From Candidatus Kapaibacterium sp. (GTDB lineage Bacteria > Bacteroidota > Ignavibacteria > Kapaibacteriales > UBA2268), in NCBI GenBank assembly GCA_013414795.1, contig CP058732.1:2021950-2085949 (forward strand): 64,000 nt of DNA, written 5' to 3'. The translations under genes were made by a program, and so were the position numbers. Position 1 is the first letter of the stretch. Each line of letters starts with the position of its first letter. The notes beneath the pieces were generated by a model. It searched no databases, was not told the origin of the DNA, and saw nothing but the letters and a program-made list of their open reading frames with translations. Below are positions 1 to 64,000 of this stretch, piece by piece.

Positions 1-131
1 CGATTTTGAATAAACGCAGAGATTTTCCGTTCGAGGTAAACTCCAAATGCCGCCGCAATAAGCAATATCAGAGTTAAAATTATTAATGCTTTAATTAGAA
101 ATTCGATTATTAGAAATGACCATTCGACCAT
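1..131 (-). CDS. nuoH: NADH-quinone oxidoreductase subunit H, N-terminal fragment
   Basis: The first 43 codons of a minus-strand gene that runs off the left edge. Reading down from the ATG at 131 gives a hydrophobic first helix followed by the motif YLERKISAFIQNR, the typical end of transmembrane helix 1 of NuoH, the membrane subunit that lies at the quinone-binding interface of Complex I. It begins 12 bases after the nuoG stop codon, so the two are co-transcribed. The family motif makes the identification good despite the short stretch; the rest of the subunit cannot be assessed. Confidence 0.85.
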   Translation of the reverse strand, partial: MVEWSFLIIEFLIKALIILTLILLIAAAFGVYLERKISAFIQN

Positions 132-143
132 AATTACCCTCTG

Positions 144-1922
144 TTAATCTGGTTTCATATAATGAGATTCATAAACTGGAACCACTGGGTCTGGGTTCTT
201 GCTTTTGCCAACAACAACACCAAAGTGTGTATCCAAAAGTTGATAAGTCATACCTTTGAATTCATTTAAGTGTTGAGCAATTTCGTTGAAAACATCTTCC
301 GATTTTCGATAATTCCACCCCGCGCCAAGTTTGTTTGCAATCATTTGAATTATTTCCCAACTCTGCCGAACGTCTCGGTACTCAAATTGCGACCATCTAT
401 CGTTGAATGCTCCAAACTTATCCAACCGACTCATCTTCATTCCCATAAAACGCAAATTGTTGCGTGTTACCAAGGCTGGTTTGAAATGCTGCACCCTACC
501 GTCTACATTTACATAAGTTCCTTCGGATTCTGCATAAGTTGCGGCTGGAAATACGATGTCTGCTTTTTGTGTTAATTTATTGTTCAAATTGTATTGGTGT
601 ACAATTAACAAATCAATCTCATCTAATAGTTCGTATAGTTCGGGAAAATCATCAAAATCATCCTCCATCACATACAATGCTTTGACCATTCCCTCTCGAA
701 TCAGATCTGGAAGTTGGGAAATGCGGTAAGAGTGGGACGTTGAGCTTGCACCCACAATTCTTGCGCCCCTTAAATTTGGCGTTTTATCTGAACAACGCAA
801 AAAGTCATCGCCAAAAGTTTCGTCAAAGTGTTCTAACAAATCTATATTTTTTGTATGAATAATTTCCTTTGCAAATTTTACGAGTAAATAATTGCTTTCA
901 ACTGTTGCTTTTGCAGAAGCAACAAACATAATTTCATTGGGTTGTATTGGTTTTAATCTTTCTACAACCGAATTTACCGCTTCGGTCCAATTTGTTTTTT
1001 CTAATTTATCACCAATTCTAATCATTGGGGAAGTAAGTCTGTTCTCGTTCACATACTGATAATGCAATCTCCCGTAATCGCACATCCAGTAACGATTCAC
1101 GTATGGATTTCCACGAGGTTCAATACGCAGTATTTGATTTTGGCGTACTCCAATTTTAATATTGCAACCTCTTGCACAACCTTCGCAAATGGAGTCGTTG
1201 AAACTCATATCCCAAACGCGGGATTTGAAACGAAAATCTCTACTTGTCAAAGCGCCAACTGGGCATATATCAATGACATTCATCGAGTATGGGTTGTCAA
1301 ATGAAGTTCCAGGATGAAGTTCTATAGTCACACGATCTCCTCTCTGGACAAAAGTTAAAACATCTTGCTTAGCAATTTCTTTAGCAAACCGAATACAGCG
1401 AGAACAAGATATACATCTTTCCCCATCAAAGATAACATTTGGACCCCAAATTACCCGCTTTGGTTTGTGATTTTTCTCTTCGTCGAATCTACTAAAACCA
1501 CGTGAGTGTTTAAAAGCATATTCTTGGAGTTTGCATTGTCCAGCCTCGTCGCAAATCGGGCAATCGAGCGGATGGTTTATCAACAAAAATTCCATCACAG
1601 CCTCTTGTGCCTTGATTGCCCGCTCGGATTTGGTTCGAACATGCATTCCGTCCGATACTTCCGTTGCACAGGCTATTTGCAACTTGGGAAAATAATTTAT
1701 AACTGGTCGATTATCTGCATCAACTTGAATCGAACCGTCGGGATTTCGCTTTGGGAAACCCACTTCAACAAGACACATTCTACAATTTCCAGCGACAGAC
1801 AATTCTGGATGCCAACAGAAATGTGGAATATTCAAGTTGTTCTCATATGCAACTTGAATGATTGTCTGACCTGGCTTTGCCTCGAATAATCTTCCGTCAA
1901 TATATATATGTGGCATTTTCAA
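144..1922 (-). CDS. nuoG: NADH-quinone oxidoreductase subunit G
   Basis: Iron-sulfur subunit of Complex I, 592 residues, passing electrons from the flavin arm towards quinone at the cytoplasmic face. An N-terminal 2Fe-2S domain has Cys36, Cys47, Cys50 and Cys85. The His-Cys3 4Fe-4S site is His117, Cys121, Cys124, Cys130. A second 4Fe-4S site is Cys170, Cys173, Cys176, Cys220. Cys246, Cys249, Cys253 and Cys281 match the extra N7-type cluster at the start of the molybdopterin-oxidoreductase domain. That last domain is short compared with the roughly 900-residue E. coli protein, so the C-terminal half is reduced. It is followed by nuoH. nuoE and nuoF are not upstream: the next gene upstream is divergent, so nuoG opens this operon. 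Start is the ATG at 1922. Confidence 0.95.
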   Translation of the reverse strand: MKMPHIYIDGRLFEAKPGQTIIQVAYENNLNIPHFCWHPELSVAGNCRMCLVEVGFPKRNPDGSIQVDADNRPVINYFPKLQIACATEVSDGMHVRTKSERAIKAQEAVMEFLLINHPLDCPICDEAGQCKLQEYAFKHSRGFSRFDEEKNHKPKRVIWGPNVIFDGERCISCSRCIRFAKEIAKQDVLTFVQRGDRVTIELHPGTSFDNPYSMNVIDICPVGALTSRDFRFKSRVWDMSFNDSICEGCARGCNIKIGVRQNQILRIEPRGNPYVNRYWMCDYGRLHYQYVNENRLTSPMIRIGDKLEKTNWTEAVNSVVERLKPIQPNEIMFVASAKATVESNYLLVKFAKEIIHTKNIDLLEHFDETFGDDFLRCSDKTPNLRGARIVGASSTSHSYRISQLPDLIREGMVKALYVMEDDFDDFPELYELLDEIDLLIVHQYNLNNKLTQKADIVFPAATYAESEGTYVNVDGRVQHFKPALVTRNNLRFMGMKMSRLDKFGAFNDRWSQFEYRDVRQSWEIIQMIANKLGAGWNYRKSEDVFNEIAQHLNEFKGMTYQLLDTHFGVVVGKSKNPDPVVPVYESHYMKPD

Positions 1923-1984
1923 ACCATCAAAAAAACATAAAAAACTAAATTACTAAAAACTAATTAAACTCCATCCAATTCGTG

Positions 1985-2016
1985 TTTGTTTATGTAACTT
2001 TTTTCTACTAACTTTA
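1985..2016 (+). promoter_or_regulatory. Bacteroidetes-type promoter for the propeller gene at 2047
   Basis: TTTG at 1985-1988, a 20-base spacer and TAACTTTA at 2009-2016, one mismatch from the Bacteroidetes -7 consensus TAnnTTTG. The ATG of the next gene lies 30 bases further on. The match is seen in sequence; the function is inferred. Confidence 0.5.
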
Positions 2017-2046
2017 TTATTGTTACTAGAACAAAATGGGATAAAA

Positions 2047-4713
2047 ATGAAATCGCATTTTGAATATTTAGAATTAAAAAATTTATCCTTTGTCTTTCTA
2101 TTTCTTCTTGCATTTGTCAATCGTCTTCTTTCCGCAGATTTTGAATTAACCCCATTGAATATGCAATTTTATGGTGCAGAAACCATTGGAAACAGAATCA
2201 TTGTTTACGCTTCCGACGGCAACTATTTACTTTCTACTGATGCGGGGAAAACCTGGTCCCAACATTTACTCAATCCCAATGGTCACATTCTTCATATGGT
2301 CAATTTCAAGGATACACTTTTCGGAGTTTTAAGCAATGGCTACATTCTCATCTCCTCCGATTCTGCTAACTCTTGGACCAAAATTCCTATCGAATTGGAT
2401 GAAAAAGAAGAGTTAATTTACATTACCCCGACTGAAAAGAATACTTTCGTTAGAAGTACAAAAGGAATCTACAAATTTGATAAAAATTGGAACTTACTTA
2501 AAGTTAGAAAAGACTCTTTGATTGAAACAGCCTATTGGAAAAATTTCGAACATGGAATTAGAAGGGATTTACCAACTTTAATAGGTTGGGCATATAGAAG
2601 TAGCCAAGTCGTTATACCATTGTACTATTACGATAAAAAGTTGTTGCTTCAATCCCTAAAATACCGTAATGGTTTGATTGTGCTTGACGAGGATTTAAAC
2701 TTTATCGATACTGTAAACAATGTTAATTATATTAAATCGCAAGAAGGAAATAGAATTAGATTTGTATATACATTCCCAAATAGTTTGATATTTACAACTT
2801 ATCCTTTGGGGGTTTACAAAACCAACGATATTTTCTCTGCTTGGGAAAATTATTTTGCCGATACAAACTTCGTTAAACAACCATTTTTCGAATTTCCTTA
2901 TAATGAAAAGACTCTTTTTGGCATTTATAAAATCGACTACTCGTTTTTCTTCTGGAACAATAAACTTTATTTTGAAACTATTGAAACCAACCCAACTAAA
3001 AGAAATCTTGTTACTAGTTATGTAAAAAAATACAATTTCCCAATTATCTATTCTATTTATCAAATCGATATCGATGAGACTGGTACCAGGTACTCTGTAA
3101 AACTTGTTGGCAACAGATTTTATGATAACAGTATAGCCGCAATAATTTTAGACGAATACCCTTCCACAATTATCGACAACGCTACATTTAACTTGTATCA
3201 CTTTCGGAAAACCACAATTGGAGATTCGATTTTAATCATTCCAGCTGATAATAAAACTTTATTAATCACAAGAGACGGCTGCCAAACTTGGAATTTGCTC
3301 TCCTGTAACAACGGACAACCAAGCCTAATTGTAAACGACTCCATTTTTGTTAATTCTACTTTTGCTATAAACAATATCTTTGTGAGTTTTGACTCTGGAC
3401 TTTTTTACAAACCTACTGGTTACGGCTTGGATACTATGCATCGTTATATCGAATATACTGGCTTCGATTCTACTGGAAAACTTATCGACACAGTTTACCA
3501 TTTCATAGATACTGTTAGTTATTTCCATTATTTCTCTAATTCTCAAATTCTTCATATTGACAAAAACGGTAAGGGATTTTGGGTTGGAAGTTCTTCGGGT
3601 TCAACTTTTGGTCCAAAGAAAGAATTTGGCTTTGCATACACAACTGACTATGGATTGCATTTTAAATTTGATACTGTTTTAGCAAATAAAGTTGGTTATC
3701 GAAGAAAATTTTCAGGAGAAAACCGTATCCCAAATTCATCACTTGATCCAGTGTTCACAATCGATGGTAATTACGTTTATGGTGGATTCAAACTATTGGG
3801 TAAAACCAAATTTATTTCCTCGATTACTTTCATCGATACAAATTTCAAGGATGCATACACTAAATATTTTGACCAAAACATTCAACTTTTTCAAATTTAC
3901 CCCTTTTCGAGTAAAAATATCCTCTTATTCTGTAATGTCTTTGATTCAACAGACCCAAATGCTTACAAATTTGTAATTCGGGAAACAACTGATACTGGAA
4001 ACACCTTCGTCACTATTTCATCTTTAGACACCACGGTAGAAATGCCACAGTTCTACCCGCATAATCAGGATTCAATATTTTTCACTCTATCACTTCCAGG
4101 GCGAGTTTACCTCTTTGAACCTAAACACAGGAAACTAACCAAACTTTACGAAACAGATTTAGTCGACACAGTTTACCTTATGGTCATCTCCGACAGATTT
4201 TACATTGTTGGGAAGGGACTGTTCCTGGAAAATACAGATAGAAGCGACTTGACCCAGTGGCGGGAAGGCAAGTGGGACTATGGCAAGCCAAATTTCGAAA
4301 GCGTCATCTTCAAGGGCAATGTTGCAATCGCTGGGCTGAGCGATTCGCTCCGTCCATTCAACTACTACAAGATAACATTGAAGAAGGAAACGCCGACAAC
4401 AGTTGAAAGCCAGGTCGAGAAGAGGTACTACACGACGAAGTTCTGGGCGTCGGAGCCATATCCACAGCCAGCGGGCGTACCTGTCAAAGCGCGCATTGCC
4501 TGGGACGGCAGTTTCGATGTCAGCGAAGCAATCGATGGCGTCTACGACTCGATGGGACGCAAGGTTGAAGGCAAGGAGAGGATACGGGTAACACTTCGGG
4601 ACAAAGGCTACGGCGAACTGGAATGGGAATGCAGTGGGGTGCCCTCTGGCGTCTATTTCATTCTCTTGCGATGGGCTGGCGGAAGCGAATCCGTCCCAAT
4701 TGTCGTGGAGTAG
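2047..4713 (+). CDS. Large secreted propeller-like protein with T9SS-type C-terminal domain (paralogue of 5730-8345)
   Basis: 888 residues from the ATG at 2047; the TTG at 2020 is in frame but would put nine extra residues before the signal peptide. The N-terminus has a hydrophobic core ending near the LSA site at residues 29-31. The body has BNR-like strand-turn motifs (STDAGKTW, SSDSANSW, TTDYGLHF), as in sialidase- or sortilin-like beta-propellers of unknown ligand. The last 80 or so residues (SEPYPQP, GVYDSMGRKVEG, GVYFILLRW) fit a T9SS type A sorting domain, so surface export is expected. The N-terminal 700 residues are only moderately similar to the paralogue downstream, while the last 180 are nearly identical, and the codon GC content rises sharply at that join. 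Function unknown. Confidence 0.8.
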   Translation: MKSHFEYLELKNLSFVFLFLLAFVNRLLSADFELTPLNMQFYGAETIGNRIIVYASDGNYLLSTDAGKTWSQHLLNPNGHILHMVNFKDTLFGVLSNGYILISSDSANSWTKIPIELDEKEELIYITPTEKNTFVRSTKGIYKFDKNWNLLKVRKDSLIETAYWKNFEHGIRRDLPTLIGWAYRSSQVVIPLYYYDKKLLLQSLKYRNGLIVLDEDLNFIDTVNNVNYIKSQEGNRIRFVYTFPNSLIFTTYPLGVYKTNDIFSAWENYFADTNFVKQPFFEFPYNEKTLFGIYKIDYSFFFWNNKLYFETIETNPTKRNLVTSYVKKYNFPIIYSIYQIDIDETGTRYSVKLVGNRFYDNSIAAIILDEYPSTIIDNATFNLYHFRKTTIGDSILIIPADNKTLLITRDGCQTWNLLSCNNGQPSLIVNDSIFVNSTFAINNIFVSFDSGLFYKPTGYGLDTMHRYIEYTGFDSTGKLIDTVYHFIDTVSYFHYFSNSQILHIDKNGKGFWVGSSSGSTFGPKKEFGFAYTTDYGLHFKFDTVLANKVGYRRKFSGENRIPNSSLDPVFTIDGNYVYGGFKLLGKTKFISSITFIDTNFKDAYTKYFDQNIQLFQIYPFSSKNILLFCNVFDSTDPNAYKFVIRETTDTGNTFVTISSLDTTVEMPQFYPHNQDSIFFTLSLPGRVYLFEPKHRKLTKLYETDLVDTVYLMVISDRFYIVGKGLFLENTDRSDLTQWREGKWDYGKPNFESVIFKGNVAIAGLSDSLRPFNYYKITLKKETPTTVESQVEKRYYTTKFWASEPYPQPAGVPVKARIAWDGSFDVSEAIDGVYDSMGRKVEGKERIRVTLRDKGYGELEWECSGVPSGVYFILLRWAGGSESVPIVVE

Positions 4714-4722
4714 GAAGTTGCA
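4177..4722 (+). repeat. 546-bp direct repeat, copy 1 (GC-rich C-terminal cassette)
   Basis: Matches 7809-8354 without any gap; by manual alignment I count about 27 mismatches (about 95 % identity). It covers the last 178 codons, the stop and nine bases after it. It is visibly GC-rich against AT-rich flanks. The boundary is abrupt at both ends. Confidence 0.95.
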
Positions 4723-4868
4723 AAAAAATTTATATTTTCCATTTGCATATTTGAAAAATTATTTATAATTTGAAATCAATTAAAGTCGAGAATATTATGT
4801 TGATTGTAGGCGACATTGTAGCAGTGTATATCCAGAAGATACAGCCGATACCTATGCTTATTCCATTC

Positions 4869-4886
4869 AGAGAGAGAGAGAGAGAG
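4869..4886. repeat. (AG)9 dinucleotide tract
   Basis: Nine uninterrupted AG units, the only such microsatellite I noticed in the window. It lies inside the unexplained open stretch 4784-5059. Such a tract could slip during replication. Confidence 0.9.
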
Positions 4887-5024
4887 CACATCAACTCGGA
4901 GGAAATGGTCTGAATATAGATTCCTATGGCACAGATGTTCCCAATGCCGTGGACCACCAGAAGGGGAAAAAACCAAGGACTTATACTGTACATAATTCCA
5001 AATCTCGTTCTTTGAAATTTGTTA

Positions 5025-5055
5025 TTGTAAAAATTCTTTTAAACAAATATTTTTG
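5025..5055 (+). promoter_or_regulatory. Candidate Bacteroidetes-type promoter for the Cys-rich gene
   Basis: TTG at 5025-5027, a 20-base spacer and TATTTTTG at 5048-5055, which fits TAnnTTTG exactly. A ribosome site AAGGAG follows, with the ATG at 5080. It suggests that the small gene can be transcribed on its own. Confidence 0.5.
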
Positions 5056-5079
5056 TTAAATCAATAAGGAGAAATTAAA

Positions 5080-5712
5080 ATGAAAAAATATATTTTTCTT
5101 TTGGTTGCAACAATAATACTTGGCTTTGTAGCAGGGAACAAAGCCAGCGGACAATGTGAAGTTTGCCAAACTCCTTTCTATAATTATTGCTTTATCCTCG
5201 ACCCATTACCAACTTCTTGTGGACCCGGCCGTGCTGTATTTTGTTATGATATTTCATATTGTCCTAATGCTATATCCATACAAGTGGTTGAAGTCGAAGC
5301 ACCACCAGATTGTATTGACGAAGCTTGGGATTATCTTTACAATTGGGTCCGAAACAACATTCAAGAACTATGCGGTTATAAACCTTGTAGCGAACCCCCA
5401 CCAATGACTATTTATTATTCTGTCCCAATATGTGGCGAAGTAACCTGGTATGGCGTGATAAACCGTGTCGCATTTAGGGCACATCCTGGTCCTTGCGATT
5501 TGCGTTGTACAATCGAAATGTTATGGTGCTATGATTACAATACAAATAAGCCAGTTGTTACTGAAGTAAACAGATACCTTACTGGGACGGGGACTTGCCC
5601 TTATATTCCATATGGGAGGGATCCACTTGCACCACCTGAATTTAAATATATTCCTGGTGAATTTTGGCGAATAAATTGTACCCGAATTTTGGAAGTCATT
5701 TACTGTAATTAA
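5080..5712 (+). CDS. Secreted Cys-rich protein, unknown function
   Basis: 210 residues with a signal peptide (KK, hydrophobic core, cleavage near SGQ at about residue 25). It is rich in Cys, which in an exported protein suggests disulfides. There are no membrane segments after the signal and no sorting domain, so it may be periplasmic, secreted or a subunit of its neighbours. The order of elements, a first strand with C....YC, a helix, then a stretch with CTIEMLWCYDY and a late TGTC, resembles each of two repeats in the protein at 24926-26404. A good Shine-Dalgarno sits before the ATG. It lies between two paralogous propeller genes, 17 bases before the second, and is probably co-transcribed with it. 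I do not recognise a named family. Confidence 0.75.
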   Translation: MKKYIFLLVATIILGFVAGNKASGQCEVCQTPFYNYCFILDPLPTSCGPGRAVFCYDISYCPNAISIQVVEVEAPPDCIDEAWDYLYNWVRNNIQELCGYKPCSEPPPMTIYYSVPICGEVTWYGVINRVAFRAHPGPCDLRCTIEMLWCYDYNTNKPVVTEVNRYLTGTGTCPYIPYGRDPLAPPEFKYIPGEFWRINCTRILEVIYCN

Positions 5713-5729
5713 AGCAGGAGGTAAAAAAT

Positions 5730-8345
5730 ATGAAAGTATTTGATTTAAGACAGACAAAAAAAAGCCACGAGGTTTTTTCCCCGTGGTGTTTAATTATTCT
5801 TTTCTGCTTGTTCCAATCATATCTGCTTGCTTTTGAATTCAATTTGATTCCAATGAAAGTGAACTTCAATAACTCTGTTTCTACTAAAAATAATATTTTA
5901 GTTTATGGAGATTATGGTTCTTATTTGATTTCAACCGACAGAGGAGTTACCTGGAAACAAAAGGATATTGGCTTGTATAATGAAATCTTTGATATGGTCT
6001 ATTATAATGATACACTTTGGGCACTCGTCGATAACAATTCTTTATATATCTCTACTGATGAGGGATTAAATTGGGAAATGAAAAAAATTCAAATTGGGGA
6101 TGAAGATACAACTGTAAGAATACTAGTGGATGATGAAAGTATATTTTTAAGAGGTAAGAAAAGCATTTATAAGATAAATCGTAAATTTGAAATAATTTCC
6201 TCCATTACTTCTGACTCCCTGAACATAGAATGGGCATACAATAAAACATATGATCCCGACCTTCCAGTAAAATTCAAATATATAACGAAGGGTTTTCCCC
6301 CGATTCTCTTTTTCAATAATAAAATTATCACAGGAGCTTCCGCTTTTATTCCTAATTCAAAAGGATTTTTAGAGATTGATAAAAATCTTGAAAGAATTAA
6401 TTTAATAGATATTAGAGGGAAATTTCCCTTTAATATAGATTCTATGGATGTTCACCTTACTCGAATTTTTAAGTATAATAACAAATGGGTTTTTGTAATA
6501 AGCTCCCATTTATTTATTACAGACTCAATACTTACAAAATTCGAATATTTTTTTCCCGATACAAGTTTTCTTAGCTACTTGGACAAAAATAGTGGACGAA
6601 TAAGAGGAGATAAAGATTATTTTATGTATGGCTGTTATCCTCCCACCGTTTTTCTTCACAAAAATGATGTTTTTGCTGTCTCACCAGTTGATTCTAACTT
6701 TGATAATGAATACACTGGCTTGGTTCCTTCATATAAGCTTGTAGGTATAAAAAAATATTATAATATTAATGGCAAAGATACTTTTCTTCTATATGGAAAC
6801 TATTTCAAAGATATATATAAAACCTCCCGCTTTATTGACCGAACAATTCCAGGTGGAGAACCAGAAGGTAATTTTATTCCTGACCATGGTCTTTATTATT
6901 CATTTGGTTTTTCCTCTCCATCAATATATTTTGATTCGATTTGGATGTTTAATTTTTATCATAAGTCATTATTAATATCAAAAGATAATTGCAAAACTTG
7001 GAATTTGATTTCCTATCTAAGTGGCAAACCAGTTTCTATATTAAACGATACGACCTATTTTTTTGTTCGTGTGGGACAAAACGCCACAGATATTAATAAA
7101 GTAGATCAAGACCTTTTAGGTTATCCACCTGTTGTTTATGATTCAAACACCAAACAAAGACTTTACAACTACAACACTTTCTATGATTTAAAGATTTTTC
7201 ATCTTGATTCAACCGGATTTGGCTTTGCCACGGGTTTTTTACCTTTTGGTCCCCCATATTTTATTTTAACTTATGATAACTGGAAAACTTTAGAATTTCG
7301 CAAAAATAATTTTAGGGAATTCATTGAACCAAGACCTATGAATTTTGTTAGTAATTTATGTTGGTTAGGGGATAATATATTACTTGCTACCTCTGATACA
7401 AATTTAGTTTATAGAAATTATCCAATTAATAAAATTTTTTTAGTAGACACCTCATTGAAAACTTTTAAACTGATAGTTAATGATACAATTTCAAAAGGAA
7501 TTATTTTGCATATTTTAAAAGACGATAGTACAAATATTGGGAAATTTACTTCAATTTTTTTAATTTTTGATTCAACAAGCTTATTTAATCGAGTTCTTGA
7601 GATAAGACGAACCCTTGACACAGGGCACACTTGGGAAAAGATTTTAATCTTGAAAAATGTTGGTAAAGTCAACCAAATCTACGAGCATAACCCAGATTCT
7701 GTATTCATAACTTTCAAGGAACCCGACAAAGTTTATCTTTACGACAGAACACGCGATACTTTACAACTTCTCTGGCAACCGGAAACCGACGATGGTCAAA
7801 ATCCATTACTTATGGTCATCTCCGACAGATTTTACATTGTTGGGAAGGGGCTGTTTTTGGAAAATACAGATAGAAGTGACTTGACCCAGTGGCGGGAAGG
7901 CAAGTGGGACTATGGCAAGCCAAATTTCGAAAGCGTCATCTTCAAGGGCAATGTTGCAATCGCTGGGCTGAGCGATTCGCTTCGTCCGTTTAACTACTAC
8001 AAGATTACTCTCCGGAAGGAAACGCCAACAACAGTTGAAAGCGAAGTCGAGAAGAGGTACTACACGACGAAGTTCTGGGCGTCGGAGCCGTATCCACAGC
8101 CAGCGGGCGTGCGTGTCAAAGCGCGCATTGCCTGGGACGGCAGTTTCGATGTCGGCGAAGCAATCGACGGCGTGTACGACTCGATGGGACGCAAGGTTGA
8201 AGGCAAGGAGCGGATACGGGTAACCCTTCGGGACAAAGGTTACGGCGAACTGGAATGGGAATGCAGTGGGGTGCCCGCTGGCGTCTACTTCATTCTCTTG
8301 CGATGGGCTGGCGGAAGCGAATCCGTCCCAATTGTCGTGGAGTAG
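5730..8345 (+). CDS. Large secreted propeller-like protein with T9SS-type C-terminal domain (paralogue of 2047-4713)
   Basis: 871 residues. The ATG at 5730 has a strong Shine-Dalgarno (AGGAGG) a few bases upstream. The signal peptide is long, with its hydrophobic core at about residues 20-34. BNR-like motifs (STDRGVTW, STDEGLNW, TLDTGHTW) mark a probable beta-propeller. The N-terminal part aligns along its length with the 2047 protein at moderate similarity, e.g. ILVYGDYGSYLISTD against IIVYASDGNYLLSTD. From about residue 694 on the two are nearly identical, including the T9SS-like sorting domain. The small Cys-rich gene is immediately upstream and the gene ends before a strong terminator. 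Function unknown; surface exposure is inferred from the C-terminal domain. Confidence 0.8.
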   Translation: MKVFDLRQTKKSHEVFSPWCLIILFCLFQSYLLAFEFNLIPMKVNFNNSVSTKNNILVYGDYGSYLISTDRGVTWKQKDIGLYNEIFDMVYYNDTLWALVDNNSLYISTDEGLNWEMKKIQIGDEDTTVRILVDDESIFLRGKKSIYKINRKFEIISSITSDSLNIEWAYNKTYDPDLPVKFKYITKGFPPILFFNNKIITGASAFIPNSKGFLEIDKNLERINLIDIRGKFPFNIDSMDVHLTRIFKYNNKWVFVISSHLFITDSILTKFEYFFPDTSFLSYLDKNSGRIRGDKDYFMYGCYPPTVFLHKNDVFAVSPVDSNFDNEYTGLVPSYKLVGIKKYYNINGKDTFLLYGNYFKDIYKTSRFIDRTIPGGEPEGNFIPDHGLYYSFGFSSPSIYFDSIWMFNFYHKSLLISKDNCKTWNLISYLSGKPVSILNDTTYFFVRVGQNATDINKVDQDLLGYPPVVYDSNTKQRLYNYNTFYDLKIFHLDSTGFGFATGFLPFGPPYFILTYDNWKTLEFRKNNFREFIEPRPMNFVSNLCWLGDNILLATSDTNLVYRNYPINKIFLVDTSLKTFKLIVNDTISKGIILHILKDDSTNIGKFTSIFLIFDSTSLFNRVLEIRRTLDTGHTWEKILILKNVGKVNQIYEHNPDSVFITFKEPDKVYLYDRTRDTLQLLWQPETDDGQNPLLMVISDRFYIVGKGLFLENTDRSDLTQWREGKWDYGKPNFESVIFKGNVAIAGLSDSLRPFNYYKITLRKETPTTVESEVEKRYYTTKFWASEPYPQPAGVRVKARIAWDGSFDVGEAIDGVYDSMGRKVEGKERIRVTLRDKGYGELEWECSGVPAGVYFILLRWAGGSESVPIVVE
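5764..5787 (+). other. Terminator-like hairpin inside the start of a coding region
   Basis: CCACG at 5765-5769 pairs with CGTGG at 5782-5786 and GG at 5771-5772 with CC at 5779-5780, with one mismatch and a T6 loop. An A8 run precedes it and a T-rich stretch follows. It lies in codons 12-20 of the gene at 5730, so it could act as an attenuator after the small upstream gene, or be coincidence. Confidence 0.4.
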
Positions 8346-8354
8346 GAAGTTGCA
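7809..8354 (+). repeat. 546-bp direct repeat, copy 2
   Basis: Partner of 4177-4722, same length, ending at the same base nine positions after the stop codon. Beyond it the two sequences diverge at once. Many of the mismatches are at third codon positions. Confidence 0.95.
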
Positions 8355-8374
8355 TTCGCAATCGGATTAAACAA

Positions 8375-8402
8375 CCCCAAGCAAAACGCTTGGGGTCTTT
8401 TT
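8375..8402 (+). terminator. Intrinsic terminator
   Basis: Perfect 8-bp stem CCCCAAGC/GCTTGGGG (8375-8382 and 8388-8395) with a five-base loop, followed by TCTTTTT. Ends the plus-strand propeller operon. Confidence 0.9.
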
Positions 8403-8437
8403 GACTTTTCGTCATTCAAATGTACAATAACTTTAAT

Positions 8438-8473
8438 AAAAAAAATCGGGGTAGAAGATAGCTCTCCTACCCC
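8438..8473 (-). terminator. Intrinsic terminator of the envelope operon
   Basis: GGGGTAG at 8448-8454 pairs with CTACCCC at 8467-8473; on the minus strand the stem is followed by a T-run (A-run 8438-8445 on plus). Faces the plus-strand terminator just before it. Confidence 0.85.
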
Positions 8474-8494
8474 ATTTGTAAAAATTTCTTTGAA

Positions 8495-11224
8495 TTAAAT
8501 CGCTTTTACGTAAGCACGGACTTGCTCTCGACGGAAGTTGATTAAAGGCGAAATCTTTTTCAATCGCTCATTAAATGTTAGAATCAATTCGTTGGCTTCT
8601 TGCGGAGAACAGAAAATTTCCTTCGATTCAATTGGTAACTTATACTTTTGATTTCCATCTGTTTCCGCTACTCCATCCTCTACTTCAAAGCCAAGAGAAA
8701 TTATTAAACCTTTAAGGAACTCATATTCGTCTGTGTTTCGTGCTTCGCAAAAAACAACTTTGTATGTCCTTCCAGGGCAAGTTTTCTCTTGTGGTTTTTC
8801 AAGTTCTTGCTCCTCGTAAATTTCAATTTCGCCAAGGTCCTCTGTCAATTCCTCCTCGCTTATAGGAGGTTGAACCACCTCGGGTTTCTTTTCTTTCTTC
8901 TTTTCAAGATAGGTGATGTAACTAATTTTTCCGCACTCCTCGCGAGCAAAGGTTTTCTTTTCGACCATACTACTGCTGACGACATCGACATAAATCATCA
9001 CGCGTCGACTGTGGGGCAAATTGCAAGGTTCGTTCAACGTTGGTGGATATGGCATATTAGCAAGTTCAACCCCAACAATATCCTTATCAATTTCTGGGCA
9101 AGGCGGTCGTTCGTCGTAAATACCAAAAGCATTGAGAGTAAAAGCCACAAATTGGTCGAACCTACGGAGCTTTTCTGGAAATTGAGCATACTTTTTCTTA
9201 AAACCATTCTTAAGAGTTTGTTGAGTGAAGTAAGCGCGCAACATTGCAAGCACGTAATTGCCTTGCTGTGTTCCGATTGGCGGTGTAAATGCTTTTCCTT
9301 CCGTTGTTTTCAGATTTGGGAATTTCATTAGTACGCCCTGGGGGACTACAACTTTTACATCATTTCTTTCGAAGACGAAACTTTCGTCGCAAGTGAAACG
9401 CGTACTGTCTTGGATGATTCTTCCCGCCTGGTCGCGAACAGTACGAAGAGGACACGGGTCGGTGTAACCGTGAACTGTTATTACAATCTTCTGGTTGTTG
9501 TAACAAGTATCAAGCAATTGAAGAAGTGAATCGATTGTTGGATAGAAAGTTTCGTTTAACCAACGGTCATTTACTTCCGCAGCAGTAACGTAGAAATATT
9601 TTTCGTCTGGACGAAAGTCGGTCGAATCGATGAAATTGGACAAAGAAAGACAACCGCTTGCAGAACGACGCCAGAGTTCCTGTAAATTATCCATCGTCGT
9701 CGGATACCAATAGCCCGTAACAAAGAATGCAAGTCCTTTTTTCATCGAGAAACTTATTAGCCGTGGTGCTCTCTTTATGCAATATTTATTCAAAGTAAAT
9801 TCAAGTGTTGTATCCTTGAGAATTTTGGTGGGGGATACGAATTCAATAACTTGGCTAAAACAAGAATCGCAAATACCGCCACAACCAGTTTTCACATCAG
9901 CAACTTCAAGGCGATACTTTTTGCCAAATTCCAATTCATAACTTACTTTTGCGTTACATTGCCTACTATTTAAAAGGTACACTCCATCGACATTAAGTGC
10001 AGAATCGATTATAGAACCATCAAAATTGTAGCAAAATTCATTTATTCTCACAACGAGAGTTAATTTTGGCGGTGGTGGTGGCGGTGGTGGACTGCAGGAA
10101 AAATCCTTTCCTCTTTTAATGGGAAATCTGTATAAATCGTAGCCTCCGACATTTTTGAAAATTATTCGAGTTTCCCTTTTTGCAGAATCCTTCGTAACGA
10201 AAACTATCGAATCTTTGTTTCTGTTAGAAGTAAAATAAATATTCAAATCGCCATCGTAGGTTGAAATGTGGGGATATGGTATATAAGGGAATCTCTCATC
10301 GGCAGAAGTGTTAATTGTTTGCTCGCCTGTTTCAAACTTTTTAACTGGTCCTTTTGCAGTAATTTTTTGATTAATGAAGTCAATTTCCAAATTTACGTAG
10401 AAAATATCGAAGGTCGAATCTTTCGAATCGCGATTGGATGCAAAAAGCAAAGTTGGATTGTAGCATTTGCAAAATAGAAATGGAGAGGCTTCGGAATATT
10501 TTGTGTTGATATCTGCAAGGACATCATTGAAATTGTGGATTTTTACTTCATCCCAATTTTCATAAGGCTTTTTAAAGGCGTAATACAAATCGGTATTGCC
10601 TTCGTTTTGGTATGGAAAACTAAATCCTCCTTGGTTGTCAATTCTGTCGGAAGCCCATATTAACAGTTGATTTCCAAGAACATCGTTAGTTACAAATGGA
10701 TGGGAATCCCAAAATTCTGAATTTATGGGCTGTGGCAAAACATCAAAGAAAATTCCCCCATCCTTCAAGGAGAAGGAGAAAATATCCGTGCCACCAACTG
10801 AGCCACTCATCGGCAATTGGTATCGTTGAATATACCGAGTCGTAGGCGGATGGGAAAATGCCGCGTAACCTTGATTGATTGTAAGAAAGGTGACCGATTC
10901 AACATTGGAGGTCAGATAATCAATTGCCTCCTTGTTATACTCTGTCAACGGAAAAGTTCGTCGGATAAACTCCGCCGAAGTTATTATTCCATCGAATGGA
11001 GCATTCTTAATAACTTCTCTTTCTTTGAGACAAAGATCGACGATTGAAATGTTTGTCGGCTGTTGTACTGGTGCAACTTCATCAGACTTTGTATTTGGTG
11101 ACTCCTTTGGAGAAATTTTCGTTAAATTTCCCGCAGGTAATTCGCGAATAATTTTGGGCTTTGAACAAGCGGCAACCAGAAATAACCCAATTAACAGTGT
11201 AATAATAATTTTTCCCTTATCCAT
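8495..11224 (-). CDS. Lipoprotein with PD40-like propeller, beta-sandwich and OmpA-like domain (PorE-like architecture)
   Basis: 909 residues. A lipobox LVAAC places the lipidated Cys at residue 20. Residues about 150-370 carry propeller-type motifs (LLIWASDR, LLFASNRD, IYFTSNRN, GYDLYRF). A Pro8 tract (about 379-386) leads to a beta-sandwich-like segment (about 388-480) with a CGGICDSC cluster. Residues about 540-750 look OmpA-like (IVITVHGYTDP, then RRVMIYVDV) with a long insert between. The tail (about 820-909) resembles a SPOR-type fold. Propeller, CRD-like sandwich and OmpA after a lipid anchor is the layout of the T9SS protein PorE, though the N-terminal TPR part is missing here. It is last of four genes in a minus-strand operon. 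The PorE link is inference from architecture. Confidence 0.7.
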   Translation of the reverse strand: MDKGKIIITLLIGLFLVAACSKPKIIRELPAGNLTKISPKESPNTKSDEVAPVQQPTNISIVDLCLKEREVIKNAPFDGIITSAEFIRRTFPLTEYNKEAIDYLTSNVESVTFLTINQGYAAFSHPPTTRYIQRYQLPMSGSVGGTDIFSFSLKDGGIFFDVLPQPINSEFWDSHPFVTNDVLGNQLLIWASDRIDNQGGFSFPYQNEGNTDLYYAFKKPYENWDEVKIHNFNDVLADINTKYSEASPFLFCKCYNPTLLFASNRDSKDSTFDIFYVNLEIDFINQKITAKGPVKKFETGEQTINTSADERFPYIPYPHISTYDGDLNIYFTSNRNKDSIVFVTKDSAKRETRIIFKNVGGYDLYRFPIKRGKDFSCSPPPPPPPPKLTLVVRINEFCYNFDGSIIDSALNVDGVYLLNSRQCNAKVSYELEFGKKYRLEVADVKTGCGGICDSCFSQVIEFVSPTKILKDTTLEFTLNKYCIKRAPRLISFSMKKGLAFFVTGYWYPTTMDNLQELWRRSASGCLSLSNFIDSTDFRPDEKYFYVTAAEVNDRWLNETFYPTIDSLLQLLDTCYNNQKIVITVHGYTDPCPLRTVRDQAGRIIQDSTRFTCDESFVFERNDVKVVVPQGVLMKFPNLKTTEGKAFTPPIGTQQGNYVLAMLRAYFTQQTLKNGFKKKYAQFPEKLRRFDQFVAFTLNAFGIYDERPPCPEIDKDIVGVELANMPYPPTLNEPCNLPHSRRVMIYVDVVSSSMVEKKTFAREECGKISYITYLEKKKEKKPEVVQPPISEEELTEDLGEIEIYEEQELEKPQEKTCPGRTYKVVFCEARNTDEYEFLKGLIISLGFEVEDGVAETDGNQKYKLPIESKEIFCSPQEANELILTFNERLKKISPLINFRREQVRAYVKAI

Positions 11225-11239
11225 ATATCCTCCAAATTG

Positions 11240-12100
11240 TCAAATTTCGCTGAACATTATTGTTAACCGACGCTTGAAAGGCGGAAGAGTGCCTTCTCTG
11301 ATATCAGTTATAGCAAAGATAAAGTACTTTCCATTTCTTGCACGGTAAAGATACATTTCGCCCACTCTAACGATTAGATTTACCGACTTGTTTGCAGTTA
11401 TTTCCAAAACATCATCAATATCGGTTTTCGAAGGAGTTACACCAACAACAATATTATTACCCGTATCTAAAACAACAATGTTACCTTGATTGTAGTTGAT
11501 TACAACAGCATTGGGCAAATTTCTTCCAAATTGGCTTAAATTGGATTTCAAATTTCGAATAAGTGCGGTGTCGCGGGTAAGTCGATTAACGACATCGCAA
11601 AATTCAGTTGAGTTTTCAGAATTAAAAGTTTGATTAATTCTAACGATTTCGCCAGCAACACGAATTGCAGCAGAGGAAAGATCGTTGGCAACATCGTAAA
11701 GCAAGATGTCACCGTTTAAATCATTGTTTTGGGGATAATTATCAAAGATTGCTAAATAATAAGGTCGTGAATCGGAGAAAGGTATCTTAACAATTGGAAT
11801 AGTTGAACTTTTGGCAAATCTTTCGTCGTTTACCAAAGAACCAGACATATCTTTGTTAAAAGGGAAGAGAAATGTATGGATTGAGTAAAGAGAATCGGGA
11901 ACAAAGACCAAGGTGGAAGTTCCGTCTGGATTTGTAACCTGTTGCAAGGTACCGTTAGGATTGAACTTGGTGATAGTTGCTTCTCGAACTTGACATTCTG
12001 AATAAACATTAGCCTCTTGCAATGGACAATCGCACGATTGAATGAGCAAGAGAAATGCTAAAAATAAAGTGTTAAAAAATAAAATTTTAATTTTTATCAT
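11240..12100 (-). CDS. Lipoprotein of unknown function
   Basis: 286 residues with a clear lipobox (LLIQSC, Cys23), so a membrane lipoprotein facing the periplasm or surface. The mature part is mostly beta-strand-like, with no transmembrane segment and no motif I can name. Cys25 and Cys36 lie just after the anchor. It is 15 bases before the PorE-like gene and 10 bases after the gene for another lipoprotein, so it belongs to a four-gene envelope operon. The operon suggests that it is a partner of the OmpA-type lipoprotein, but nothing in its own sequence proves that. Confidence 0.75.
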   Translation of the reverse strand: MIKIKILFFNTLFLAFLLLIQSCDCPLQEANVYSECQVREATITKFNPNGTLQQVTNPDGTSTLVFVPDSLYSIHTFLFPFNKDMSGSLVNDERFAKSSTIPIVKIPFSDSRPYYLAIFDNYPQNNDLNGDILLYDVANDLSSAAIRVAGEIVRINQTFNSENSTEFCDVVNRLTRDTALIRNLKSNLSQFGRNLPNAVVINYNQGNIVVLDTGNNIVVGVTPSKTDIDDVLEITANKSVNLIVRVGEMYLYRARNGKYFIFAITDIREGTLPPFKRRLTIMFSEI

Positions 12101-12110
12101 ATTTGCACCT

Positions 12111-13313
12111 TTATAATGTTATACCAGTTCTGATAAAAAACATATTTATCCGCCGATAGGACGGGACATTGCTAAAACCAAGCAGGGCTTGGCTTTCGCC
12201 AAAAGCATAACTTCGCCAGCCAGCGTCAATTGTAATATCCACATGGGATGAGATTGGATAGTCGACTCCTACACCTATTGTGAAAGTTAGGGGAATAGTT
12301 TTAACATTAAGATAAGGAGCCGATGATGAAATTTTGTCTCGACAATTTGATTTCGAAATATTTAACTTGAATAAGTCGATTGAAAATTTGTCGATAGGTA
12401 ATCCGCTTTGGACATAGAAAAATGGGTTAAAGCATTTTTCAAATGGCAGATCCAATTTTTCTTTCTTTTTTTCTTCGAGAAATTCCTCTGGGCAATCGCA
12501 ATAACCTTCCGTCCTGCGAATAGGCATTGTTTTTTCTCTTGGTTTCATACAATTTTTAAATGGGTCCCATCGAAAATGAAGTAAAGTTAGAGGCCGACGA
12601 ATATCTTCGCCAGTAAATGAATTGTAAATAGGTAATCCAGTTGAAAACATTAACCCAAGCCCAAATTGTTTACGACTGCCAAAACGAAAACCAGCAGCAA
12701 TTTCCCCCATAAATCCATCCTTCCAAACGCTTTCAGAAGGGCTTTTCTTATCTCTATAAGTAGCATATCCGCCTCGCAATTCAAGGAAATACCACTTACA
12801 AATTCGAGTTGGGCATTCTGGACAAAAGAGGCAGGGCAGATTAAATGAAAGAGAAAATGGTTGACAGCCACATTCCTGACAGTAAACTTTAATTGTGTCC
12901 CAAGGTACATATCTAAATCGTTTAGGTTCAAGAGGGAAATTATAATCTTCGAATGTATTTATAGGTTGGTTGAATTTTGGTCCAATGAAATCAACATCTT
13001 CAAAGGGAATGTATTCAATATAATTTAAATTTGGTGATTTAACATCCAGAAAGGCTACCCTATTTTCTACTTTAAATTTTGGTTCACGACCAGGTACGCA
13101 ACTATCGGGGACCATAACTGTTTCCAAGCGTAGAACCATTCCACGTAATGTATTTCCGTTTCTGACTATGTTAAAATTAAATGGGTAGGCAGTATATTTA
13201 TACGCCGAGTCTTTACGAATTCTCAAAGCATCATCAGTTCTTTGAAGCGATTTACAACCAAAAGAAATTATAATAAGCAAAAACGATAGAGTAAACAGGT
13301 AAATTTTTTTCAT
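12111..13313 (-). CDS. Lipoprotein with Cys cluster and C-terminal beta-barrel-like region
   Basis: 400 residues, lipobox SFGC with Cys20. Residues 145-172 hold seven Cys in the spacing C-x2-C-x-C-x10-C-x2-C-x2-C-x4-C, followed by more Cys (GYCDCPEEF near 287). From about residue 178 on, alternating hydrophobic strands (YFLELRGGY, GEIAAGFRFGS, FGLGLMFSTG) and a final segment ending in an aromatic-rich strand suggest an outer-membrane barrel. A lipidated N-terminus joined to a barrel is unusual. Its ATG overlaps the stop of the upstream gene (ATGA), so the two are translationally coupled. Function unknown. Confidence 0.7.
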   Translation of the reverse strand: MKKIYLFTLSFLLIIISFGCKSLQRTDDALRIRKDSAYKYTAYPFNFNIVRNGNTLRGMVLRLETVMVPDSCVPGREPKFKVENRVAFLDVKSPNLNYIEYIPFEDVDFIGPKFNQPINTFEDYNFPLEPKRFRYVPWDTIKVYCQECGCQPFSLSFNLPCLFCPECPTRICKWYFLELRGGYATYRDKKSPSESVWKDGFMGEIAAGFRFGSRKQFGLGLMFSTGLPIYNSFTGEDIRRPLTLLHFRWDPFKNCMKPREKTMPIRRTEGYCDCPEEFLEEKKKEKLDLPFEKCFNPFFYVQSGLPIDKFSIDLFKLNISKSNCRDKISSSAPYLNVKTIPLTFTIGVGVDYPISSHVDITIDAGWRSYAFGESQALLGFSNVPSYRRINMFFIRTGITL

Positions 13314-13882
13314 AACCTTACTCCTAATGTGAGACCAAAGTTGTAATTAGTTAATGAAGGCCTTTTTTCGGATTTGAGGATAAAATTTGGGCTTGAAAAC
13401 AAAGCGTCGAATTCCACTGCCCAACACAATTTGAAAAGGGTAAACCCAAAGCCAATTCCGCCGCCAATTCCGCCACCAAGCCCAAGATTGCTTTCGTCGA
13501 CTTCTTGCTTGCGTGTAATAGAAGAGAAGTGCAACATTCCTTGAAGTAACAAATAAAATGAGTCGTTATAAGAATGTTTGTCGGAGAGGAGAAACACATA
13601 GCGAAGTTTAGGGGACAACATCACGTACGAATTGAAATAGTTTGTTCCTAATGGAACGTCTTCTAATGAGTCGAGTTTAGCAAAGTCGAAGCGAAATCCA
13701 TACCAAAGGTTGCAAAACGAACGATTTTCCAATTGGAAATTGAAGCCGAGAGCTGGTTTGTTGGTCTCTTTGAAGTTTCCCGTGGGAACTAAATTTTCAC
13801 CTCCAAAAAATAGGTAATACGGGGAACTTAAACCTGTTTGAATAAGAATAAAAAAAAGAACAAAAACGGGTTTAAACCTCAT
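13310..13882 (-). CDS. Small outer-membrane beta-barrel protein
   Basis: 190 residues from the ATG at 13882, chosen because it gives a normal signal peptide (MRFKPVFVLFF...) and has AGGTG just upstream; an in-frame start at 13927 would add 15 residues before it. The mature part is a series of amphipathic strands with Gly-rich turns (LGGGIGGGIGFGFTLF) and ends NYGLTLGVRL-like, typical of an outer-membrane barrel. First gene of the four-gene operon and coupled by ATGA overlap to the next. PorP/SprF-type or generic OmpW-like roles are possible; I cannot choose. Confidence 0.7.
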   Translation of the reverse strand: MRFKPVFVLFFILIQTGLSSPYYLFFGGENLVPTGNFKETNKPALGFNFQLENRSFCNLWYGFRFDFAKLDSLEDVPLGTNYFNSYVMLSPKLRYVFLLSDKHSYNDSFYLLLQGMLHFSSITRKQEVDESNLGLGGGIGGGIGFGFTLFKLCWAVEFDALFSSPNFILKSEKRPSLTNYNFGLTLGVRL

Positions 13883-14053
13883 AACACACCTGATTTTAAG
13901 TGCAACAAGCAATATTGCAAAAGGCAAATATAAGAAAATGTTTGCAAAAAAAACAACAAAATTAAAATAAAAGAATATTCTTTTGTTTATGTAAATAATT
14001 TTTAAGAATTTTGCTTTTTTTAAAGAACTTTTGAAATTAAGAGGAAAGGGATA

Positions 14054-15271
14054 ATGAGTCTAAGCTTAATCGGAAGGTCAATCAAAGCCTCGGCAACGCT
14101 GAGGTTGAACGAAATTGCCGCAATTTTGAGGGAAAAGGGCGAACCAGTAATCCATTTAGGCGGAGGGGAACCAAAAAGTAAAGCCCCGTTGGAAGCATTG
14201 GTCGCTGCGTCCAATTTAATCAACTCTGGCGAAGTTCGATACACTCCTGCTGATGGTATTCCACAATTGAAAAAGGCTATTATCCGTTACACCGAGGAAT
14301 ACTACGATAGGCTTGTCGAACCTGAAAATGTTATCGCCTCAAGTGGTGCAAAGCAAGCAATTATGGTTTGCTTGCAAGCGATACTCAATCCACAAGAGGA
14401 AGTAATTTTTCCAGCGCCCTACTGGGTAAGCTATCCAGAAATGGTAAAACTTTGCGGTGGCGTTCCAGTACCCGTCTTTCCCGAAGACGGAACTTTCTAC
14501 CCAAGACTAAAAGATATTGAGGAACGCGTAACTTCTTATACGAAAGCGATAATAATCAACAGCCCTAATAATCCCACTGGTGCGATGTATTCAGAGGAAT
14601 TTATAGCCAGCATTGTTGAATTTTGTGAAAAAAGAGGCCTTTATTTAATAATGGACGACATATACCATCGTTTGATTTTCGATGGACGCAAACCAATCAA
14701 TTGTTACAAATACGCAAAGGACCTAAGCGAAAACTCCAAATTGGTTGTTATCAACGGCGTTTCGAAAATGTATGCAATGACTGGCTTTCGTATTGGTTGG
14801 GCTGTTGCTAATAAGAAACTAATCGAGGCTATGACTAATATTCAAGCCCATCAAACCTCTGGTCCTTCCGTTGTAACCCAAGTTGCCGCTGCCGCAGCGC
14901 TCAATGGACCTCAGACCCAAGTTGAAAGTCTGCGTATAACGCTTGAAAACAATCGCAACATTATGATGGAAAGATTGAACGCATTCAAAGGAGTTCACGC
15001 TTTCAAACCAGACGGCACATTTTATTGTTTTGCAGATTTTAGTTACTACGAAAAAGATTCCATCAAACTTTCTCAATTTTTGCTCGATAAAGTGCGAGTC
15101 CTTACCGTTCCGGGAATTGAGTTTGGGCTTGATGGGTGGCTCCGTCTTTCTACTTGTGGTTCTGTTAAGGACATTACCGAAGGTATTGAACGAATTAAAT
15201 GGGCTTTGGACTCAGATTCTCCAAATGAACTATATATTGGTGAAAGAAAATTAATAAGGGATTGGCTATGA
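14054..15271 (+). CDS. Class I PLP-dependent aminotransferase, aspartate aminotransferase type
   Basis: 405 residues, usual length for fold-type I aspartate aminotransferases. The PLP lysine is Lys238 in SKMYAMTGFRIGW; Asn173 in NNPTG, Asp202 and Tyr204 contact the cofactor and Arg246 its phosphate, by family alignment. Expected reaction: L-aspartate + 2-oxoglutarate to oxaloacetate + glutamate. The ATG follows a GAGGAAAGGG ribosome site. Its stop overlaps the ATG of the PEP carboxykinase gene (ATGA). Coupling an oxaloacetate-producing aminotransferase to an oxaloacetate-consuming kinase fits gluconeogenesis from amino acids. The exact amino-acid preference is not certain. Confidence 0.9.
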   Translation: MSLSLIGRSIKASATLRLNEIAAILREKGEPVIHLGGGEPKSKAPLEALVAASNLINSGEVRYTPADGIPQLKKAIIRYTEEYYDRLVEPENVIASSGAKQAIMVCLQAILNPQEEVIFPAPYWVSYPEMVKLCGGVPVPVFPEDGTFYPRLKDIEERVTSYTKAIIINSPNNPTGAMYSEEFIASIVEFCEKRGLYLIMDDIYHRLIFDGRKPINCYKYAKDLSENSKLVVINGVSKMYAMTGFRIGWAVANKKLIEAMTNIQAHQTSGPSVVTQVAAAAALNGPQTQVESLRITLENNRNIMMERLNAFKGVHAFKPDGTFYCFADFSYYEKDSIKLSQFLLDKVRVLTVPGIEFGLDGWLRLSTCGSVKDITEGIERIKWALDSDSPNELYIGERKLIRDWL

Positions 15272-16938
15272 AATATTTAGAATTTGAAACACCAGCAACT
15301 AAGCACGCGAGTGCTCTTGCAAGCGAATTTAAATTGTCAAACCATGGTCTTATAAATTTAGACCGAGTCTTTTGGAATTTACCAACTCCAGCATTGTACG
15401 AAGAAGCAGTTTTCCGTGGTGAAGGACATATAGTCAATGGTGGTCCTCTTCTTGTTTACACAGGAAAATGGACTGCCCGCGCTGCCAACGACAAATTCAT
15501 CGTCTACGAAGCGACTACTGCAGATAAAATTTGGTGGGGTGTTTACAATAGACCATTTCCCCCCGAAAAATTCTACGCACTACTTTATCGCCTTCAGGCT
15601 TTTCTGGAAGGTGAAGAGTTGTTCGTCCAAGATGTATACGTAGGGGCTGACCCTAATTATAGAATGCCCATTCGCATAATCACTGATAGTGCCTGGCAAA
15701 GTTTATTTGCCAGAAATATGTTCATTCTACCAAAGACCCAAGACGACTATAAGCGACACGTCCCAGAATTCACTTTGATTGCCGCTCCATCTTTCCGTTG
15801 CGACCCCAGGGTTGACGGAACCAGAACTGAAACTGCAATAATCATCAATTTTGGAGCACGAATGGCGTTAGTTCTTGGTTCAAGTTACGGAGGCGAAATC
15901 AAAAAGTCAATCTTTACCATTATGAACTTCCTTCTTCCAATGCAAAATGTTATGGCGATGCATTGCTCCGCAAATGTTGGTAAAAAGGGCGATGTAGCCT
16001 TGTTCTTCGGTCTTAGTGGCACTGGAAAGACAACTCTTTCTGCTGACCCAAATCGAAGGCTCATAGGCGACGATGAACACGGTTGGAGCGACGAAGGTGT
16101 GTTCAATTTTGAAGGCGGTTGCTATGCAAAAGTGATTCGTCTTTCCGCTGAACATGAACCCCAAATCTGGGCTGCAACCCGACGCTTTGGTACTATTCTT
16201 GAAAATGTTGTTTACGACCCAGTTTCCCGAAACGTCGACTTGGACGACGACAGATTTACCGAAAACACACGAGCCTCCTATCCCTTGGAGTTCATTCCCA
16301 ATGTTGTTGAAGAAAAAATGGTTCGCGAACACCCCAAAAATGTTATCTTCTTAACTTGCGACGCCTCTGGTGTTCTGCCTCCAATTGCTCGATTGGATAT
16401 GAACCAGGCAATGTACCACTTCATCAGCGGTTACACTTCCAAAATTGCTGGAACTGAAATTGGACTTGGAATTGAACCAGAAATAACATTTTCCGCTTGC
16501 TTTGGTGCTCCATTTATGGTCCATCATCCCTTCTATTATGCAAACCTTCTTAAAGAAAAAATGGTTAAACACAATGCGAAGTGCTGGCTGGTCAATACTG
16601 GTTGGGTTGGTGGCAAATTTGGTGTCGGAAAGCGAATTAGTATTCGCCATACAAGAACACTCTTGAATGCTGCATTAGATGGGCTCTTGGACGATGTTCC
16701 TTACCGAAAGGATAAATTATTTGGGTTCGAAGTACCCCTACACTGTCCCGGGGTTCCAGACGATGTTTTGAAACCATCTTCTTCTTGGGGAAATAAGGAA
16801 GAATACTGGCAAAGATACGACAGCCTTGCAGCGCGGTACATTGAAAACTTTAAACTATTTGCAGACGGATGCCCCCGCGAAGTTGTAGAGGCTGGCCCAA
16901 AAAGATTGAAAGACATTGGAGATGTAAGCGAAGATTAA
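15268..16938 (+). CDS. pckA: Phosphoenolpyruvate carboxykinase (ATP)
   Basis: 556 residues from the ATG at 15268, which overlaps the upstream stop and has AAGGG before it. Converts oxaloacetate and ATP to PEP, CO2 and ADP in the cytoplasm. The P-loop GLSGTGKT is at residues 248-255, the metal-binding kinase-2 motif GDDEHGW at 267-273, and His232 and Lys212/213 lie at the expected metal and substrate positions. These mark the ATP-dependent family rather than the GTP one. Length is a little over the 540 residues of E. coli PckA. A strong terminator follows. Confidence 0.97.
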   Translation: MKYLEFETPATKHASALASEFKLSNHGLINLDRVFWNLPTPALYEEAVFRGEGHIVNGGPLLVYTGKWTARAANDKFIVYEATTADKIWWGVYNRPFPPEKFYALLYRLQAFLEGEELFVQDVYVGADPNYRMPIRIITDSAWQSLFARNMFILPKTQDDYKRHVPEFTLIAAPSFRCDPRVDGTRTETAIIINFGARMALVLGSSYGGEIKKSIFTIMNFLLPMQNVMAMHCSANVGKKGDVALFFGLSGTGKTTLSADPNRRLIGDDEHGWSDEGVFNFEGGCYAKVIRLSAEHEPQIWAATRRFGTILENVVYDPVSRNVDLDDDRFTENTRASYPLEFIPNVVEEKMVREHPKNVIFLTCDASGVLPPIARLDMNQAMYHFISGYTSKIAGTEIGLGIEPEITFSACFGAPFMVHHPFYYANLLKEKMVKHNAKCWLVNTGWVGGKFGVGKRISIRHTRTLLNAALDGLLDDVPYRKDKLFGFEVPLHCPGVPDDVLKPSSSWGNKEEYWQRYDSLAARYIENFKLFADGCPREVVEAGPKRLKDIGDVSED

Positions 16939-16949
16939 ATTTCGAAAAG

Positions 16950-16976
16950 GGGTGTCATTTTTGACACCCTTTTTTT
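16950..16976 (+). terminator. Intrinsic terminator after pckA
   Basis: GGGTGTCA at 16950-16957 pairs perfectly with TGACACCC at 16962-16969, with a T4 loop and a T7 run. Confidence 0.95.
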
Positions 16977-16997
16977 GTTTTAATATTTGGAGGTTTT

Positions 16998-17405
16998 ATG
17001 GGAAAACTTTTCGAGGAATTCAAAAGTTTTGCACTTCGTGGAAATGTCTTGGATATGGCAGTCGGCATCATCCTTGGTTCCGCATTCGGTAAGATTGTCT
17101 CCTCTCTTGTTAATGACATAATTATGCCACCAATCGGTTTACTTCTTGGTGGAATTAATTTTACCGATATCAAAATTTTTCTCAAGGAAGCAACTGCCAA
17201 CCAAGTCGCTGTTACAATCAACATTGGAAATTTCATTCAAATCATTGTCGATTTCCTAATCATAGCATTTTCAATTTTTCTCATAATTAAACTTTTTAAT
17301 TCCTTAAAGAAAAAGAAAGAAGAAAAAGTCGTCGAACAGCCCCAAGTTTCAAAAACCGAAATACTTTTAGAAGAAATTCGGGATATTTTGAAAAGCAACA
17401 AATAG
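16998..17405 (+). CDS. mscL: Large-conductance mechanosensitive channel
   Basis: 135 residues, normal for MscL, the homopentameric inner-membrane valve that opens under hypo-osmotic stress. The N-terminal helix (FEEFKSFALRGNVLDMAVG) carries the family signature; TM1 is about residues 17-45 and TM2 about 75-100, followed by a charged KKKKEEK region and a C-terminal amphipathic helix. A GGAGG ribosome site lies five bases before the ATG. It stands alone between two strong transcription boundaries. Confidence 0.96.
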   Translation: MGKLFEEFKSFALRGNVLDMAVGIILGSAFGKIVSSLVNDIIMPPIGLLLGGINFTDIKIFLKEATANQVAVTINIGNFIQIIVDFLIIAFSIFLIIKLFNSLKKKKEEKVVEQPQVSKTEILLEEIRDILKSNK

Positions 17406-17452
17406 TAATTTTAATTAAACAAGTGCGACTTGGACTTAAAATCGAATAATAG

Positions 17453-17479
17453 TTGCCTTGCCATTTTTTCCTAATTTTG
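17453..17479 (+). promoter_or_regulatory. Candidate Bacteroidetes-type promoter for metG
   Basis: TAATTTTG at 17472-17479 fits TAnnTTTG. A TTG at 17453-17455 lies 16 bases upstream, shorter than the usual spacer, so only the -7 box is convincing. The metG ATG lies 20 bases downstream. Confidence 0.4.
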
Positions 17480-17499
17480 TATTTTTTTACAAAAGAATT

Positions 17500-19707
17500 A
17501 TGAGTTTGCAAGAAAAAGAAAGGTTTCTGGTTACATCAGCATTGCCCTATGCTAACGGTTACATACATCTTGGGCACTGTGCTGGGGCATACCTTCCAGC
17601 AGATATTTACGTGCGTTTCCTTCGCTTGATGGGAAAACCAACACTTTGGATTTGCGGTTCAGACGAGCACGGTGTCGCTATAACAATTGCGGCAGAAAAA
17701 GAAGGAGTTTCTCCAAAAGAAATAATCGACAAGTACCATTTCGCAAATAAAGAAGCATTCGACAAATTTGGAATGAGTTTCGACATTTATAGTCGTACAT
17801 CTTTGCCAATACATCACGAAACTGCACGTGAATTCTTCAGAGACTTCCTCCAAAAAGGTTACTTAATCGAAAGAGAAGAAGAGCAATTCTTCGACCCAGT
17901 TGCAAATATGTTTTTACCCGATAGATATGTCGAAGGTGTTTGTCCAAATTGTGGATATAACCAAGCCCGAGGCGACCAATGTGATAATTGTGGCGCCTAT
18001 TACAACCAACTCGACTTGATTTCCCCAAAAAGTTTAATTTCTGGACAAAAACCCATCGTAAAGAAAACCACCCACTGGTTCTTCCGCTTCGATTTATTCC
18101 AAGAATTTATGGAAAATTACATTGAAAGCCACGCAAAGGATTGGAAGGAAAATGTCGTCCAACAAAGCCGAAGTTGGTTGAAACAAGGAATGAAAGAGCG
18201 GGCAATTACTCGCGACCTGTCTTGGGGTGTTTCAATTGAAGGGATTGAAGGAATCGACCCAGCCAAAGCAAAAGGCAAAGTTATGTACGTCTGGTTCGAG
18301 GCTGTCTTGGGCTATATTTCTGGAACGAAACACCTGGTCGAAGAATTGAGGAAGAAAAACAATTCTGTCGAATTCAGTTGGGAAGACTGGTGGAAAAACG
18401 AAAATACCCACTACATTGCATTCATTGGAAAAGATAATATTGTTTTCCACACATTGCTTTTCCCAACGATACTTTATGCCAGAAACGAAGGCTTTATTTT
18501 ACCCGAAAATGTACCAGCAAACGAATTTCTAAATCTCGAAGGTCAGAAATTCTCCAAGTCTCGAAATTGGACAATCGATTTGAAAGATTTTATTGAAGAA
18601 TTTCCAAATGCTTCCTCAATCGATGCTTTGCGTTATGCTCTTGCTTGTAACCTTCCCGAAACCAAAGACTCCGATTTCTCCTGGAAAGATTTCCAAACAA
18701 GAAATAATAGCGAACTTGCTTCGATTTTCGGAAATTTTGTAAATCGGACCATACAATTCTTGCATAAAAATTTTGGCGGCAAGGTTCCTACCCTATCCGA
18801 TAAATACAAAAATCTTAGAACCGAATGGGATTTGCTTGTCAGTCAACTTCTTAACGATGAAAATATTAGTAACAATGAGTTTCAATCTCTTGGACCAAAC
18901 GAAATCGAACTTGCTCGTGGTCTGGTCAAATCATTTCAAAACGCAACACATAATCTTTACAATTTTAAATTCCGTGATGCAGTTTTTGAAATTATGAATT
19001 CAGCAAGATTCGCAAATAAATATTTTAACGACGAGGAACCTTGGAAGACCTTAAAATCAAATCCAGAGCAGTGTGCAAAGACACTCTTTTTGTGTTCACA
19101 ACTCCTTTATTCCTTTGCAGTGTTTTTCTCCCCAATCATTCCATTTACAACTGAAAAATTGTTTGAATCTCTTGGAAAAACACCAACTGTCGGACAACCC
19201 AATTACGGAACATCGCAAGAGAACACTTGGGAACGAATTTTGAAACTAAATCTCGACGAAGGAGATGAAATAAAAAATCCAAATATACTTTTCCCAAATA
19301 TTGACGATAAAATTATTCAGAAACAAATAGATAAGTTAGGAAAAAGCCCCGAAGACCTTTGGAAAGAAAAGTCGAAGGACAGAATTAAATATGAAGATTT
19401 TTCAAAAGTCCAATTGAGAACTGCGAAAATTACTCACGCTGAACGAGTGAAAAAATCGAAAAAATTAATCAAATTGCAAATCGATTTAGGCAACGAAACT
19501 CGACAAATAGTCGCAGGGATTGGTGAACATTACAGCCCAGAAGAATTACTCGGCAAAACAATTGTCGTAGTTGTAAACCTTGAACCAGCAAAGTTAATGG
19601 GAGTTGAATCCGACGGAATGCTTTTGGCAGCAAGCACTCAAGATGGCTCGAAATTAACACTTATCACAACTTTAACCGAAATTGAGCCAGGGTCAGTAGT
19701 TAAATAG
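17500..19707 (+). CDS. metG: Methionyl-tRNA synthetase with C-terminal tRNA-binding domain
   Basis: 735 residues from the ATG at 17500; the in-frame start at 17458 would overlap the promoter. Charges tRNA-Met. Class I signatures are HLGH at residues 23-26 and KFSKS (KMSKS loop) in the middle. The zinc knuckle has CPNCG and CDNCG. The C-terminal 110 residues form an EMAPII/Trbp111-like domain (AGIGEHYSPEELLGK, VVNLEPAKLMGVESDGMLLAA) that aids dimerisation and tRNA binding. The stop codon directly abuts the stop of the gene on the opposite strand, with no base between. Confidence 0.97.
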   Translation: MSLQEKERFLVTSALPYANGYIHLGHCAGAYLPADIYVRFLRLMGKPTLWICGSDEHGVAITIAAEKEGVSPKEIIDKYHFANKEAFDKFGMSFDIYSRTSLPIHHETAREFFRDFLQKGYLIEREEEQFFDPVANMFLPDRYVEGVCPNCGYNQARGDQCDNCGAYYNQLDLISPKSLISGQKPIVKKTTHWFFRFDLFQEFMENYIESHAKDWKENVVQQSRSWLKQGMKERAITRDLSWGVSIEGIEGIDPAKAKGKVMYVWFEAVLGYISGTKHLVEELRKKNNSVEFSWEDWWKNENTHYIAFIGKDNIVFHTLLFPTILYARNEGFILPENVPANEFLNLEGQKFSKSRNWTIDLKDFIEEFPNASSIDALRYALACNLPETKDSDFSWKDFQTRNNSELASIFGNFVNRTIQFLHKNFGGKVPTLSDKYKNLRTEWDLLVSQLLNDENISNNEFQSLGPNEIELARGLVKSFQNATHNLYNFKFRDAVFEIMNSARFANKYFNDEEPWKTLKSNPEQCAKTLFLCSQLLYSFAVFFSPIIPFTTEKLFESLGKTPTVGQPNYGTSQENTWERILKLNLDEGDEIKNPNILFPNIDDKIIQKQIDKLGKSPEDLWKEKSKDRIKYEDFSKVQLRTAKITHAERVKKSKKLIKLQIDLGNETRQIVAGIGEHYSPEELLGKTIVVVVNLEPAKLMGVESDGMLLAASTQDGSKLTLITTLTEIEPGSVVK

Positions 19708-21960
19708 TTAATACTTTTTGTCTAATTTGTTTTCAAGAACATATTGAACAATTTGAATTGCACCTTCCTTGGTGTAGTTGAACTTTTTCGTTAAGTTTTT
19801 AAGCAAAAAGTCAACGGTTCGTTGAATTTTTTCGTCGTATTTTTCCAACCCACCATCGTATTCTGCCAGGGCACTTTTGAAATTGATGTTTTCTGAAAAT
19901 GGTGCAAGTGCATTTTCTTTTAGAATCTTTGTAAACCTTGTATACAAGTTCTTAAATTGTTCCGTTTGCTTAATATCCTTCCCAAAAACATTAATTTCTT
20001 GAGAAAGTGTGGTATTAACATAAATCTGTTGGTTCTCTTTTCTGAATCTTTTCATTTCAAAAGGAGAGGCATTTGCACCAAGAATGGATTTTTCAAAGTT
20101 ACGGAAAAACTCTTCCGTAACCTCCAACTCTTCGTTAGTGAAGGGACAAATAATTTTTTCACCAATATCGAAATTTATAGCGTAAAGATAATTTGCAATC
20201 TGTGATTCAATTTCTTCTTGATTGAAAAAGTAAATCGATTCCTTTACTTCTTGGGTAACAGTGTAATCGTAATCATTCGCAAGTGCAACAATAACATTTG
20301 GCGGAATTTGCTTTATTTCTGCCACATCTGAATTAATAAAATAATTCAGTACTTTATCAATAGAAACGATTTGACTTTTATCAAAAAACTTCTCCAAAAA
20401 ATCAGAGAACAATTGCAATGATTGTCGACCTGAAATCCCTTTAAAACCGTCACTTTCGGATTCTTTGTAAATCTCTTTGAATAGTTCCTCATCAATTTTT
20501 TTTGAATCTTTGTCATCGAGCCAAGAAGGAATTTCGTTTGCGTAGGCAAATATTTTTAGAACTATATAATCCTTGTCGAGAAATTTTTCATATTTCATTG
20601 GGTCTGGAATCCATTTTTTCAAAGCAGAAGAATTCTTTTCCAAGCGAGTTGCAACAACAATTTTAGCAAAAACTTCAAGAGTGTGCGGAAGAAATCGTTT
20701 TAAAACATCTTCCCCAAACTTGCTCTTGTAAATTGCAATTTCCGTTCTGAAATCTAATACATAAGGTATTCGAACATAGATTATCCTATCTTTCAAAGAA
20801 GGAACGTCTTCGAATTGCTTTTTATCTTCGGGATTGACCAAACCAACAAACATAGACTTTATGCGTTCTTCGATTGTCCCAACCTTGTGTACACCATCGC
20901 TAATAATTCCGTGCAATCTATACAAACGCTGTAAATTTTTTTCCTTTATGTCCATAAGCGCATAAATTCCATTGTTCGTCAGAGCAAGGTCGGAGAAAAT
21001 AAACTCTATATTATCTGTTCGCAACAATTTTCGTAAGTATTCGTGGACAAAGGCATTCATTTGTGGCTCTTGGTAAATTGGGTCGCTGGGATTGTAAACA
21101 CTAACTCCAACGCCAAACAAACGGCGAAAAACTGCACGCCTTGCATAAATCATTCGGAATACTTTATAATCATCTTTTAAACGGTCGAGCAATACATCAT
21201 ACAGGGATAAACAAATGTTGCAAGGATTTTCCTTAAAAATCCATTCATATTCAGTATCTTCGAAAAGTTTCCTCTTGAATTTCTTGTCTGGAATTAATCT
21301 ATCCAGGAAATCATACCGCAAAGGCTTTGGGATTTGCAAAATTGGATGGTCGTGTCTTGGACAAGAAAAATCGATTGATTGTCTTGTTTTTACATCTTCT
21401 TTAAAATTTGGTACATTTTCTCCATATTCGAAACTACCATTTAAAGACAGATTATCCAACCCTTCCTTGCCCATTACTTCAAGTATATCTTTAATATTAA
21501 TTCGCCAATAAGTTTTGAACAAAGCCCCTTCGCTACTACGTGCATACTCTTCAATTTTGCTTATAAGATTATTCAAAAATGTCGATTTTCCACTTCCTGG
21601 TGGACCTTCGAATAAAATCAAATGGTTCTGCAAAGTTCTTTTCTTGAAAGATTTGACCAAATCCACAAAACGTTCCGCAAAGACGGGGTCGCTAAAAAAT
21701 GGATTTTCACAGCCATCAACCAACAAACCATCAATATCCAACTCTTCGAAAATTATGTTTTCTGCTCTTTTTCCTTTGAAATTGCGTTTCTTGACATAAA
21801 AAAATACCATATCATAAAAAAATTGGAATATGTCACGCAAATAGAAACTTGGATTGTTCTGAATTAACGTAACGAAATCATCGAATGCGATTGGTTCTCG
21901 TGAGACTTTTCTTTCTGTCTTGTTTAAAGTTTTAAAAAATAATTCTACAAAACTTTCCAT
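19708..21960 (-). CDS. PrkA-like AAA+ protein (YeaG family)
   Basis: 750 residues. Walker A GPPGSGKST is at 119-127 in an AAA+ ATPase domain; SDGVHKVGTIEERIKSMFVGLVNPEDKKQF is split over a conserved region typical of PrkA/YeaG proteins, which pair an AAA+ module with a C-terminal kinase-like helical part. E. coli YeaG is 644 residues, so this one is longer. PrkA relatives are usually followed by yeaH and spoVR; neither is here, so it is an orphan. It is divergent from cydA (99-bp gap). In other bacteria the family responds to starvation or stress; the role here is unknown. Confidence 0.8.
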   Translation of the reverse strand: MESFVELFFKTLNKTERKVSREPIAFDDFVTLIQNNPSFYLRDIFQFFYDMVFFYVKKRNFKGKRAENIIFEELDIDGLLVDGCENPFFSDPVFAERFVDLVKSFKKRTLQNHLILFEGPPGSGKSTFLNNLISKIEEYARSSEGALFKTYWRINIKDILEVMGKEGLDNLSLNGSFEYGENVPNFKEDVKTRQSIDFSCPRHDHPILQIPKPLRYDFLDRLIPDKKFKRKLFEDTEYEWIFKENPCNICLSLYDVLLDRLKDDYKVFRMIYARRAVFRRLFGVGVSVYNPSDPIYQEPQMNAFVHEYLRKLLRTDNIEFIFSDLALTNNGIYALMDIKEKNLQRLYRLHGIISDGVHKVGTIEERIKSMFVGLVNPEDKKQFEDVPSLKDRIIYVRIPYVLDFRTEIAIYKSKFGEDVLKRFLPHTLEVFAKIVVATRLEKNSSALKKWIPDPMKYEKFLDKDYIVLKIFAYANEIPSWLDDKDSKKIDEELFKEIYKESESDGFKGISGRQSLQLFSDFLEKFFDKSQIVSIDKVLNYFINSDVAEIKQIPPNVIVALANDYDYTVTQEVKESIYFFNQEEIESQIANYLYAINFDIGEKIICPFTNEELEVTEEFFRNFEKSILGANASPFEMKRFRKENQQIYVNTTLSQEINVFGKDIKQTEQFKNLYTRFTKILKENALAPFSENINFKSALAEYDGGLEKYDEKIQRTVDFLLKNLTKKFNYTKEGAIQIVQYVLENKLDKKY

Positions 21961-22059
21961 TGTTTTCTTTATATTAACAAATTACAAATTGTAAAATTTT
22001 TTTTAGTTAACAAAAAAATATTAAATTGCTATATGGTAATGTTATTTTAAGGAGAAAGT

Positions 22060-23445
22060 ATGGGAGAGGTTGAACTTCTTTCGCGCCTTCAATTTGCTAT
22101 TACCGCGGCTTTCCATTTTATTTACCCACCTATGAGTATTGGTTTGGGTATTGCTTTAATCATTATGGAAGGAATGTATTTGAAAACCAAAGACAAAAAA
22201 TGGGAAGACCTTACTCGCTTCTGGGTAAAAATATTTGGAATCATCTTCGCAATGGGAGTTGCCTCGGGTATAGTTATGGAGTTCCAGTTTGGAACAAATT
22301 GGGCGACCTACTCTCGTTTCGTTGGGGACGTTTTTGGTAGCGCCCTCGCCGCAGAAGGAATTTTTGCTTTCTTCCTCGAATCTGGCTTCCTTGCAATTCT
22401 TCTTTTTGGTTGGAACAAAGTCAAACCCACTACCCATTTCATTTCCACTATTTTGGTGGCTTTCGGTGCCCATTTGAGCGCAGTTTGGATACTTGTTGCA
22501 AATTCCTGGCAGCAAACCCCAGCGGGACATCACATTGTTACCCGACAAGTCGGAGACACAATTGTCGCACGCGCCGAAATTGTCGACTTTTGGCAAGTTG
22601 TGTTTAATCCTTCCACAATCGACAGACTTACTCATACTATTATAGGTGCCTGGCTGACGGGCGCATTCCTTGTTTTAAGCATATCTGCCTATTACATCCT
22701 AAAAAACCGGCACCTGGAACATTCCAAATCAGCAATTAAAATTGGTTTGATAATTGCAGTAATTGCCTCTTTTCTACAATTAATAACTGGACATTCCAGC
22801 GCTGTCGGAGTTTCAAAAAATCAACCTGCAAAACTGGCAGCCGCCGAGGGATTGTTCGAAACTCAAACCAATGCACCCTTGCACATTTTTGGTTGGGTCG
22901 ACGAAAAAGAACAAAAAGTAAAATATGGTATAGCAATTCCGGGACTACTAAGTTGGCTCGTACATTTCGATGCTTCAAAACCTGTTACTGGACTGGATAA
23001 ATTCGCACCCGAAGATCGACCACCAGTAAATATTGTATTCCAATCTTTCCACATTATGATTGCAATTGGAATGTTGTTTATTCTTATGTCCATTGTTGGC
23101 ATTATCCTCTGGGCAACAAATAAATTGTGGACTGCCCGTTGGTTCCTTTGGATTTTAGTTTTCAGTGTTCTTCTTCCTCATATTGCAAATCAAACTGGCT
23201 GGATTACAGCCGAAGTCGGTCGACAACCGTGGATTGTTTACGGACTTTTGAGGACTTCCGATGCCATTTCAAAAACTTTGACACCGGGTAGCGTTTGGTT
23301 CTCACTTATCCTGTTTACTTTGATTTATCTTCTCATCTTTGTTCTGTTTTTGTTCTTGCTTGATAGAAAAATTAAGCAAGGCATTGTTGACCACTCAACA
23401 GATGGTATTTATGCAAAACAAAAAATTGTTGTCGAAAAAAATTGA
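22060..23445 (+). CDS. cydA: Cytochrome bd oxidase subunit I
   Basis: 461 residues, a short-Q-loop type CydA. This inner-membrane subunit oxidises quinol and carries haems b558, b595 and d. His19 (haem b595/d ligand), Glu99 and Glu107 (proton path) are at their family positions; the [13 protein letters not shown] motif near the C-terminus is diagnostic. Eight or nine membrane segments are visible. Together with Complex I upstream in the window it points to aerobic or microaerobic respiration. A GGAG site precedes the ATG; cydB follows after 12 bases. Confidence 0.96.
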
Positions 23446-23457
23446 TTGGAGGGGACA

Positions 23458-24474
23458 ATGGATTTAAACACAATTTGGTTCATACTCATTGGGGTTCTAT
23501 TTGCTGGTTATGCAATTCTTGATGGTTTCGACCTTGGTGTCGGTATGCTTCACCTTCTCGTCAAAAACGATTTACATCGAAGAATCTTTCTAAACGCTAT
23601 CGGTCCAGTTTGGGATGGTAACGAAGTATGGCTAATAACTGGTGGCGGAGCACTATTTGCAGCATTCCCCGAAGTCTATGCAACCGTTTTTTCAGGCTTC
23701 TACATTGCTCTATTCCTTCTCCTGGTGGTATTGGTCTTCCGCGCAGTTGCAATCGAGTTCCGAAGCAAACGGGAAAGCACAAGATGGCGACAAAATTGGG
23801 ATACTGCCTTCTCGGTAGCAAGTTATCTAATTGCATTCCTGCTTGGTGTTGCAATGGGGAACATCATTGTTGGGGTTCCATTGAACAAATTCCACGAATT
23901 TGTTGGTAACTTTTGGACTTTGATTTCGCCGTACACTGTTCTAACTGGTATTACTACTGTCGCTCTATTTATGATGCACGGAGCGATATACCTCGTCTTG
24001 AAAACCGAAGGAGAACTACAAACAATTGTCAAAAGATGGGTGAACAACACAATTATTTTCTTTGTTATTTGCTATGTATCCACAACAATGATAACCCTGG
24101 TCTATGTTCCCCATATGACCCAACACTTCAAAGATTTTCCAATTTTGTTTATTGTTCCCCTTTTGAATATGCTCGCAATTGCAAATATCCCAAGAGAAAT
24201 CTACCATCAACGTTATGGTTGGGCTTTCATTTCTTCCTGCGCCAGCATCGCTGCACTCTTGGCTTTGTTTGCAATCGGCATTTTCCCAAACCTGGTTCCG
24301 TCTAACCCAAATCCAGAGTATAGTTTAACAATTTACAACGCTGCCTCTTCGCAAAAAACTTTAACAATTATGCTCATTATTGCGATTATTGGTGTTCCTT
24401 TTGTGCTTGCCTATACGACAGCAATTTATTGGACATTCCGCGGCAAAGTTAAAATGGAAGATTTGAATTATTAA
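23458..24474 (+). CDS. cydB: Cytochrome bd oxidase subunit II
   Basis: 338 residues from the ATG at 23458, chosen over an in-frame TTG at 23446 because GGAGGGG lies right before it. Membrane subunit with about eight helices; family motifs are YAILDGFDLGVGML, GPVWDGNEVWLI and FRAVAIEFR. Partner of CydA. I see no separate cydX-like small gene after it. A terminator follows. Confidence 0.95.
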   Translation: MDLNTIWFILIGVLFAGYAILDGFDLGVGMLHLLVKNDLHRRIFLNAIGPVWDGNEVWLITGGGALFAAFPEVYATVFSGFYIALFLLLVVLVFRAVAIEFRSKRESTRWRQNWDTAFSVASYLIAFLLGVAMGNIIVGVPLNKFHEFVGNFWTLISPYTVLTGITTVALFMMHGAIYLVLKTEGELQTIVKRWVNNTIIFFVICYVSTTMITLVYVPHMTQHFKDFPILFIVPLLNMLAIANIPREIYHQRYGWAFISSCASIAALLALFAIGIFPNLVPSNPNPEYSLTIYNAASSQKTLTIMLIIAIIGVPFVLAYTTAIYWTFRGKVKMEDLNY

Positions 24475-24500
24475 TCTAAATTCTCGAGTTAAATATACAA

Positions 24501-24532
24501 CCCCTCCCAATTCGAGGGGTTTATTGTTTTTT
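24501..24532 (+). terminator. Intrinsic terminator after cydAB
   Basis: CCCCTC at 24501-24506 pairs with GAGGGG at 24514-24519, followed by TTTATTGTTTTTT. Confidence 0.85.
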
Positions 24533-24682
24533 AATTATCAGAATCAACTAAAATATTTTTTTCAATATTCTACTTACTTAATCAACAAAAACCTTTTTTA
24601 AATAATGTTTTTAAAATTAAATATTTCGTCTAAAAAATTTGGAAAAAAATTTGTAATTTTGACTAAACATTTCTGAATTGAA

Positions 24683-24838
24683 ATGAAGGACTTGGATACA
24701 AATAATTATTTTGCACCCGAGTTAAAAGAACTCCAAGATGTAATTTTGCATAAAATAAATAAATATAAAATAAAGAGGTATTTAAATAGGAATAAAAAGC
24801 TTGTCCAGAAATCAAGTAATTGCAGGAGCCCTCCTTAG
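24683..24838 (+). CDS. Possible 51-residue small protein in a 390-bp intergenic region
   Basis: Between the cydAB terminator and the gene at 24926 the DNA is very AT-rich. The only frame worth noting starts with the ATG at 24683 and ends with TAG at 24836-24838. The product starts MKDLDTNNYFAPELKELQ, is rich in Lys and Asn and probably helical, with no signal peptide. TAATTTTG at 24654-24661 fits the Bacteroidetes -7 box, but no -33 element sits at the right distance and there is no Shine-Dalgarno. Could be real, a remnant or chance. Confidence 0.3.
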   Translation: MKDLDTNNYFAPELKELQDVILHKINKYKIKRYLNRNKKLVQKSSNCRSPP

Positions 24839-24925
24839 CAATCGAACTTTTGTAAACGCAATGTAAAGACTATTTCAAAGAAAAATTCTTTTAAAAAAAT
24901 TTATTAACAATAATTGGAGGTCAAA

Positions 24926-26404
24926 ATGAAAAATTGTATTAAAATTTCAATAATTTTATTACTAATCTTATTTACAAAAAATGAAATGTACCCCTGCAAT
25001 GGGCAATGCAGTGGCGATTGGAATTATTCAACCACACCACTTGCAGCAGATACAAATGGTTGCTCAATTTTAGTTCATTACAAATGGAGAGAATGCCAGG
25101 TAGGAGGTCAAACCATTCGGGAGGTTGAAATAACCCAAATAGAGAAAATTGTTGGAGGTAATTGTGACAACACAGATATTAGTGCTTTGGTATCAATTGC
25201 AGCAAAAGCCGTATTGTTCTATTCAAGTGGAATATTTATGATTAATAACCCGACTATTCCATATCAAATTTATTTGTACATTCCGAGTTGTTGGCGGGAA
25301 GCGGGCGGTGGACTCTATGGTTTAACAAGTTGTAACGAGTATATTTGCTGTACAATAATAGCAAAAATGCAAACTGTTAATGGATGGCCCCAAGTTGTGG
25401 AGCCTACAATACAAGTTCCCCCAAACCAAACAAATTGCAACGGTATCGTTGGACAAACTTGCCAATATATCTGCGATGACTTTAACATACCAATTAACAC
25501 CCCCCTTTTCCCTTGGCATTTCGATTACACTTGGCTTTGTCCAGAGGGTTGCGATTCACTTTATCTAAGAAGTACATATTTTGATCTATTTTCAAATCAT
25601 GTATTTGTCTCCTATGCCGTCCGAACTGGAAATTGTACTGAGAATGTGGTTTGTAATGGCCAATCACGGCAATTCACTCATAAACATGAAGTACTTAATC
25701 TCCAAGTTGTCCACCTAAATACCATACCTTATTCGACCTACGAATATGTATTTCAAGGCTTGAAAAAAAGTATAAGTGATTATTTAGCAACCCTCCAAAA
25801 CATCGATAGGCATTATGTAAAAGTCTTGGTACGACCCTGTTGGAAACCTTTTACCCCAAACAGCTACTACACATATCCTTGTACCTCATACGCTTGTTGT
25901 TATAGGCATTTTAAGTTCGTTAAAAGTATTGATGGTTGGAAAAAAGATCCTAACACTAATTGTCCCGCAATAATTTACGAACCTGATAGCTGCAATAAAC
26001 AATATTGTGAATATGGATGCGTGTGGTTATATAACTGTCCCGACGAGGATAACCCTTGGAGTTTTTGTGATATGCTAAATGATAATTGGGATGGTATTTT
26101 TAGGCTTCCCGATTTTGATTTGGAAGAGGAAAAGGCAATGATACCAACTGAATTCGAAGTACAAAAAGAAACCCTTACAGATAATTTATCTTTTATCATA
26201 CAAAGTAATTCGAGCGAAAATGTAGTTTTTCAACTCTTCGACCTAATGGGGAACTTAATCGTTTCCAAAGAGATTAAATTAAAGGTTGGAGAAAATTCTA
26301 TTCAACTCGGCGAAAATATAATTCTTAATGAAGGAATGTATTTTTACAATTTTACTAATGGAAAATCGATTAACTATTTCGGAAGGTTTTTGTATATTAA
26401 GTAA
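24926..26404 (+). CDS. Secreted Cys-rich two-repeat protein with T9SS-type C-terminal domain
   Basis: 492 residues from the ATG at 24926, which has GGAGG before it (an in-frame TTG at 24914 overlaps that site). Signal peptide 1 to about 23. The body has two similar Cys-rich modules, about 46-183 and 237-371. Each shows an early Cys pair, a long helix, a strand ending in CW (122-123; 305-306), a motif C..Y.CC (136-142; 319-325), an NGW or DGW turn (152-154; 336-338) and a closing Cys group. The 5080-5712 protein resembles one such module. The last 80 residues (about 412-492, NEGMYFYNFTNGKS) look like a T9SS type A sorting domain. Probably cell-surface; ligand unknown. A terminator-like hairpin follows. 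Confidence 0.75.
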   Translation: MKNCIKISIILLLILFTKNEMYPCNGQCSGDWNYSTTPLAADTNGCSILVHYKWRECQVGGQTIREVEITQIEKIVGGNCDNTDISALVSIAAKAVLFYSSGIFMINNPTIPYQIYLYIPSCWREAGGGLYGLTSCNEYICCTIIAKMQTVNGWPQVVEPTIQVPPNQTNCNGIVGQTCQYICDDFNIPINTPLFPWHFDYTWLCPEGCDSLYLRSTYFDLFSNHVFVSYAVRTGNCTENVVCNGQSRQFTHKHEVLNLQVVHLNTIPYSTYEYVFQGLKKSISDYLATLQNIDRHYVKVLVRPCWKPFTPNSYYTYPCTSYACCYRHFKFVKSIDGWKKDPNTNCPAIIYEPDSCNKQYCEYGCVWLYNCPDEDNPWSFCDMLNDNWDGIFRLPDFDLEEEKAMIPTEFEVQKETLTDNLSFIIQSNSSENVVFQLFDLMGNLIVSKEIKLKVGENSIQLGENIILNEGMYFYNFTNGKSINYFGRFLYIK

Positions 26405-26411
26405 TGAACAG

Positions 26412-26474
26412 GGGGAGAGGAGATTATGCCAAAGATAATCGTAGAGAAACTTTTCCCTCTCCCCATATTTTTTT
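26412..26474 (+). terminator. Large terminator-like hairpin between two secreted-protein genes
   Basis: Nine-base perfect stem GGGGAGAGG (26412-26420) with CCTCTCCCC (26456-26464). The loop holds a second stem GATTAT/ATAATC (26422-26427, 26435-26440). A T7 run begins at 26468. It separates the Cys-rich gene from the repeat-protein gene, which may need its own promoter or read-through. Confidence 0.7.
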
Positions 26475-26506
26475 GTTCTTTGTGTAATTATTCCAAAGGT
26501 GGAAAT

Positions 26507-29500
26507 ATGAAAAAAGCAATTTTAAATTTACTTGTAATACTAACATTTTTTCCTTCTGCAATTTTTTCTCAAAAAGAAAATTATAACTGGACTCTTTCTA
26601 ATGGATGTGCAATCACTTTTAATACACCCGACTTAAAACCTCAAATAATTGAGAACACTACACCTGTTCTTTTTCCTTCAACTATTTCAGATAGCAAAGG
26701 AAATCTTCTTTTTTACTGTGGGAATACATCAAAAGATTGTTTTCAATTAATGAATTGGAATAATGAGCCAATATTTACTTTTAAAACAAATGGAGTATAT
26801 ATGATTAGAAATTGTATAATCAACTATCCCGGCAAGAAAGACCATTATGTGTTAATAATACATAGGTTTGTCGAAGACAAACTTGCCCTTTTTTTCTATG
26901 TCATTGATAAGAAACTTAACGGTGGGAAAGGTGGAGTAATTGACACCTTTTTGTTATTCCCCTCGCCCCAAACCCCATCACTATCTGGTGCATTCAAACA
27001 CTCTAATGGTGTTGATTGGTGGATAATAACGGGTGATGATTATTTATACCAATTTAAAACAAAATCCTATCTTTTTACTTCTAAAGGAATTATCGATAGT
27101 GTGGAATCCAATCTTCCTCTTCATGAGTGGTGGGATATGTATATTCCAATTGTTTCGTTCAACGTAGATCTCTCAAATATGCCTTTAATTCCTTACGTTT
27201 CTTCATCTACTTATGGGGAGCTTCATTTTCTGGAGTTTGCCCTATTTAACAGAAAAACTGGAAAGTTTCAATATGTTGGTGGTTTTAAAATTTGCGACTC
27301 TTGTGGCATCTCTTTTGCAATTTTTTCTCCCGGGAAGAAAAAAATATATACTGGACAAAAAAATTTATATCCCACGCCATATTATGGTGTGTATTTAATG
27401 AAATATGAAATTTATCAATATACTTATTCCGACGATTTTCAAAAGATGGAACAAAGCAAAGTTCAAATCGGTCCAACAAAAACTGATTATATAGTTTTGC
27501 AATCTACCTACCCCCCTATTAAGGACCCAGATGGGGATAAACCTAAATTCTATAATTATGCGAAGCTTGGGCCTAATGGCAATATTTATATATGCAATAC
27601 TGGTGGCGACTATATTTCCGAAATTTCAAACGCTGATGCAGACGCCAAAGATGTTGTTTTTAAGGACACAGCATTATACCTTGGAAAAAAATATGATGAA
27701 TTTTCCTGGACAGTTTACAACGGTTATAATTTATGGTTGGATTTGACGAGTAATTCACCAGTTTGCATTGGCGACAGCATTCGGCTTTCGTTTACTATTT
27801 CGGATACAACAAAGAAGCCCACTAAAATACGTTGGGAAGGACCTAACGGCTTCACTTCCAACAAAGCAAATCCTGTTTTCCTTGCTGAAAGAAGTGGGTA
27901 CTATAAGGTTTCTGTTACCGTCAACGATGCTGAAATCATCGATAGTATTTGGGTCGAGGTTTTTAAACCAGAACCAAAGATAATTGCACCAAAAACAATC
28001 TGTCTTGGCGATACAATCGAAATAAGCGTAGACAAGGAATTTGCCTCCTATTGGTGGTCTACTGGGGAAACATCTCGAAGAATCAAAGTATTTCGTGGTG
28101 GTCATTACAGCGTTTTTGTTACAGACTCAAACGGATGCATTGGAGCAGACTCTGCGCTAATTGTTGAAGACTACATCAAAGCAATAATAAAAGGAAATAC
28201 TACATTCTGCAAAGGTAAATCGACAAGTCTTGAGGCATATCCAAAAGGTAGTCAATACAAATATCTTTGGTCTACTGGGGAAATTACCGAGTCAATCGAA
28301 GTTTATCAAGCCGGAACCTATTGGGTAGTAGTCTCTGATAGCCTTGGTTGTAAAGGAACCGATACTGTCGTTGTAGAAGAACTGCAAAATCTTACCTTTT
28401 CGATAATTGGCGATACGCTCCTCTGCCCTGGCGAAACTATAACTCTTTCAGCACCACTTTCTGGCAAAACATATTCATATAAATGGTCGACTGGCGAAAG
28501 TTCGAAAAGCATAAAAATCAACAAGGGTGGTCTCTATTGGCTATTTATCCAAGATGAAAACGGTTGCTTTGGTTACGATACTATCCTTGTCCACGAACTT
28601 CCAAAACCAGAGGCAAAAATTATTCCAAGCGATGGAAAAACTTCGCTTTGTAAAGGAGGAACGAAACAACTTTTTGCTCAACCACAGGGCAATTTTTCTT
28701 ACCTTTGGTCGAATGGTGAAACTAACGAGGTAATTGTTATTACACAAGGAGGAACATACCAACTTGTTGTTACCAATGAATTCGGTTGCAAGGATACGGC
28801 AGAAATTAAGATTATCGAAGTCAATCCCATTATTCCAAAGATTTTGGGCGATACATCGATTTGCGATGGTGGAAACGGAATTCTTTCGATTGAAGGTAAT
28901 TTTGTTTCATTCCTTTGGTCAACAGGTGATACTACTCGAAGTATTACAATTAGTAAGGCGGGAAATTATACTGCTGAAGTAGTGGACAGCAATGGCTGCC
29001 GTACCACAGCAAAAGTCTCTGTAAATGAATATAAAATTGAATTGGGCGGGTTAGCACCTATCAACTTTGTCAATGAAGTATCATCTACCAAAGAAATTAA
29101 CTTACAAAATTTATCGAACTCAAAAATTAGAGTAAAAAATATCAAATTCAAACAAAATAGTGAAGAGTTTAAGGTTGATGTAAAAGTTCCAACAGAAATT
29201 GCTATAGGCGGGGAAATTTCGTTTAAAGTTTACTTCGAAAGCAAAGGTAAATTATTAGCAATGGACACTATCATTGTCGAAGTCGATGCCCCCTGTAACA
29301 AAGTATTCGAAATTCCAATTTTCGCTAAGATAAGTGAAGTTAAAACGACAATATGGCTACCCGACACAACAGGAATAATTGGAACAAAAGGGTTTTGCAT
29401 ACCACTATATGCAAAAAGCGATGGTATCCCAGTTAAGAATCTATCTTTCAAAGCAACAATACGCTACGACGCAAGAGCACTTCAACCCGAAGACCAAACT

Positions 29501-29983
29501 TATCCAATTGAGAACGGCGAGCGGGTCGTATCCCTTTCCGGCAGCGAAATTTACATCGATGAAAACCCAAAAGAAATTGGACGGTTCTGTGGCGAAATAC
29601 TTCTCCCTCCCAGCGAAAAAATACCATTGAGAATAGTTGACTTCCAATGGTTAACAAACAACATAGAAGCCACTCCCAGAGATGGTAGTCTCACTGTAAA
29701 AGGAATTTGTATGCCAAATATGTCCCAAATTGAATTGTTCCAGCCAATAGAAATATCCCTTCTCCCAAATCCAACCAATGATGAAATAGAAATTACCTTG
29801 AAAGGTAATGCAAATACAAAATATTTGTTGAAAATTACAAATGCAATCGGTTGCGAAGTTGAAGAACGTGAAGTGACCTTTGAAAAAGGTCAAACTAATA
29901 TTAAAATAGACTTGAGAAATTATTCATCTGGTTTATACTTCTTGCAAATCGGTAATAAATTTGTAAAATTCTATAAAATTTAA
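26507..29983 (+). CDS. Large secreted repeat protein with T9SS-type sorting domain
   Basis: 1158 residues from the ATG at 26507, preceded by AAAGGTGG; an upstream in-frame start at 26426 would lie in the terminator hairpin. Signal peptide about 1-21. Residues about 25-430 form a region with DSKGNLLFYC- and LGPNGNIYICN-like motifs, probably a propeller. Residues about 435-850 hold one divergent and five clear repeats of about 71 residues, each with an early Cys (ICLGD, FCKGK, LCPGE), a WSTGE turn (about 516, 587, 658, 732, 803) and a closing NGC or LGC, an SprB/PKD-like pattern. A cohesin-like stretch (about 960-1060) and a T9SS type A domain (about 1080-1158, LLPNPTNDEIEI) follow. Probably a surface adhesin or filament protein. 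Confidence 0.8.
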   Translation: MKKAILNLLVILTFFPSAIFSQKENYNWTLSNGCAITFNTPDLKPQIIENTTPVLFPSTISDSKGNLLFYCGNTSKDCFQLMNWNNEPIFTFKTNGVYMIRNCIINYPGKKDHYVLIIHRFVEDKLALFFYVIDKKLNGGKGGVIDTFLLFPSPQTPSLSGAFKHSNGVDWWIITGDDYLYQFKTKSYLFTSKGIIDSVESNLPLHEWWDMYIPIVSFNVDLSNMPLIPYVSSSTYGELHFLEFALFNRKTGKFQYVGGFKICDSCGISFAIFSPGKKKIYTGQKNLYPTPYYGVYLMKYEIYQYTYSDDFQKMEQSKVQIGPTKTDYIVLQSTYPPIKDPDGDKPKFYNYAKLGPNGNIYICNTGGDYISEISNADADAKDVVFKDTALYLGKKYDEFSWTVYNGYNLWLDLTSNSPVCIGDSIRLSFTISDTTKKPTKIRWEGPNGFTSNKANPVFLAERSGYYKVSVTVNDAEIIDSIWVEVFKPEPKIIAPKTICLGDTIEISVDKEFASYWWSTGETSRRIKVFRGGHYSVFVTDSNGCIGADSALIVEDYIKAIIKGNTTFCKGKSTSLEAYPKGSQYKYLWSTGEITESIEVYQAGTYWVVVSDSLGCKGTDTVVVEELQNLTFSIIGDTLLCPGETITLSAPLSGKTYSYKWSTGESSKSIKINKGGLYWLFIQDENGCFGYDTILVHELPKPEAKIIPSDGKTSLCKGGTKQLFAQPQGNFSYLWSNGETNEVIVITQGGTYQLVVTNEFGCKDTAEIKIIEVNPIIPKILGDTSICDGGNGILSIEGNFVSFLWSTGDTTRSITISKAGNYTAEVVDSNGCRTTAKVSVNEYKIELGGLAPINFVNEVSSTKEINLQNLSNSKIRVKNIKFKQNSEEFKVDVKVPTEIAIGGEISFKVYFESKGKLLAMDTIIVEVDAPCNKVFEIPIFAKISEVKTTIWLPDTTGIIGTKGFCIPLYAKSDGIPVKNLSFKATIRYDARALQPEDQTYPIENGERVVSLSGSEIYIDENPKEIGRFCGEILLPPSEKIPLRIVDFQWLTNNIEATPRDGSLTVKGICMPNMSQIELFQPIEISLLPNPTNDEIEITLKGNANTKYLLKITNAIGCEVEEREVTFEKGQTNIKIDLRNYSSGLYFLQIGNKFVKFYKI

Positions 29984-30002
29984 AATTGCATTTCTTCAAA
30001 AA

Positions 30003-30038
30003 CAAACCCTCCGAAGAGGATTATTTTCGGAGGGTTTG
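30003..30038. terminator. Bidirectional terminator between convergent genes
   Basis: Perfect 13-base stem (30003-30015 and 30026-30038) with arms CAAACCCTCCGAA and its complement, and a ten-base loop. Minus-strand reading continues into TTTGTTTTTG, so it best serves the S41 protease gene, while lying right after the plus-strand gene's stop. Confidence 0.85.
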
Positions 30039-30060
30039 CAACAAATGTATTCAAATGTAT

Positions 30061-31716
30061 CTATTGTTTCAATTTTGCAATTTTAATTGCATCTGGGAAA
30101 AGTTCAATAGCCTTCTTGAACTGGTTGTCAACCGTGAAAAGAATTTCAAGGAATTGTTCGCGTGTCCAAACTACTCTTGCTAATTGGGCTTTTAAATAAG
30201 TGGATATATACTCTTTGTCGGTCTCCCAATCTTTGGGGTTGACTTGAATTCCTTTCTTCTGCACAAAGTCTTTAAAATCGTTTAACGTTTGTTCGCTAAT
30301 GGAATAATTCTTTTTGAAGTCCTTGAAGTCTTTGTATGTTCTTTTAATTCTTTCGACTTCTGGCATCAAATTTTTATCAATGTATTCAAAGAAGAGATTT
30401 TCCCGACGGATTTCAGCAGTCATTCTGGTAATTGTATCGGATTTGATTATATAATCTGGTGTTATTCCCCCACCGCCAAAAACAATTCGCTTCGAACGAG
30501 TGTAATAAATGGGTAAGGAGTCAATATTAATTCTATCCTTAGCATTCTTGGTCGAATCGTTAATTCGTTTAACCTGTTGAATAATCTTTTGGTAACCATC
30601 ATAAATGTACGAGCCTTCTTCTAATTCAAACCGACCAACAAGATGACGATATTTGTCCTTGTCTTTGTAAGGTCTTTGAATGCTTCGTCCCGACGGAGTG
30701 TAATATTTCGCAATAGTTAACCGAAATGCAGAGCCATCACCAATCTCATATTGACGTTGGACAAGTCCTTTACCAAAAGATGTTTCGCCAACGATAAGCC
30801 CACGGTCCAGGTCTTGGATTGCTCCCGAAACAATTTCACTTGCAGAGGCAGAACCAGAATTGATTAATACAATTAATGGCAAATTTACGTAAGGAGAACT
30901 TCCAGATGAGACATAAACTTCATCGAATTCGGGAAGTCGCCCCTTAGTATAAACTATTGTGTCGCCTCGCTTAATAAATTCTTCTGCCATTAAGAACGCT
31001 TGGTTCAAATAGCCGCCCGGATTTCCACGCAAATCAAGAATTAACTTTTTCATTCCAAGTTTTGTCAGTTTTTCAAGAGCGGAAACAAGTTCCTCGTGTG
31101 TTGTAGATGCAAATCTATTCACGACAATAACGCCGATATCGGTGCCTTCGACCATAAACGCTGCATCAACAGTGTTTAAAGGTATTTTGTCCCGTTTAAT
31201 GCTGAATTGGAGTAAATCTTTCACTCCTTCACGCTTAATATCAACTTTAACAATAGTTCCTTTTGGTCCACGAAGTTTTTTTGGAACCTCCGAACGCGAC
31301 AACCCGATTGCATCTTTGCCGTCAATTTTAACAATTTTGTCTCCGGAACGAATACCAAGCGCCTCGCTCGGTCCTCCCGGAATTGGAGAAACAACAACAA
31401 TTGTATCATTAATTACATCGAATTCAATGCCAATACCCTCGAAACTGCCTTGAAAGTCTTCGGTAACTCGTTTCATTTCCTCGGCAGAAATGAAAACGCT
31501 ATGCACATCGAGTTCGTTCAACATTCCTTTGATTGCAGCCTCGGTTAGTTTTTGAGTATCGACGGGTTCGAGGTAATTCTTTACGACAATGTTGAGAACT
31601 CGGTCTATCTTTTTAATTTGTTGATAGATATTGTCCGTTGAAAGAAGCGGAGAAAAATAAAAGCCAACAACAATTCCAAAAACGACTGCTAATAAAATAA
31701 TGATATACTTTTTCAT
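30061..31716 (-). CDS. C-terminal processing peptidase, S41 family
   Basis: 551 residues. An N-terminal hydrophobic segment (5-21) anchors or exports it. A PDZ domain (about 90-175, GIGIEFD, LGIRSGDKIVKIDG) precedes the S41 protease core. The catalytic Ser is probably Ser291 in SGSASASE and the general base Lys316 in SFGKGLVQ, 25 residues apart as in E. coli Prc. Cleaves C-termini of periplasmic proteins. In T9SS bacteria such proteases are common, but a role in sorting-domain removal is not shown. Shares a bidirectional terminator with the gene facing it. Confidence 0.93.
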   Translation of the reverse strand: MKKYIIILLAVVFGIVVGFYFSPLLSTDNIYQQIKKIDRVLNIVVKNYLEPVDTQKLTEAAIKGMLNELDVHSVFISAEEMKRVTEDFQGSFEGIGIEFDVINDTIVVVSPIPGGPSEALGIRSGDKIVKIDGKDAIGLSRSEVPKKLRGPKGTIVKVDIKREGVKDLLQFSIKRDKIPLNTVDAAFMVEGTDIGVIVVNRFASTTHEELVSALEKLTKLGMKKLILDLRGNPGGYLNQAFLMAEEFIKRGDTIVYTKGRLPEFDEVYVSSGSSPYVNLPLIVLINSGSASASEIVSGAIQDLDRGLIVGETSFGKGLVQRQYEIGDGSAFRLTIAKYYTPSGRSIQRPYKDKDKYRHLVGRFELEEGSYIYDGYQKIIQQVKRINDSTKNAKDRINIDSLPIYYTRSKRIVFGGGGITPDYIIKSDTITRMTAEIRRENLFFEYIDKNLMPEVERIKRTYKDFKDFKKNYSISEQTLNDFKDFVQKKGIQVNPKDWETDKEYISTYLKAQLARVVWTREQFLEILFTVDNQFKKAIELFPDAIKIAKLKQ

Positions 31717-31775
31717 AGAAATCCTATTTAATTAACAGTAAGAAACGAAATTTATTAAAATTTATTAATCTGAAA

Positions 31776-34760
31776 TTAAATTTTTTCAAATTTTGTTACA
31801 AAAACATTACCATTTTCGGACATAACACAAATCAAATAGATACCCGAAGGTAGTTTAGAAACATCAATTTCCAATAAATCCCCTTGTTTAATAATAATGT
31901 TTTGCCTTAATATTTCTGTTCCTTGGATATCCATAATTTTAATTAAATTTAAACCCAAATTTTGGTCGTTTGGTTCGAAAATTATTATGCCAGGTGTTGG
32001 ATTTGGATATAAGTTTGACCGATTTACTCTATTTGTTAAATTGCTTAACTTGCTTGAAACTTTCACGTTGCATTTGGAATTGCTCTCAAGAGTAATTTCT
32101 AAACCCTCACCAACAAAAGGAATCTCAAATTTTTTACAAAACGGTTCATATTCAACTACCAGTGTGTCCTTTAAATAACCAAATTCAGTTGGATTGAAAC
32201 AATAAGTAAGTTGAAAAGTATCCTTGGGTTGGATTAATACTGGATAATTGGACGGAACCACACTAAATTGACTATTCCCTTTGAAATAAACTCTATCGAT
32301 TTGTATTGGAAAATTGCCATAATTATAAATGGGAAAGTCAAAACACACAAGATTTCCAACGAAATAACGCCCGACATCTATCTGGTTTTCCCATTCTTTA
32401 GTAAACGATAATGTAAAACCTGGAATAGTATCCCTATACTCAATTTTATTTCCCGCTGAATCGATTGCGACAATGCCTAAATATGTATCCTTTGTAAAAT
32501 CTATTATACGAACAACTAAATTTGCAATATTTCCATTAAGATTAATAGATACATCGCAATTGTTATTTTCGTTAACTTTTACTTCTTGAAGACCTTTATC
32601 AGTGCTTTGCAATTCTGAAATATTCAGTTCAATATAGTTTAAACAACTATCTTTTTGGATATTAATTCGAGGAGGTTCTCTATCAGATGCAAAAGTTACA
32701 TCAACAATTAGAACATTTTTTCCCAAACAATCGTTTTCAATAACCAAAGTATCCACAATTGAAGTGTCTACGTTGAAGGTAAAGCAGAAGTTAAAAACAA
32801 ACTTATCCCCATCTGGCAAAAGAGTAATTGGTGTAAAGTTTTTAGGAATAATTTGTGTGTTCTTTAGATACATTCTCGTAATAGTTTGTTGGAAACGACC
32901 ATAATTGACCAAAGGAACCCCAAAACAAAATTCCTTGCCAGTAGCAATCGCTTCTTTAATAATTTTCAATTCCCCAGGCTTTTGATTCTCTAAACTAACG
33001 GTAAAACCAGGAATCCATTCTTCTAAAACCATACTTGTTAGATTCATCGTATCCGAAACGTAAATTCCATATTTTCCATCTTGATAAATATCAATTAAAC
33101 GAAAACCAAAGAAAATTGTATCGCCTGTATTTTTGAAAGAATACAATTCACAATTCTGCATTAAAGAATCCACTATGTAAAATTTATTTAGTGGAGCATC
33201 TTGCGGTCGATTTTTAAATGCAATTCCTTTGCTTATAAAACACGAATCGGTTTTCAATGTTTGGATTTGTGGTTCAAGAAAATTCAATCGCAAAAAGTTG
33301 CTACCGCCAATATACCCATAGGAATTTGCATTACCATATCCATAAATAACCACACCAAAAGTGGTATCTGCTTTCAAGTAATGAACTCCATCGCTTACCC
33401 TGACATTTGCATAAACATAATCAGATGTGGGAACATCCACAATATCAGCAAGAGAAAGCGAAAGCCCATCTATCCGAAAACTATCCCATTTACTTTTTGG
33501 TATAATCACAGTAACATATTGTTCTTGATAAACTCTTGCAACCCCAAATTCAAATGCTTGTGCATTAAGGACACGATATTCATCGAGGTATTGTTCAACG
33601 GGAGGCATAATTGCAAAAAATGGATCACCGAGGTATATACTATCACCTCCACAAGTCTTTTTGAAGGCACCAACTAAGATGGGTTTGTCTGAGGAAATAT
33701 AGTAAGGTTTGTCAAGGATACCTTCGTAAAACCCACCCTGGTTCAAAGTTGCAACTTTTGTTCCATTTATGATAACATCGGTTTCATCTTCTGCAGCCAG
33801 AACCCGAAAAATATTTGTCCCGGCTGCAATTTCTCTTTGGGATTTAGCAAAAGGAACGACAATGGAGTTTTTACCCCAGGTTGAAACTGGAGGAAGTTGT
33901 TCGATTAGAATATCGCGTGAAGGTTCACGCCCAGGATTTCTTATTGAAAGTGGCACCGTTGCCCGTTGATGGCCAGAAAATACGGCAATTGGCTTCGAAG
34001 CGACAATTTCTGTGCCAGTTAGGTCAGAATTTAAATTTGAATCGGTTATTTGAGCTTGAACAAGGTAAACTTGCCCCTTGTTCAAAACAATTCTTTGGGT
34101 TTGATTACCATATCTAAAAGTTGGGGTTTTTGGATAAATTGTTACTTGGGTATTATCTTCGACAGCAACGATAGCAAATTGCGAGGGTGTAGATTGGTTT
34201 CTAAGAATATTCCTATCATCTTTTACACCATCACTATTATAAGCCAAAACAAAATACCTGTTACTTAATACATCAGTAGGAAGCACCAAAAATGCATCGG
34301 AAGTTTTATTACCTTGACTTAAACCATAAACTGAAACTTCTTTGTCGCTTGTAACGTGAAACGCAGTGTTTACAACTTTCTCCGTTTGTACCAAATTATC
34401 ACCAGTATTCGCTAAATATCCGCTTTGATTAAAACCCAAAAGAGCAAAATTGTAACTTGGAATTCGAAAAATGTACATTTGACTTGGGTCGGAGATTTGA
34501 AAAGGTTTCGAATAATAATTACCGAATCTGTCGAAATATTCTATGGTGCCTTTGGTTTCTTCTTCCGCAGCAATAAAGATATAAAGAGAATCACTATACC
34601 TACCCGTTGGACTTGGGTCAAACCAATCATTATGATAATTTGGGATGAAAGTAAACCAAAAATCAGTTCCTCGACTATCTTTAACAAGTTCGACCTTTGA
34701 AAAGCATATACTAAAAGAAAAGAGTAACAATATGTATACAGAAGAAAAAACTTTTTTCAT
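31776..34760 (-). CDS. Secreted protein with IgGFc-binding-type domain and T9SS sorting domain
   Basis: 994 residues from the ATG at 34760, which has GGGGAAAG before it; an in-frame start at 34787 would add nine residues ahead of the signal peptide. After the signal (1 to about 21) comes RGTDFWFTF, the usual opening of the IgGFc-binding N-terminal domain, with VAVEDNTQVTIYP, KPIAVFSGHQ and YISSDKPILVGAF motifs over about residues 25-500. Two homologous segments follow, each with IPGFT(V/L)S and NYG(R/N)F, about 230 residues apart. The last 80 residues (NLYPNPTPG, LPSGIYLICV) are a T9SS type A domain. Family members are extracellular; the ligand is unknown and IgG binding should not be assumed. 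Confidence 0.8.
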   Translation of the reverse strand: MKKVFSSVYILLLFSFSICFSKVELVKDSRGTDFWFTFIPNYHNDWFDPSPTGRYSDSLYIFIAAEEETKGTIEYFDRFGNYYSKPFQISDPSQMYIFRIPSYNFALLGFNQSGYLANTGDNLVQTEKVVNTAFHVTSDKEVSVYGLSQGNKTSDAFLVLPTDVLSNRYFVLAYNSDGVKDDRNILRNQSTPSQFAIVAVEDNTQVTIYPKTPTFRYGNQTQRIVLNKGQVYLVQAQITDSNLNSDLTGTEIVASKPIAVFSGHQRATVPLSIRNPGREPSRDILIEQLPPVSTWGKNSIVVPFAKSQREIAAGTNIFRVLAAEDETDVIINGTKVATLNQGGFYEGILDKPYYISSDKPILVGAFKKTCGGDSIYLGDPFFAIMPPVEQYLDEYRVLNAQAFEFGVARVYQEQYVTVIIPKSKWDSFRIDGLSLSLADIVDVPTSDYVYANVRVSDGVHYLKADTTFGVVIYGYGNANSYGYIGGSNFLRLNFLEPQIQTLKTDSCFISKGIAFKNRPQDAPLNKFYIVDSLMQNCELYSFKNTGDTIFFGFRLIDIYQDGKYGIYVSDTMNLTSMVLEEWIPGFTVSLENQKPGELKIIKEAIATGKEFCFGVPLVNYGRFQQTITRMYLKNTQIIPKNFTPITLLPDGDKFVFNFCFTFNVDTSIVDTLVIENDCLGKNVLIVDVTFASDREPPRINIQKDSCLNYIELNISELQSTDKGLQEVKVNENNNCDVSINLNGNIANLVVRIIDFTKDTYLGIVAIDSAGNKIEYRDTIPGFTLSFTKEWENQIDVGRYFVGNLVCFDFPIYNYGNFPIQIDRVYFKGNSQFSVVPSNYPVLIQPKDTFQLTYCFNPTEFGYLKDTLVVEYEPFCKKFEIPFVGEGLEITLESNSKCNVKVSSKLSNLTNRVNRSNLYPNPTPGIIIFEPNDQNLGLNLIKIMDIQGTEILRQNIIIKQGDLLEIDVSKLPSGIYLICVMSENGNVFVTKFEKI

Positions 34761-34803
34761 ACTTTCCCCATTAAATACAGTTAACAAATATAAACAAAAA
34801 AAG

Positions 34804-35445
34804 TTACTTGTTATTTAAGAAAAAATTACACAACGAATTGATTGGGCAAATTTCACATTTCGGCTTTCGACTTGTACAATACTTTCTTCCGTGGGAAATT
34901 AATAGATGCGTAAAAATAACCCATTTGGATTTTGGCACCAAATCCATTAGTTGAAATTCTATTTTTACAGGGTCTTTTGTGCTAACCAAACCCAAACGAT
35001 TTGCGATTCTTGTTACGTGGGTATCAACAACAATTCCAGGTTTATTGAAAGAATGGGAAAGGATAACATTTGCTGTCTTTCTTCCAACGCCTGGAAGATT
35101 GAGCAATTCCTCCATTGTATCTGGGACTTTTCCGTTGTATTTTTTCAAAATCAAATTAGAACTTTGGATTATGTGGCGGGCTTTGGATTTATAATACCCA
35201 GTAGAATAAATTAATTTTTCCAATTCCGAAGGTTCGAGTTTGGCAAAATCCGACGGGGTTCTATATTTTTTAAATAACTCTGAGGTAACAATATTGACTC
35301 TTTCATCGGTACACTGAGCGGAAAGTATTGTTGCAACAAGCAATTCAAAAGGATTTGAATGGTTCAACCTAATTTTAGCATCTGGAAATTCTTTTTCAAG
35401 AATATCTATAATCTTTTTAACCTGTTTCTTTTTGTTTTGCTCCAT
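34804..35445 (-). CDS. nth: Endonuclease III
   Basis: 213 residues from the ATG at 35445; a start at 35502 is possible but overlaps the upstream gene further. DNA glycosylase/AP lyase acting on oxidised pyrimidines. Helix-hairpin-helix LPGVGRKTA has the catalytic Lys123; Asp141 in VDTHVTR is the second catalytic residue. The 4Fe-4S cluster ligands are Cys190, Cys197, Cys200 and Cys206 (C-x6-C-x2-C-x5-C). The start lies 29 bases inside the 3' end of the glycosyltransferase gene, so the two are co-expressed. Confidence 0.96.
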   Translation of the reverse strand: MEQNKKKQVKKIIDILEKEFPDAKIRLNHSNPFELLVATILSAQCTDERVNIVTSELFKKYRTPSDFAKLEPSELEKLIYSTGYYKSKARHIIQSSNLILKKYNGKVPDTMEELLNLPGVGRKTANVILSHSFNKPGIVVDTHVTRIANRLGLVSTKDPVKIEFQLMDLVPKSKWVIFTHLLISHGRKYCTSRKPKCEICPINSLCNFFLNNK

Positions 35446-36064
35446 AGGATTTTGTTCTTGATTCCAGATGTTCTCGATGATAAATGTAAGTTGGGAAGTC
35501 AACCTTTTTCACAATCAAACCTTTGCTTTTAACTAATTGGTAGAGCCTTGTATCTTCCCCATACTCAATCTTTGGGATTCCGCCAAGTTTCTCAATCAAT
35601 GTTCTACGAATAAAGAAAGTTCCTCCGACTACACATTGGTCAATTGATATCATTTTATTCGGGTTGTACAAATCGGGTACAAAGTTAGAGCCAATCACTC
35701 TGAAACCACCATATAAAAAGTCGATGAAGGGATTCTCGATTAAAATTCGCTTCCGTAAAATTAAATGGTCGGGTTCATACTCGTCGTCGGAATCTAAAAA
35801 AGTAACATATCTTCCCTTGGAAAGTTTAATACCAGATTCTCTTGCGTATGCTGGTCCTTCGTTTTGCTTATAAATATAGGAAAAGCGGGTATCACTTTTA
35901 CAAAGATTGATGCAATAGAAATAGGTTTCGTCGCTACTTCCATCGTCAACAATTATTGCTTCCCAATCCTTTTCTTTTTGTGCAAGTAATGATTGAACAG
36001 CACGAGCAAGCAAATCATTTCGGTTGTAAGTTGCAATTACTATTGAGAAAAAAGTGTTTTCCAT
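35417..36064 (-). CDS. Family 2 glycosyltransferase
   Basis: 215 residues, a single GT-A domain. SIVIATYNRNDLLARAVQSLL opens the nucleotide-binding fold (split here by position 7-27); VDDGSSDET is at 40-48, the DxD-type motif DSDD at 91-94 and the acceptor-site YGEDTRLY near 167-174. Cytoplasmic or membrane-associated, transferring a sugar from a nucleotide donor, presumably to a surface polysaccharide or LPS precursor. Donor and acceptor cannot be told from the sequence. Short for the family, and the C-terminus overlaps nth. Confidence 0.88.
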   Translation of the reverse strand: MENTFFSIVIATYNRNDLLARAVQSLLAQKEKDWEAIIVDDGSSDETYFYCINLCKSDTRFSYIYKQNEGPAYARESGIKLSKGRYVTFLDSDDEYEPDHLILRKRILIENPFIDFLYGGFRVIGSNFVPDLYNPNKMISIDQCVVGGTFFIRRTLIEKLGGIPKIEYGEDTRLYQLVKSKGLIVKKVDFPTYIYHREHLESRTKSYGAKQKETG

Positions 36065-36119
36065 AGGAAAGAATTATTGTAAATAGCAAAAATAAAAAGA
36101 AAAACATTTTGAATAACGA

Positions 36120-36149
36120 TTGATATATTAATTTTTTTACTTAATTTTG
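36120..36149 (+). promoter_or_regulatory. Bacteroidetes-type promoter for the RRM gene
   Basis: TTG at 36120-36122, a 19-base spacer and TAATTTTG at 36142-36149, an excellent fit. A transcript starting just downstream would have a leader of about 75 bases. Confidence 0.65.
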
Positions 36150-36154
36150 TTTTT

Positions 36155-36198
36155 GTTAATCCAATCTTAAATCTTTTTTAGATTCAAGAGGGATTAAC
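36155..36198 (+). promoter_or_regulatory. Nested hairpin in the 5' leader of the RRM gene
   Basis: GTTAATCC at 36155-36162 pairs with GGATTAAC at 36191-36198; inside, AATCT (36170-36174) pairs with AGATT (36180-36184). The structure would form in the leader between promoter and start codon, a suitable place for autoregulation or temperature response. Confidence 0.5.
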
Positions 36199-36232
36199 GG
36201 GTTTTTATTAATCACTATTTGAGGTTCTTTTT

Positions 36233-36532
36233 ATGAATATCTATGTTGGAAATCTCAGTTTCTCTACTACACAAGAGGAACTCGAGAATCTATTCTCCCA
36301 GTATGGGGAGGTTGAGTCTGTTCGAATTGTTCGCGACCGTCAAACTGGTCGCTCTCGTGGCTTTGGTTTTGTCGAAATGAGCGAAGAACACGGCAAAGTT
36401 GCGATTCAAGCGCTAAACGGAAAAGAATTCGGCGGCAGGAATATTTTAGTCAACGAAGCCAAACAGCAAGAGCGTCCACAAAGAAATTTCTCGCGCTCCA
36501 ACAACACACGAAACTACCAAGACCGATATTAA
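36233..36532 (+). CDS. Small RRM RNA-binding protein
   Basis: 99 residues: one RNA recognition motif plus a short basic, Asn/Arg/Gln-rich tail. RNP2 is IYVGNLSF (residues 2-9) and RNP1 is RGFGFVEM (about 41-48). Such single-RRM proteins occur in cyanobacteria and many FCB bacteria and bind single-stranded RNA, often induced by cold. The gene is monocistronic, with its own promoter, structured leader and terminator, which suggests strong and regulated expression. Confidence 0.93.
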   Translation: MNIYVGNLSFSTTQEELENLFSQYGEVESVRIVRDRQTGRSRGFGFVEMSEEHGKVAIQALNGKEFGGRNILVNEAKQQERPQRNFSRSNNTRNYQDRY

Positions 36533-36560
36533 TAAAGTTCTTGGCTGAATGCGCATTCCA

Positions 36561-36591
36561 GGGCTGTTCCTTAAAGGTACAGCCCTTTTTT
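36561..36591 (+). terminator. Intrinsic terminator of the RRM gene
   Basis: GGGCTGT at 36561-36567 pairs with ACAGCCC at 36579-36585, then T6. Confidence 0.9.
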
Positions 36592-36594
36592 AAC

Positions 36595-36620
36595 AAAAAA
36601 GCCTTCCAAAATCGGAAGGC
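36595..36620 (-). terminator. Intrinsic terminator of the atp operon
   Basis: GCCTTCC at 36601-36607 pairs with GGAAGGC at 36614-36620; on the minus strand a T6 run follows the stem. Located just after atpG. Confidence 0.9.
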
Positions 36621-36645
36621 TTAAAAAATAAACACTCAAAAAATA

Positions 36646-37581
36646 TTACTGGCTTTTTAAAGCATTTGCACCACTGACAATTTCGAGCATTTCCTTTGTA
36701 ATCGATGCTTGCCTTTCTTTGTTGTATACCAGTTCTAAATGGCGCATCAAATCTTTTGCATTGTTTGTTGCATTTTCCATTGCCATTCTTCGAGCAGCGT
36801 GCTCCGCTGCATTTGATTCTAAAAGTATTCTTAAAATTTGATTTTTAACGTACAATGGTATTAAATTGTCGAGTATGCTTTTTGGGTCTGGTTCGAAAAT
36901 ATACAAAAGGTTCTTCTCCTTCTTTGCCTCTTGTTTTGTTTCAAACTCTTTTGCTTTTCCTTTGAAATAACTTTCAACAGTAGATTGTTTTTCAAAAGGT
37001 AGAAAATTAAATGACTTTGGTACTTGAATTAAAATGTTTTTAAACTCATTGAAGAAAAATATAACTTTATCAAATTTTTTCTCGATATAGCCATCAATCA
37101 AAATTTTCGCTAATTCATCAATTACACTATAATCAATACGCCCAGATATTCCCGAAATATTTTTCAAATAATTAATATTTTGAAGTTTAATACCAGAAAT
37201 TCCTCGCTTTCCTATTCTAATCATAGAAAGTTTTGCGTTTGGATAGTTCTTGATAAGTTCAGTTTCAATATATCTTGAAACAAATCGAATTAGATTCGAA
37301 TTGAAACTACCACACAAACCCCTATCCGAAGTAATGACAACCAAGCAAATGTTTTCAATCTTTTCTCTTTTCTCCAGTAATGGATGAAAATAATCATCCC
37401 CAACTGAATCAATCAGTTTTTCAAGATTGGTCTTCAACAACATTGAATAAGGTCGAGCATTTAAAATTGCATCCTGTGCCCTCTTCAATTTTGCTGATGA
37501 AACCATTCTCATCGCTTGGGTAATTTTCGCAGTACTTGCCACCGCAGCCATTCTTCTCTTAATGTCTCTTAATGTAGCCAT
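36646..37581 (-). CDS. atpG: F-type ATP synthase subunit gamma
   Basis: 311 residues, the central rotor shaft of F1. The N-terminal helix (MATLRDIKRRMAAVASTAKITQAMRMVSSAKL, positions 1-32) and the C-terminal one (NATNNAKDLM, YNKERQASITKEMLEIV) are the conserved coiled-coil halves; TSDRGLCGSFN is the usual central motif. It is slightly longer than the usual 285-295 because of extra residues in the Rossmann-like part. Separated from atpA by hldD. Confidence 0.97.
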   Translation of the reverse strand: MATLRDIKRRMAAVASTAKITQAMRMVSSAKLKRAQDAILNARPYSMLLKTNLEKLIDSVGDDYFHPLLEKREKIENICLVVITSDRGLCGSFNSNLIRFVSRYIETELIKNYPNAKLSMIRIGKRGISGIKLQNINYLKNISGISGRIDYSVIDELAKILIDGYIEKKFDKVIFFFNEFKNILIQVPKSFNFLPFEKQSTVESYFKGKAKEFETKQEAKKEKNLLYIFEPDPKSILDNLIPLYVKNQILRILLESNAAEHAARRMAMENATNNAKDLMRHLELVYNKERQASITKEMLEIVSGANALKSQ

Positions 37582-37590
37582 TTCTAAATC

Positions 37591-38556
37591 CTACAAATAT
37601 TTCCAATCCTGCAAAAGATAATTATTTATGTAGTCAGAAACACCGTCCTCGAGCGAGGTGAATTCGAAATCCCCAATTTTCGAAAGCAACTTGTCCATTT
37701 TGGCTTCCGTGAAATTTTGATATTGACTTTCTAACTCCTTAGGCATATCAATATATTCAATTTTTGGCTCCAAGTTCAAGGTTTTGAACACAGCATTGGC
37801 AAGTGAATTCCAACTTCTTGCTTTCCCTGTCCCGATATTGTAAATTCCAGTTAATCCATTCTCATAAATTTTCCAAACCAAGTTGACCACGTCCTTGACA
37901 TAAACAAAGTCTCTCTTTTGTTCGCCGTCTGCATAATGAGGACTGTTCGATTTGAAAAGTTTAATTTTTCCAGTTTGATTAACTTGAAGAAAAGACTTGT
38001 ACACCATACTTGCCATTTCGCCCTTGTGATATTCATTCGGTCCGTAAACATTGAAAAATTTCATTCCAGCAAATTGGTCCAGCAAACCGTTGACAACAAC
38101 CCAACAATCGAAAAGATATTTCGAAAAGCCGTAAGCATTCAATGGTTGCAATTCAAAAACAAGATTATCATCGTACCCATTGTTTCCCAAGCCATACGTT
38201 GCCGCACTACTCGCATAGATAAAACGAATATTCTTATCAGCAGCCAATTGAGCCAACTTTATGCTGTACCGAAAATTGTTTTCGATTAAATAATCAACAT
38301 TTCTTTCATAGGTGTTGGTACAAGCCCCAAAATGGAAAATTGCATCGAAGCGAAAGTTCGTAAATTTCTTTGTTTCAAACAAATTCAAAAACTCATCCTT
38401 GTTGAAATACTCAACAAATTTTTTCCCTACTAAATTCTTCCACTTTTCGTTTTGGGACAAATGGTCAACAACAATGATATCAGTAATACCCTTGTCGTTC
38501 AATAACTTTAGAAAAACCGAACCAATAAATCCAGCACCACCAGTTAAAAGAATCAT
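37591..38556 (-). CDS. hldD: ADP-L-glycero-D-manno-heptose 6-epimerase
   Basis: 321 residues, extended short-chain dehydrogenase. NAD(P)-binding GGAGFIGS is at 6-13, the catalytic Tyr142 and Lys146 in YGFSK, with Ser116/117 as the third residue; [15 protein letters not shown] is the family signature. It makes the heptose donor for the LPS inner core, which implies a heptose-containing LPS. It lies between atpA (ATGA overlap with its stop) and atpG (9-bp gap), an unusual place that ties LPS core synthesis to the ATP synthase transcript. Confidence 0.93.
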
Positions 38557-40112
38557 TTTAAATTATGCTTTTCTTTGAAAATGGCAACAAATTCTTCAAC
38601 TGCTTTCTTCAACTTGGCAACTATTTCGTCTGTTAAATCTTTAACTCGAATTATCGAATCTAATAAATCAAAGTGATGTGAATCCATAAATTCGTAAAAT
38701 TCTTGTTCGAACGAAGAAAGCACTTCCACTGGTAAATCATCAAGATAACCATTGGTCGCTGTCCAAAGAAGAGCAATTTGCTTTTCTACTGGTAGCGGTT
38801 GATATTGTTTTTGTTTTAATATTTCTGTCAAACGAGCTCCACGACGAAGTTGTTGTTGAGTTGCTTTGTCAAGGTCGGAACCAAATTTAGCGAAGGCTTC
38901 CAGTTCGCGATATTGTGCCAATTCCAACTTCAAAGGACCAGCAACTTTTTTCATCGCTTTGATTTGAGCATTACCACCAACGCGGGACACGGAAATACCG
39001 ATGTTCATTGCCGGGCGAATACCAGCATTAAATAAGTTCGGTTCAAGATATATCTGACCATCGGTAATAGAAATTACATTCGTAGGAATATAAGCAGCAA
39101 CGTCGCCAGCCTGGGTTTCAATAACCGGCAAAGCAGTAAGCGAGCCCCCACCGAACTCATCTGCATATTTTGCGGCTCTTTCAAGCAATCTGCTATGCAG
39201 ATAGAATATATCGCCTGGATAAGCCTCTCGACCCGGTGGTCGTCGCAACAACAATGAAACTTGACGATAGGCTGCTGCTTGTTTGGAAAGGTCGTCGTAG
39301 ATAATCAAAGCGTGCATTCCATTGTCTCGGAAATACTCGCCCATTGAACAACCACAGTAGGGTGCAATGAACTGTAAAGGCGCCGGGTCCGATGCATTTG
39401 CTGCAACAACTATTGTATAATCCATTGCCCCGTGTTCTTCAAGGGTAGCAACGACGTTTGCAACGGTCGAGCCTTTTTGTCCAATAGCAACGTAAATACA
39501 ATAAACTGGTTGAATTCCAAGCTCTTTGGCTCGTTCAGTATGAGTAAACTTTTGATTAATTATAGTATCGATTGCAATTGCAGTTTTACCAGTCTGACGG
39601 TCGCCGATAATTAATTCACGCTGTCCACGACCAATTGGAATCAAAGCGTCAATCATCTTGAGTCCAGTTTGCAACGGCTCTTTCACTGGTTGACGAAAAA
39701 TCACGCCTGGGGCTTTCCTTTCAATCGGAAGAAATTGCTTAGCATTTATCGGTCCTTTGTCGTCGATTGGTTGTCCCAAAGGATTAACTACCCTACCAAG
39801 CAATTCCATTCCCACTGGAACAGAAGCGACACGTCCAGTTCTACGAACCAAATCACCCTCCTTCACTAATCGGTCGTCGCCAAAAAGTATAACTCCGACG
39901 TTATCTTCTTCCAGGTTCAGAACCATTCCGAAAAGATTGTTGGGAAATTCTACCAATTCCGCAGCCATAACTTTCGTCAATCCATACACACGTGCAACGC
40001 CGTCACCAACTTGCAAAACTGTACCGACTTCGTAAATATCTTCTTCCTTTTCAAAACCAGATAACTGCCTTCTCAATATTGCCGAAACTTCTTCTGGCTT
40101 AACTTCGAACAT
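38553..40112 (-). CDS. atpA: F-type ATP synthase subunit alpha
   Basis: 519 residues, non-catalytic nucleotide-binding subunit of F1. P-loop GDRQTGKT at 170-177; [15 protein letters not shown] contains the arginine finger region. Full length with all three domains. Stop overlaps the hldD start by four bases. Confidence 0.98.
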
Positions 40113-40132
40113 TTTCTACCTCACATTTATTT

Positions 40133-40684
40133 TTAATTCACTTTTATTGTCGAAACCAAATCTTTGTAAAGAGAATCAAGTTTATTCCTTAAAGTTGCGT
40201 CGTAGACCCAATCATCAATCTTAATCCGAAATCCACCAAGGATTTTAGAATCTATGATAAATTTGGGAATAATTTTCTTTCCAGTGTTTTCTTCCAATTT
40301 ACTTACAATTTTACTTTTCAGCCCTTCATCAAAATCCTTAGGAAGGTAAATTTCTACTGGAAGGAAATTCTTGTAGGCAAAATACAATTTTTGATATTGC
40401 AAAATAATATCTTTCAACAAATAATCCCTATCTTTATCGACAAGGAAAAGTATAAAATTCAAAGTTTGCGGCGAAACTTTTTCAGCAAAAATTTCTTGAT
40501 ACAGTTTCTTCTTTCGAACTGGCGAGATGAGCGGCTTGCGAGCGATACTTAACAATTCTGGTGCATATTTCAAAATTTGAAGAACGACCATAAAATCGTT
40601 GTAAACTCTTTCTTCCAACTTCTCTTGAAGAACTGAATCAAAGATTGCTTTCGCATACCTATAAGAAACTCTTTGTTCAGGCAT
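40133..40684 (-). CDS. atpH: F-type ATP synthase subunit delta
   Basis: 183 residues, the peripheral stalk cap that joins F1 to subunit b. YRYAKAIFDSVLQ at the start and the C-terminal KIDDWVYDATLRNKLDSL (GG-F-I-x-IDD pattern) are family features. Position between atpF and atpA is canonical, with gaps of 8 and 20 bases. Confidence 0.94.
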   Translation of the reverse strand: MPEQRVSYRYAKAIFDSVLQEKLEERVYNDFMVVLQILKYAPELLSIARKPLISPVRKKKLYQEIFAEKVSPQTLNFILFLVDKDRDYLLKDIILQYQKLYFAYKNFLPVEIYLPKDFDEGLKSKIVSKLEENTGKKIIPKFIIDSKILGGFRIKIDDWVYDATLRNKLDSLYKDLVSTIKVN

Positions 40685-40693
40685 AAGACCCTA

Positions 40694-41188
40694 CTAATTT
40701 TTTGGAATTTTATCAATGTAAGAATTTATTATTTCAATGTGCTTTTGTTCGTCGAGTTTCTCGTTCAACAACTTCTCGGTTGCATAAATTACCAAACTTG
40801 CGACTTCTTTCCTCAATTCAAACAATGCGGCCTCTTTGCTTCTATTGATTTCTCGGTTTGCCTCTTCAATCTTTTCTTTGCGAATCTTTTCTGCATCTTC
40901 CTGGGCGCGGCGAAGTAGTTCCTCTGCTTGTTGTTTCCCTTTTTGAACTATATTCATCATTTCATTTTGTGCATCTTTTAGTTTTTGTTGCATTTCTGCA
41001 ACCAATTTCTGCGCCTCTTGATTTAGTTTCTCTGCATCTTTTATGTTCTTTTCAATATGTTCTTCGCGGGCTTTTAATGAATTGGAAATAGGCTTTGCCC
41101 CGAACTTGACCAAAAGAAATAGGAAAATTAGAAAATTGACAATTGTCCAGATCATCAAACCCGGGTTTACATTCAGCAACGAGTCCAT
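40694..41188 (-). CDS. atpF: F-type ATP synthase subunit b
   Basis: 164 residues. One N-terminal membrane helix (about 9-29) and a long charged coiled coil rich in Lys, Glu, Ala and Gln, the stator stalk. AAGGTGG precedes the ATG. It is separated from atpE by a 76-base spacer with a strong hairpin. Confidence 0.95.
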   Translation of the reverse strand: MDSLLNVNPGLMIWTIVNFLIFLFLLVKFGAKPISNSLKAREEHIEKNIKDAEKLNQEAQKLVAEMQQKLKDAQNEMMNIVQKGKQQAEELLRRAQEDAEKIRKEKIEEANREINRSKEAALFELRKEVASLVIYATEKLLNEKLDEQKHIEIINSYIDKIPKN

Positions 41189-41208
41189 TTTCCACCTTAC
41201 ATTTGTTT

Positions 41209-41257
41209 AAAAAAACTAAATAGTCATACCTCGACCAAGGTCAGGGTATGACTATTT
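41209..41257 (-). terminator. Terminator-like hairpin between atpE and atpF
   Basis: Perfect 13-base arms, AAATAGTCATACC at 41218-41230 and its complement at 41245-41257, with an inner GACC/GGTC stem. Read on the minus strand it comes 8 bases after the atpE stop and is followed by AGTTTTTTTAAA, a T7 run. It could be a partial terminator or an RNA 3'-end stabiliser that lets atpE be made in excess. Confidence 0.7.
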
Positions 41258-41264
41258 AAAATTA

Positions 41265-41501
41265 TTACTTAATTGCCAAAAGCATAGCAATAACGCAGGA
41301 GAAAAGTGCAACACCTTCGATAAGTGCTGCTGCAATAATCATAGTTGTTCTTAAATCACCAGCCGATTCTGGTTGTCTTGCCGAAGATTCCAATGCTGCA
41401 CTGGCAAGTTTACCAATACCCAAACCCGCACCAATAACGGAAATTCCAGCACCAACTCCTGCTGCCAAGTAAGCACCTAAGTTTGCTAAATTTTGTTCCA
41501 T
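41265..41501 (-). CDS. atpE: F-type ATP synthase subunit c
   Basis: 78 residues, two-helix proteolipid of the rotor ring. The polar loop is ARQPE (41-45) and the ion-binding carboxylate Glu62 in ALIEGVALF. Aligned on the loop, the residue matching Gln32 of sodium-type c subunits is Ile29, and Ser-Thr after the Glu are replaced by Gly-Val, so I infer proton specificity. Confidence 0.97.
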   Translation of the reverse strand: MEQNLANLGAYLAAGVGAGISVIGAGLGIGKLASAALESSARQPESAGDLRTTMIIAAALIEGVALFSCVIAMLLAIK

Positions 41502-41546
41502 AAAATCCTCCGAAATATTTGTTCAACATTAAACACAAAAAATTTA

Positions 41547-42560
41547 TTAATGATGTTCAGCGTGTTCAGAATGCTCACCTATTGCTAAACCTGTAAACAC
41601 CGCTGTAAGAATTGTAAAAATAAACGCTTGGAGAAAAGCCACAAGCAATTCCAATGCATACATAAAAATTGAAAAGGGCACAGCAACAACCGCCATTGCT
41701 AAAGTTTTTAAGTAGAAAATCAAACCGACAAGCGAAAGAAGAACAACGTGACCAGCGGTCATATTAGCAAAAAGACGAACGGTCAAAGCAAAAGGTTTTG
41801 TAAATATCGAAATAATTTCAATCGGTACCATAATGAAAAACAAGTACCAAGGAGCACCTCCAAGCAAATGTTTCAACCAATTCTTTAATCCAATTTGGCG
41901 AATTGCCGTACCATTTATAACGAAAAGAGCAGTAATTGCAAGACCAGCAGTTGTACCAAGAGCACCAGTTGCTGTGTGTCCTCCTGGAATTAGTCCAAAC
42001 AAGTTCATCAAAAGGATGAAGACAAACAAAGAAACAAAATATGGCAGAAGTTTATATGCAACTTTCTTATCGGGAATATTTGGAACAACCACATCGTCAC
42101 GTAAAAACACAATTATTGTTTCAAGAAGATTTTGTATGCCCTTCGGGGCAGAAATCGGGTTTTTCTTAGCTCTTCGCCCCGCTCGGAAAAATGCAACAAG
42201 TAGTATCAACATTGCAAGCCATTGGAAACAAACAAGGCTGGTTACCGATAAGTCAAGAGTTGGGGACTCGTTTGGCTTATTAGTTTTTACAATTTTATGA
42301 GTCGTGGAAAGTGTATATTTCCCAGCCTCTTGCATCTTCTCAATATTTGCGTAAAAATCGAGCCCGTTCTCTTTATCGTATAAAATCACCGGCAAATCAA
42401 CAATATGATAGTGGAAAAAAGTTAGTTCTCGATGCTCTCCAAGAGTACCCAAAAGCGTTGGAAATACTTGACTTGGCGGGACATCCACAGTGTGAGAACC
42501 GTGCACAGCATCATTAGTATGTGTTTCGGTGCTTGCTATAACAATGTTTTCATTCCCCAT
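41547..42560 (-). CDS. atpB: F-type ATP synthase subunit a
   Basis: 337 residues, the stator channel subunit. The essential Arg lies in KPFALTVRLFANM; GHVVLLSL follows. The first hundred residues are a polar extension before the first membrane helix (about 108-128), longer than in E. coli. The C-terminus is His-rich (EHSEHAEHH). Its start overlaps the upstream small membrane gene by 11 bases. Confidence 0.96.
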   Translation of the reverse strand: MGNENIVIASTETHTNDAVHGSHTVDVPPSQVFPTLLGTLGEHRELTFFHYHIVDLPVILYDKENGLDFYANIEKMQEAGKYTLSTTHKIVKTNKPNESPTLDLSVTSLVCFQWLAMLILLVAFFRAGRRAKKNPISAPKGIQNLLETIIVFLRDDVVVPNIPDKKVAYKLLPYFVSLFVFILLMNLFGLIPGGHTATGALGTTAGLAITALFVINGTAIRQIGLKNWLKHLLGGAPWYLFFIMVPIEIISIFTKPFALTVRLFANMTAGHVVLLSLVGLIFYLKTLAMAVVAVPFSIFMYALELLVAFLQAFIFTILTAVFTGLAIGEHSEHAEHH

Positions 42561-42879
42561 TTCTAATATTCTTGAATTTTGATTTTTGTTTAAACTGCAA
42601 AAATAACAAATTCGACTTTTTGTTAATGTATAAAATTTCTAACAAGATTGCTGTAAAAGTACAAATCAAATAAGTTAAACCGAAGGTAAGTTGTTCAAAT
42701 TTAAAATACTTAAGGCAAACAAAAAGAAAAAACAAATTGATTACATATCTTAAAAGAACTGAAGTTAAAAATGCTCTGTAAAAAAATTTGTTGGGTTTAT
42801 CAATAATAAAAAGATAAACAAGAACTCCGCTAACATAGTTAAAAACTGAAATTAAAAGGGGGGCAACAATGGCTATCAT
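42550..42879 (-). CDS. Small four-helix membrane protein in the atp operon (AtpI-like position)
   Basis: 109 residues from the ATG at 42879, which has GAGGG just upstream and overlaps the previous stop (ATGA). Four hydrophobic helices are visible, about 3-22, 32-50, 53-72 and 78-95, then a basic tail (KQKSKFKN). It sits between the AtpZ-like gene and atpB, where atpI or a similar c-ring assembly factor is found in other bacteria. The sequence itself gives no diagnostic motif, so the role is inferred from position. Confidence 0.7.
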   Translation of the reverse strand: MIAIVAPLLISVFNYVSGVLVYLFIIDKPNKFFYRAFLTSVLLRYVINLFFLFVCLKYFKFEQLTFGLTYLICTFTAILLEILYINKKSNLLFLQFKQKSKFKNIRNGE

Positions 42880-43109
42880 TTCCCTCGCTTCTTTGTAACA
42901 TTTCTTATGAAGTCGTACATTGCAACAATACAACCCAAGAGGGCAAAAATCACAGTAAAAATAGGTTTGGTTTCGAAATGTTTATCTAAAAAATATCCAA
43001 TTACCACCATAAGCAAAATTGTGATTACAAGTTGCCAGCCCAAATTTAAGTATGGAGCAAGTTCATAAAGAATTTTTTTCTTGTTGTCTTTTTTCAAATT
43101 AAAAACCAA
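42876..43109 (-). CDS. AtpZ/AtpI-type small membrane protein
   Basis: 77 residues: a polar start, APYLNLGWQLVITILLMVVIGYFLDKHF for helix 1 (about 17-44, broken at 20-39) and PIFTVIFALLGCIVAMYDFIRNV for helix 2. This pattern fits the AtpZ-like family (F0F1-ATPase-associated, proposed Mg/Ca transport or assembly role). It starts 11 bases inside the upstream gene and ends in an ATGA overlap with the next, so coupling is tight. Confidence 0.8.
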   Translation of the reverse strand: MVFNLKKDNKKKILYELAPYLNLGWQLVITILLMVVIGYFLDKHFETKPIFTVIFALLGCIVAMYDFIRNVTKKRGK

Positions 43110-44439
43110 AATCTTCTAAAATTCGAAGTAAGTTGTCCAAATAAATATTTTTTGCGAAAACAAATTTCTGTGGTTCGGGAATTAAAACCAACTCCCCGAA
43201 AGAATAAGGCTTGGATTCATTAAATTCTGAATTTGTGAGGTACGTTACTTCGTTGGGTCTGAATTCGTTATCAACATCAACGTAAACTGCATTGAACCCA
43301 ATATGCACTGGTTGGTCATTGTCAATTGGCAAAGTTTCGTATCCAAACAATGTAAATGGTATTCTAACCTTCAACACATATTTTGCATTTTGAGTGTTGA
43401 AATATAATTTTATCTTTTCTATGGATTTAACTTGCTCGTGGTCAAGAGGTTCGTTTGAATTTACTGCCTCGACGAATGGCAATTTTTCAAGAAGATTTCC
43501 AAGATTAATTTCAATCTTAAAAATATTTCCATCTGGCTTATCTCTTAAAACTGGTTGGTTTTCAATTTGTTTGAACATTCTTTTAATTGAGTTAGGAAAG
43601 GGTTGAAAGTCGAACCAAAAAATCACTTTGTCTCCGATACATTTATCACATTCTTTCGGAACAAAAAAATCGTCGGTTATTGTCATTATGAAATAAATAT
43701 AGGAATCGTCAAAGGAGGACTTAATTGAAAAAGAACAATCGTTTTCACCTTTCCAATAATAACTACCCGAAAAGACATAATCTATTTTATTCACCACAGT
43801 GGCAAGCGGATAGCCTTTATAAACGTTTTTACTTCTTGGATAAGAGGGTACAAAATTGAAACTTGTATTGAAAACAAAAGGAGTTCGACCAATCGATTCA
43901 AGTTTGAAACTGGCTTCGTTATTTTGATAATTCATTGTGGTTTCCAACCCAAAGGTTGAGAACAACTGGGAAGAATATTCTTCCGCAAGGAACAAAATTC
44001 CATTGTCGAAAGAGAAACTTTTAATCGTCCAATAATCTTTTTTTCTTTTTTGCGTTATTGAACATTTGTTGTTTCTAATTGAAATGCCAATTTCGAGGGG
44101 AAGTTCGACATATTCAAAAGGTTGAACATAAACAAGTTCAAGGTATCCATCAATGTCGACAAAAAGATAAACATATGTGTATTTTCTACTTTCCCCAAGT
44201 ATTTTTATCGAAAAAGCTAGGTCTGGGTTATTATCACCCGAAAAGTCGCCAACGTCCCAGCCCCAGATGGTGAATTTCGTCTTTTGTGAAATCTTGTCGA
44301 AAACATCGTTAATCATTTCTTCATTAAAGTATTGTTCCAACTTTGTTTTAAATTCGGCAACGGTCATTCCCGATTGCGAATAAACAAATGTTGGGAGTAA
44401 GAAAAATGACAATAAGAAAAATAATAATGTTTTTTTCAT
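43099..44439 (-). CDS. Secreted protein with CBM9-like domain
   Basis: 446 residues with a signal peptide ending near YSQ (about residue 22). The first part (about 25-180) has a VGDFSGDNNPDLAFSI motif, similar to FG-GAP-type acidic turns. The second part (about 215-430: VFSGSYYWKGENDCSFSI, DSYIYFIMTITDDFF, IFWFDFQP, HIGFNAVYVDVDN) reads as a family-9 carbohydrate-binding/DOMON-like beta-sandwich. It overlaps the kinase gene by ATGA and the AtpZ-like gene by 11 bases. Why a secreted sugar-binding-type protein sits in the atp transcript is unclear. Confidence 0.65.
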   Translation of the reverse strand: MKKTLLFFLLSFFLLPTFVYSQSGMTVAEFKTKLEQYFNEEMINDVFDKISQKTKFTIWGWDVGDFSGDNNPDLAFSIKILGESRKYTYVYLFVDIDGYLELVYVQPFEYVELPLEIGISIRNNKCSITQKRKKDYWTIKSFSFDNGILFLAEEYSSQLFSTFGLETTMNYQNNEASFKLESIGRTPFVFNTSFNFVPSYPRSKNVYKGYPLATVVNKIDYVFSGSYYWKGENDCSFSIKSSFDDSYIYFIMTITDDFFVPKECDKCIGDKVIFWFDFQPFPNSIKRMFKQIENQPVLRDKPDGNIFKIEINLGNLLEKLPFVEAVNSNEPLDHEQVKSIEKIKLYFNTQNAKYVLKVRIPFTLFGYETLPIDNDQPVHIGFNAVYVDVDNEFRPNEVTYLTNSEFNESKPYSFGELVLIPEPQKFVFAKNIYLDNLLRILEDFGF

Positions 44440-45431
44440 AATAACTGTTTTTCGAGTTGATTGATAATTTCTTTGTGATTGTCTTTTAATCTTGCTCCAA
44501 ATTGTGAAACTATACGTGACGAGGAAAGAGAAGCAAGATGTCCAGCAAAGTTAATATCGCCCTTTTGAATCAATCCAAAAAGGAAAGCACCAGCAAACAT
44601 ATCACCAGCACCAGTCGTATCAATTGCTTTTGTTGAGTAGGCTGGGAATTGATATTCGCTTTTATTGATGTTTGCTATGGAACCCTTTGCACCAAGAGTG
44701 ATAACGAAATTTGGTACCAAAGATGTAAGTTTTCGCTTTGCTTGGTCAATATTTGAAGTTTCGGTCAGAGTCAAAGCCTCGATTTCGTTACAAAAAAGTA
44801 AATCGATGTGTTTAATTGCTTCAAGCACTTTATCAAAGAAATTTGTAATAACAAAAACATCAGAAAGCGAAAGGGAAATTTTTGCCTCGTGCTTCTTTGC
44901 CAATTCAATTGCAAAGAAAAGTGCTTCGGTACTCTTTTCTGCTGTAAATTTATAACCCTCAAGGTAAACCCATTTCGCTCGTCGAATGTAGTCGGGAGTA
45001 ATATGTTCAACACCAAAGTGTGCGGTCGCACCCAATGAAGTGTTCATTGTCCGTTCGGAATCTGGTGTAATCAAAACAATGCAAGTTCCTGTTGGTTCAT
45101 TAATCATTGGGGCATTAATACTTATTCCCAACTCGTTAAATTCATTCACATAGAATCTTCCAAAGTCGTCGTCGCCAACAACAGTATGATAAGCACTCGT
45201 ACCACCAAATTGCGAAAAAGCAATAATTGTATTGGCGGCGGAACCACCGCTACAAATCGTATAACTTCTTCCAGCAAGTTTTTCGAGAAGTTTCTTCTGC
45301 AATGTATCATCAACTAACCGCATTTCACCTTTGCGAAGACCAAGTTGTTCCAATTCTTCGAAACTGACTTCGTAGAGCAAGTCGACAAGCCCATTACCTA
45401 ATCCACAAAGGTCTATATCCTTAACATTCAT
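44436..45431 (-). CDS. PfkB-family sugar/nucleoside kinase, adenosine kinase-like
   Basis: 331 residues from the ATG at 45431; the in-frame start at 45488 adds an unconserved 19 residues. Substrate-side SGGSAANT is at 61-68, and DTTGAGD (271-277) has the catalytic Asp277 and the anion hole. LCGLGNGLVDLLYEV at the start is typical of adenosine-kinase-like members. Phosphorylates a nucleoside or sugar with ATP. First gene of the long minus-strand operon that includes atp genes. A TAAGTTTG (minus, 45468-45461) may be its -7 box. Substrate uncertain. Confidence 0.85.
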   Translation of the reverse strand: MNVKDIDLCGLGNGLVDLLYEVSFEELEQLGLRKGEMRLVDDTLQKKLLEKLAGRSYTICSGGSAANTIIAFSQFGGTSAYHTVVGDDDFGRFYVNEFNELGISINAPMINEPTGTCIVLITPDSERTMNTSLGATAHFGVEHITPDYIRRAKWVYLEGYKFTAEKSTEALFFAIELAKKHEAKISLSLSDVFVITNFFDKVLEAIKHIDLLFCNEIEALTLTETSNIDQAKRKLTSLVPNFVITLGAKGSIANINKSEYQFPAYSTKAIDTTGAGDMFAGAFLFGLIQKGDINFAGHLASLSSSRIVSQFGARLKDNHKEIINQLEKQLL

Positions 45432-45515
45432 TTTATATTTATTTGTTAATTTAGAATTTTCAAACTTAATAAATTTGTTGTTTTTCAATTGCTTTGATTA
45501 AACGTTGGTAGTCTT

Positions 45516-46079
45516 TTGGAAACATTGTTTAACATCGACTTATCAATTTTTTACTTCATCAACAAAAGCATAGCCAATCCAATTTTCGATAAACTTTTCG
45601 TTCTTCTTACAGTTCAAGAAAATTGGTATCTACTTTACTCAGTATTAATTTATTTCCTATGGAGCAAATATCAAATTCGGGGTAAAATTTTCATTTTGCT
45701 CTTGGTTATAACTATTTTTGTTGCCGACCAATTAAGTAGTCATTTGATAAAAGAACTCGTAGGAAGAATTCGACCTTGCCACACTCTCCAAGACATTAGA
45801 TTACTTGTCCCTTGTGGTGGCGGAAAATCTTTCCCTTCTTCCCACGCTGTCAACAATTTCGCTTTTGCTATTCTTTTGGGTTCCTTTTTCCGCAATTATA
45901 GAGTTCATTTTATTGTAATTGCCACGTTAATTGCTATTTCACGAATCTACGTTGGTGTCCATTATCCCTCCGATGTTGTCGGTGGTGCAATTTTGGGGAC
46001 TTTGGTCGGTTTCCTTTTCGTGTATATCCATAGGAATCTCATTCAAAAACTTGTTGAAAGATATTTGGAGAAAAAATGA
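45516..46079 (+). CDS. PAP2-family membrane phosphatase
   Basis: About 187 residues. There is no ATG before the conserved part: the frame opens after a TGA at 45495-45497, leaving TTG at 45516 or TTG at 45525 as start. The three phosphatase motifs are KELVGRIRP, FPSSHA and SRIYVGVHYPSD. Five or six membrane helices. It removes phosphate from a lipid such as undecaprenyl or phosphatidylglycerol pyrophosphate/phosphate on the periplasmic side. Stop overlaps the next ATG. Confidence 0.88.
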   Translation: METLFNIDLSIFYFINKSIANPIFDKLFVLLTVQENWYLLYSVLIYFLWSKYQIRGKIFILLLVITIFVADQLSSHLIKELVGRIRPCHTLQDIRLLVPCGGGKSFPSSHAVNNFAFAILLGSFFRNYRVHFIVIATLIAISRIYVGVHYPSDVVGGAILGTLVGFLFVYIHRNLIQKLVERYLEKK

Positions 46080-47020
46080 GAAAAATCGCATACTTCTTGC
46101 TCCTTGTATGTTTTGTTGGATGTGGTCGTTGTTCACAAGACAAATCCAACATACCAGTTAAACCAATCAACACAAAAGAAATCGTTGTCGGAACTTTCAA
46201 TATTGAATGGCTTGGCGATGGTATCTCCGACCGAATCGAACGAAGCGAACAAGATTATCGAAACATTGCGAAAATTATTGAAGAAACGCAATGTGATATC
46301 GTTGGCGTTCAAGAGATTGAAAATTTCAATGCTTTGTCGAAATTAATTAAATATTTGCCCGACTATTCTTTTTACCTCACCCGAGACGATGCCCCCCAAA
46401 AAGTTGGAGTAATCTATCGAAAAGAAATAAAAATCCGATATATTGCCGATTACACGCCTCTTGAAGTTGAAGAAAGGCGAACTCGTCCTGGCATTGTCGT
46501 AGCAGTTCAAAAGGGAAACTTCGATTTTTTGGCTCTTGTCGTGCATTTCAAGGCAACTTCCCAATTCGACAATACACCAGAAAAATTAGAACAAAGTAGA
46601 GTTCTCCGCACTCGCCAAGCGGAAGTTGTTTCCCATTGGATTGATTCAATTCTTTCTCTAAAAAATGAAAACGACCTTTTCGTGATTGGTGATTTCAACG
46701 ACACTCCTTTAAGAAAGCAGTTCAATACCCTTGTTCCTTTACTTTCAAATTCAAATGTCGTTTTTCTTACGGAAAAGTTAAAGAGTTGTAGATTTTCAAA
46801 TGCTTATGTTATCGACCAAATTCTGGTATCAAAATCCGTTCTGGATAGATACATTCCAAATAGTGTGAATCTTTACAACACTTATGAGATGTTTCCAAAA
46901 GAAGTAGCAGAAAAAATATCTGACCATTGCCTTGTTTTTGCAAGATTTGATGTAACCAAACCAGACAACGACCCAAGTAAATACTTTGAAATAACTTCAA
47001 GTATATCCCAACGGAGGTAA
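46076..47020 (+). CDS. Lipoprotein of the endonuclease/exonuclease/phosphatase family
   Basis: 314 residues. Lipobox CFVGC gives Cys16, so it is membrane-anchored outside the cytoplasm. EEP motifs: GTFNIEWLGD, VGVQEIEN (metal Glu), VVHFKAT, IGDFND and ISDHCLV (catalytic Asp-His). Substrates of the family include nucleic acids and phospho- or inositol-phosphate esters; for an envelope lipoprotein next to a PAP2 lipid phosphatase either DNA or phospholipid is possible. ATGA overlap with the PAP2 gene. Confidence 0.87.
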   Translation: MRKIAYFLLLVCFVGCGRCSQDKSNIPVKPINTKEIVVGTFNIEWLGDGISDRIERSEQDYRNIAKIIEETQCDIVGVQEIENFNALSKLIKYLPDYSFYLTRDDAPQKVGVIYRKEIKIRYIADYTPLEVEERRTRPGIVVAVQKGNFDFLALVVHFKATSQFDNTPEKLEQSRVLRTRQAEVVSHWIDSILSLKNENDLFVIGDFNDTPLRKQFNTLVPLLSNSNVVFLTEKLKSCRFSNAYVIDQILVSKSVLDRYIPNSVNLYNTYEMFPKEVAEKISDHCLVFARFDVTKPDNDPSKYFEITSSISQRR

Positions 47021-47021
47021 A

Positions 47022-47807
47022 ATGCGACTACTTTTTCTATTTTTTTTGGTATGTTGTATGAAATTAAATCTTTACGGCAATGATACCTTAAATATACTTT
47101 TTTCCAAATCCATCGGTTCGGAAAACTACAATAAATATTGTTCTTATATAAAAGCAATAAATCCCAACATTAATTGCATCAATGCTTACGGACTAAAATT
47201 AGAAGAAATTGCTTCTACTTTTCAAAACATCGATGGTTTGGTATTAACTGGTGGACCAGACGTTAACCCTAAATATTACCAAAAGGAACAAGACTCTTCC
47301 CTCTGCGTGGTTGACGACTATCGAGATAGTCTTGAGTTCCTTCTTTTAGAACTTGCTTTCAAAAACAACATTCCAATTTTTGCAATCTGCCGTGGCGAAC
47401 AAGTCCTTAATGTTTACCTTGGCGGAACCCTTTACCCAGATATTCCAACATATTTTCCTTCCGAGACGATTCACAGATGTGAAAAACCAAATTCACAGTG
47501 TTTTCATTGGGTTTATCTTGAAAAAAACAGTAACTTATATAAATTGATTGGACAAGACAGTATTTTAGTGAATAGTTTCCATCATCAAGGAGTGGAGAAA
47601 TTAGGAAAGGGTTTAGTACCAACTGCCTTTTCGAAAGAAGGACTTATTGAAGCATACGAATGGAAAGATTCTTCAATGAAACCATATTTTCTTGCTGTTC
47701 AATGGCATCCCGAAAGGTTAGGAATTGAAGACATTGCATCCAGAAAACTTGCAGAAGAATTCCTCCGAAAAGTCATCGAACGCAAAACAGCAAATCAAAA
47801 GAAGTAA
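47022..47807 (+). CDS. Exported class I glutamine amidotransferase-like hydrolase (peptidase C26)
   Basis: 261 residues. GLVLTGGPDVNP, the nucleophile Cys123 in AICRGEQVLN and His229/Glu231 in QWHPER form the gamma-glutamyl-gamma-aminobutyrate hydrolase (PuuD) type active site. Unlike the cytoplasmic PuuD it starts with a hydrophobic signal (about 1-19), so it should act in the envelope on gamma-glutamyl peptides. One base after the EEP gene, third in a coupled operon. Its 3' end overlaps that of the opposite gene by 13 bases. Confidence 0.87.
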   Translation: MRLLFLFFLVCCMKLNLYGNDTLNILFSKSIGSENYNKYCSYIKAINPNINCINAYGLKLEEIASTFQNIDGLVLTGGPDVNPKYYQKEQDSSLCVVDDYRDSLEFLLLELAFKNNIPIFAICRGEQVLNVYLGGTLYPDIPTYFPSETIHRCEKPNSQCFHWVYLEKNSNLYKLIGQDSILVNSFHHQGVEKLGKGLVPTAFSKEGLIEAYEWKDSSMKPYFLAVQWHPERLGIEDIASRKLAEEFLRKVIERKTANQKK

Positions 47808-49708
47808 TTGAAATCTATTTGAAAGAGAACAAAATTTTTTCTCGACAAATTGCTTTGATAATAATGCTTGAAGCACAAATTCAAATATTTGAACAAACTT
47901 AATTTTACCCAAGAGGTTAACCTCCATCCCTTTCCGTAGAATGGAACAGAAAGCATATATTCTGGGGCAATTATTTCGAATACATAAATTGCAGAGGAAT
48001 AACTCGTAGTGGAAAAGTAATTATATCTTGAACCTAATTCAAAAATTTGTAAAATCTTGCTCGATAAATCAATGCAAAAATGCATTCCAGTTTCGTTTGG
48101 GAGTAATTCCCGATTATTCAAATACAATAAATCGAGCCGTTGAGTTGATGTAAAGGTCTTTAAAAAATTGAATTTATGCTCAACCAAGAGTTGATACTTT
48201 ACCTTCGGGAAAGGAATTTGATTTGTCTTTTGAACATTGTAGACATAATCTGTTTTATCTTCCCTTTTCAGACGAAATCTTAAACTGGAATTTTCGAATG
48301 GTTCGAACAAAAGTTGAATAAATATGTCCTGCCCTCGATATGGAATTTGCAAAAGATTTGTTGAACTCAAAGACTTGTAGAAATCAGTGTAAAATTGCAA
48401 CGAAACATTTTCGCCACCCATTTCAAAAGAGTAGAAAACTCCGAATTCATTGTTGGGATAGGAATTCTCTCCAAGCATAGAACCAAATGGTGACCTAAAG
48501 TCATTTGAAAAATATCGAATATTTATTGTACTTGCAAATCTTTTTGCTTCGTATCTTACTCCAGAAACCAATCCAAGTTTCTTTCCCTTATCAATACTTA
48601 TTTCCGATGAAAAGTGAATAGAATTCAAGAAATTTACATCGTAAAATAATGAATGGTAAAGATTTCCTTTACCTAATGGGAATCGTTTGGAGCTTGTTTC
48701 CAAATATTTATCATAATTGGGGCTGAAAATGGAATATCCAAAAGTAAACGTATTTGTATTTGTTACAAGTTGAAGAAAATAGCCATTTTCTTTTAGAACA
48801 TCCTTCTTACGAAGTTCATTAGAATCACGAAAATATCCCATAGTATAAATTGAAGTTACCTTTTGGATAGAAGTATCAAAATTTCCCGACCTATTCGTCA
48901 GTGAAACAAAACCGTTGAGATTAAGATTGAATATCTCCGATAAATTCCAATTTGTTGCAAAAGCGACACCGTTAAAAGTGCCCCAATCTAATGCACTTGT
49001 CGTAGGCTTTATTTTATTGGTGTTTGCAAAAGAATTTTTGGCTGGGTTTGACCCTTTGTAAATTCCATAAGGCTCGCCCAAAACATTACCCCAAAAACTT
49101 TTGAAAACAAAACTTCCCAAAATTACTCTATAATTGGAATTGTCGAACGAAAGAAAGTATTTCTTATCATTAAAGTATGATTCTTCCCCAATATCTTTGT
49201 TTAGTGAAACACCAAGCGAAAAATTTTTGTAAAGAACAATCAACCTTTGATAGGAATCCATATTATCCCCAAGGTAGGATGTGTCACTTACAAAATTTGT
49301 ATAGAACCTTGATTTTAAGTCAAGAATTAATCCATTGTTCTCATTTCCTCTATCTAATGAATTTCGTTTAGTTGAAGTTTCTTTCACCTTGGTACAAAGT
49401 TTTATCAACTCACATTGTGAAGAGAGCAAATTCAACGAGTCGCAAATTTCGTTAAAAGACATCCCTTTCGCACTTAAAGAAATAATTCGTGTGGCAGTTT
49501 TTCTATTAACACCAAGCAAATCTGATATTTTCTGAACATTTTCTTTAACCAGTTCTATTTTGTAATTCATATAAAACTCGACTTCGTCAATGGTTTTGGT
49601 TTTGCCAGTTTCCTCGTAAAGAAGTTCGAGCAATTGTGGTAAATCCAATTGCGAAAATCCAATTGAAGTGCAGAGGAAAAGGCAAAAGAAAATTCCAAAT
49701 GCCTTCAT
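47795..49708 (-). CDS. Outer-membrane protein with N-terminal helix-hairpin-helix segment
   Basis: 637 residues. Signal peptide to about 19. Residues about 25-110 are helical, with LLGVNRKTATRIISL and GMSFNEICDSL reading as ComEA-like helix-hairpin-helix turns. The rest is long, regular beta-strand with many aromatic residues, ending FVLFQIDFNYFF, a barrel-closing C-terminus. This combination is a recurrent unnamed type in Bacteroidota. Follows the next gene on the minus strand with a one-base gap. Confidence 0.75.
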   Translation of the reverse strand: MKAFGIFFCLFLCTSIGFSQLDLPQLLELLYEETGKTKTIDEVEFYMNYKIELVKENVQKISDLLGVNRKTATRIISLSAKGMSFNEICDSLNLLSSQCELIKLCTKVKETSTKRNSLDRGNENNGLILDLKSRFYTNFVSDTSYLGDNMDSYQRLIVLYKNFSLGVSLNKDIGEESYFNDKKYFLSFDNSNYRVILGSFVFKSFWGNVLGEPYGIYKGSNPAKNSFANTNKIKPTTSALDWGTFNGVAFATNWNLSEIFNLNLNGFVSLTNRSGNFDTSIQKVTSIYTMGYFRDSNELRKKDVLKENGYFLQLVTNTNTFTFGYSIFSPNYDKYLETSSKRFPLGKGNLYHSLFYDVNFLNSIHFSSEISIDKGKKLGLVSGVRYEAKRFASTINIRYFSNDFRSPFGSMLGENSYPNNEFGVFYSFEMGGENVSLQFYTDFYKSLSSTNLLQIPYRGQDIFIQLLFEPFENSSLRFRLKREDKTDYVYNVQKTNQIPFPKVKYQLLVEHKFNFLKTFTSTQRLDLLYLNNRELLPNETGMHFCIDLSSKILQIFELGSRYNYFSTTSYSSAIYVFEIIAPEYMLSVPFYGKGWRLTSWVKLSLFKYLNLCFKHYYQSNLSRKNFVLFQIDFNYFF

Positions 49709-49709
49709 A

Positions 49710-50489
49710 TTAAAATTTCAAGACAACTCCAATTGTATTAGAAAACAACAGATAACTGTGATATTGAAGAAAGAGAGAAACTACAATATCACTCAATTTG
49801 TAACCAAAGCCAAAGGTTACAACTTGAGGGTTAGTTTTTACATCAAAATCGAAGTAAATGTTTTCAAACGGCTCGAAGTAGATGAAAAAATTGTAGGAAG
49901 TATACATTTTCAAAAAGTAACGAACTTCCGCACCCACTGAATATCCATTTAAAATTTCAGATTGAACACCGAAAGTTGCTATTTGATTCTCAAAATCATT
50001 AATTGATAAAAGATTTTTATATGAGAAAGAAAGAGTAAGATTCTGAAACGCTACATACTCAAGAAAAGCGTCCCAAGAAAATTTGGCTTTTTTGCCAAAA
50101 TTATCGATTGATAACATTTTCGTAGAAATTCTTGTCGCAATATTGAATTGTTGGAAAATGTTTTTTTGAAATGCAACCTTAAAGTTACTATAAGAAAACT
50201 TCTTCGAGCCTAAATACTCCAAAAACAAGCCACAATTCAATCCATCAGCCAGAGGAAAACTAAAATTGCTTCCCAGCGAATTCAGTTCTGGCAGAAGATA
50301 TTTCGATGGTGAAACTAAAAATGATGCTTTCAATTGTTTTGAATGCTTCAAATTTAAAGGATTGGTAAACCAAAGCGGAAAAAAATCTCTACTGCTTGAT
50401 GTTGCTCGGTCTGGAATTGAAAAAAATACATTTGGTTCTTGTGAATGCAATGTAATTACTGCCAAGAAAAAAACAATAATTATTTTCAT
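49710..50489 (-). CDS. Outer-membrane beta-barrel protein
   Basis: 259 residues with a short signal peptide (about 1-16, LHSQ). The remainder is strand-rich, with lipid-facing aromatic residues and a C-terminus ending in LKF. No named family. Directly upstream of the HHH-barrel gene, one base apart, so probably functionally paired. Divergent from porD across 70 bases. Confidence 0.65.
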   Translation of the reverse strand: MKIIIVFFLAVITLHSQEPNVFFSIPDRATSSSRDFFPLWFTNPLNLKHSKQLKASFLVSPSKYLLPELNSLGSNFSFPLADGLNCGLFLEYLGSKKFSYSNFKVAFQKNIFQQFNIATRISTKMLSIDNFGKKAKFSWDAFLEYVAFQNLTLSFSYKNLLSINDFENQIATFGVQSEILNGYSVGAEVRYFLKMYTSYNFFIYFEPFENIYFDFDVKTNPQVVTFGFGYKLSDIVVSLFLQYHSYLLFSNTIGVVLKF

Positions 50490-50559
50490 TACAAGTTAAA
50501 TTTAAATTGAAATTTAAAGAAAAATATGTAAATTGATATTTTAATTCAATAAATTTGTT

Positions 50560-51486
50560 ATGAAAAAGATTTTTGTAATTTTAATTACCACTATAACTAA
50601 CTTTTTCCTTTCGTTCGGGGCTTCATATTCACAAGAAATAAAAGCAAATGTAACAGTCAATACCGACCTACTTTCTATTGAAGCCAAGCAATATGTTTCC
50701 ACTCTTAAATACGACCTTGAAAATTACATAAACAATCAAAAATTCACTGACGAGAACTGGGAAGGCGAACCGATTCCAGTTGATATTAACATCTACTTTA
50801 CCGCTGGTGGAAACAATCGTTACACTGCAAAAATGGCAATTGTTTCCCGACGCTACGTCGACAATCCCGAAAACGACTTGCAAATGACCGTTCCAACTTT
50901 AATGATAACCGAAACAAATTGGAAGTTCGAGTATTCCTTCGGTGCAAATTTAACATACAATCCAACTCGCTTCGACAATTTTACATCAGTAATTGATTAT
51001 TATATGCTGCTTGTAATTGGGTTCGACAAAGACACCTATGAAGAACTTGGCGGAAACTCCACATTTGAGAAGGCACGGAACATTCTTCTGCTCGGTGCTT
51101 CCCAACAAGCCGAGGGGTTCGAAACTTATGTAGAACCTGGGAGTTTTACCAAGTACAACATTATTTCTGAATTAGTTAATCCAAGATATTATCCTTTTCG
51201 ACGCTTGATCTTTTCTTTCTACGTTGATGGTATCGATAAACTTGCTTACAACAAAGAAGAAGGAATGAAGAATATCGTCAAGGTGATTGAGGAAATGTCC
51301 AAATTTAAACAAGAAAAAATTGTCGAAGCAAGCCTTTTGATTCAGTTGTTTTTCGATACGCACAATCAAACCTTGGCGACTCTTTTCAATGGTTACAAAG
51401 ACAAAGAATTTTTTAAAAATCTAATGTACCTCGACCCAAAAAACTCTATGTTATACCAAGATGCAATGGATGGAAAACTAAAATAA
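50560..51486 (+). CDS. porD: T9SS-associated protein PorD (DUF4835)
   Basis: 308 residues. Signal peptide ending near SYSQ (about 25). The mature start EIKANVTVNTDLL, then VDINIYFTAGG, IDYYMLLVIGFDKDTYEELGG and NIISELVNPRYYPFRRLIFSFYVDGID, follow the DUF4835 family, whose members are called PorD and linked to the type IX secretion system. The name rests on recalled family similarity. A TAAATTTG sits only two bases before the ATG, too close to be its promoter with a normal leader. The next gene, nine bases on, is a T9SS cargo. Confidence 0.82.
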   Translation: MKKIFVILITTITNFFLSFGASYSQEIKANVTVNTDLLSIEAKQYVSTLKYDLENYINNQKFTDENWEGEPIPVDINIYFTAGGNNRYTAKMAIVSRRYVDNPENDLQMTVPTLMITETNWKFEYSFGANLTYNPTRFDNFTSVIDYYMLLVIGFDKDTYEELGGNSTFEKARNILLLGASQQAEGFETYVEPGSFTKYNIISELVNPRYYPFRRLIFSFYVDGIDKLAYNKEEGMKNIVKVIEEMSKFKQEKIVEASLLIQLFFDTHNQTLATLFNGYKDKEFFKNLMYLDPKNSMLYQDAMDGKLK

Positions 51487-51495
51487 AGGTGTTTT

Positions 51496-53442
51496 ATGAG
51501 AAAAATTCTATTACTTATTGCTTTGAGTCTTACATTTCTTTGCAGTCCATTATACTCCCAAACGCTAATTTGGCAACAAACCGACTTTTCACTAACTGGA
51601 AATGTCAATCTGGTGCACGTTGGTCCAAACGGGTTGATTTACGCTGGTAGTTTCAATACGGGAGTATACGTAACCAGCGATAAAGGACAAAGTTGGACAA
51701 CACGTAACAATGGTCTATCCAATTTGCAAGTTTTTGCTTTTCTCAACGTAGCAGACACAATGTTCGTTGGAACACTCGACGGAGTTTATAAATCGACTAA
51801 TTATGGAATGAATTGGGAACCTTCCAACGAAGGATTATTCGATAAATACATCAACGCATTAGCAATCACCAAAAACCAAAAGATGCTTGTTGGAACACTG
51901 TACAATGGCTTGTTCATATCGACTAATTTTGGCAGATCCTGGACACAGATGGATAATGAATTCAAAAATAAAAGCGTGAATTGCATTCTTGCAAAAAACG
52001 ATGGTTTCGTCCTTGTTGGTACAACTTCGGGACTTTACCGTGCTACACAAATGTTTGACTTCTGGGGCAAAGTCGACGCTGACCTAAAAAATAACACAAA
52101 CATAAACACCATCGCTGTTGATTCAACGGGTAATATTTACCTCGGAACAAACAATGGCTACATTTACAAATCTATTAATAACGGTGTCAGTTGGACCGAG
52201 GTTTATCAAATTGCTAATACCCCAATTTATAAAATTGTAGTCTCCCCCCAAAATGTTGTTTACGCAGCAACATATGGCAAAGGAGTGTTAAGAAGCAAAA
52301 ACGCTGGTGCAACTTGGGAAGAAGTAAACGATGGTTTATACAATCAATATACAACTGGAATTATCGCACTCTCAAATCGTGAACTATTCGTTTCCACCTG
52401 GGGAAATGGAGTGTTCTACGGAAAAGAATACGAAATTTCAACTTCGGTCGAAGGCGAATATTGCACTGGGAATCAAATCTCAATAGATTATTACGTAACC
52501 ATCCAGTTCAACTCCGACAATTACTTCATTGCACAACTCTCTGACAATAGTGGCTCCTTCAAAAATCCCATTGAATTAGGGAGAGTTCAAAGTACAACAA
52601 GCGGAACCATTACTGGCACAATACCAAACAATGTTTCAACAGGAATACTTTATCGTGTTAGGGTAATTTCAACAAGCCCTCCACTGATTGGCGCCGATAA
52701 TAGGAAGAACATAAGAATTTATAAAGGTTTAAACCCAGTAATTTCTGGAAAAGCCTCGGTTTGTGAAAATGATATTGAAACATATTCAAGTCCAGTCAAA
52801 ATTGGTGTGATTTCGACTTGGAGTGTAACAAACGGGGAAATCTTAAACATCGATGAAACAACCAACACAATTACAATTCAATGGAAAAATGTTGGAATTG
52901 GCGAAGTTAAATTGAACCAAGTTTTAGAAAGCGGAAAGTGCGCCGATTCGAACAAAATAGTGGTAACCATTCATCCCAAACCAGAGAAGCCAGTAATCAC
53001 AAGAAGAGGATACACACTTTACTCCAGTTCAAAAACTGGAAATCAATGGTTTCTGTTCGATCAACCTATACCAAACGCTACTGCGGACTCATTAAACGTG
53101 GAAAATCCTGGTCTGTACTATGTTCAAGTTACAAATGAATTTGGTTGCAAATCCGAAATGTCCGACCCATTCGATTTCTATTACAACGCAGTAGTTGATG
53201 AAAACGAAACCTTTGCGATTTACCCCAATCCTGTATCGACAAAGTTGTTCTTAATTATGCCTGAAAATGTCGAAGAAATCTCAATTACAGATCTCTTCGG
53301 GAGAAATTTGATGAATATTAAACTGGATAATAATACTACCAAGACCACTATTGATGTCTCTACCCTTTCGAATGGAACCTACTTCTTAATAGCCAAAACA
53401 ACCAAAGGTATAAACATTAAAAGATTTAACAAAATAAATTAA
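51496..53442 (+). CDS. T9SS cargo with BNR-type propeller
   Basis: 648 residues. Signal peptide 1 to about 21. Repeated BNR/Asp-box turns (SDKGQSWTT, STNYGMNWE, STNFGRSWT, SINNGVSWT, SKNAGATWE) lie in residues about 45-290, indicating a sortilin-like propeller. Residues about 310-550 are Ig/PKD-like sandwiches with Cys pairs. The C-terminus (about 571-648, FAIYPNPVSTKLF, LSNGTYFLIA) is a T9SS type A sorting domain. Co-transcribed with porD. Binding target unknown. Confidence 0.85.
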   Translation: MRKILLLIALSLTFLCSPLYSQTLIWQQTDFSLTGNVNLVHVGPNGLIYAGSFNTGVYVTSDKGQSWTTRNNGLSNLQVFAFLNVADTMFVGTLDGVYKSTNYGMNWEPSNEGLFDKYINALAITKNQKMLVGTLYNGLFISTNFGRSWTQMDNEFKNKSVNCILAKNDGFVLVGTTSGLYRATQMFDFWGKVDADLKNNTNINTIAVDSTGNIYLGTNNGYIYKSINNGVSWTEVYQIANTPIYKIVVSPQNVVYAATYGKGVLRSKNAGATWEEVNDGLYNQYTTGIIALSNRELFVSTWGNGVFYGKEYEISTSVEGEYCTGNQISIDYYVTIQFNSDNYFIAQLSDNSGSFKNPIELGRVQSTTSGTITGTIPNNVSTGILYRVRVISTSPPLIGADNRKNIRIYKGLNPVISGKASVCENDIETYSSPVKIGVISTWSVTNGEILNIDETTNTITIQWKNVGIGEVKLNQVLESGKCADSNKIVVTIHPKPEKPVITRRGYTLYSSSKTGNQWFLFDQPIPNATADSLNVENPGLYYVQVTNEFGCKSEMSDPFDFYYNAVVDENETFAIYPNPVSTKLFLIMPENVEEISITDLFGRNLMNIKLDNNTTKTTIDVSTLSNGTYFLIAKTTKGINIKRFNKIN

Positions 53443-53466
53443 ACTACCTTTTTGACAAAATAAAAA

Positions 53467-53495
53467 GAAGGAGGCAAAAGCCTCCTTCCATTTTT
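53467..53495. terminator. Bidirectional terminator
   Basis: GAAGGAGGC at 53467-53475 pairs perfectly with GCCTCCTTC at 53480-53488 around an AAAA loop, with T-rich sequence on both sides. Serves the porD operon and the facing rhodanese gene. Confidence 0.85.
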
Positions 53496-53515
53496 GTTTT
53501 CAAAAAAACAGTTAA

Positions 53516-54523
53516 TTACTTTTCATAATCATAATTTTTGATTTCGCTTTCACTAAAAGCAGTCATTTTCTTTTCAACAAGTTTATCGTAAATCATCCCA
53601 TTTGCGCCAAAAAGTAAAGACTTTGCATCGTAACCAATCAAACGCAGATAGGCAACCAAAAAGGCGCTTGTTTGTCCAGTGTAACAATAAACGACAATGG
53701 TTTTATTTGTTGGCAAGGTCAAAAGGTCAACTTCGGTTTTCAAAGAACTCTTTGGAGTATATTGTACTGCACCTGGAATATGCCCAGGATCGAGGTATTG
53801 TGATTCTGGCCAATAGTTTACAATGTAATACTTGTCCAAGTTTTGGAAAACTTGATCAGCAGTGATCGTTGCGGCGGCAAATTTTTCGGCAACCAATGTA
53901 TTCACTCTTGCTTCTAAAATCTCTTGTGCAGTCTTCTTTCCAGTGTTAATAACAGGATAAGTTCCTTTTGGGCCCTTGGGGTTTGCTTTAGTTTCAAATT
54001 GCGATGCATATTTGTTCCCATTGGCAATAACATCACGCCATTTCTTTGCAAAATCTGAATGCCACGAAGCCATTCCCCACTTCAATGAGTAAACATTTTT
54101 GTACCCCAAAATACGAGCCAGAGATGCATAGTACCCAGCAGTTTGCCCAGTATAACAAACAATTACGATCTTATCGTATTTAGAAGCATCAAGGGATTTG
54201 ATATGATTCAAGACATCAGTTTCTTGTAAATTTACAGCCGTACGAATGTGACCACTTGCAAAGTCTGCCGCTGAACGTATATCAATAATGTATGCCTTAC
54301 CAGCCTCTAAATCAGCCTTCAATGTTGCGGCATCGACTATGCTTGGTAAATCAGTATTTACATAGTACTTTCCATAAGGATTTTCAGACGATTCGAGATA
54401 CTTAATTAAAGTCTCCGCTTCGTTAATCGCTGGTTCGTTTGTTTTATCCTCAGAACAAGACCAGATAAAAAATGCAAGGAATAGTAACAAAGCCAATTGT
54501 TTTAAGTTCCATTTCTTCATCAT
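53516..54523 (-). CDS. Double-rhodanese lipoprotein (sulfurtransferase)
   Basis: 335 residues. Lipobox FIWSC gives Cys23. Two rhodanese domains follow, about 60-165 and 215-325, each with an intact active loop: CYTGQTA with Cys123 and CYTGQTS with Cys280. Rhodaneses carry sulfane sulfur on that Cys, from thiosulfate or polysulfide to a thiol or cyanide. Many tandem rhodaneses keep only one Cys; here both are kept. AAGGAGG lies seven bases before the first of two adjacent ATGs. It is 46 bases downstream of the multihaem cytochrome gene, so a joint role in sulfur-linked electron transfer in the envelope is a reasonable inference. Confidence 0.88.
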   Translation of the reverse strand: MMKKWNLKQLALLLFLAFFIWSCSEDKTNEPAINEAETLIKYLESSENPYGKYYVNTDLPSIVDAATLKADLEAGKAYIIDIRSAADFASGHIRTAVNLQETDVLNHIKSLDASKYDKIVIVCYTGQTAGYYASLARILGYKNVYSLKWGMASWHSDFAKKWRDVIANGNKYASQFETKANPKGPKGTYPVINTGKKTAQEILEARVNTLVAEKFAAATITADQVFQNLDKYYIVNYWPESQYLDPGHIPGAVQYTPKSSLKTEVDLLTLPTNKTIVVYCYTGQTSAFLVAYLRLIGYDAKSLLFGANGMIYDKLVEKKMTAFSESEIKNYDYEK

Positions 54524-54569
54524 TTTAAAACCTCCTTTTGTTTAACATAAATCAATTAATAAAATCAAA

Positions 54570-55910
54570 TTATTTAAACCAATCACTCGGCAAAGCCTTA
54601 TCAACAGTGATTTTCTTTGTTGCATTCTTTTCCCAATCGAGCAAATCCTTTTCAAAAAGATAGATATTTGTATTAATCAAAGTATCGCCTTGCTTTCTAA
54701 TATGGCAATTTGCATAACATTTCTCACCATCGGAAACCTTAGTAACATTTGTCCATCTTTGGATGTTATGCGGGGTTGCGTAATTATAAGTCGGTAAGGC
54801 ATCAAAATTTGGATACTGTGGAAGTCCATATTCAACCCAATTATCTGGGGCTGCAAGTGTTCTTCTTACAGTAACAAATTTATATTGCTTACGCACATCC
54901 TTCAAAGGATTTAAAGCAATCTTGAAATCCATATATGAAGGCACTCTTGCTCCAAGTCCGTGAATATGGCAACTACCACAATTGTTGTACTTTTGGGAAT
55001 GACACACATAGCAACTCAATGAATCAGAATGCATCAAATGGTATTTATTTTTGTCCTTAACATTTGGATGGCAAGTTTCGCATTTTGGCAATTTTTCGTA
55101 GGCATAACGATGCTCTGGAATGGTCCCGCTGCCGTGCATTTCACTACCCGTATGACAGGATGTACAAACCATACCCTTTGTTTGATGCACATCTGGTTTG
55201 GTTCCCGAGCCTATACCGAGAAAAGCATGCCCTCCCCTCGACGTATGGCACACGACACAAGTTTTAATCATATCGGGTGTTTTGACAAAATTATGACCAT
55301 TGGCTAAACCACCACCACCAGCGGTTGGTCGAATAACGTGGCATTCACCACAATTTGCGTGGCAAGTGGCACAATTCTTTTTGTAACCTTCCTTGTGCAT
55401 AGGAGAAAGTTTCTCGAAGTCTTTATAATTCGAATATCCGCTTCGAATGGCGACTTTTCGCATTTGCCCGTAACCATTGTGCAAACTTGAAGGAAAAGTA
55501 GAAACAATTTCCTCGTGACATTTCTTGCACTTCTGTTCAGCGGCAACGGATGGGTGCGAAATAAAGTCGCCAGAATGGGCTTGGTTTTTATCATCTGTTC
55601 CATCCACACCATTGTGGCAACCAGTACATCCTATTTTGTAGTGGGACGACTTCTTGAAACTCTCATAACCAACACCACCCATATAAACTCGGTCATACGG
55701 TTCATAGTGTGGGGCTTCGCCACCACAACCACCAGCAGGAAGAGTTGAGTCGGGTGTGTAGACCTTCATCAAATGCTCGTAATTTGTGTGGCAACCTTCG
55801 CACGAAGCAATACTTTTCTGGGGCTCAACAGTTGAGTCTTCTTTACATCCAAAGAACAACAGAACAAAACCAACAATTATTACCCTAAATAAATACAATT
55901 GCAATTTCAT
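54570..55910 (-). CDS. Multihaem c-type cytochrome lipoprotein
   Basis: 446 residues with lipobox FFGC (Cys22). Ten CXXCH haem sites begin at residues 37, 95, 128, 180, 187, 218, 249, 277, 300 and 311. An eleventh, CYANCH at 398-403, has the rarer CX3CH spacing and may or may not bind haem. Pairs such as CATCH..CGECH and the many extra His suggest bis-His packing as in multihaem electron carriers. Periplasmic or surface-facing electron transfer is expected. The family looks similar to c3-type/octahaem reductases in general layout, but no catalytic signature is recognised. Upstream of the double-rhodanese gene in the same operon. Confidence 0.88.
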   Translation of the reverse strand: MKLQLYLFRVIIVGFVLLFFGCKEDSTVEPQKSIASCEGCHTNYEHLMKVYTPDSTLPAGGCGGEAPHYEPYDRVYMGGVGYESFKKSSHYKIGCTGCHNGVDGTDDKNQAHSGDFISHPSVAAEQKCKKCHEEIVSTFPSSLHNGYGQMRKVAIRSGYSNYKDFEKLSPMHKEGYKKNCATCHANCGECHVIRPTAGGGGLANGHNFVKTPDMIKTCVVCHTSRGGHAFLGIGSGTKPDVHQTKGMVCTSCHTGSEMHGSGTIPEHRYAYEKLPKCETCHPNVKDKNKYHLMHSDSLSCYVCHSQKYNNCGSCHIHGLGARVPSYMDFKIALNPLKDVRKQYKFVTVRRTLAAPDNWVEYGLPQYPNFDALPTYNYATPHNIQRWTNVTKVSDGEKCYANCHIRKQGDTLINTNIYLFEKDLLDWEKNATKKITVDKALPSDWFK

Positions 55911-56034
55911 ATTACTCTCAGTTCATATATCAAATTGCTAAATTATAACAAAAAATGATTTAAATGATTGTATGAGTACCTAAGATATGGCTAAATCTGA
56001 TTTTTGTAAAAATGTGTTGTCTATTCTATAATTT

Positions 56035-56065
56035 TTTGTAAACATTTGCGAATTTCTTACTTTTG
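56035..56065 (+). promoter_or_regulatory. Bacteroidetes-type promoter for the nucleoside transporter
   Basis: TTTG at 56035-56038, 19 bases, TACTTTTG at 56058-56065: exact fit to TTTG-N19-TAnnTTTG. ATG follows 17 bases later. The 172-bp gap 55911-56082 holds nothing else I can identify. Confidence 0.7.
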
Positions 56066-56082
56066 AATTTTTTTGGGGAACT

Positions 56083-57330
56083 ATGTTCGCAACAAAATTA
56101 ATAAGTGCATTAGGAATTTTATTGATATTCTTAGTAACCTACTTAATGTCAGAAAATAAAAGAAAATTTCCTATTCGCATAGTACTTTGGGGCATTGGAC
56201 TACAATTTTCTCTTGCACTACTTGTGCTGTATATTCCTTTCGGTGTCACTGCATTTAAATGGATGGGCGACAGAGTGGCAGAGTTCCTCGATTTTAGCAA
56301 AAAAGGTGCAGAATTTGTCTTTGGCAATGCTGGAAAGCCAGAATATCAAACCACTTTTGGATACCAATTTGCAATCATCATTTCATCCACTATAATTTTT
56401 TTCTCTGCTTTTGTCTCCATATTATATCGATATGGAATAATTCAACGAATTGTTTACGCAATGGCTTGGGTTATGAATAAAACGATGGGAACAAGTGGAA
56501 TAGAATCATTGTCCGCAGCGAGCAATGTTTTTTTGGGTCAAACAGAAGCCCCTTTGCTTGTTCGCCATTATCTTCACAATGCAACACGCTCGGAATTATT
56601 TTCAATTATGTGCGGGGGTTTTGCCACAATTGCTGGCGGGGTTATGGCTGCATACATCCAAATGGGAATATCGCCCGTTATTCTTATAACAGCCAGCCTT
56701 ATTTCTGCACCTGGAAGTTTAATGCTTTCCAAAGTTGTTATTGAACCAAAAAGTTCAGTTAAAGACATAAAAGAGGTTAAATACATATCTGTACCCGAGA
56801 CGAAAAGCATACTCGATGCAATCACGCAAGGAGCAAGCGACGGAATGAAACTGGCGATAAATGTTGTTGCAATGCTTATCGCATTCATTTCGCTAATTGC
56901 ATTGCTCGACGCTGGCTTGCAATTAATTCATAACTTGTTGCAACCGCTTGGAATTTACTTCCCACAAAGTCTGAAAGAAATTTTCGGATACTTGTTCCTT
57001 CCCTTCGCTTACATAGTTGGCGTTCCACCATCCGAGGCGAAAATATTTGCCAGTTTGTTGGGAACTAAAATTAGCATAAACGAGTTTATTGCATACGCAG
57101 ATTTAGCACAATTGATCAAAAGCGGGGCTTTATCCCAAAGAACCATAGACCTTGCAACGTTTGCACTGTGTGGCTTTGCGAATCTTGGTTCAATTGCAAT
57201 ACAAATAGGCGGTATCGGTGCACTTGTACCAGAAAGAAGAACCGAAGTTGTCCAACTTGGCTTTAAAGCAATGATTGTCGGAGCATTGACAAATCTACTG
57301 ACAGCCACAATTGCTGGTATTATTATTTAA
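56083..57330 (+). CDS. Concentrative nucleoside transporter (CNT/NupC family)
   Basis: 415 residues with about ten membrane segments. GQTEAPLLVRHYL and MCGGFATIAGGVMAAYI are the substrate-binding hairpin motifs of CNT transporters, and FALCGFANLGSIAIQIGG is the C-terminal counterpart. Imports nucleosides with H+ or Na+. Single gene with its own promoter. The kinase of adenosine type at 44436-45431 could act on imported nucleosides, but they are far apart. Confidence 0.93.
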   Translation: MFATKLISALGILLIFLVTYLMSENKRKFPIRIVLWGIGLQFSLALLVLYIPFGVTAFKWMGDRVAEFLDFSKKGAEFVFGNAGKPEYQTTFGYQFAIIISSTIIFFSAFVSILYRYGIIQRIVYAMAWVMNKTMGTSGIESLSAASNVFLGQTEAPLLVRHYLHNATRSELFSIMCGGFATIAGGVMAAYIQMGISPVILITASLISAPGSLMLSKVVIEPKSSVKDIKEVKYISVPETKSILDAITQGASDGMKLAINVVAMLIAFISLIALLDAGLQLIHNLLQPLGIYFPQSLKEIFGYLFLPFAYIVGVPPSEAKIFASLLGTKISINEFIAYADLAQLIKSGALSQRTIDLATFALCGFANLGSIAIQIGGIGALVPERRTEVVQLGFKAMIVGALTNLLTATIAGIII

Positions 57331-57359
57331 TAAAGTGAATTTTTCATAAAACCCATAAA

Positions 57360-57887
57360 CTACAATCGAAAATGCAAACCAGCAAGAATCCCCAGGAATG
57401 TAGTATTTTCACTCTCGGTAAAAATAATTGTGTACTTCAAACTTCCTCTGAATTCCATATTTGGGGTAATTGGATATGCAATTCCAATTAATGGAACAAA
57501 ACCAAATTTTGTTTCACTATCAGATGAAGAGTAACTTAAGTAACTGGATTTCCAGGAGTTAAAAAACAAGAACGTTTCAGCTCCGATGTAAGGAATTAGA
57601 CCAGTGTTAGAAAACCGATAGTTTATACCGATGTTTAAAGGAATAGTATTAAAAGTATATTTAATACCGCTTTCTTCCTTACTAAAACTCCAATATCCAA
57701 TCGACCCAGTGAAAAGAATGTTTCTGTCCATAAAATAAGTAAAAACCCCGTTTAACCCAAAACCAGTATTAACTACATCTGCAAACTCTCCAGTAGGAAT
57801 TGCTAATCCGATATCCACTCCAAACATTATTGGAGATACAAACTTTTTGCTTTTTTGAGCATAAACATCAATTGAGAGCAAAAGCAA
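57360..57887 (-). CDS. Small outer-membrane barrel protein, start unresolved
   Basis: 175 residues if it begins at TTG 57887, but that start lies in the middle of a signal peptide. The frame is open further up and reads KKKLIVLTSVFCLLLLSIDVYAQ, a normal signal with its basic end at about 57918-57926. No ATG, GTG or TTG precedes it in frame; a CTG at 57903 or 57963 is possible. The mature part has barrel strands (FGVDIGLAIPTGEF, LNIGINYRFSNTG, LAGLHFRL). Third in the OmpA-VWA operon, so translational re-initiation after the upstream stop is possible, as is a sequence error. Confidence 0.6.
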   Translation of the reverse strand: MLLLSIDVYAQKSKKFVSPIMFGVDIGLAIPTGEFADVVNTGFGLNGVFTYFMDRNILFTGSIGYWSFSKEESGIKYTFNTIPLNIGINYRFSNTGLIPYIGAETFLFFNSWKSSYLSYSSSDSETKFGFVPLIGIAYPITPNMEFRGSLKYTIIFTESENTTFLGILAGLHFRL

Positions 57888-57952
57888 ACAAAAAACGCTT
57901 GTCAGAACAATTAATTTTTTCTTAAAGCCCCTAAAAAGGATTAATGAATATG

Positions 57953-60900
57953 TTACTTTAACCAGATAAATTTCTGGCTTCTCAAAGTTGTTGGTCCTTC
58001 AAGTCGAAGGATATAAATCCCATTGTTTAGTTCTTTTGCATAGATTTGGTAGACAATCGTTTCAACTTTCTGAAACTCAAAATTGGTGCTTATGAGTGTG
58101 TTTCCAAGCAAATCGCAAATGGATATTCTATGCATTCCAGTTTCCAATGGCGTAAATGTCAATTCAATTGTATTGTTGCTCGGCACAGGGTTAATGTCGA
58201 ACACAACCATTGGCTTTGGTTCGAATAAACGCAATCCCCCACTATTGCAAACATTTTTCAATGTGAATTTCCCAGGTTTTTCAGTGAATACAACGAAGCC
58301 CTTGTTGGTTCGAGTGTTACCGATTTCTATGTCAGTGGAAACTGCATTTCCCAACTTTGCTTTGAATTGTAGCATTGCAATCGCAGAGTCATTATTGATT
58401 GGAACAACGGGTAAATTATTTAACCTAATCGTTGCTTTTTGTGTACCAAAATCTACATTACCCGAGGGTGTGTTTCCAATTGGCTCCATCAAAGTATAGT
58501 TAAAACTCAAATCTGTTGAAATTCCGCTATGGAAATTGGTTAAGTTTTTAGCATTTTTTAGATAGATTGGTAACAGAAATTCCTCGCCAGTGTTTGCTTC
58601 AATTATGCCAACTGAAATTTCAGCAGACGAAGGTAATACTTCGAATAATCCATCCTCTTCGGTAAAAGCAATAAATCCATCCAATGTTTGGGTAGAATTC
58701 ACATCAAGAATAGTTTGAGTTACTGTGGAATTTAAAACCTCGAAATTGATTTCAACTAATTTTGTAGTATTTGGTGTAAAAGGAATGTTATCCAACAATA
58801 TATTATTTGCTCCTAAATTAGTATTCACTACTGGATTGGTGCTTACGAACTTTAGCAAATTTTGGTCATAGTTAATTTTAGTACGAATTCTTGTTGTTCC
58901 AGATTTGTCCAGCATAGTACCATTCTTAATTAGAATCGGAATAGTAACTATTTCGCCAATCAATCCTTGATGATTTTCAATAGCGATTGTGGCTTTAGAA
59001 GCAATAGGATTACTTGTAAATAAGATAGAATCTTCAAAATTGCAAGGCTCCCCGACTAACCGCAAATAGGCGTTCAATGGATTTGAACTTTGAGGATCAA
59101 AACGCACAACGCAAGTAATCGAGGACATTTGTGGAATAGTCCAAGGAAGATTTGGGGAAACAATTCTCAACTGTGGGTCCGAGAAATTTGCTTGGGTTAT
59201 AGTCAGTTGTCGGTTTGAAGTGTTTTTAATTGTAACATTAGTATCTTTTGGCACTCCAACAACACCAGAGATTGGTATAGGTTGACGATCGATTTTGGGG
59301 GCAACCACCAGTGCATTTAATTGCACTTTCTTGGTAACATTACAATAATTATCGACAATGTTTAAGTCTGCAACGAAGTTTCCTTCGACAGAAGACTTTG
59401 CAAGAACTTTAATCACAAGAGATGAACCATTTGGTATGTTTATTGGTCCACTCGGGTTTACTGCAAAGGGACTATTAATGTTTAAATTAAGCGATAAATC
59501 GACATTGCCAACATTTCTTATTTCCAAGTCATAACTTTTTTCTTCGTTTGGACACAGTAATCCAAAATCAATTGAATTTAAATTTGTGGTAAACGCATAT
59601 TCAGCATTGAATACGGAAATAGGTATTGTATAAACAGGAGAGTTTTTTGCATTGCTCGTTATCACAACATTAGCATTAAGATTACCTTTCGATGTTGGAT
59701 TGCATCTAACAACAAAAGAATATTCGCCGCTTGGTGGAATCGTAACTTGACCGGGATTTGAAGGCACAAATGAAAATTCATTGGCATTCGGCCCAGTCAA
59801 CTCAAATTTTGAAATTTCCAAATTCAAAGCACCAGTGTTTTTTACAACGATTGTTGTATCGAAACTCTGTCGTTTGCAATCTAAATCTGGCAGTTTCAAA
59901 GTAGTTACAGACGAAATCTCTGGAAATCCACTGCCGCTACCAAATATTCTTGATTCAAATCTCCCCTTTTGCGTATTGAAAACCAATTTACTTTCACGAT
60001 TAGAAGCGTCAGAAGGTGTGAAGGAAATATCATATTGCAAACAAGATTGGGGTTGTAAAGTGATGTTTGTGGTTCCACCAAGAATTCTAAAATCGCCTTG
60101 ATCCCCACCAGTTACGCTTATTGAATAAATCGTCAATGGTTCATTCCAATTATTGCAAAAAACTGTTTTCTGAGGAACTGTTTTAGATTGACCAACAACG
60201 CCCGAACCACAATCCACATCCAATGGGTAAATCCAGCCAGTATTAACTTTCGCATTGTTTCCATCACAGGCTGATGTCGTAAAGGTAAAATCAAAAGTAT
60301 GGAATAGAGAGTCGCTAAATGGAGTTATCGAAATCTTTATAGTTCTTGAAGAGTCTTTGTCAATCTTGAAAGGTGGGCCTGAACCACCCCAATCAACGAC
60401 CGAGACATTGTTGAATGGAGAACTTACCCCGGGGGGATCAACCGAAACAAAGTTATTTCTGGCTTTCAAGGTAACCGATTGTTCAAAAGCACCAGTTTGG
60501 TTCAAAATATTATAGGTTCTATCAATCACTTCAAGGGAGGGCAAAATATTTTGTGGAACTTTGTACGCGAAAGTGTCCATAACAGCAAACGGCTTGTAAA
60601 TTACCTGGACATTGCCACCAGAACAATCAGATGTAAATTTGATTTTGCAGGGTGCTGGCGGTCCAAATGTTCCAATAGTATTCAAAATATTTGAATACAA
60701 GTTATTCAATTCTTCTTGGCTTGGAACAGATTTATAGGCTTGACCGTAAGGGGTCCCAGTGCAAATAGCATTCAACTCGTTTGGAACATCAAATCCTAAC
60801 GTAATAGCATAAATGGTTACATCATACTTCCTTGCAGAATCAAGAATTTCACCGACCCAAACGTTCACACGACTTGGTGGCGGAGAAGAACGCCCCTCGT

Positions 60901-61513
60901 GTTTTCCATCAGTTAGAAAAATAACAACTGGTTTGTATTTCGCTTTTCTGGCAATCAATAATGCTCCGGGCTTACCTGTCCAACTATATAAAAATCCAGC
61001 ATTGTAGTCTGTGCCAGACCTTGGATTAAGCAAAAATGTGTCCAAGCCTTTGTTTAACCACCATTTGCTATTTGTAAAGTCTCGAATTAATTCATTTTCA
61101 TAGTCGAACAAAGTAATAGCCGCTTCCCAACGAGTACTATCCTTTGGTAATGAATTTATTGCATTCCGTGCTGCTTCTCGAACCACATCCATTTTAGTCT
61201 TGCCTGGAATTGTGCTTGGTTCAGACATCGAATATGAAATATCAATAGTTAAAATTAACGAAAACTTTGTTTGACCAATTGGCGGACAACTCACACTTTG
61301 AATAGCCCTTTCAATTGAATTTTCCAACACTTGAATATCGTTTGCATTGTAATTCCGAACTTCGTTTCCATCCTTGTCCCAAACTTTAAACTCCAGGGTA
61401 ATCACGGGATAGGTTCCTGGAAAAACTTCGAAAATTTGTAACTGTTGAGCAAATATCTTAATTGAAAATGTAAAGGCAATTAAGCAAATTAAAAGTTTTA
61501 AATATCTATTCAT
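57953..61513 (-). CDS. VWA-domain T9SS surface protein with anchor and cohesin-like domains
   Basis: 1186 residues. Signal peptide 1 to about 22. A von Willebrand A domain spans about 84-290, with the metal site DISYSMS (Asp91, Ser93, Ser95), then VVIFLTDGKHEG. Choice-of-anchor D-type segments follow (KNTGALNLEISKFELTG, RNVGNVDLSLNLN, KNTSNRQLTI). Two cohesin-like segments come next (about 860-1100: GEIVTIPILIKNG, GEEFLLPIYLKNA). The end (about 1105-1186, FDINPVPSNNTIELTF, LNNGIYILRL) is a T9SS type A sorting domain. Probably surface, metal-dependent binding of a partner. Downstream of the tandem-OmpA gene in one operon. Confidence 0.85.
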   Translation of the reverse strand: MNRYLKLLICLIAFTFSIKIFAQQLQIFEVFPGTYPVITLEFKVWDKDGNEVRNYNANDIQVLENSIERAIQSVSCPPIGQTKFSLILTIDISYSMSEPSTIPGKTKMDVVREAARNAINSLPKDSTRWEAAITLFDYENELIRDFTNSKWWLNKGLDTFLLNPRSGTDYNAGFLYSWTGKPGALLIARKAKYKPVVIFLTDGKHEGRSSPPPSRVNVWVGEILDSARKYDVTIYAITLGFDVPNELNAICTGTPYGQAYKSVPSQEELNNLYSNILNTIGTFGPPAPCKIKFTSDCSGGNVQVIYKPFAVMDTFAYKVPQNILPSLEVIDRTYNILNQTGAFEQSVTLKARNNFVSVDPPGVSSPFNNVSVVDWGGSGPPFKIDKDSSRTIKISITPFSDSLFHTFDFTFTTSACDGNNAKVNTGWIYPLDVDCGSGVVGQSKTVPQKTVFCNNWNEPLTIYSISVTGGDQGDFRILGGTTNITLQPQSCLQYDISFTPSDASNRESKLVFNTQKGRFESRIFGSGSGFPEISSVTTLKLPDLDCKRQSFDTTIVVKNTGALNLEISKFELTGPNANEFSFVPSNPGQVTIPPSGEYSFVVRCNPTSKGNLNANVVITSNAKNSPVYTIPISVFNAEYAFTTNLNSIDFGLLCPNEEKSYDLEIRNVGNVDLSLNLNINSPFAVNPSGPINIPNGSSLVIKVLAKSSVEGNFVADLNIVDNYCNVTKKVQLNALVVAPKIDRQPIPISGVVGVPKDTNVTIKNTSNRQLTITQANFSDPQLRIVSPNLPWTIPQMSSITCVVRFDPQSSNPLNAYLRLVGEPCNFEDSILFTSNPIASKATIAIENHQGLIGEIVTIPILIKNGTMLDKSGTTRIRTKINYDQNLLKFVSTNPVVNTNLGANNILLDNIPFTPNTTKLVEINFEVLNSTVTQTILDVNSTQTLDGFIAFTEEDGLFEVLPSSAEISVGIIEANTGEEFLLPIYLKNAKNLTNFHSGISTDLSFNYTLMEPIGNTPSGNVDFGTQKATIRLNNLPVVPINNDSAIAMLQFKAKLGNAVSTDIEIGNTRTNKGFVVFTEKPGKFTLKNVCNSGGLRLFEPKPMVVFDINPVPSNNTIELTFTPLETGMHRISICDLLGNTLISTNFEFQKVETIVYQIYAKELNNGIYILRLEGPTTLRSQKFIWLK

Positions 61514-61549
61514 TTTTCACCTCTGTTTGTTCCTCAATCATTAACACAT

Positions 61550-63580
61550 TTATTCAATAGGTGTTACAATTTCAATATTAACAGTTCGACAGTAAAATCT
61601 TCCTTCTGGCAAATTGTTGTCATAAAGTAAACGGGTTTCCCCAAGACCTTTGGCAAACTTTGGGTCGACACCAAGAACTTTTGCAGTTTCCAATGCTCGT
61701 TTTGTTGACAATTCAAGATTTGTTTGCTCATTTCCAATTCTATCAGTGAAACCTTCGATTTTGACCGTTGAAGTAGGTTTTATTCTTTTCTTGGCTATTT
61801 CCGCTATCTTCAAGTTGTCCCCAGAAATCTGCGATTGACCAAATCCAAACAAAATCAAACTAAATCTGTCGATTTGTTTGTCCGCCACCTGCTCAATAAT
61901 CTTCTTCTCGATTGTCATAACCTGGACTGGCAGTTCAAGTGTTTGGGACTCCCATCTTTTGTTATCTTTATCAATAACAATTAGTTTATATTTTAATGGT
62001 TCATCGAATTTTGGAACATTTTGTTGTTCTTGCTCTACTTTCCATTCAATGACTTTTGGAATATCCCCTGTCCCTTCAAAAACTTTAACAACCCCCTGGC
62101 TTTGAGATGTTATAAGTTGCCAGCGGTCCACACCAATTGGGGTTTTAACATCGGTCTTAAATCTAAATGTTGGGGGATTTACCTCCCTTAAAGTATCCTC
62201 AACAACTAAAGGTTCGAATATTTGTGGAATATTTGCATAAATCTCAACTCTTCTATTTTCTTCGATACCATCTGGGTCGTTTGGATTGGATGGATTATCG
62301 GGTAAATTCTTGGCTACAATTTTCAACCTTTCGGGTTCAATATTCCAAACATTAATAAGATAATTTCGCACTGCTTCGGCACGCTTTCGTGAAAGGTCAA
62401 GATTCCCTTTTTCCAAACCTTGGTCACTAATGCAACCAACGATTGTTAGTTCCGCTTGTGGATATTGGGCAACTCTTTTTCCAATGATATTTAAAATATG
62501 ATAATAGATATCGAGTGTGGGTAAACCATACAACTTTTTGACATTGAAATCCTTCGTCTCGGCTGGGTTTAACAATTTATACCTTTTGGGGATTACTGCT
62601 GAATTTTCATCAAAGAAAACGTAACCAAGCAATGGATGCATCTTTGTTGAAAGGAATTCTTCGATTTTCAAAACTGTTACTGGTTGTTCGTTCCCTTTTT
62701 CATCAAGACTAACAGCAACGATGGATGCTTCGAGCGATGGGGAAGTTGGAGGCTCGGGCAAGTCTGCAAGCGGTGGTGTAATCGGCGGTGGTGCTGGTGG
62801 CTTGACTATCTTTACTTTCCTCGGGGCATAAACCAAAGAAATACCACCAGAAATCGAAAAAGAACGCCATTCGTGATTTTTTGCAATTTCGTTAAATCGT
62901 CCACGAAACATAACATTTGGAACGAGGAACAAAGTGTTGTTAGCATTCATTGGTAGATAGTAATTGACGCCAAGTCCAACACCGAAAAGCAATTTATTGA
63001 CGTTGGGGATTTCACCAGTGGTATGATTTCTCACCCTTGTTTTTTCAATTGCAAAGACGCCGTAGGAAGGTTCAATAATCTCTTCTTTTTGTTCAAATTC
63101 ATTTTTAAAAAGGAAGTTCATTGTCGGTCCAAAAAGTATATGAAATTGCGGAGTGAATCTATACGAAAATAATATATCCCCAGAAACAGAATTTAACGTT
63201 GCTTTGACAGAATGTTCGAATGTTCCTAAAACACCATCAAGCCCTTGGGCAGACAAATATTCATTTTCCTTCTTCTTCAATGTAGCACTAAGATTTTCCA
63301 ATCCTCCTTGAATTCGAAGGGAAAAGTTCTCGCTTAACGGAAAAGAAACAAGAGGACCAACCCAGTAGTTAAGTCCTAAACCTGTCTCGAAACGAGGACA
63401 ACAACTGGGAATATTAGGAAAGTCAATTCCCTTAAAATTTGCTGTTTGGAAATTAAGCCCTACCCCAAAACCCAAACCAAAAGAAAGACGATTGGACCAA
63501 GGAGAATCTAGAAATTCAATCGAAGATAAATTAAATCTTAAGAAGAAGAGAAGGAATAACACAGTCAAAATCTTTTTCAT
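61550..63580 (-). CDS. OmpA-family protein with two peptidoglycan-binding domains
   Basis: 676 residues from the ATG at 63580, preceded by AAGGAG; a start at 63607 would add nine residues before the signal. Signal 1 to about 20. Residues about 30-253 are a probable outer-membrane barrel. A Pro-rich linker (260-280) joins two OmpA-like domains, about 318-448 (LDLSRKRAEAVRNYL, NRRVEIY) and 572-672 (IEGFTDRIGNEQTNLELSTKRA), separated by an intermediate sandwich. Most OmpA proteins have one such domain. Anchors the outer membrane to peptidoglycan; first gene of the operon with the VWA protein. Confidence 0.87.
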   Translation of the reverse strand: MKKILTVLFLLFFLRFNLSSIEFLDSPWSNRLSFGLGFGVGLNFQTANFKGIDFPNIPSCCPRFETGLGLNYWVGPLVSFPLSENFSLRIQGGLENLSATLKKKENEYLSAQGLDGVLGTFEHSVKATLNSVSGDILFSYRFTPQFHILFGPTMNFLFKNEFEQKEEIIEPSYGVFAIEKTRVRNHTTGEIPNVNKLLFGVGLGVNYYLPMNANNTLFLVPNVMFRGRFNEIAKNHEWRSFSISGGISLVYAPRKVKIVKPPAPPPITPPLADLPEPPTSPSLEASIVAVSLDEKGNEQPVTVLKIEEFLSTKMHPLLGYVFFDENSAVIPKRYKLLNPAETKDFNVKKLYGLPTLDIYYHILNIIGKRVAQYPQAELTIVGCISDQGLEKGNLDLSRKRAEAVRNYLINVWNIEPERLKIVAKNLPDNPSNPNDPDGIEENRRVEIYANIPQIFEPLVVEDTLREVNPPTFRFKTDVKTPIGVDRWQLITSQSQGVVKVFEGTGDIPKVIEWKVEQEQQNVPKFDEPLKYKLIVIDKDNKRWESQTLELPVQVMTIEKKIIEQVADKQIDRFSLILFGFGQSQISGDNLKIAEIAKKRIKPTSTVKIEGFTDRIGNEQTNLELSTKRALETAKVLGVDPKFAKGLGETRLLYDNNLPEGRFYCRTVNIEIVTPIE

Positions 63581-63699
63581 AAATTGCTCCTTTATCAGCA
63601 ATTTCAAAATTATCTAAAAAAACATTATAAATGATAATTCAAAAGGAAAATTACGAAAAAACTTTTAAAATAGAAAATAATATTAAGCGTTTTATTTAA

Positions 63700-63717
63700 T
63701 TTAGTTTTTTAACTAAA
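63700..63717 (+). promoter_or_regulatory. Inverted repeat, probable ArsR operator
   Basis: TTTAGTT at 63700-63706 and AACTAAA at 63711-63717 form a perfect 7-base palindrome with a four-base spacer, ending seven bases before the ATG. The place is right for autorepression by the ArsR protein encoded downstream. Confidence 0.55.
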
Positions 63718-63724
63718 TGACAAA

Positions 63725-64000
63725 ATGGAAAAATTTTTAAAAATCTTTAAAGCATTAGGCGACACTCAAAGGCTAAGAATTGTTTCAATTCTTGCCGAAA
63801 CAGAACTATGCGTTTGCCAAATCCAAAGTGTCATTGGTTTCACCGCTGCTACAATATCGCAACATTTGTCGATACTTTCAAACGCTGGCTTGCTGAAATC
63901 AAGGAAAGAGCAAAAATGGGTCTTTTATTCAATAGATTGGGAAAATCTATCCGAACCAATCAAACAATTTCTTCTCTATACGATTGAGCAAATTAAAGAA
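63725..64000 (+). CDS. ArsR-family metal-responsive repressor, N-terminal part
   Basis: 92 codons from the ATG at 63725, running off the right edge. The winged-helix motif (ALGDTQRLRIVSIL, then TAATISQHLSILSNAGLL) is typical of ArsR/SmtB. Cys29 and Cys31 in ELCVC match the CVC metalloid site of arsenic-sensing ArsR proteins. It dissociates from DNA on binding As(III) or similar thiophilic ions. The ATG at 63717 is out of frame. Targets are beyond the window. Confidence 0.9.
   Translation, partial: MEKFLKIFKALGDTQRLRIVSILAETELCVCQIQSVIGFTAATISQHLSILSNAGLLKSRKEQKWVFYSIDWENLSEPIKQFLLYTIEQIKE

Follow-up and report, generated by a model that had tools for sequence, protein, structure and literature searches.

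A gene for an undecahaem c-type cytochrome lipoprotein and a gene for a tandem-rhodanese lipoprotein were found to form a strictly conserved pair. Judging from sequence, we see about an even chance that the pair is a dedicated surface relay for sulfane sulfur, coupled to a multihaem electron path. What speaks most for such a relay is that the two genes are strictly paired, that Cys residues are invariant and that the cytochrome has a GGCGG motif; the weakest link is the direct sulfur context, which was seen at few loci. S0, polysulfide and mineral sulfur cannot enter the cell, and to our knowledge it is poorly understood how bacteria exchange electrons with such sulfur. The strictly conserved module, whose cytochrome is probably at the surface and bears a Cys of the carrier type, is a concrete and testable candidate for this exchange in Ignavibacteria, Kapabacteria and Bacteroidales, and the gene pair could be used as a marker in metagenomes.

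Organization of the gene pair

The original prediction had placed two lipoprotein genes at 53516-55910 of the window (the whole stretch of 64,000 nucleotides that was analysed). Both open reading frames were found there, and their lipid-anchor Cys residues were invariant in relatives (Table 1). The pair runs on the minus strand (55910..53516), and the reading of the open reading frames left a gap of 46 bp between the two genes. On the 3' side of both, the region of a terminator-like hairpin (53489-53466) folded at z = -5.8. Because the terminator-pattern scan gave 3 sites, close to the mean of 2.4 expected from shuffled sequences, support for this hairpin comes from its own strength and not from the number of sites. 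The common strand, the 46-bp gap and the hairpin suggest that the cytochrome and rhodanese genes are co-transcribed. Upstream of the pair are a divergent nucleoside transporter gene and then a gene for a 175-aa OMP_b-brl protein (57360-57887, Pfam); downstream are a convergent gene for a T9SS-tailed BNR protein and a gene for a DUF4835 protein. These neighbours look unrelated to the pair.

Table 1. Features of the cytochrome-rhodanese pair, with positions in the window
Feature	Position	Strand	Evidence and conservation
Undecahaem c-type cytochrome lipoprotein, 446 aa	54570..55910	(-)	10 CXXCH + 1 CX3CH; ORF, Pfam, alignment
Lipobox Cys22 of cytochrome, mature start C-KED	55845..55847	(-)	Cys in 81/81 aligned
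GGCGG motif around Cys62, invariant non-haem Cys	55719..55733	(-)	Cys 81/81; exact GGCGG 66/81
CX3CH haem motif C398-YANC-H403	54702..54719	(-)	C398 81/81; C402 and H403 80/80, one locus truncated
Tandem-rhodanese lipoprotein, 335 aa	53516..54523	(-)	ORF, Pfam, alignment, AlphaFold2 model
Lipobox Cys23 of rhodanese, mature start C-SED	54455..54457	(-)	76/76 aligned
Rhodanese domain 1, residues 64-155, catalytic Cys123 at 54155-54157	54059..54334	(-)	Pfam; Cys123 77/77
Rhodanese domain 2, about residues 213-305, catalytic Cys280 at 53684-53686	53609..53887	(-)	Pfam, NCBIfam second stretch; Cys280 77/77
Intrinsic-terminator-like hairpin 3' of both genes	53466..53489	(-); pattern found on both strands	Pattern scan, folding

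Haem motifs and Cys62 of the cytochrome

As predicted, the cytochrome was found to carry ten CXXCH motifs, starting at C37, 95, 128, 180, 187, 218, 249, 277, 300 and 311, together with one CX3CH. When its residues were shuffled, CXXCH occurred 0.08 times on average and at most twice over 2000 trials. A scan of a species-genome collection gave 235 relatives, the best 80 of which were examined as named loci. The cytochromes of these best 80 of 235 loci were aligned with that of the window (n = 81), and the Cys and His of all eleven haem motifs were conserved wherever aligned. Outside the lipid anchor and the haems, Cys62 was the sole invariant Cys of this alignment, and 63/81 proteins had exactly one Cys that was neither haem-binding nor lipid-bound. 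The Cys62 context in the same set was GGCGG in 66 sequences, SSCGG in 6, SGCGG in 4, GGCSG and AGCGG in 2 each, and PACGG in 1. In the accessible text of PMC6067878, GGCGG is the sulfur-binding sequence of SoxY. SoxY and the cytochrome both hold a Cys in GGCGG, with the difference that the SoxY motif is C-terminal (PMC6067878, same text) whereas Cys62 of the 446 residues sits between haem motifs 1 and 2.

Nine non-motif His were invariant in the 81 cytochromes (window plus best 80 of 235), and His90 was present in 80; His68 (73 sequences) and His119 (71) were less well kept. Met214 was invariant in a 13-sequence alignment and nearly so in a 72-sequence one. By count alone, and not from structure, eleven haems against ten well-kept distal His would leave room for one haem that is open or is ligated by a Cys, a Met or a further His. 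The GGCGG segment could be a loop carrying a haem ligand, as an alternative to a sulfur carrier.

The cytochrome was matched in Pfam by a generic domain only, Cytochrome_C7, with 28.5 bits against a cut-off of 24.8. No NCBIfam model was over its cut-off; the hits were ExtM, ExtN, ExtO and CctA, and the best of them, NF040943 (ExtM), was very weak, scoring 23.5 bits where the cut-off is 800. TIGR04315 (octahaem tetrathionate reductase, OTR) gave no match at E<=1. Membership of a named cytochrome family was rejected, no NCBIfam model coming near its cut-off. The structure model of the cytochrome had a pLDDT of 84.8 and a pTM of 0.82, and pLDDT dropped to ~70 at mature residues 31-50, where the GGCGG segment lies, from 89-95 in the flanking blocks. 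A Foldseek search of solved structures with this model gave E>=0.31, without a clear match. VIA-align gave Z<=4.0, and the scores of OcwA (6i5b), the Mtr complex (6r2q), multihaem 4qo5, undecahaem 6qvm and nitrite reductases lay within 1 in Z. A known multihaem fold, be it that of OcwA, Mtr, octahaem nitrite reductase or HAO, was not assigned, as neither search gave a clear match, and a new fold is not claimed.

The tandem rhodanese

The window rhodanese contains Cys at 23, 123 and 280 only. It belongs to the rhodanese superfamily by sequence (PF00581 in two stretches, 107 bits, 6.5e-31); this Pfam domain is generic, and no NCBIfam model reached its cut-off. Both rhodanese domains had been expected to keep their catalytic Cys, which was borne out in the family: Cys123 and Cys280 were invariant in an alignment of 77 rhodaneses, a fragment among them, from the best 80 of 235 loci and the window. 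Among the paralogues, the aligned tandem copies of genome G224 and the second copy of G031 were without Cys at both catalytic places, and the second catalytic Cys was absent in one of the two copies of G134. The AlphaFold2 model of the window protein had a pLDDT of 96, and Foldseek returned tandem rhodaneses, the best being 6mxv at 2.5e-10, with a whole-chain TM of only 0.28-0.34.

Conservation of the pairing

A phylum sample of 247 evenly drawn genomes contained 13 with the cytochrome (E<=1e-15) and 15 with the rhodanese (E<=1e-30). In 13/13 cytochrome genomes, including the window's own, the cytochrome gene was followed directly by the rhodanese gene, on the same strand. Rhodanese relatives without the cytochrome occurred in G134 and G224, and the extra copy of G031 is a second rhodanese; in the class of G134 the cytochrome was present in 1/395 evenly drawn genomes. 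Among the labels of the best 80 of 235 loci, Ignavibacteria, Kapabacteria, Bacteroidales and other Bacteroidetes predominated, and the family names Melioribacteraceae and Prolixibacteraceae occurred only on loci from metagenome-assembled genomes. A downstream rhodanese open reading frame on the same strand was observed in 76 of the best 80 loci (broken into two in L053), the rhodanese was cut by the contig end in L107 and L108, and the contig ended before a rhodanese could be called in L106 and L124. Counting these 76 and the two cut cases, the rhodanese was present in 78/78 testable loci. The check proposed with the original prediction, that the pair be kept together in related genomes, thus came out positive in both sets. 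No named family covering the pair was found, NCBIfam giving no model over cut-off and Pfam generic domains only.

The distances between cytochromes and those between rhodaneses were correlated at 0.69 over 76 of the best 80 of 235 loci, a value reached in 0/500 permutations. At the 46 loci that also bear a Crp-type gene, the cytochrome-rhodanese correlation was 0.34, next to 0.31 between cytochrome and Crp; rhodanese and Crp gave 0.10. Because the cytochrome-Crp value is nearly equal, this co-evolution test hardly sets the cytochrome-rhodanese pair apart.

Lipid anchoring and probable surface location

A strict lipobox pattern recognised 57/77 rhodaneses and 50/81 cytochromes from the best 80 of 235 loci and the window. 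At least two acidic residues at +2..+6 were present in 52/57 of these rhodaneses, 31/50 cytochromes and 14/55 other lipoproteins of the same flanks. Pooled, the acidic starts amounted to 83/107 pair proteins versus 14/55 other lipoproteins (Fisher p = 3e-10, a value that is generous because the sequences are related). The rhodanese family starts with C-[SK]-K-D-[DE], with K+3 in 29, D+4 in 42 and D/E+5 in 41 of 57.

According to the portion of PMC5080379 at hand, a surface-export signal tested in Capnocytophaga reads C-X-K-(D/E)2-X from the lipid Cys onward, or has S and then acidic residues behind this Cys; the position of the residues within it matters. The start of the rhodanese family agrees with this Bacteroidetes signal, and C-SED of the window resembles its SDDFE type. 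The C-KED start of the window cytochrome has K at +2; it is near the signal optimum and not identical to it, nor is C-SED. These N-termini suggest that the rhodanese is likely exposed at the cell surface and, less certainly, that the cytochrome is as well. The module would then probably sit on the outer face of the outer membrane.

Conduit-like clusters and a possible extracellular electron transfer

In 6/13 genomes, a conduit-like cytochrome cluster was followed by a PAS/sigma-54 regulator gene and then by the pair. The cluster encodes a 4-haem c554-like protein, a 425-aa barrel-like protein, a 14-haem protein and a lipoprotein-like cytochrome in which CXXCH occurs 5 to 28 times. The 425-aa protein had no Pfam or NCBIfam match, and by eye it was judged a putative outer-membrane barrel. 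A cluster of this type was rejected for the window's genome: a search for homologues of the barrel-like protein, run without a positive control, gave none, and the 14-haem protein had only a partial match of 27 bits.

These clusters would also suit a role in extracellular electron transfer at large, the acceptors being metal oxides or selenium or tellurium oxyanions, with the cytochrome as terminal surface reductase and the rhodanese binding chalcogen intermediates or protecting the haems. The extHIJKL genes of Geobacter sulfurreducens, as presented in part of PMC6148476, encode a rhodanese lipoprotein (ExtH), an outer-membrane protein of 21 transmembrane segments and the periplasmic pentahaem ExtK; they contribute to Fe(III)/Mn(IV) reduction, and deletion of extI impairs selenite/tellurite reduction. 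Common to them and the pair are a multihaem cytochrome gene in company with that of a rhodanese lipoprotein and, presumably in the case of the pair, an outer-membrane electron path, and the very weak best NCBIfam match of the cytochrome, ExtM, points in the same direction. However, the pair is a two-gene unit of an undecahaem lipoprotein and a tandem rhodanese (ExtH being compared by description only, PMC6148476 in part), so that haem count and gene set are unlike those of ExtK and ExtHIJKL. Barrel and pentahaem genes of the extHIJKL type were absent beside the window's pair, where the nearest Pfam-supported barrel is the OMP_b-brl protein beyond the transporter. Also against this reading, the ExtM-like protein of the window's genome is unlinked to the pair, the barrel-like protein of relatives was not found there, and the two invariant catalytic Cys together with GGCGG suggest sulfur itself. 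We consider metal or oxyanion reduction unlikely.

Regulators and sulfur genes near the pair

At most of the best 80 of 235 loci, a regulator alone was found near the pair. A divergent Crp/Fnr-type gene adjoined the cytochrome gene in 49/81 loci (best 80 of 235 and the window), and these proteins had a conserved Cys near the N-terminus in the 48 that were aligned. The MarR-like family of L054 occurred in 9 of the best 80 of 235 loci, directly 5' of the cytochrome in 6. Rhodaneses are often tied to detoxification. With Crp-type or MarR-like genes adjoining the pair at many loci, a protective or sensory role could be imagined, in which the rhodanese would detoxify cyanide or reactive sulfur extracellularly and the cytochrome would merely recycle electrons, with no part in energy metabolism. 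But eleven haems kept in strict one-to-one conservation would be a large expense for a detoxification system, and the conduit-like cluster adjoins the pair in 6/13 genomes, which makes this role improbable.

A flank survey of the best 80 of 235 loci, covering up to 10 kb and often less where contigs ended, revealed OTR at 3 loci, Psr-like genes at 2 and YeeE-half genes at 4, together at 5 loci. In L054 and L055, a run of OTR, PhsC-like cytochrome b and two YeeE genes ends in the pair. In L104, PhsA/NrfD/YeeE-like genes lie on the other side of the Crp-type gene from the pair; OTR was ~4 kb from the pair in L117, and Psr-like genes were ~7 kb off in L110. OTR, the family of TIGR04315, is thus a multihaem sulfur enzyme near the pair in L054, L055 and L117, while the cytochrome itself did not match that model. 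In G134, YeeE-half and Psr-like matches occur at a distance of a few kb from the two rhodanese relatives. The sulfane-sulfur carrier coupled to an electron conduit of the original prediction gained from the invariant Cys, the GGCGG motif, the export-like start and some of these neighbours; it lost in that conduit or sulfur neighbours were confined to a minority of loci.

Sulfur genes at the genome level

In the 247-genome sample, YeeE-half was present in 10/13 pair genomes versus 31/234 others, OTR in 8/13 versus 26/234, Psr-like in 7/13 versus 22/234, and any of the three in 12/13 versus 46/234, counts that are inflated by kinship. The one pair genome with none of them was G228. When compared by genus within the class (taken as g1-g50 of the sample's genome numbering), a sulfur marker was present in 11/12 with the pair versus 18/38 without (p = 0.008), a comparison likewise inflated by kinship.

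In the window's genome (2.66 Mb, one contig), matches exceeded the cut-off for sulfate adenylyltransferase (Sat), AprA and the DsrC family, and a DsrK-like protein fell below it. A gene run was found that encodes a Psr-like protein (PhsA model, below cut-off), an NrfD-like protein, two YeeE-half proteins and a rhodanese-like protein. This sulfur cluster lies ~1.25 Mb from the pair, which itself is adjoined by no sulfur gene. An OTR was rejected for this genome, the one partial match (18.5 bits) being in a pentahaem gene that weakly matches QrcA, beside a QrcC/DsrO-like gene. The arrangement of sulfur genes resembles that described for 'Candidatus Thermonerobacter thiotrophicus' (Kapabacteria), with a MerR gene, psrABC, two sulfur-transport domains and a rhodanese near DSR genes, which suggests that the window comes from a relative of this lineage; the section of that paper at hand makes no mention of the cytochrome-rhodanese pair (PMC6338057).

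Direction of the proposed reaction

Psr-like, YeeE, Apr/Sat and Dsr-type genes, all seen in the window's genome, can serve an oxidative or a reductive direction. In the oxidative case, sulfide or persulfide would be oxidized at the surface, Cys62 and the rhodanese would carry the sulfane product, and electrons would go inward or to an external acceptor. The anatomy and the SoxY-type motif fit this equally well, and 5 of the best 80 of 235 loci carry 'SulCav' isolate names. On the other side, the divergent Crp/Fnr-type gene (49/81, best 80 of 235 and the window) with its conserved Cys hints at anaerobic control, and the company of OTR and Psr is that of usually reductive enzymes. We regard the oxidative reading as having a low probability; on the question of direction as such, reduction is slightly favoured over oxidation.

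Proposed course of sulfur and electrons

From the anatomy, the invariant residues, the pairing and the genomic company, we infer a surface location, a hand-over of sulfur, a substrate and a direction as follows. Cys123 and Cys280 of the tandem rhodanese would be loaded, as persulfides, with sulfane sulfur whose source is polysulfide, thiosulfate or species derived from S0. The rhodanese would hand this sulfur to the cytochrome, most plausibly to Cys62 in its SoxY-like GGCGG or to an adjacent haem. The eleven haems would carry electrons by which this sulfur is reduced to sulfide or, in reverse, electrons from sulfide to acceptors. Periplasmic carriers or, in some relatives, the neighbouring conduit-like cytochrome cluster would be the electron source. 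The substrate reduced by the relay would probably be polysulfide, S0 or thiosulfate.

A more specific form, which we put forward tentatively and hold to be rather unlikely, is that the cytochrome acts at the surface as a 'haem-wired sulfur carrier', sulfur given by the rhodanese being bound covalently on Cys62 and undergoing redox through the protein's own eleven haems. One haem may then be ligated by Cys62 instead of His, which is thinkable because ten well-kept non-motif His face eleven haems. If true, this would amount to a molybdenum-free respiration of solid or polymeric sulfur outside the cell.

Relation to described systems

In Wolinella, Sud is a rhodanese-type carrier that feeds polysulfide sulfur to Psr, a molybdenum enzyme at the inner membrane, outside the cytoplasm. 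A rhodanese carrier with a reductase is common to both systems, whereas the partner here is a multihaem lipoprotein and not the molybdenum enzyme Psr. In clusters 5-T/4 of Dethiobacter alkaliphilus, a rhodanese-domain gene is found with an octahaem cytochrome gene and is discussed there for sulfur/thiosulfate reduction (PMC10376724, in part). The clustering of a multihaem cytochrome gene with a rhodanese-domain gene is shared with the pair, but the Dethiobacter cytochrome is a SirA/MccA-like octahaem protein, unlike the undecahaem one here, as far as the description in this part allows a comparison (PMC10376724).

The statement of the original prediction that no described system has exactly this pair proved partly wrong in the light of extHIJKL and Dethiobacter clusters 5-T/4, which come close. 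It stood for the combination of an 11-haem GGCGG lipoprotein with a tandem rhodanese, which was not recognisable in the open-licence literature among the matches listed; the portions of PMC12545173 and PMC4288042 at hand make no mention of the pair either. The pair may be an undescribed device, with near precedents, for electron exchange with sulfur outside the cell. Additional to what had been predicted were the invariant Cys62 in GGCGG, the N-terminus resembling an export signal, and the conduit-like or sulfur-gene neighbours in some relatives.

Surroundings and relatives of the cytochrome-rhodanese pair

The hairpin between the BNR-repeat gene and the pair fits a terminator pattern on both strands. 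The divergent Crp/Fnr-type regulator, found in 49 loci, has conserved Cys residues at positions 10, 17, 19, 149 and 165 (numbering of the example in the table), and could possibly act as an Fe-S or persulfide sensor.

Rhodanese relatives were also observed in other genomes of the phylum. Four of those from G224 and G031 were aligned, and the catalytic Cys was absent from both domains in all four copies; judged by sequence, the G224 and G031 relatives are apparently inactive rhodanese-like lipoproteins. Psr-like and YeeE-half matches were located within a few kb of the two G134 relatives.

In the genome containing the window, the ExtM-like gene showed no linkage to the pair; its product was similar to Geobacter ExtM at 260.7 bits, below the cut-off of 800. 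A Psr-like, YeeE-half and rhodanese-like run in this genome lies close to the Sat, AprA, DsrC-family and DsrK-like genes; the whole arrangement is a dissimilatory sulfur cluster.

Locations of the features
Feature	Location	Description
BNR-repeat protein	window 51496-53442	648 aa; C-terminal tail for type IX secretion; gene oriented convergently to the pair
Crp/Fnr-type regulator (example)	L058:9056-9751	
ExtM-like protein	L141:8611-10506 (~G000:C1 2402610-2404505)	631 aa; 11 CXXCH
Rhodanese relatives, G224	L049:6543-12158	tandem row of five
Rhodanese relative, G031	L050:3272-4282	single further copy
Rhodanese relatives, G134	L048:8336-10340 (reverse-complement coordinates)	two; cytochrome absent
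Sulfur cluster	L142 and L136 (G000:C1 ~803-827 kb)
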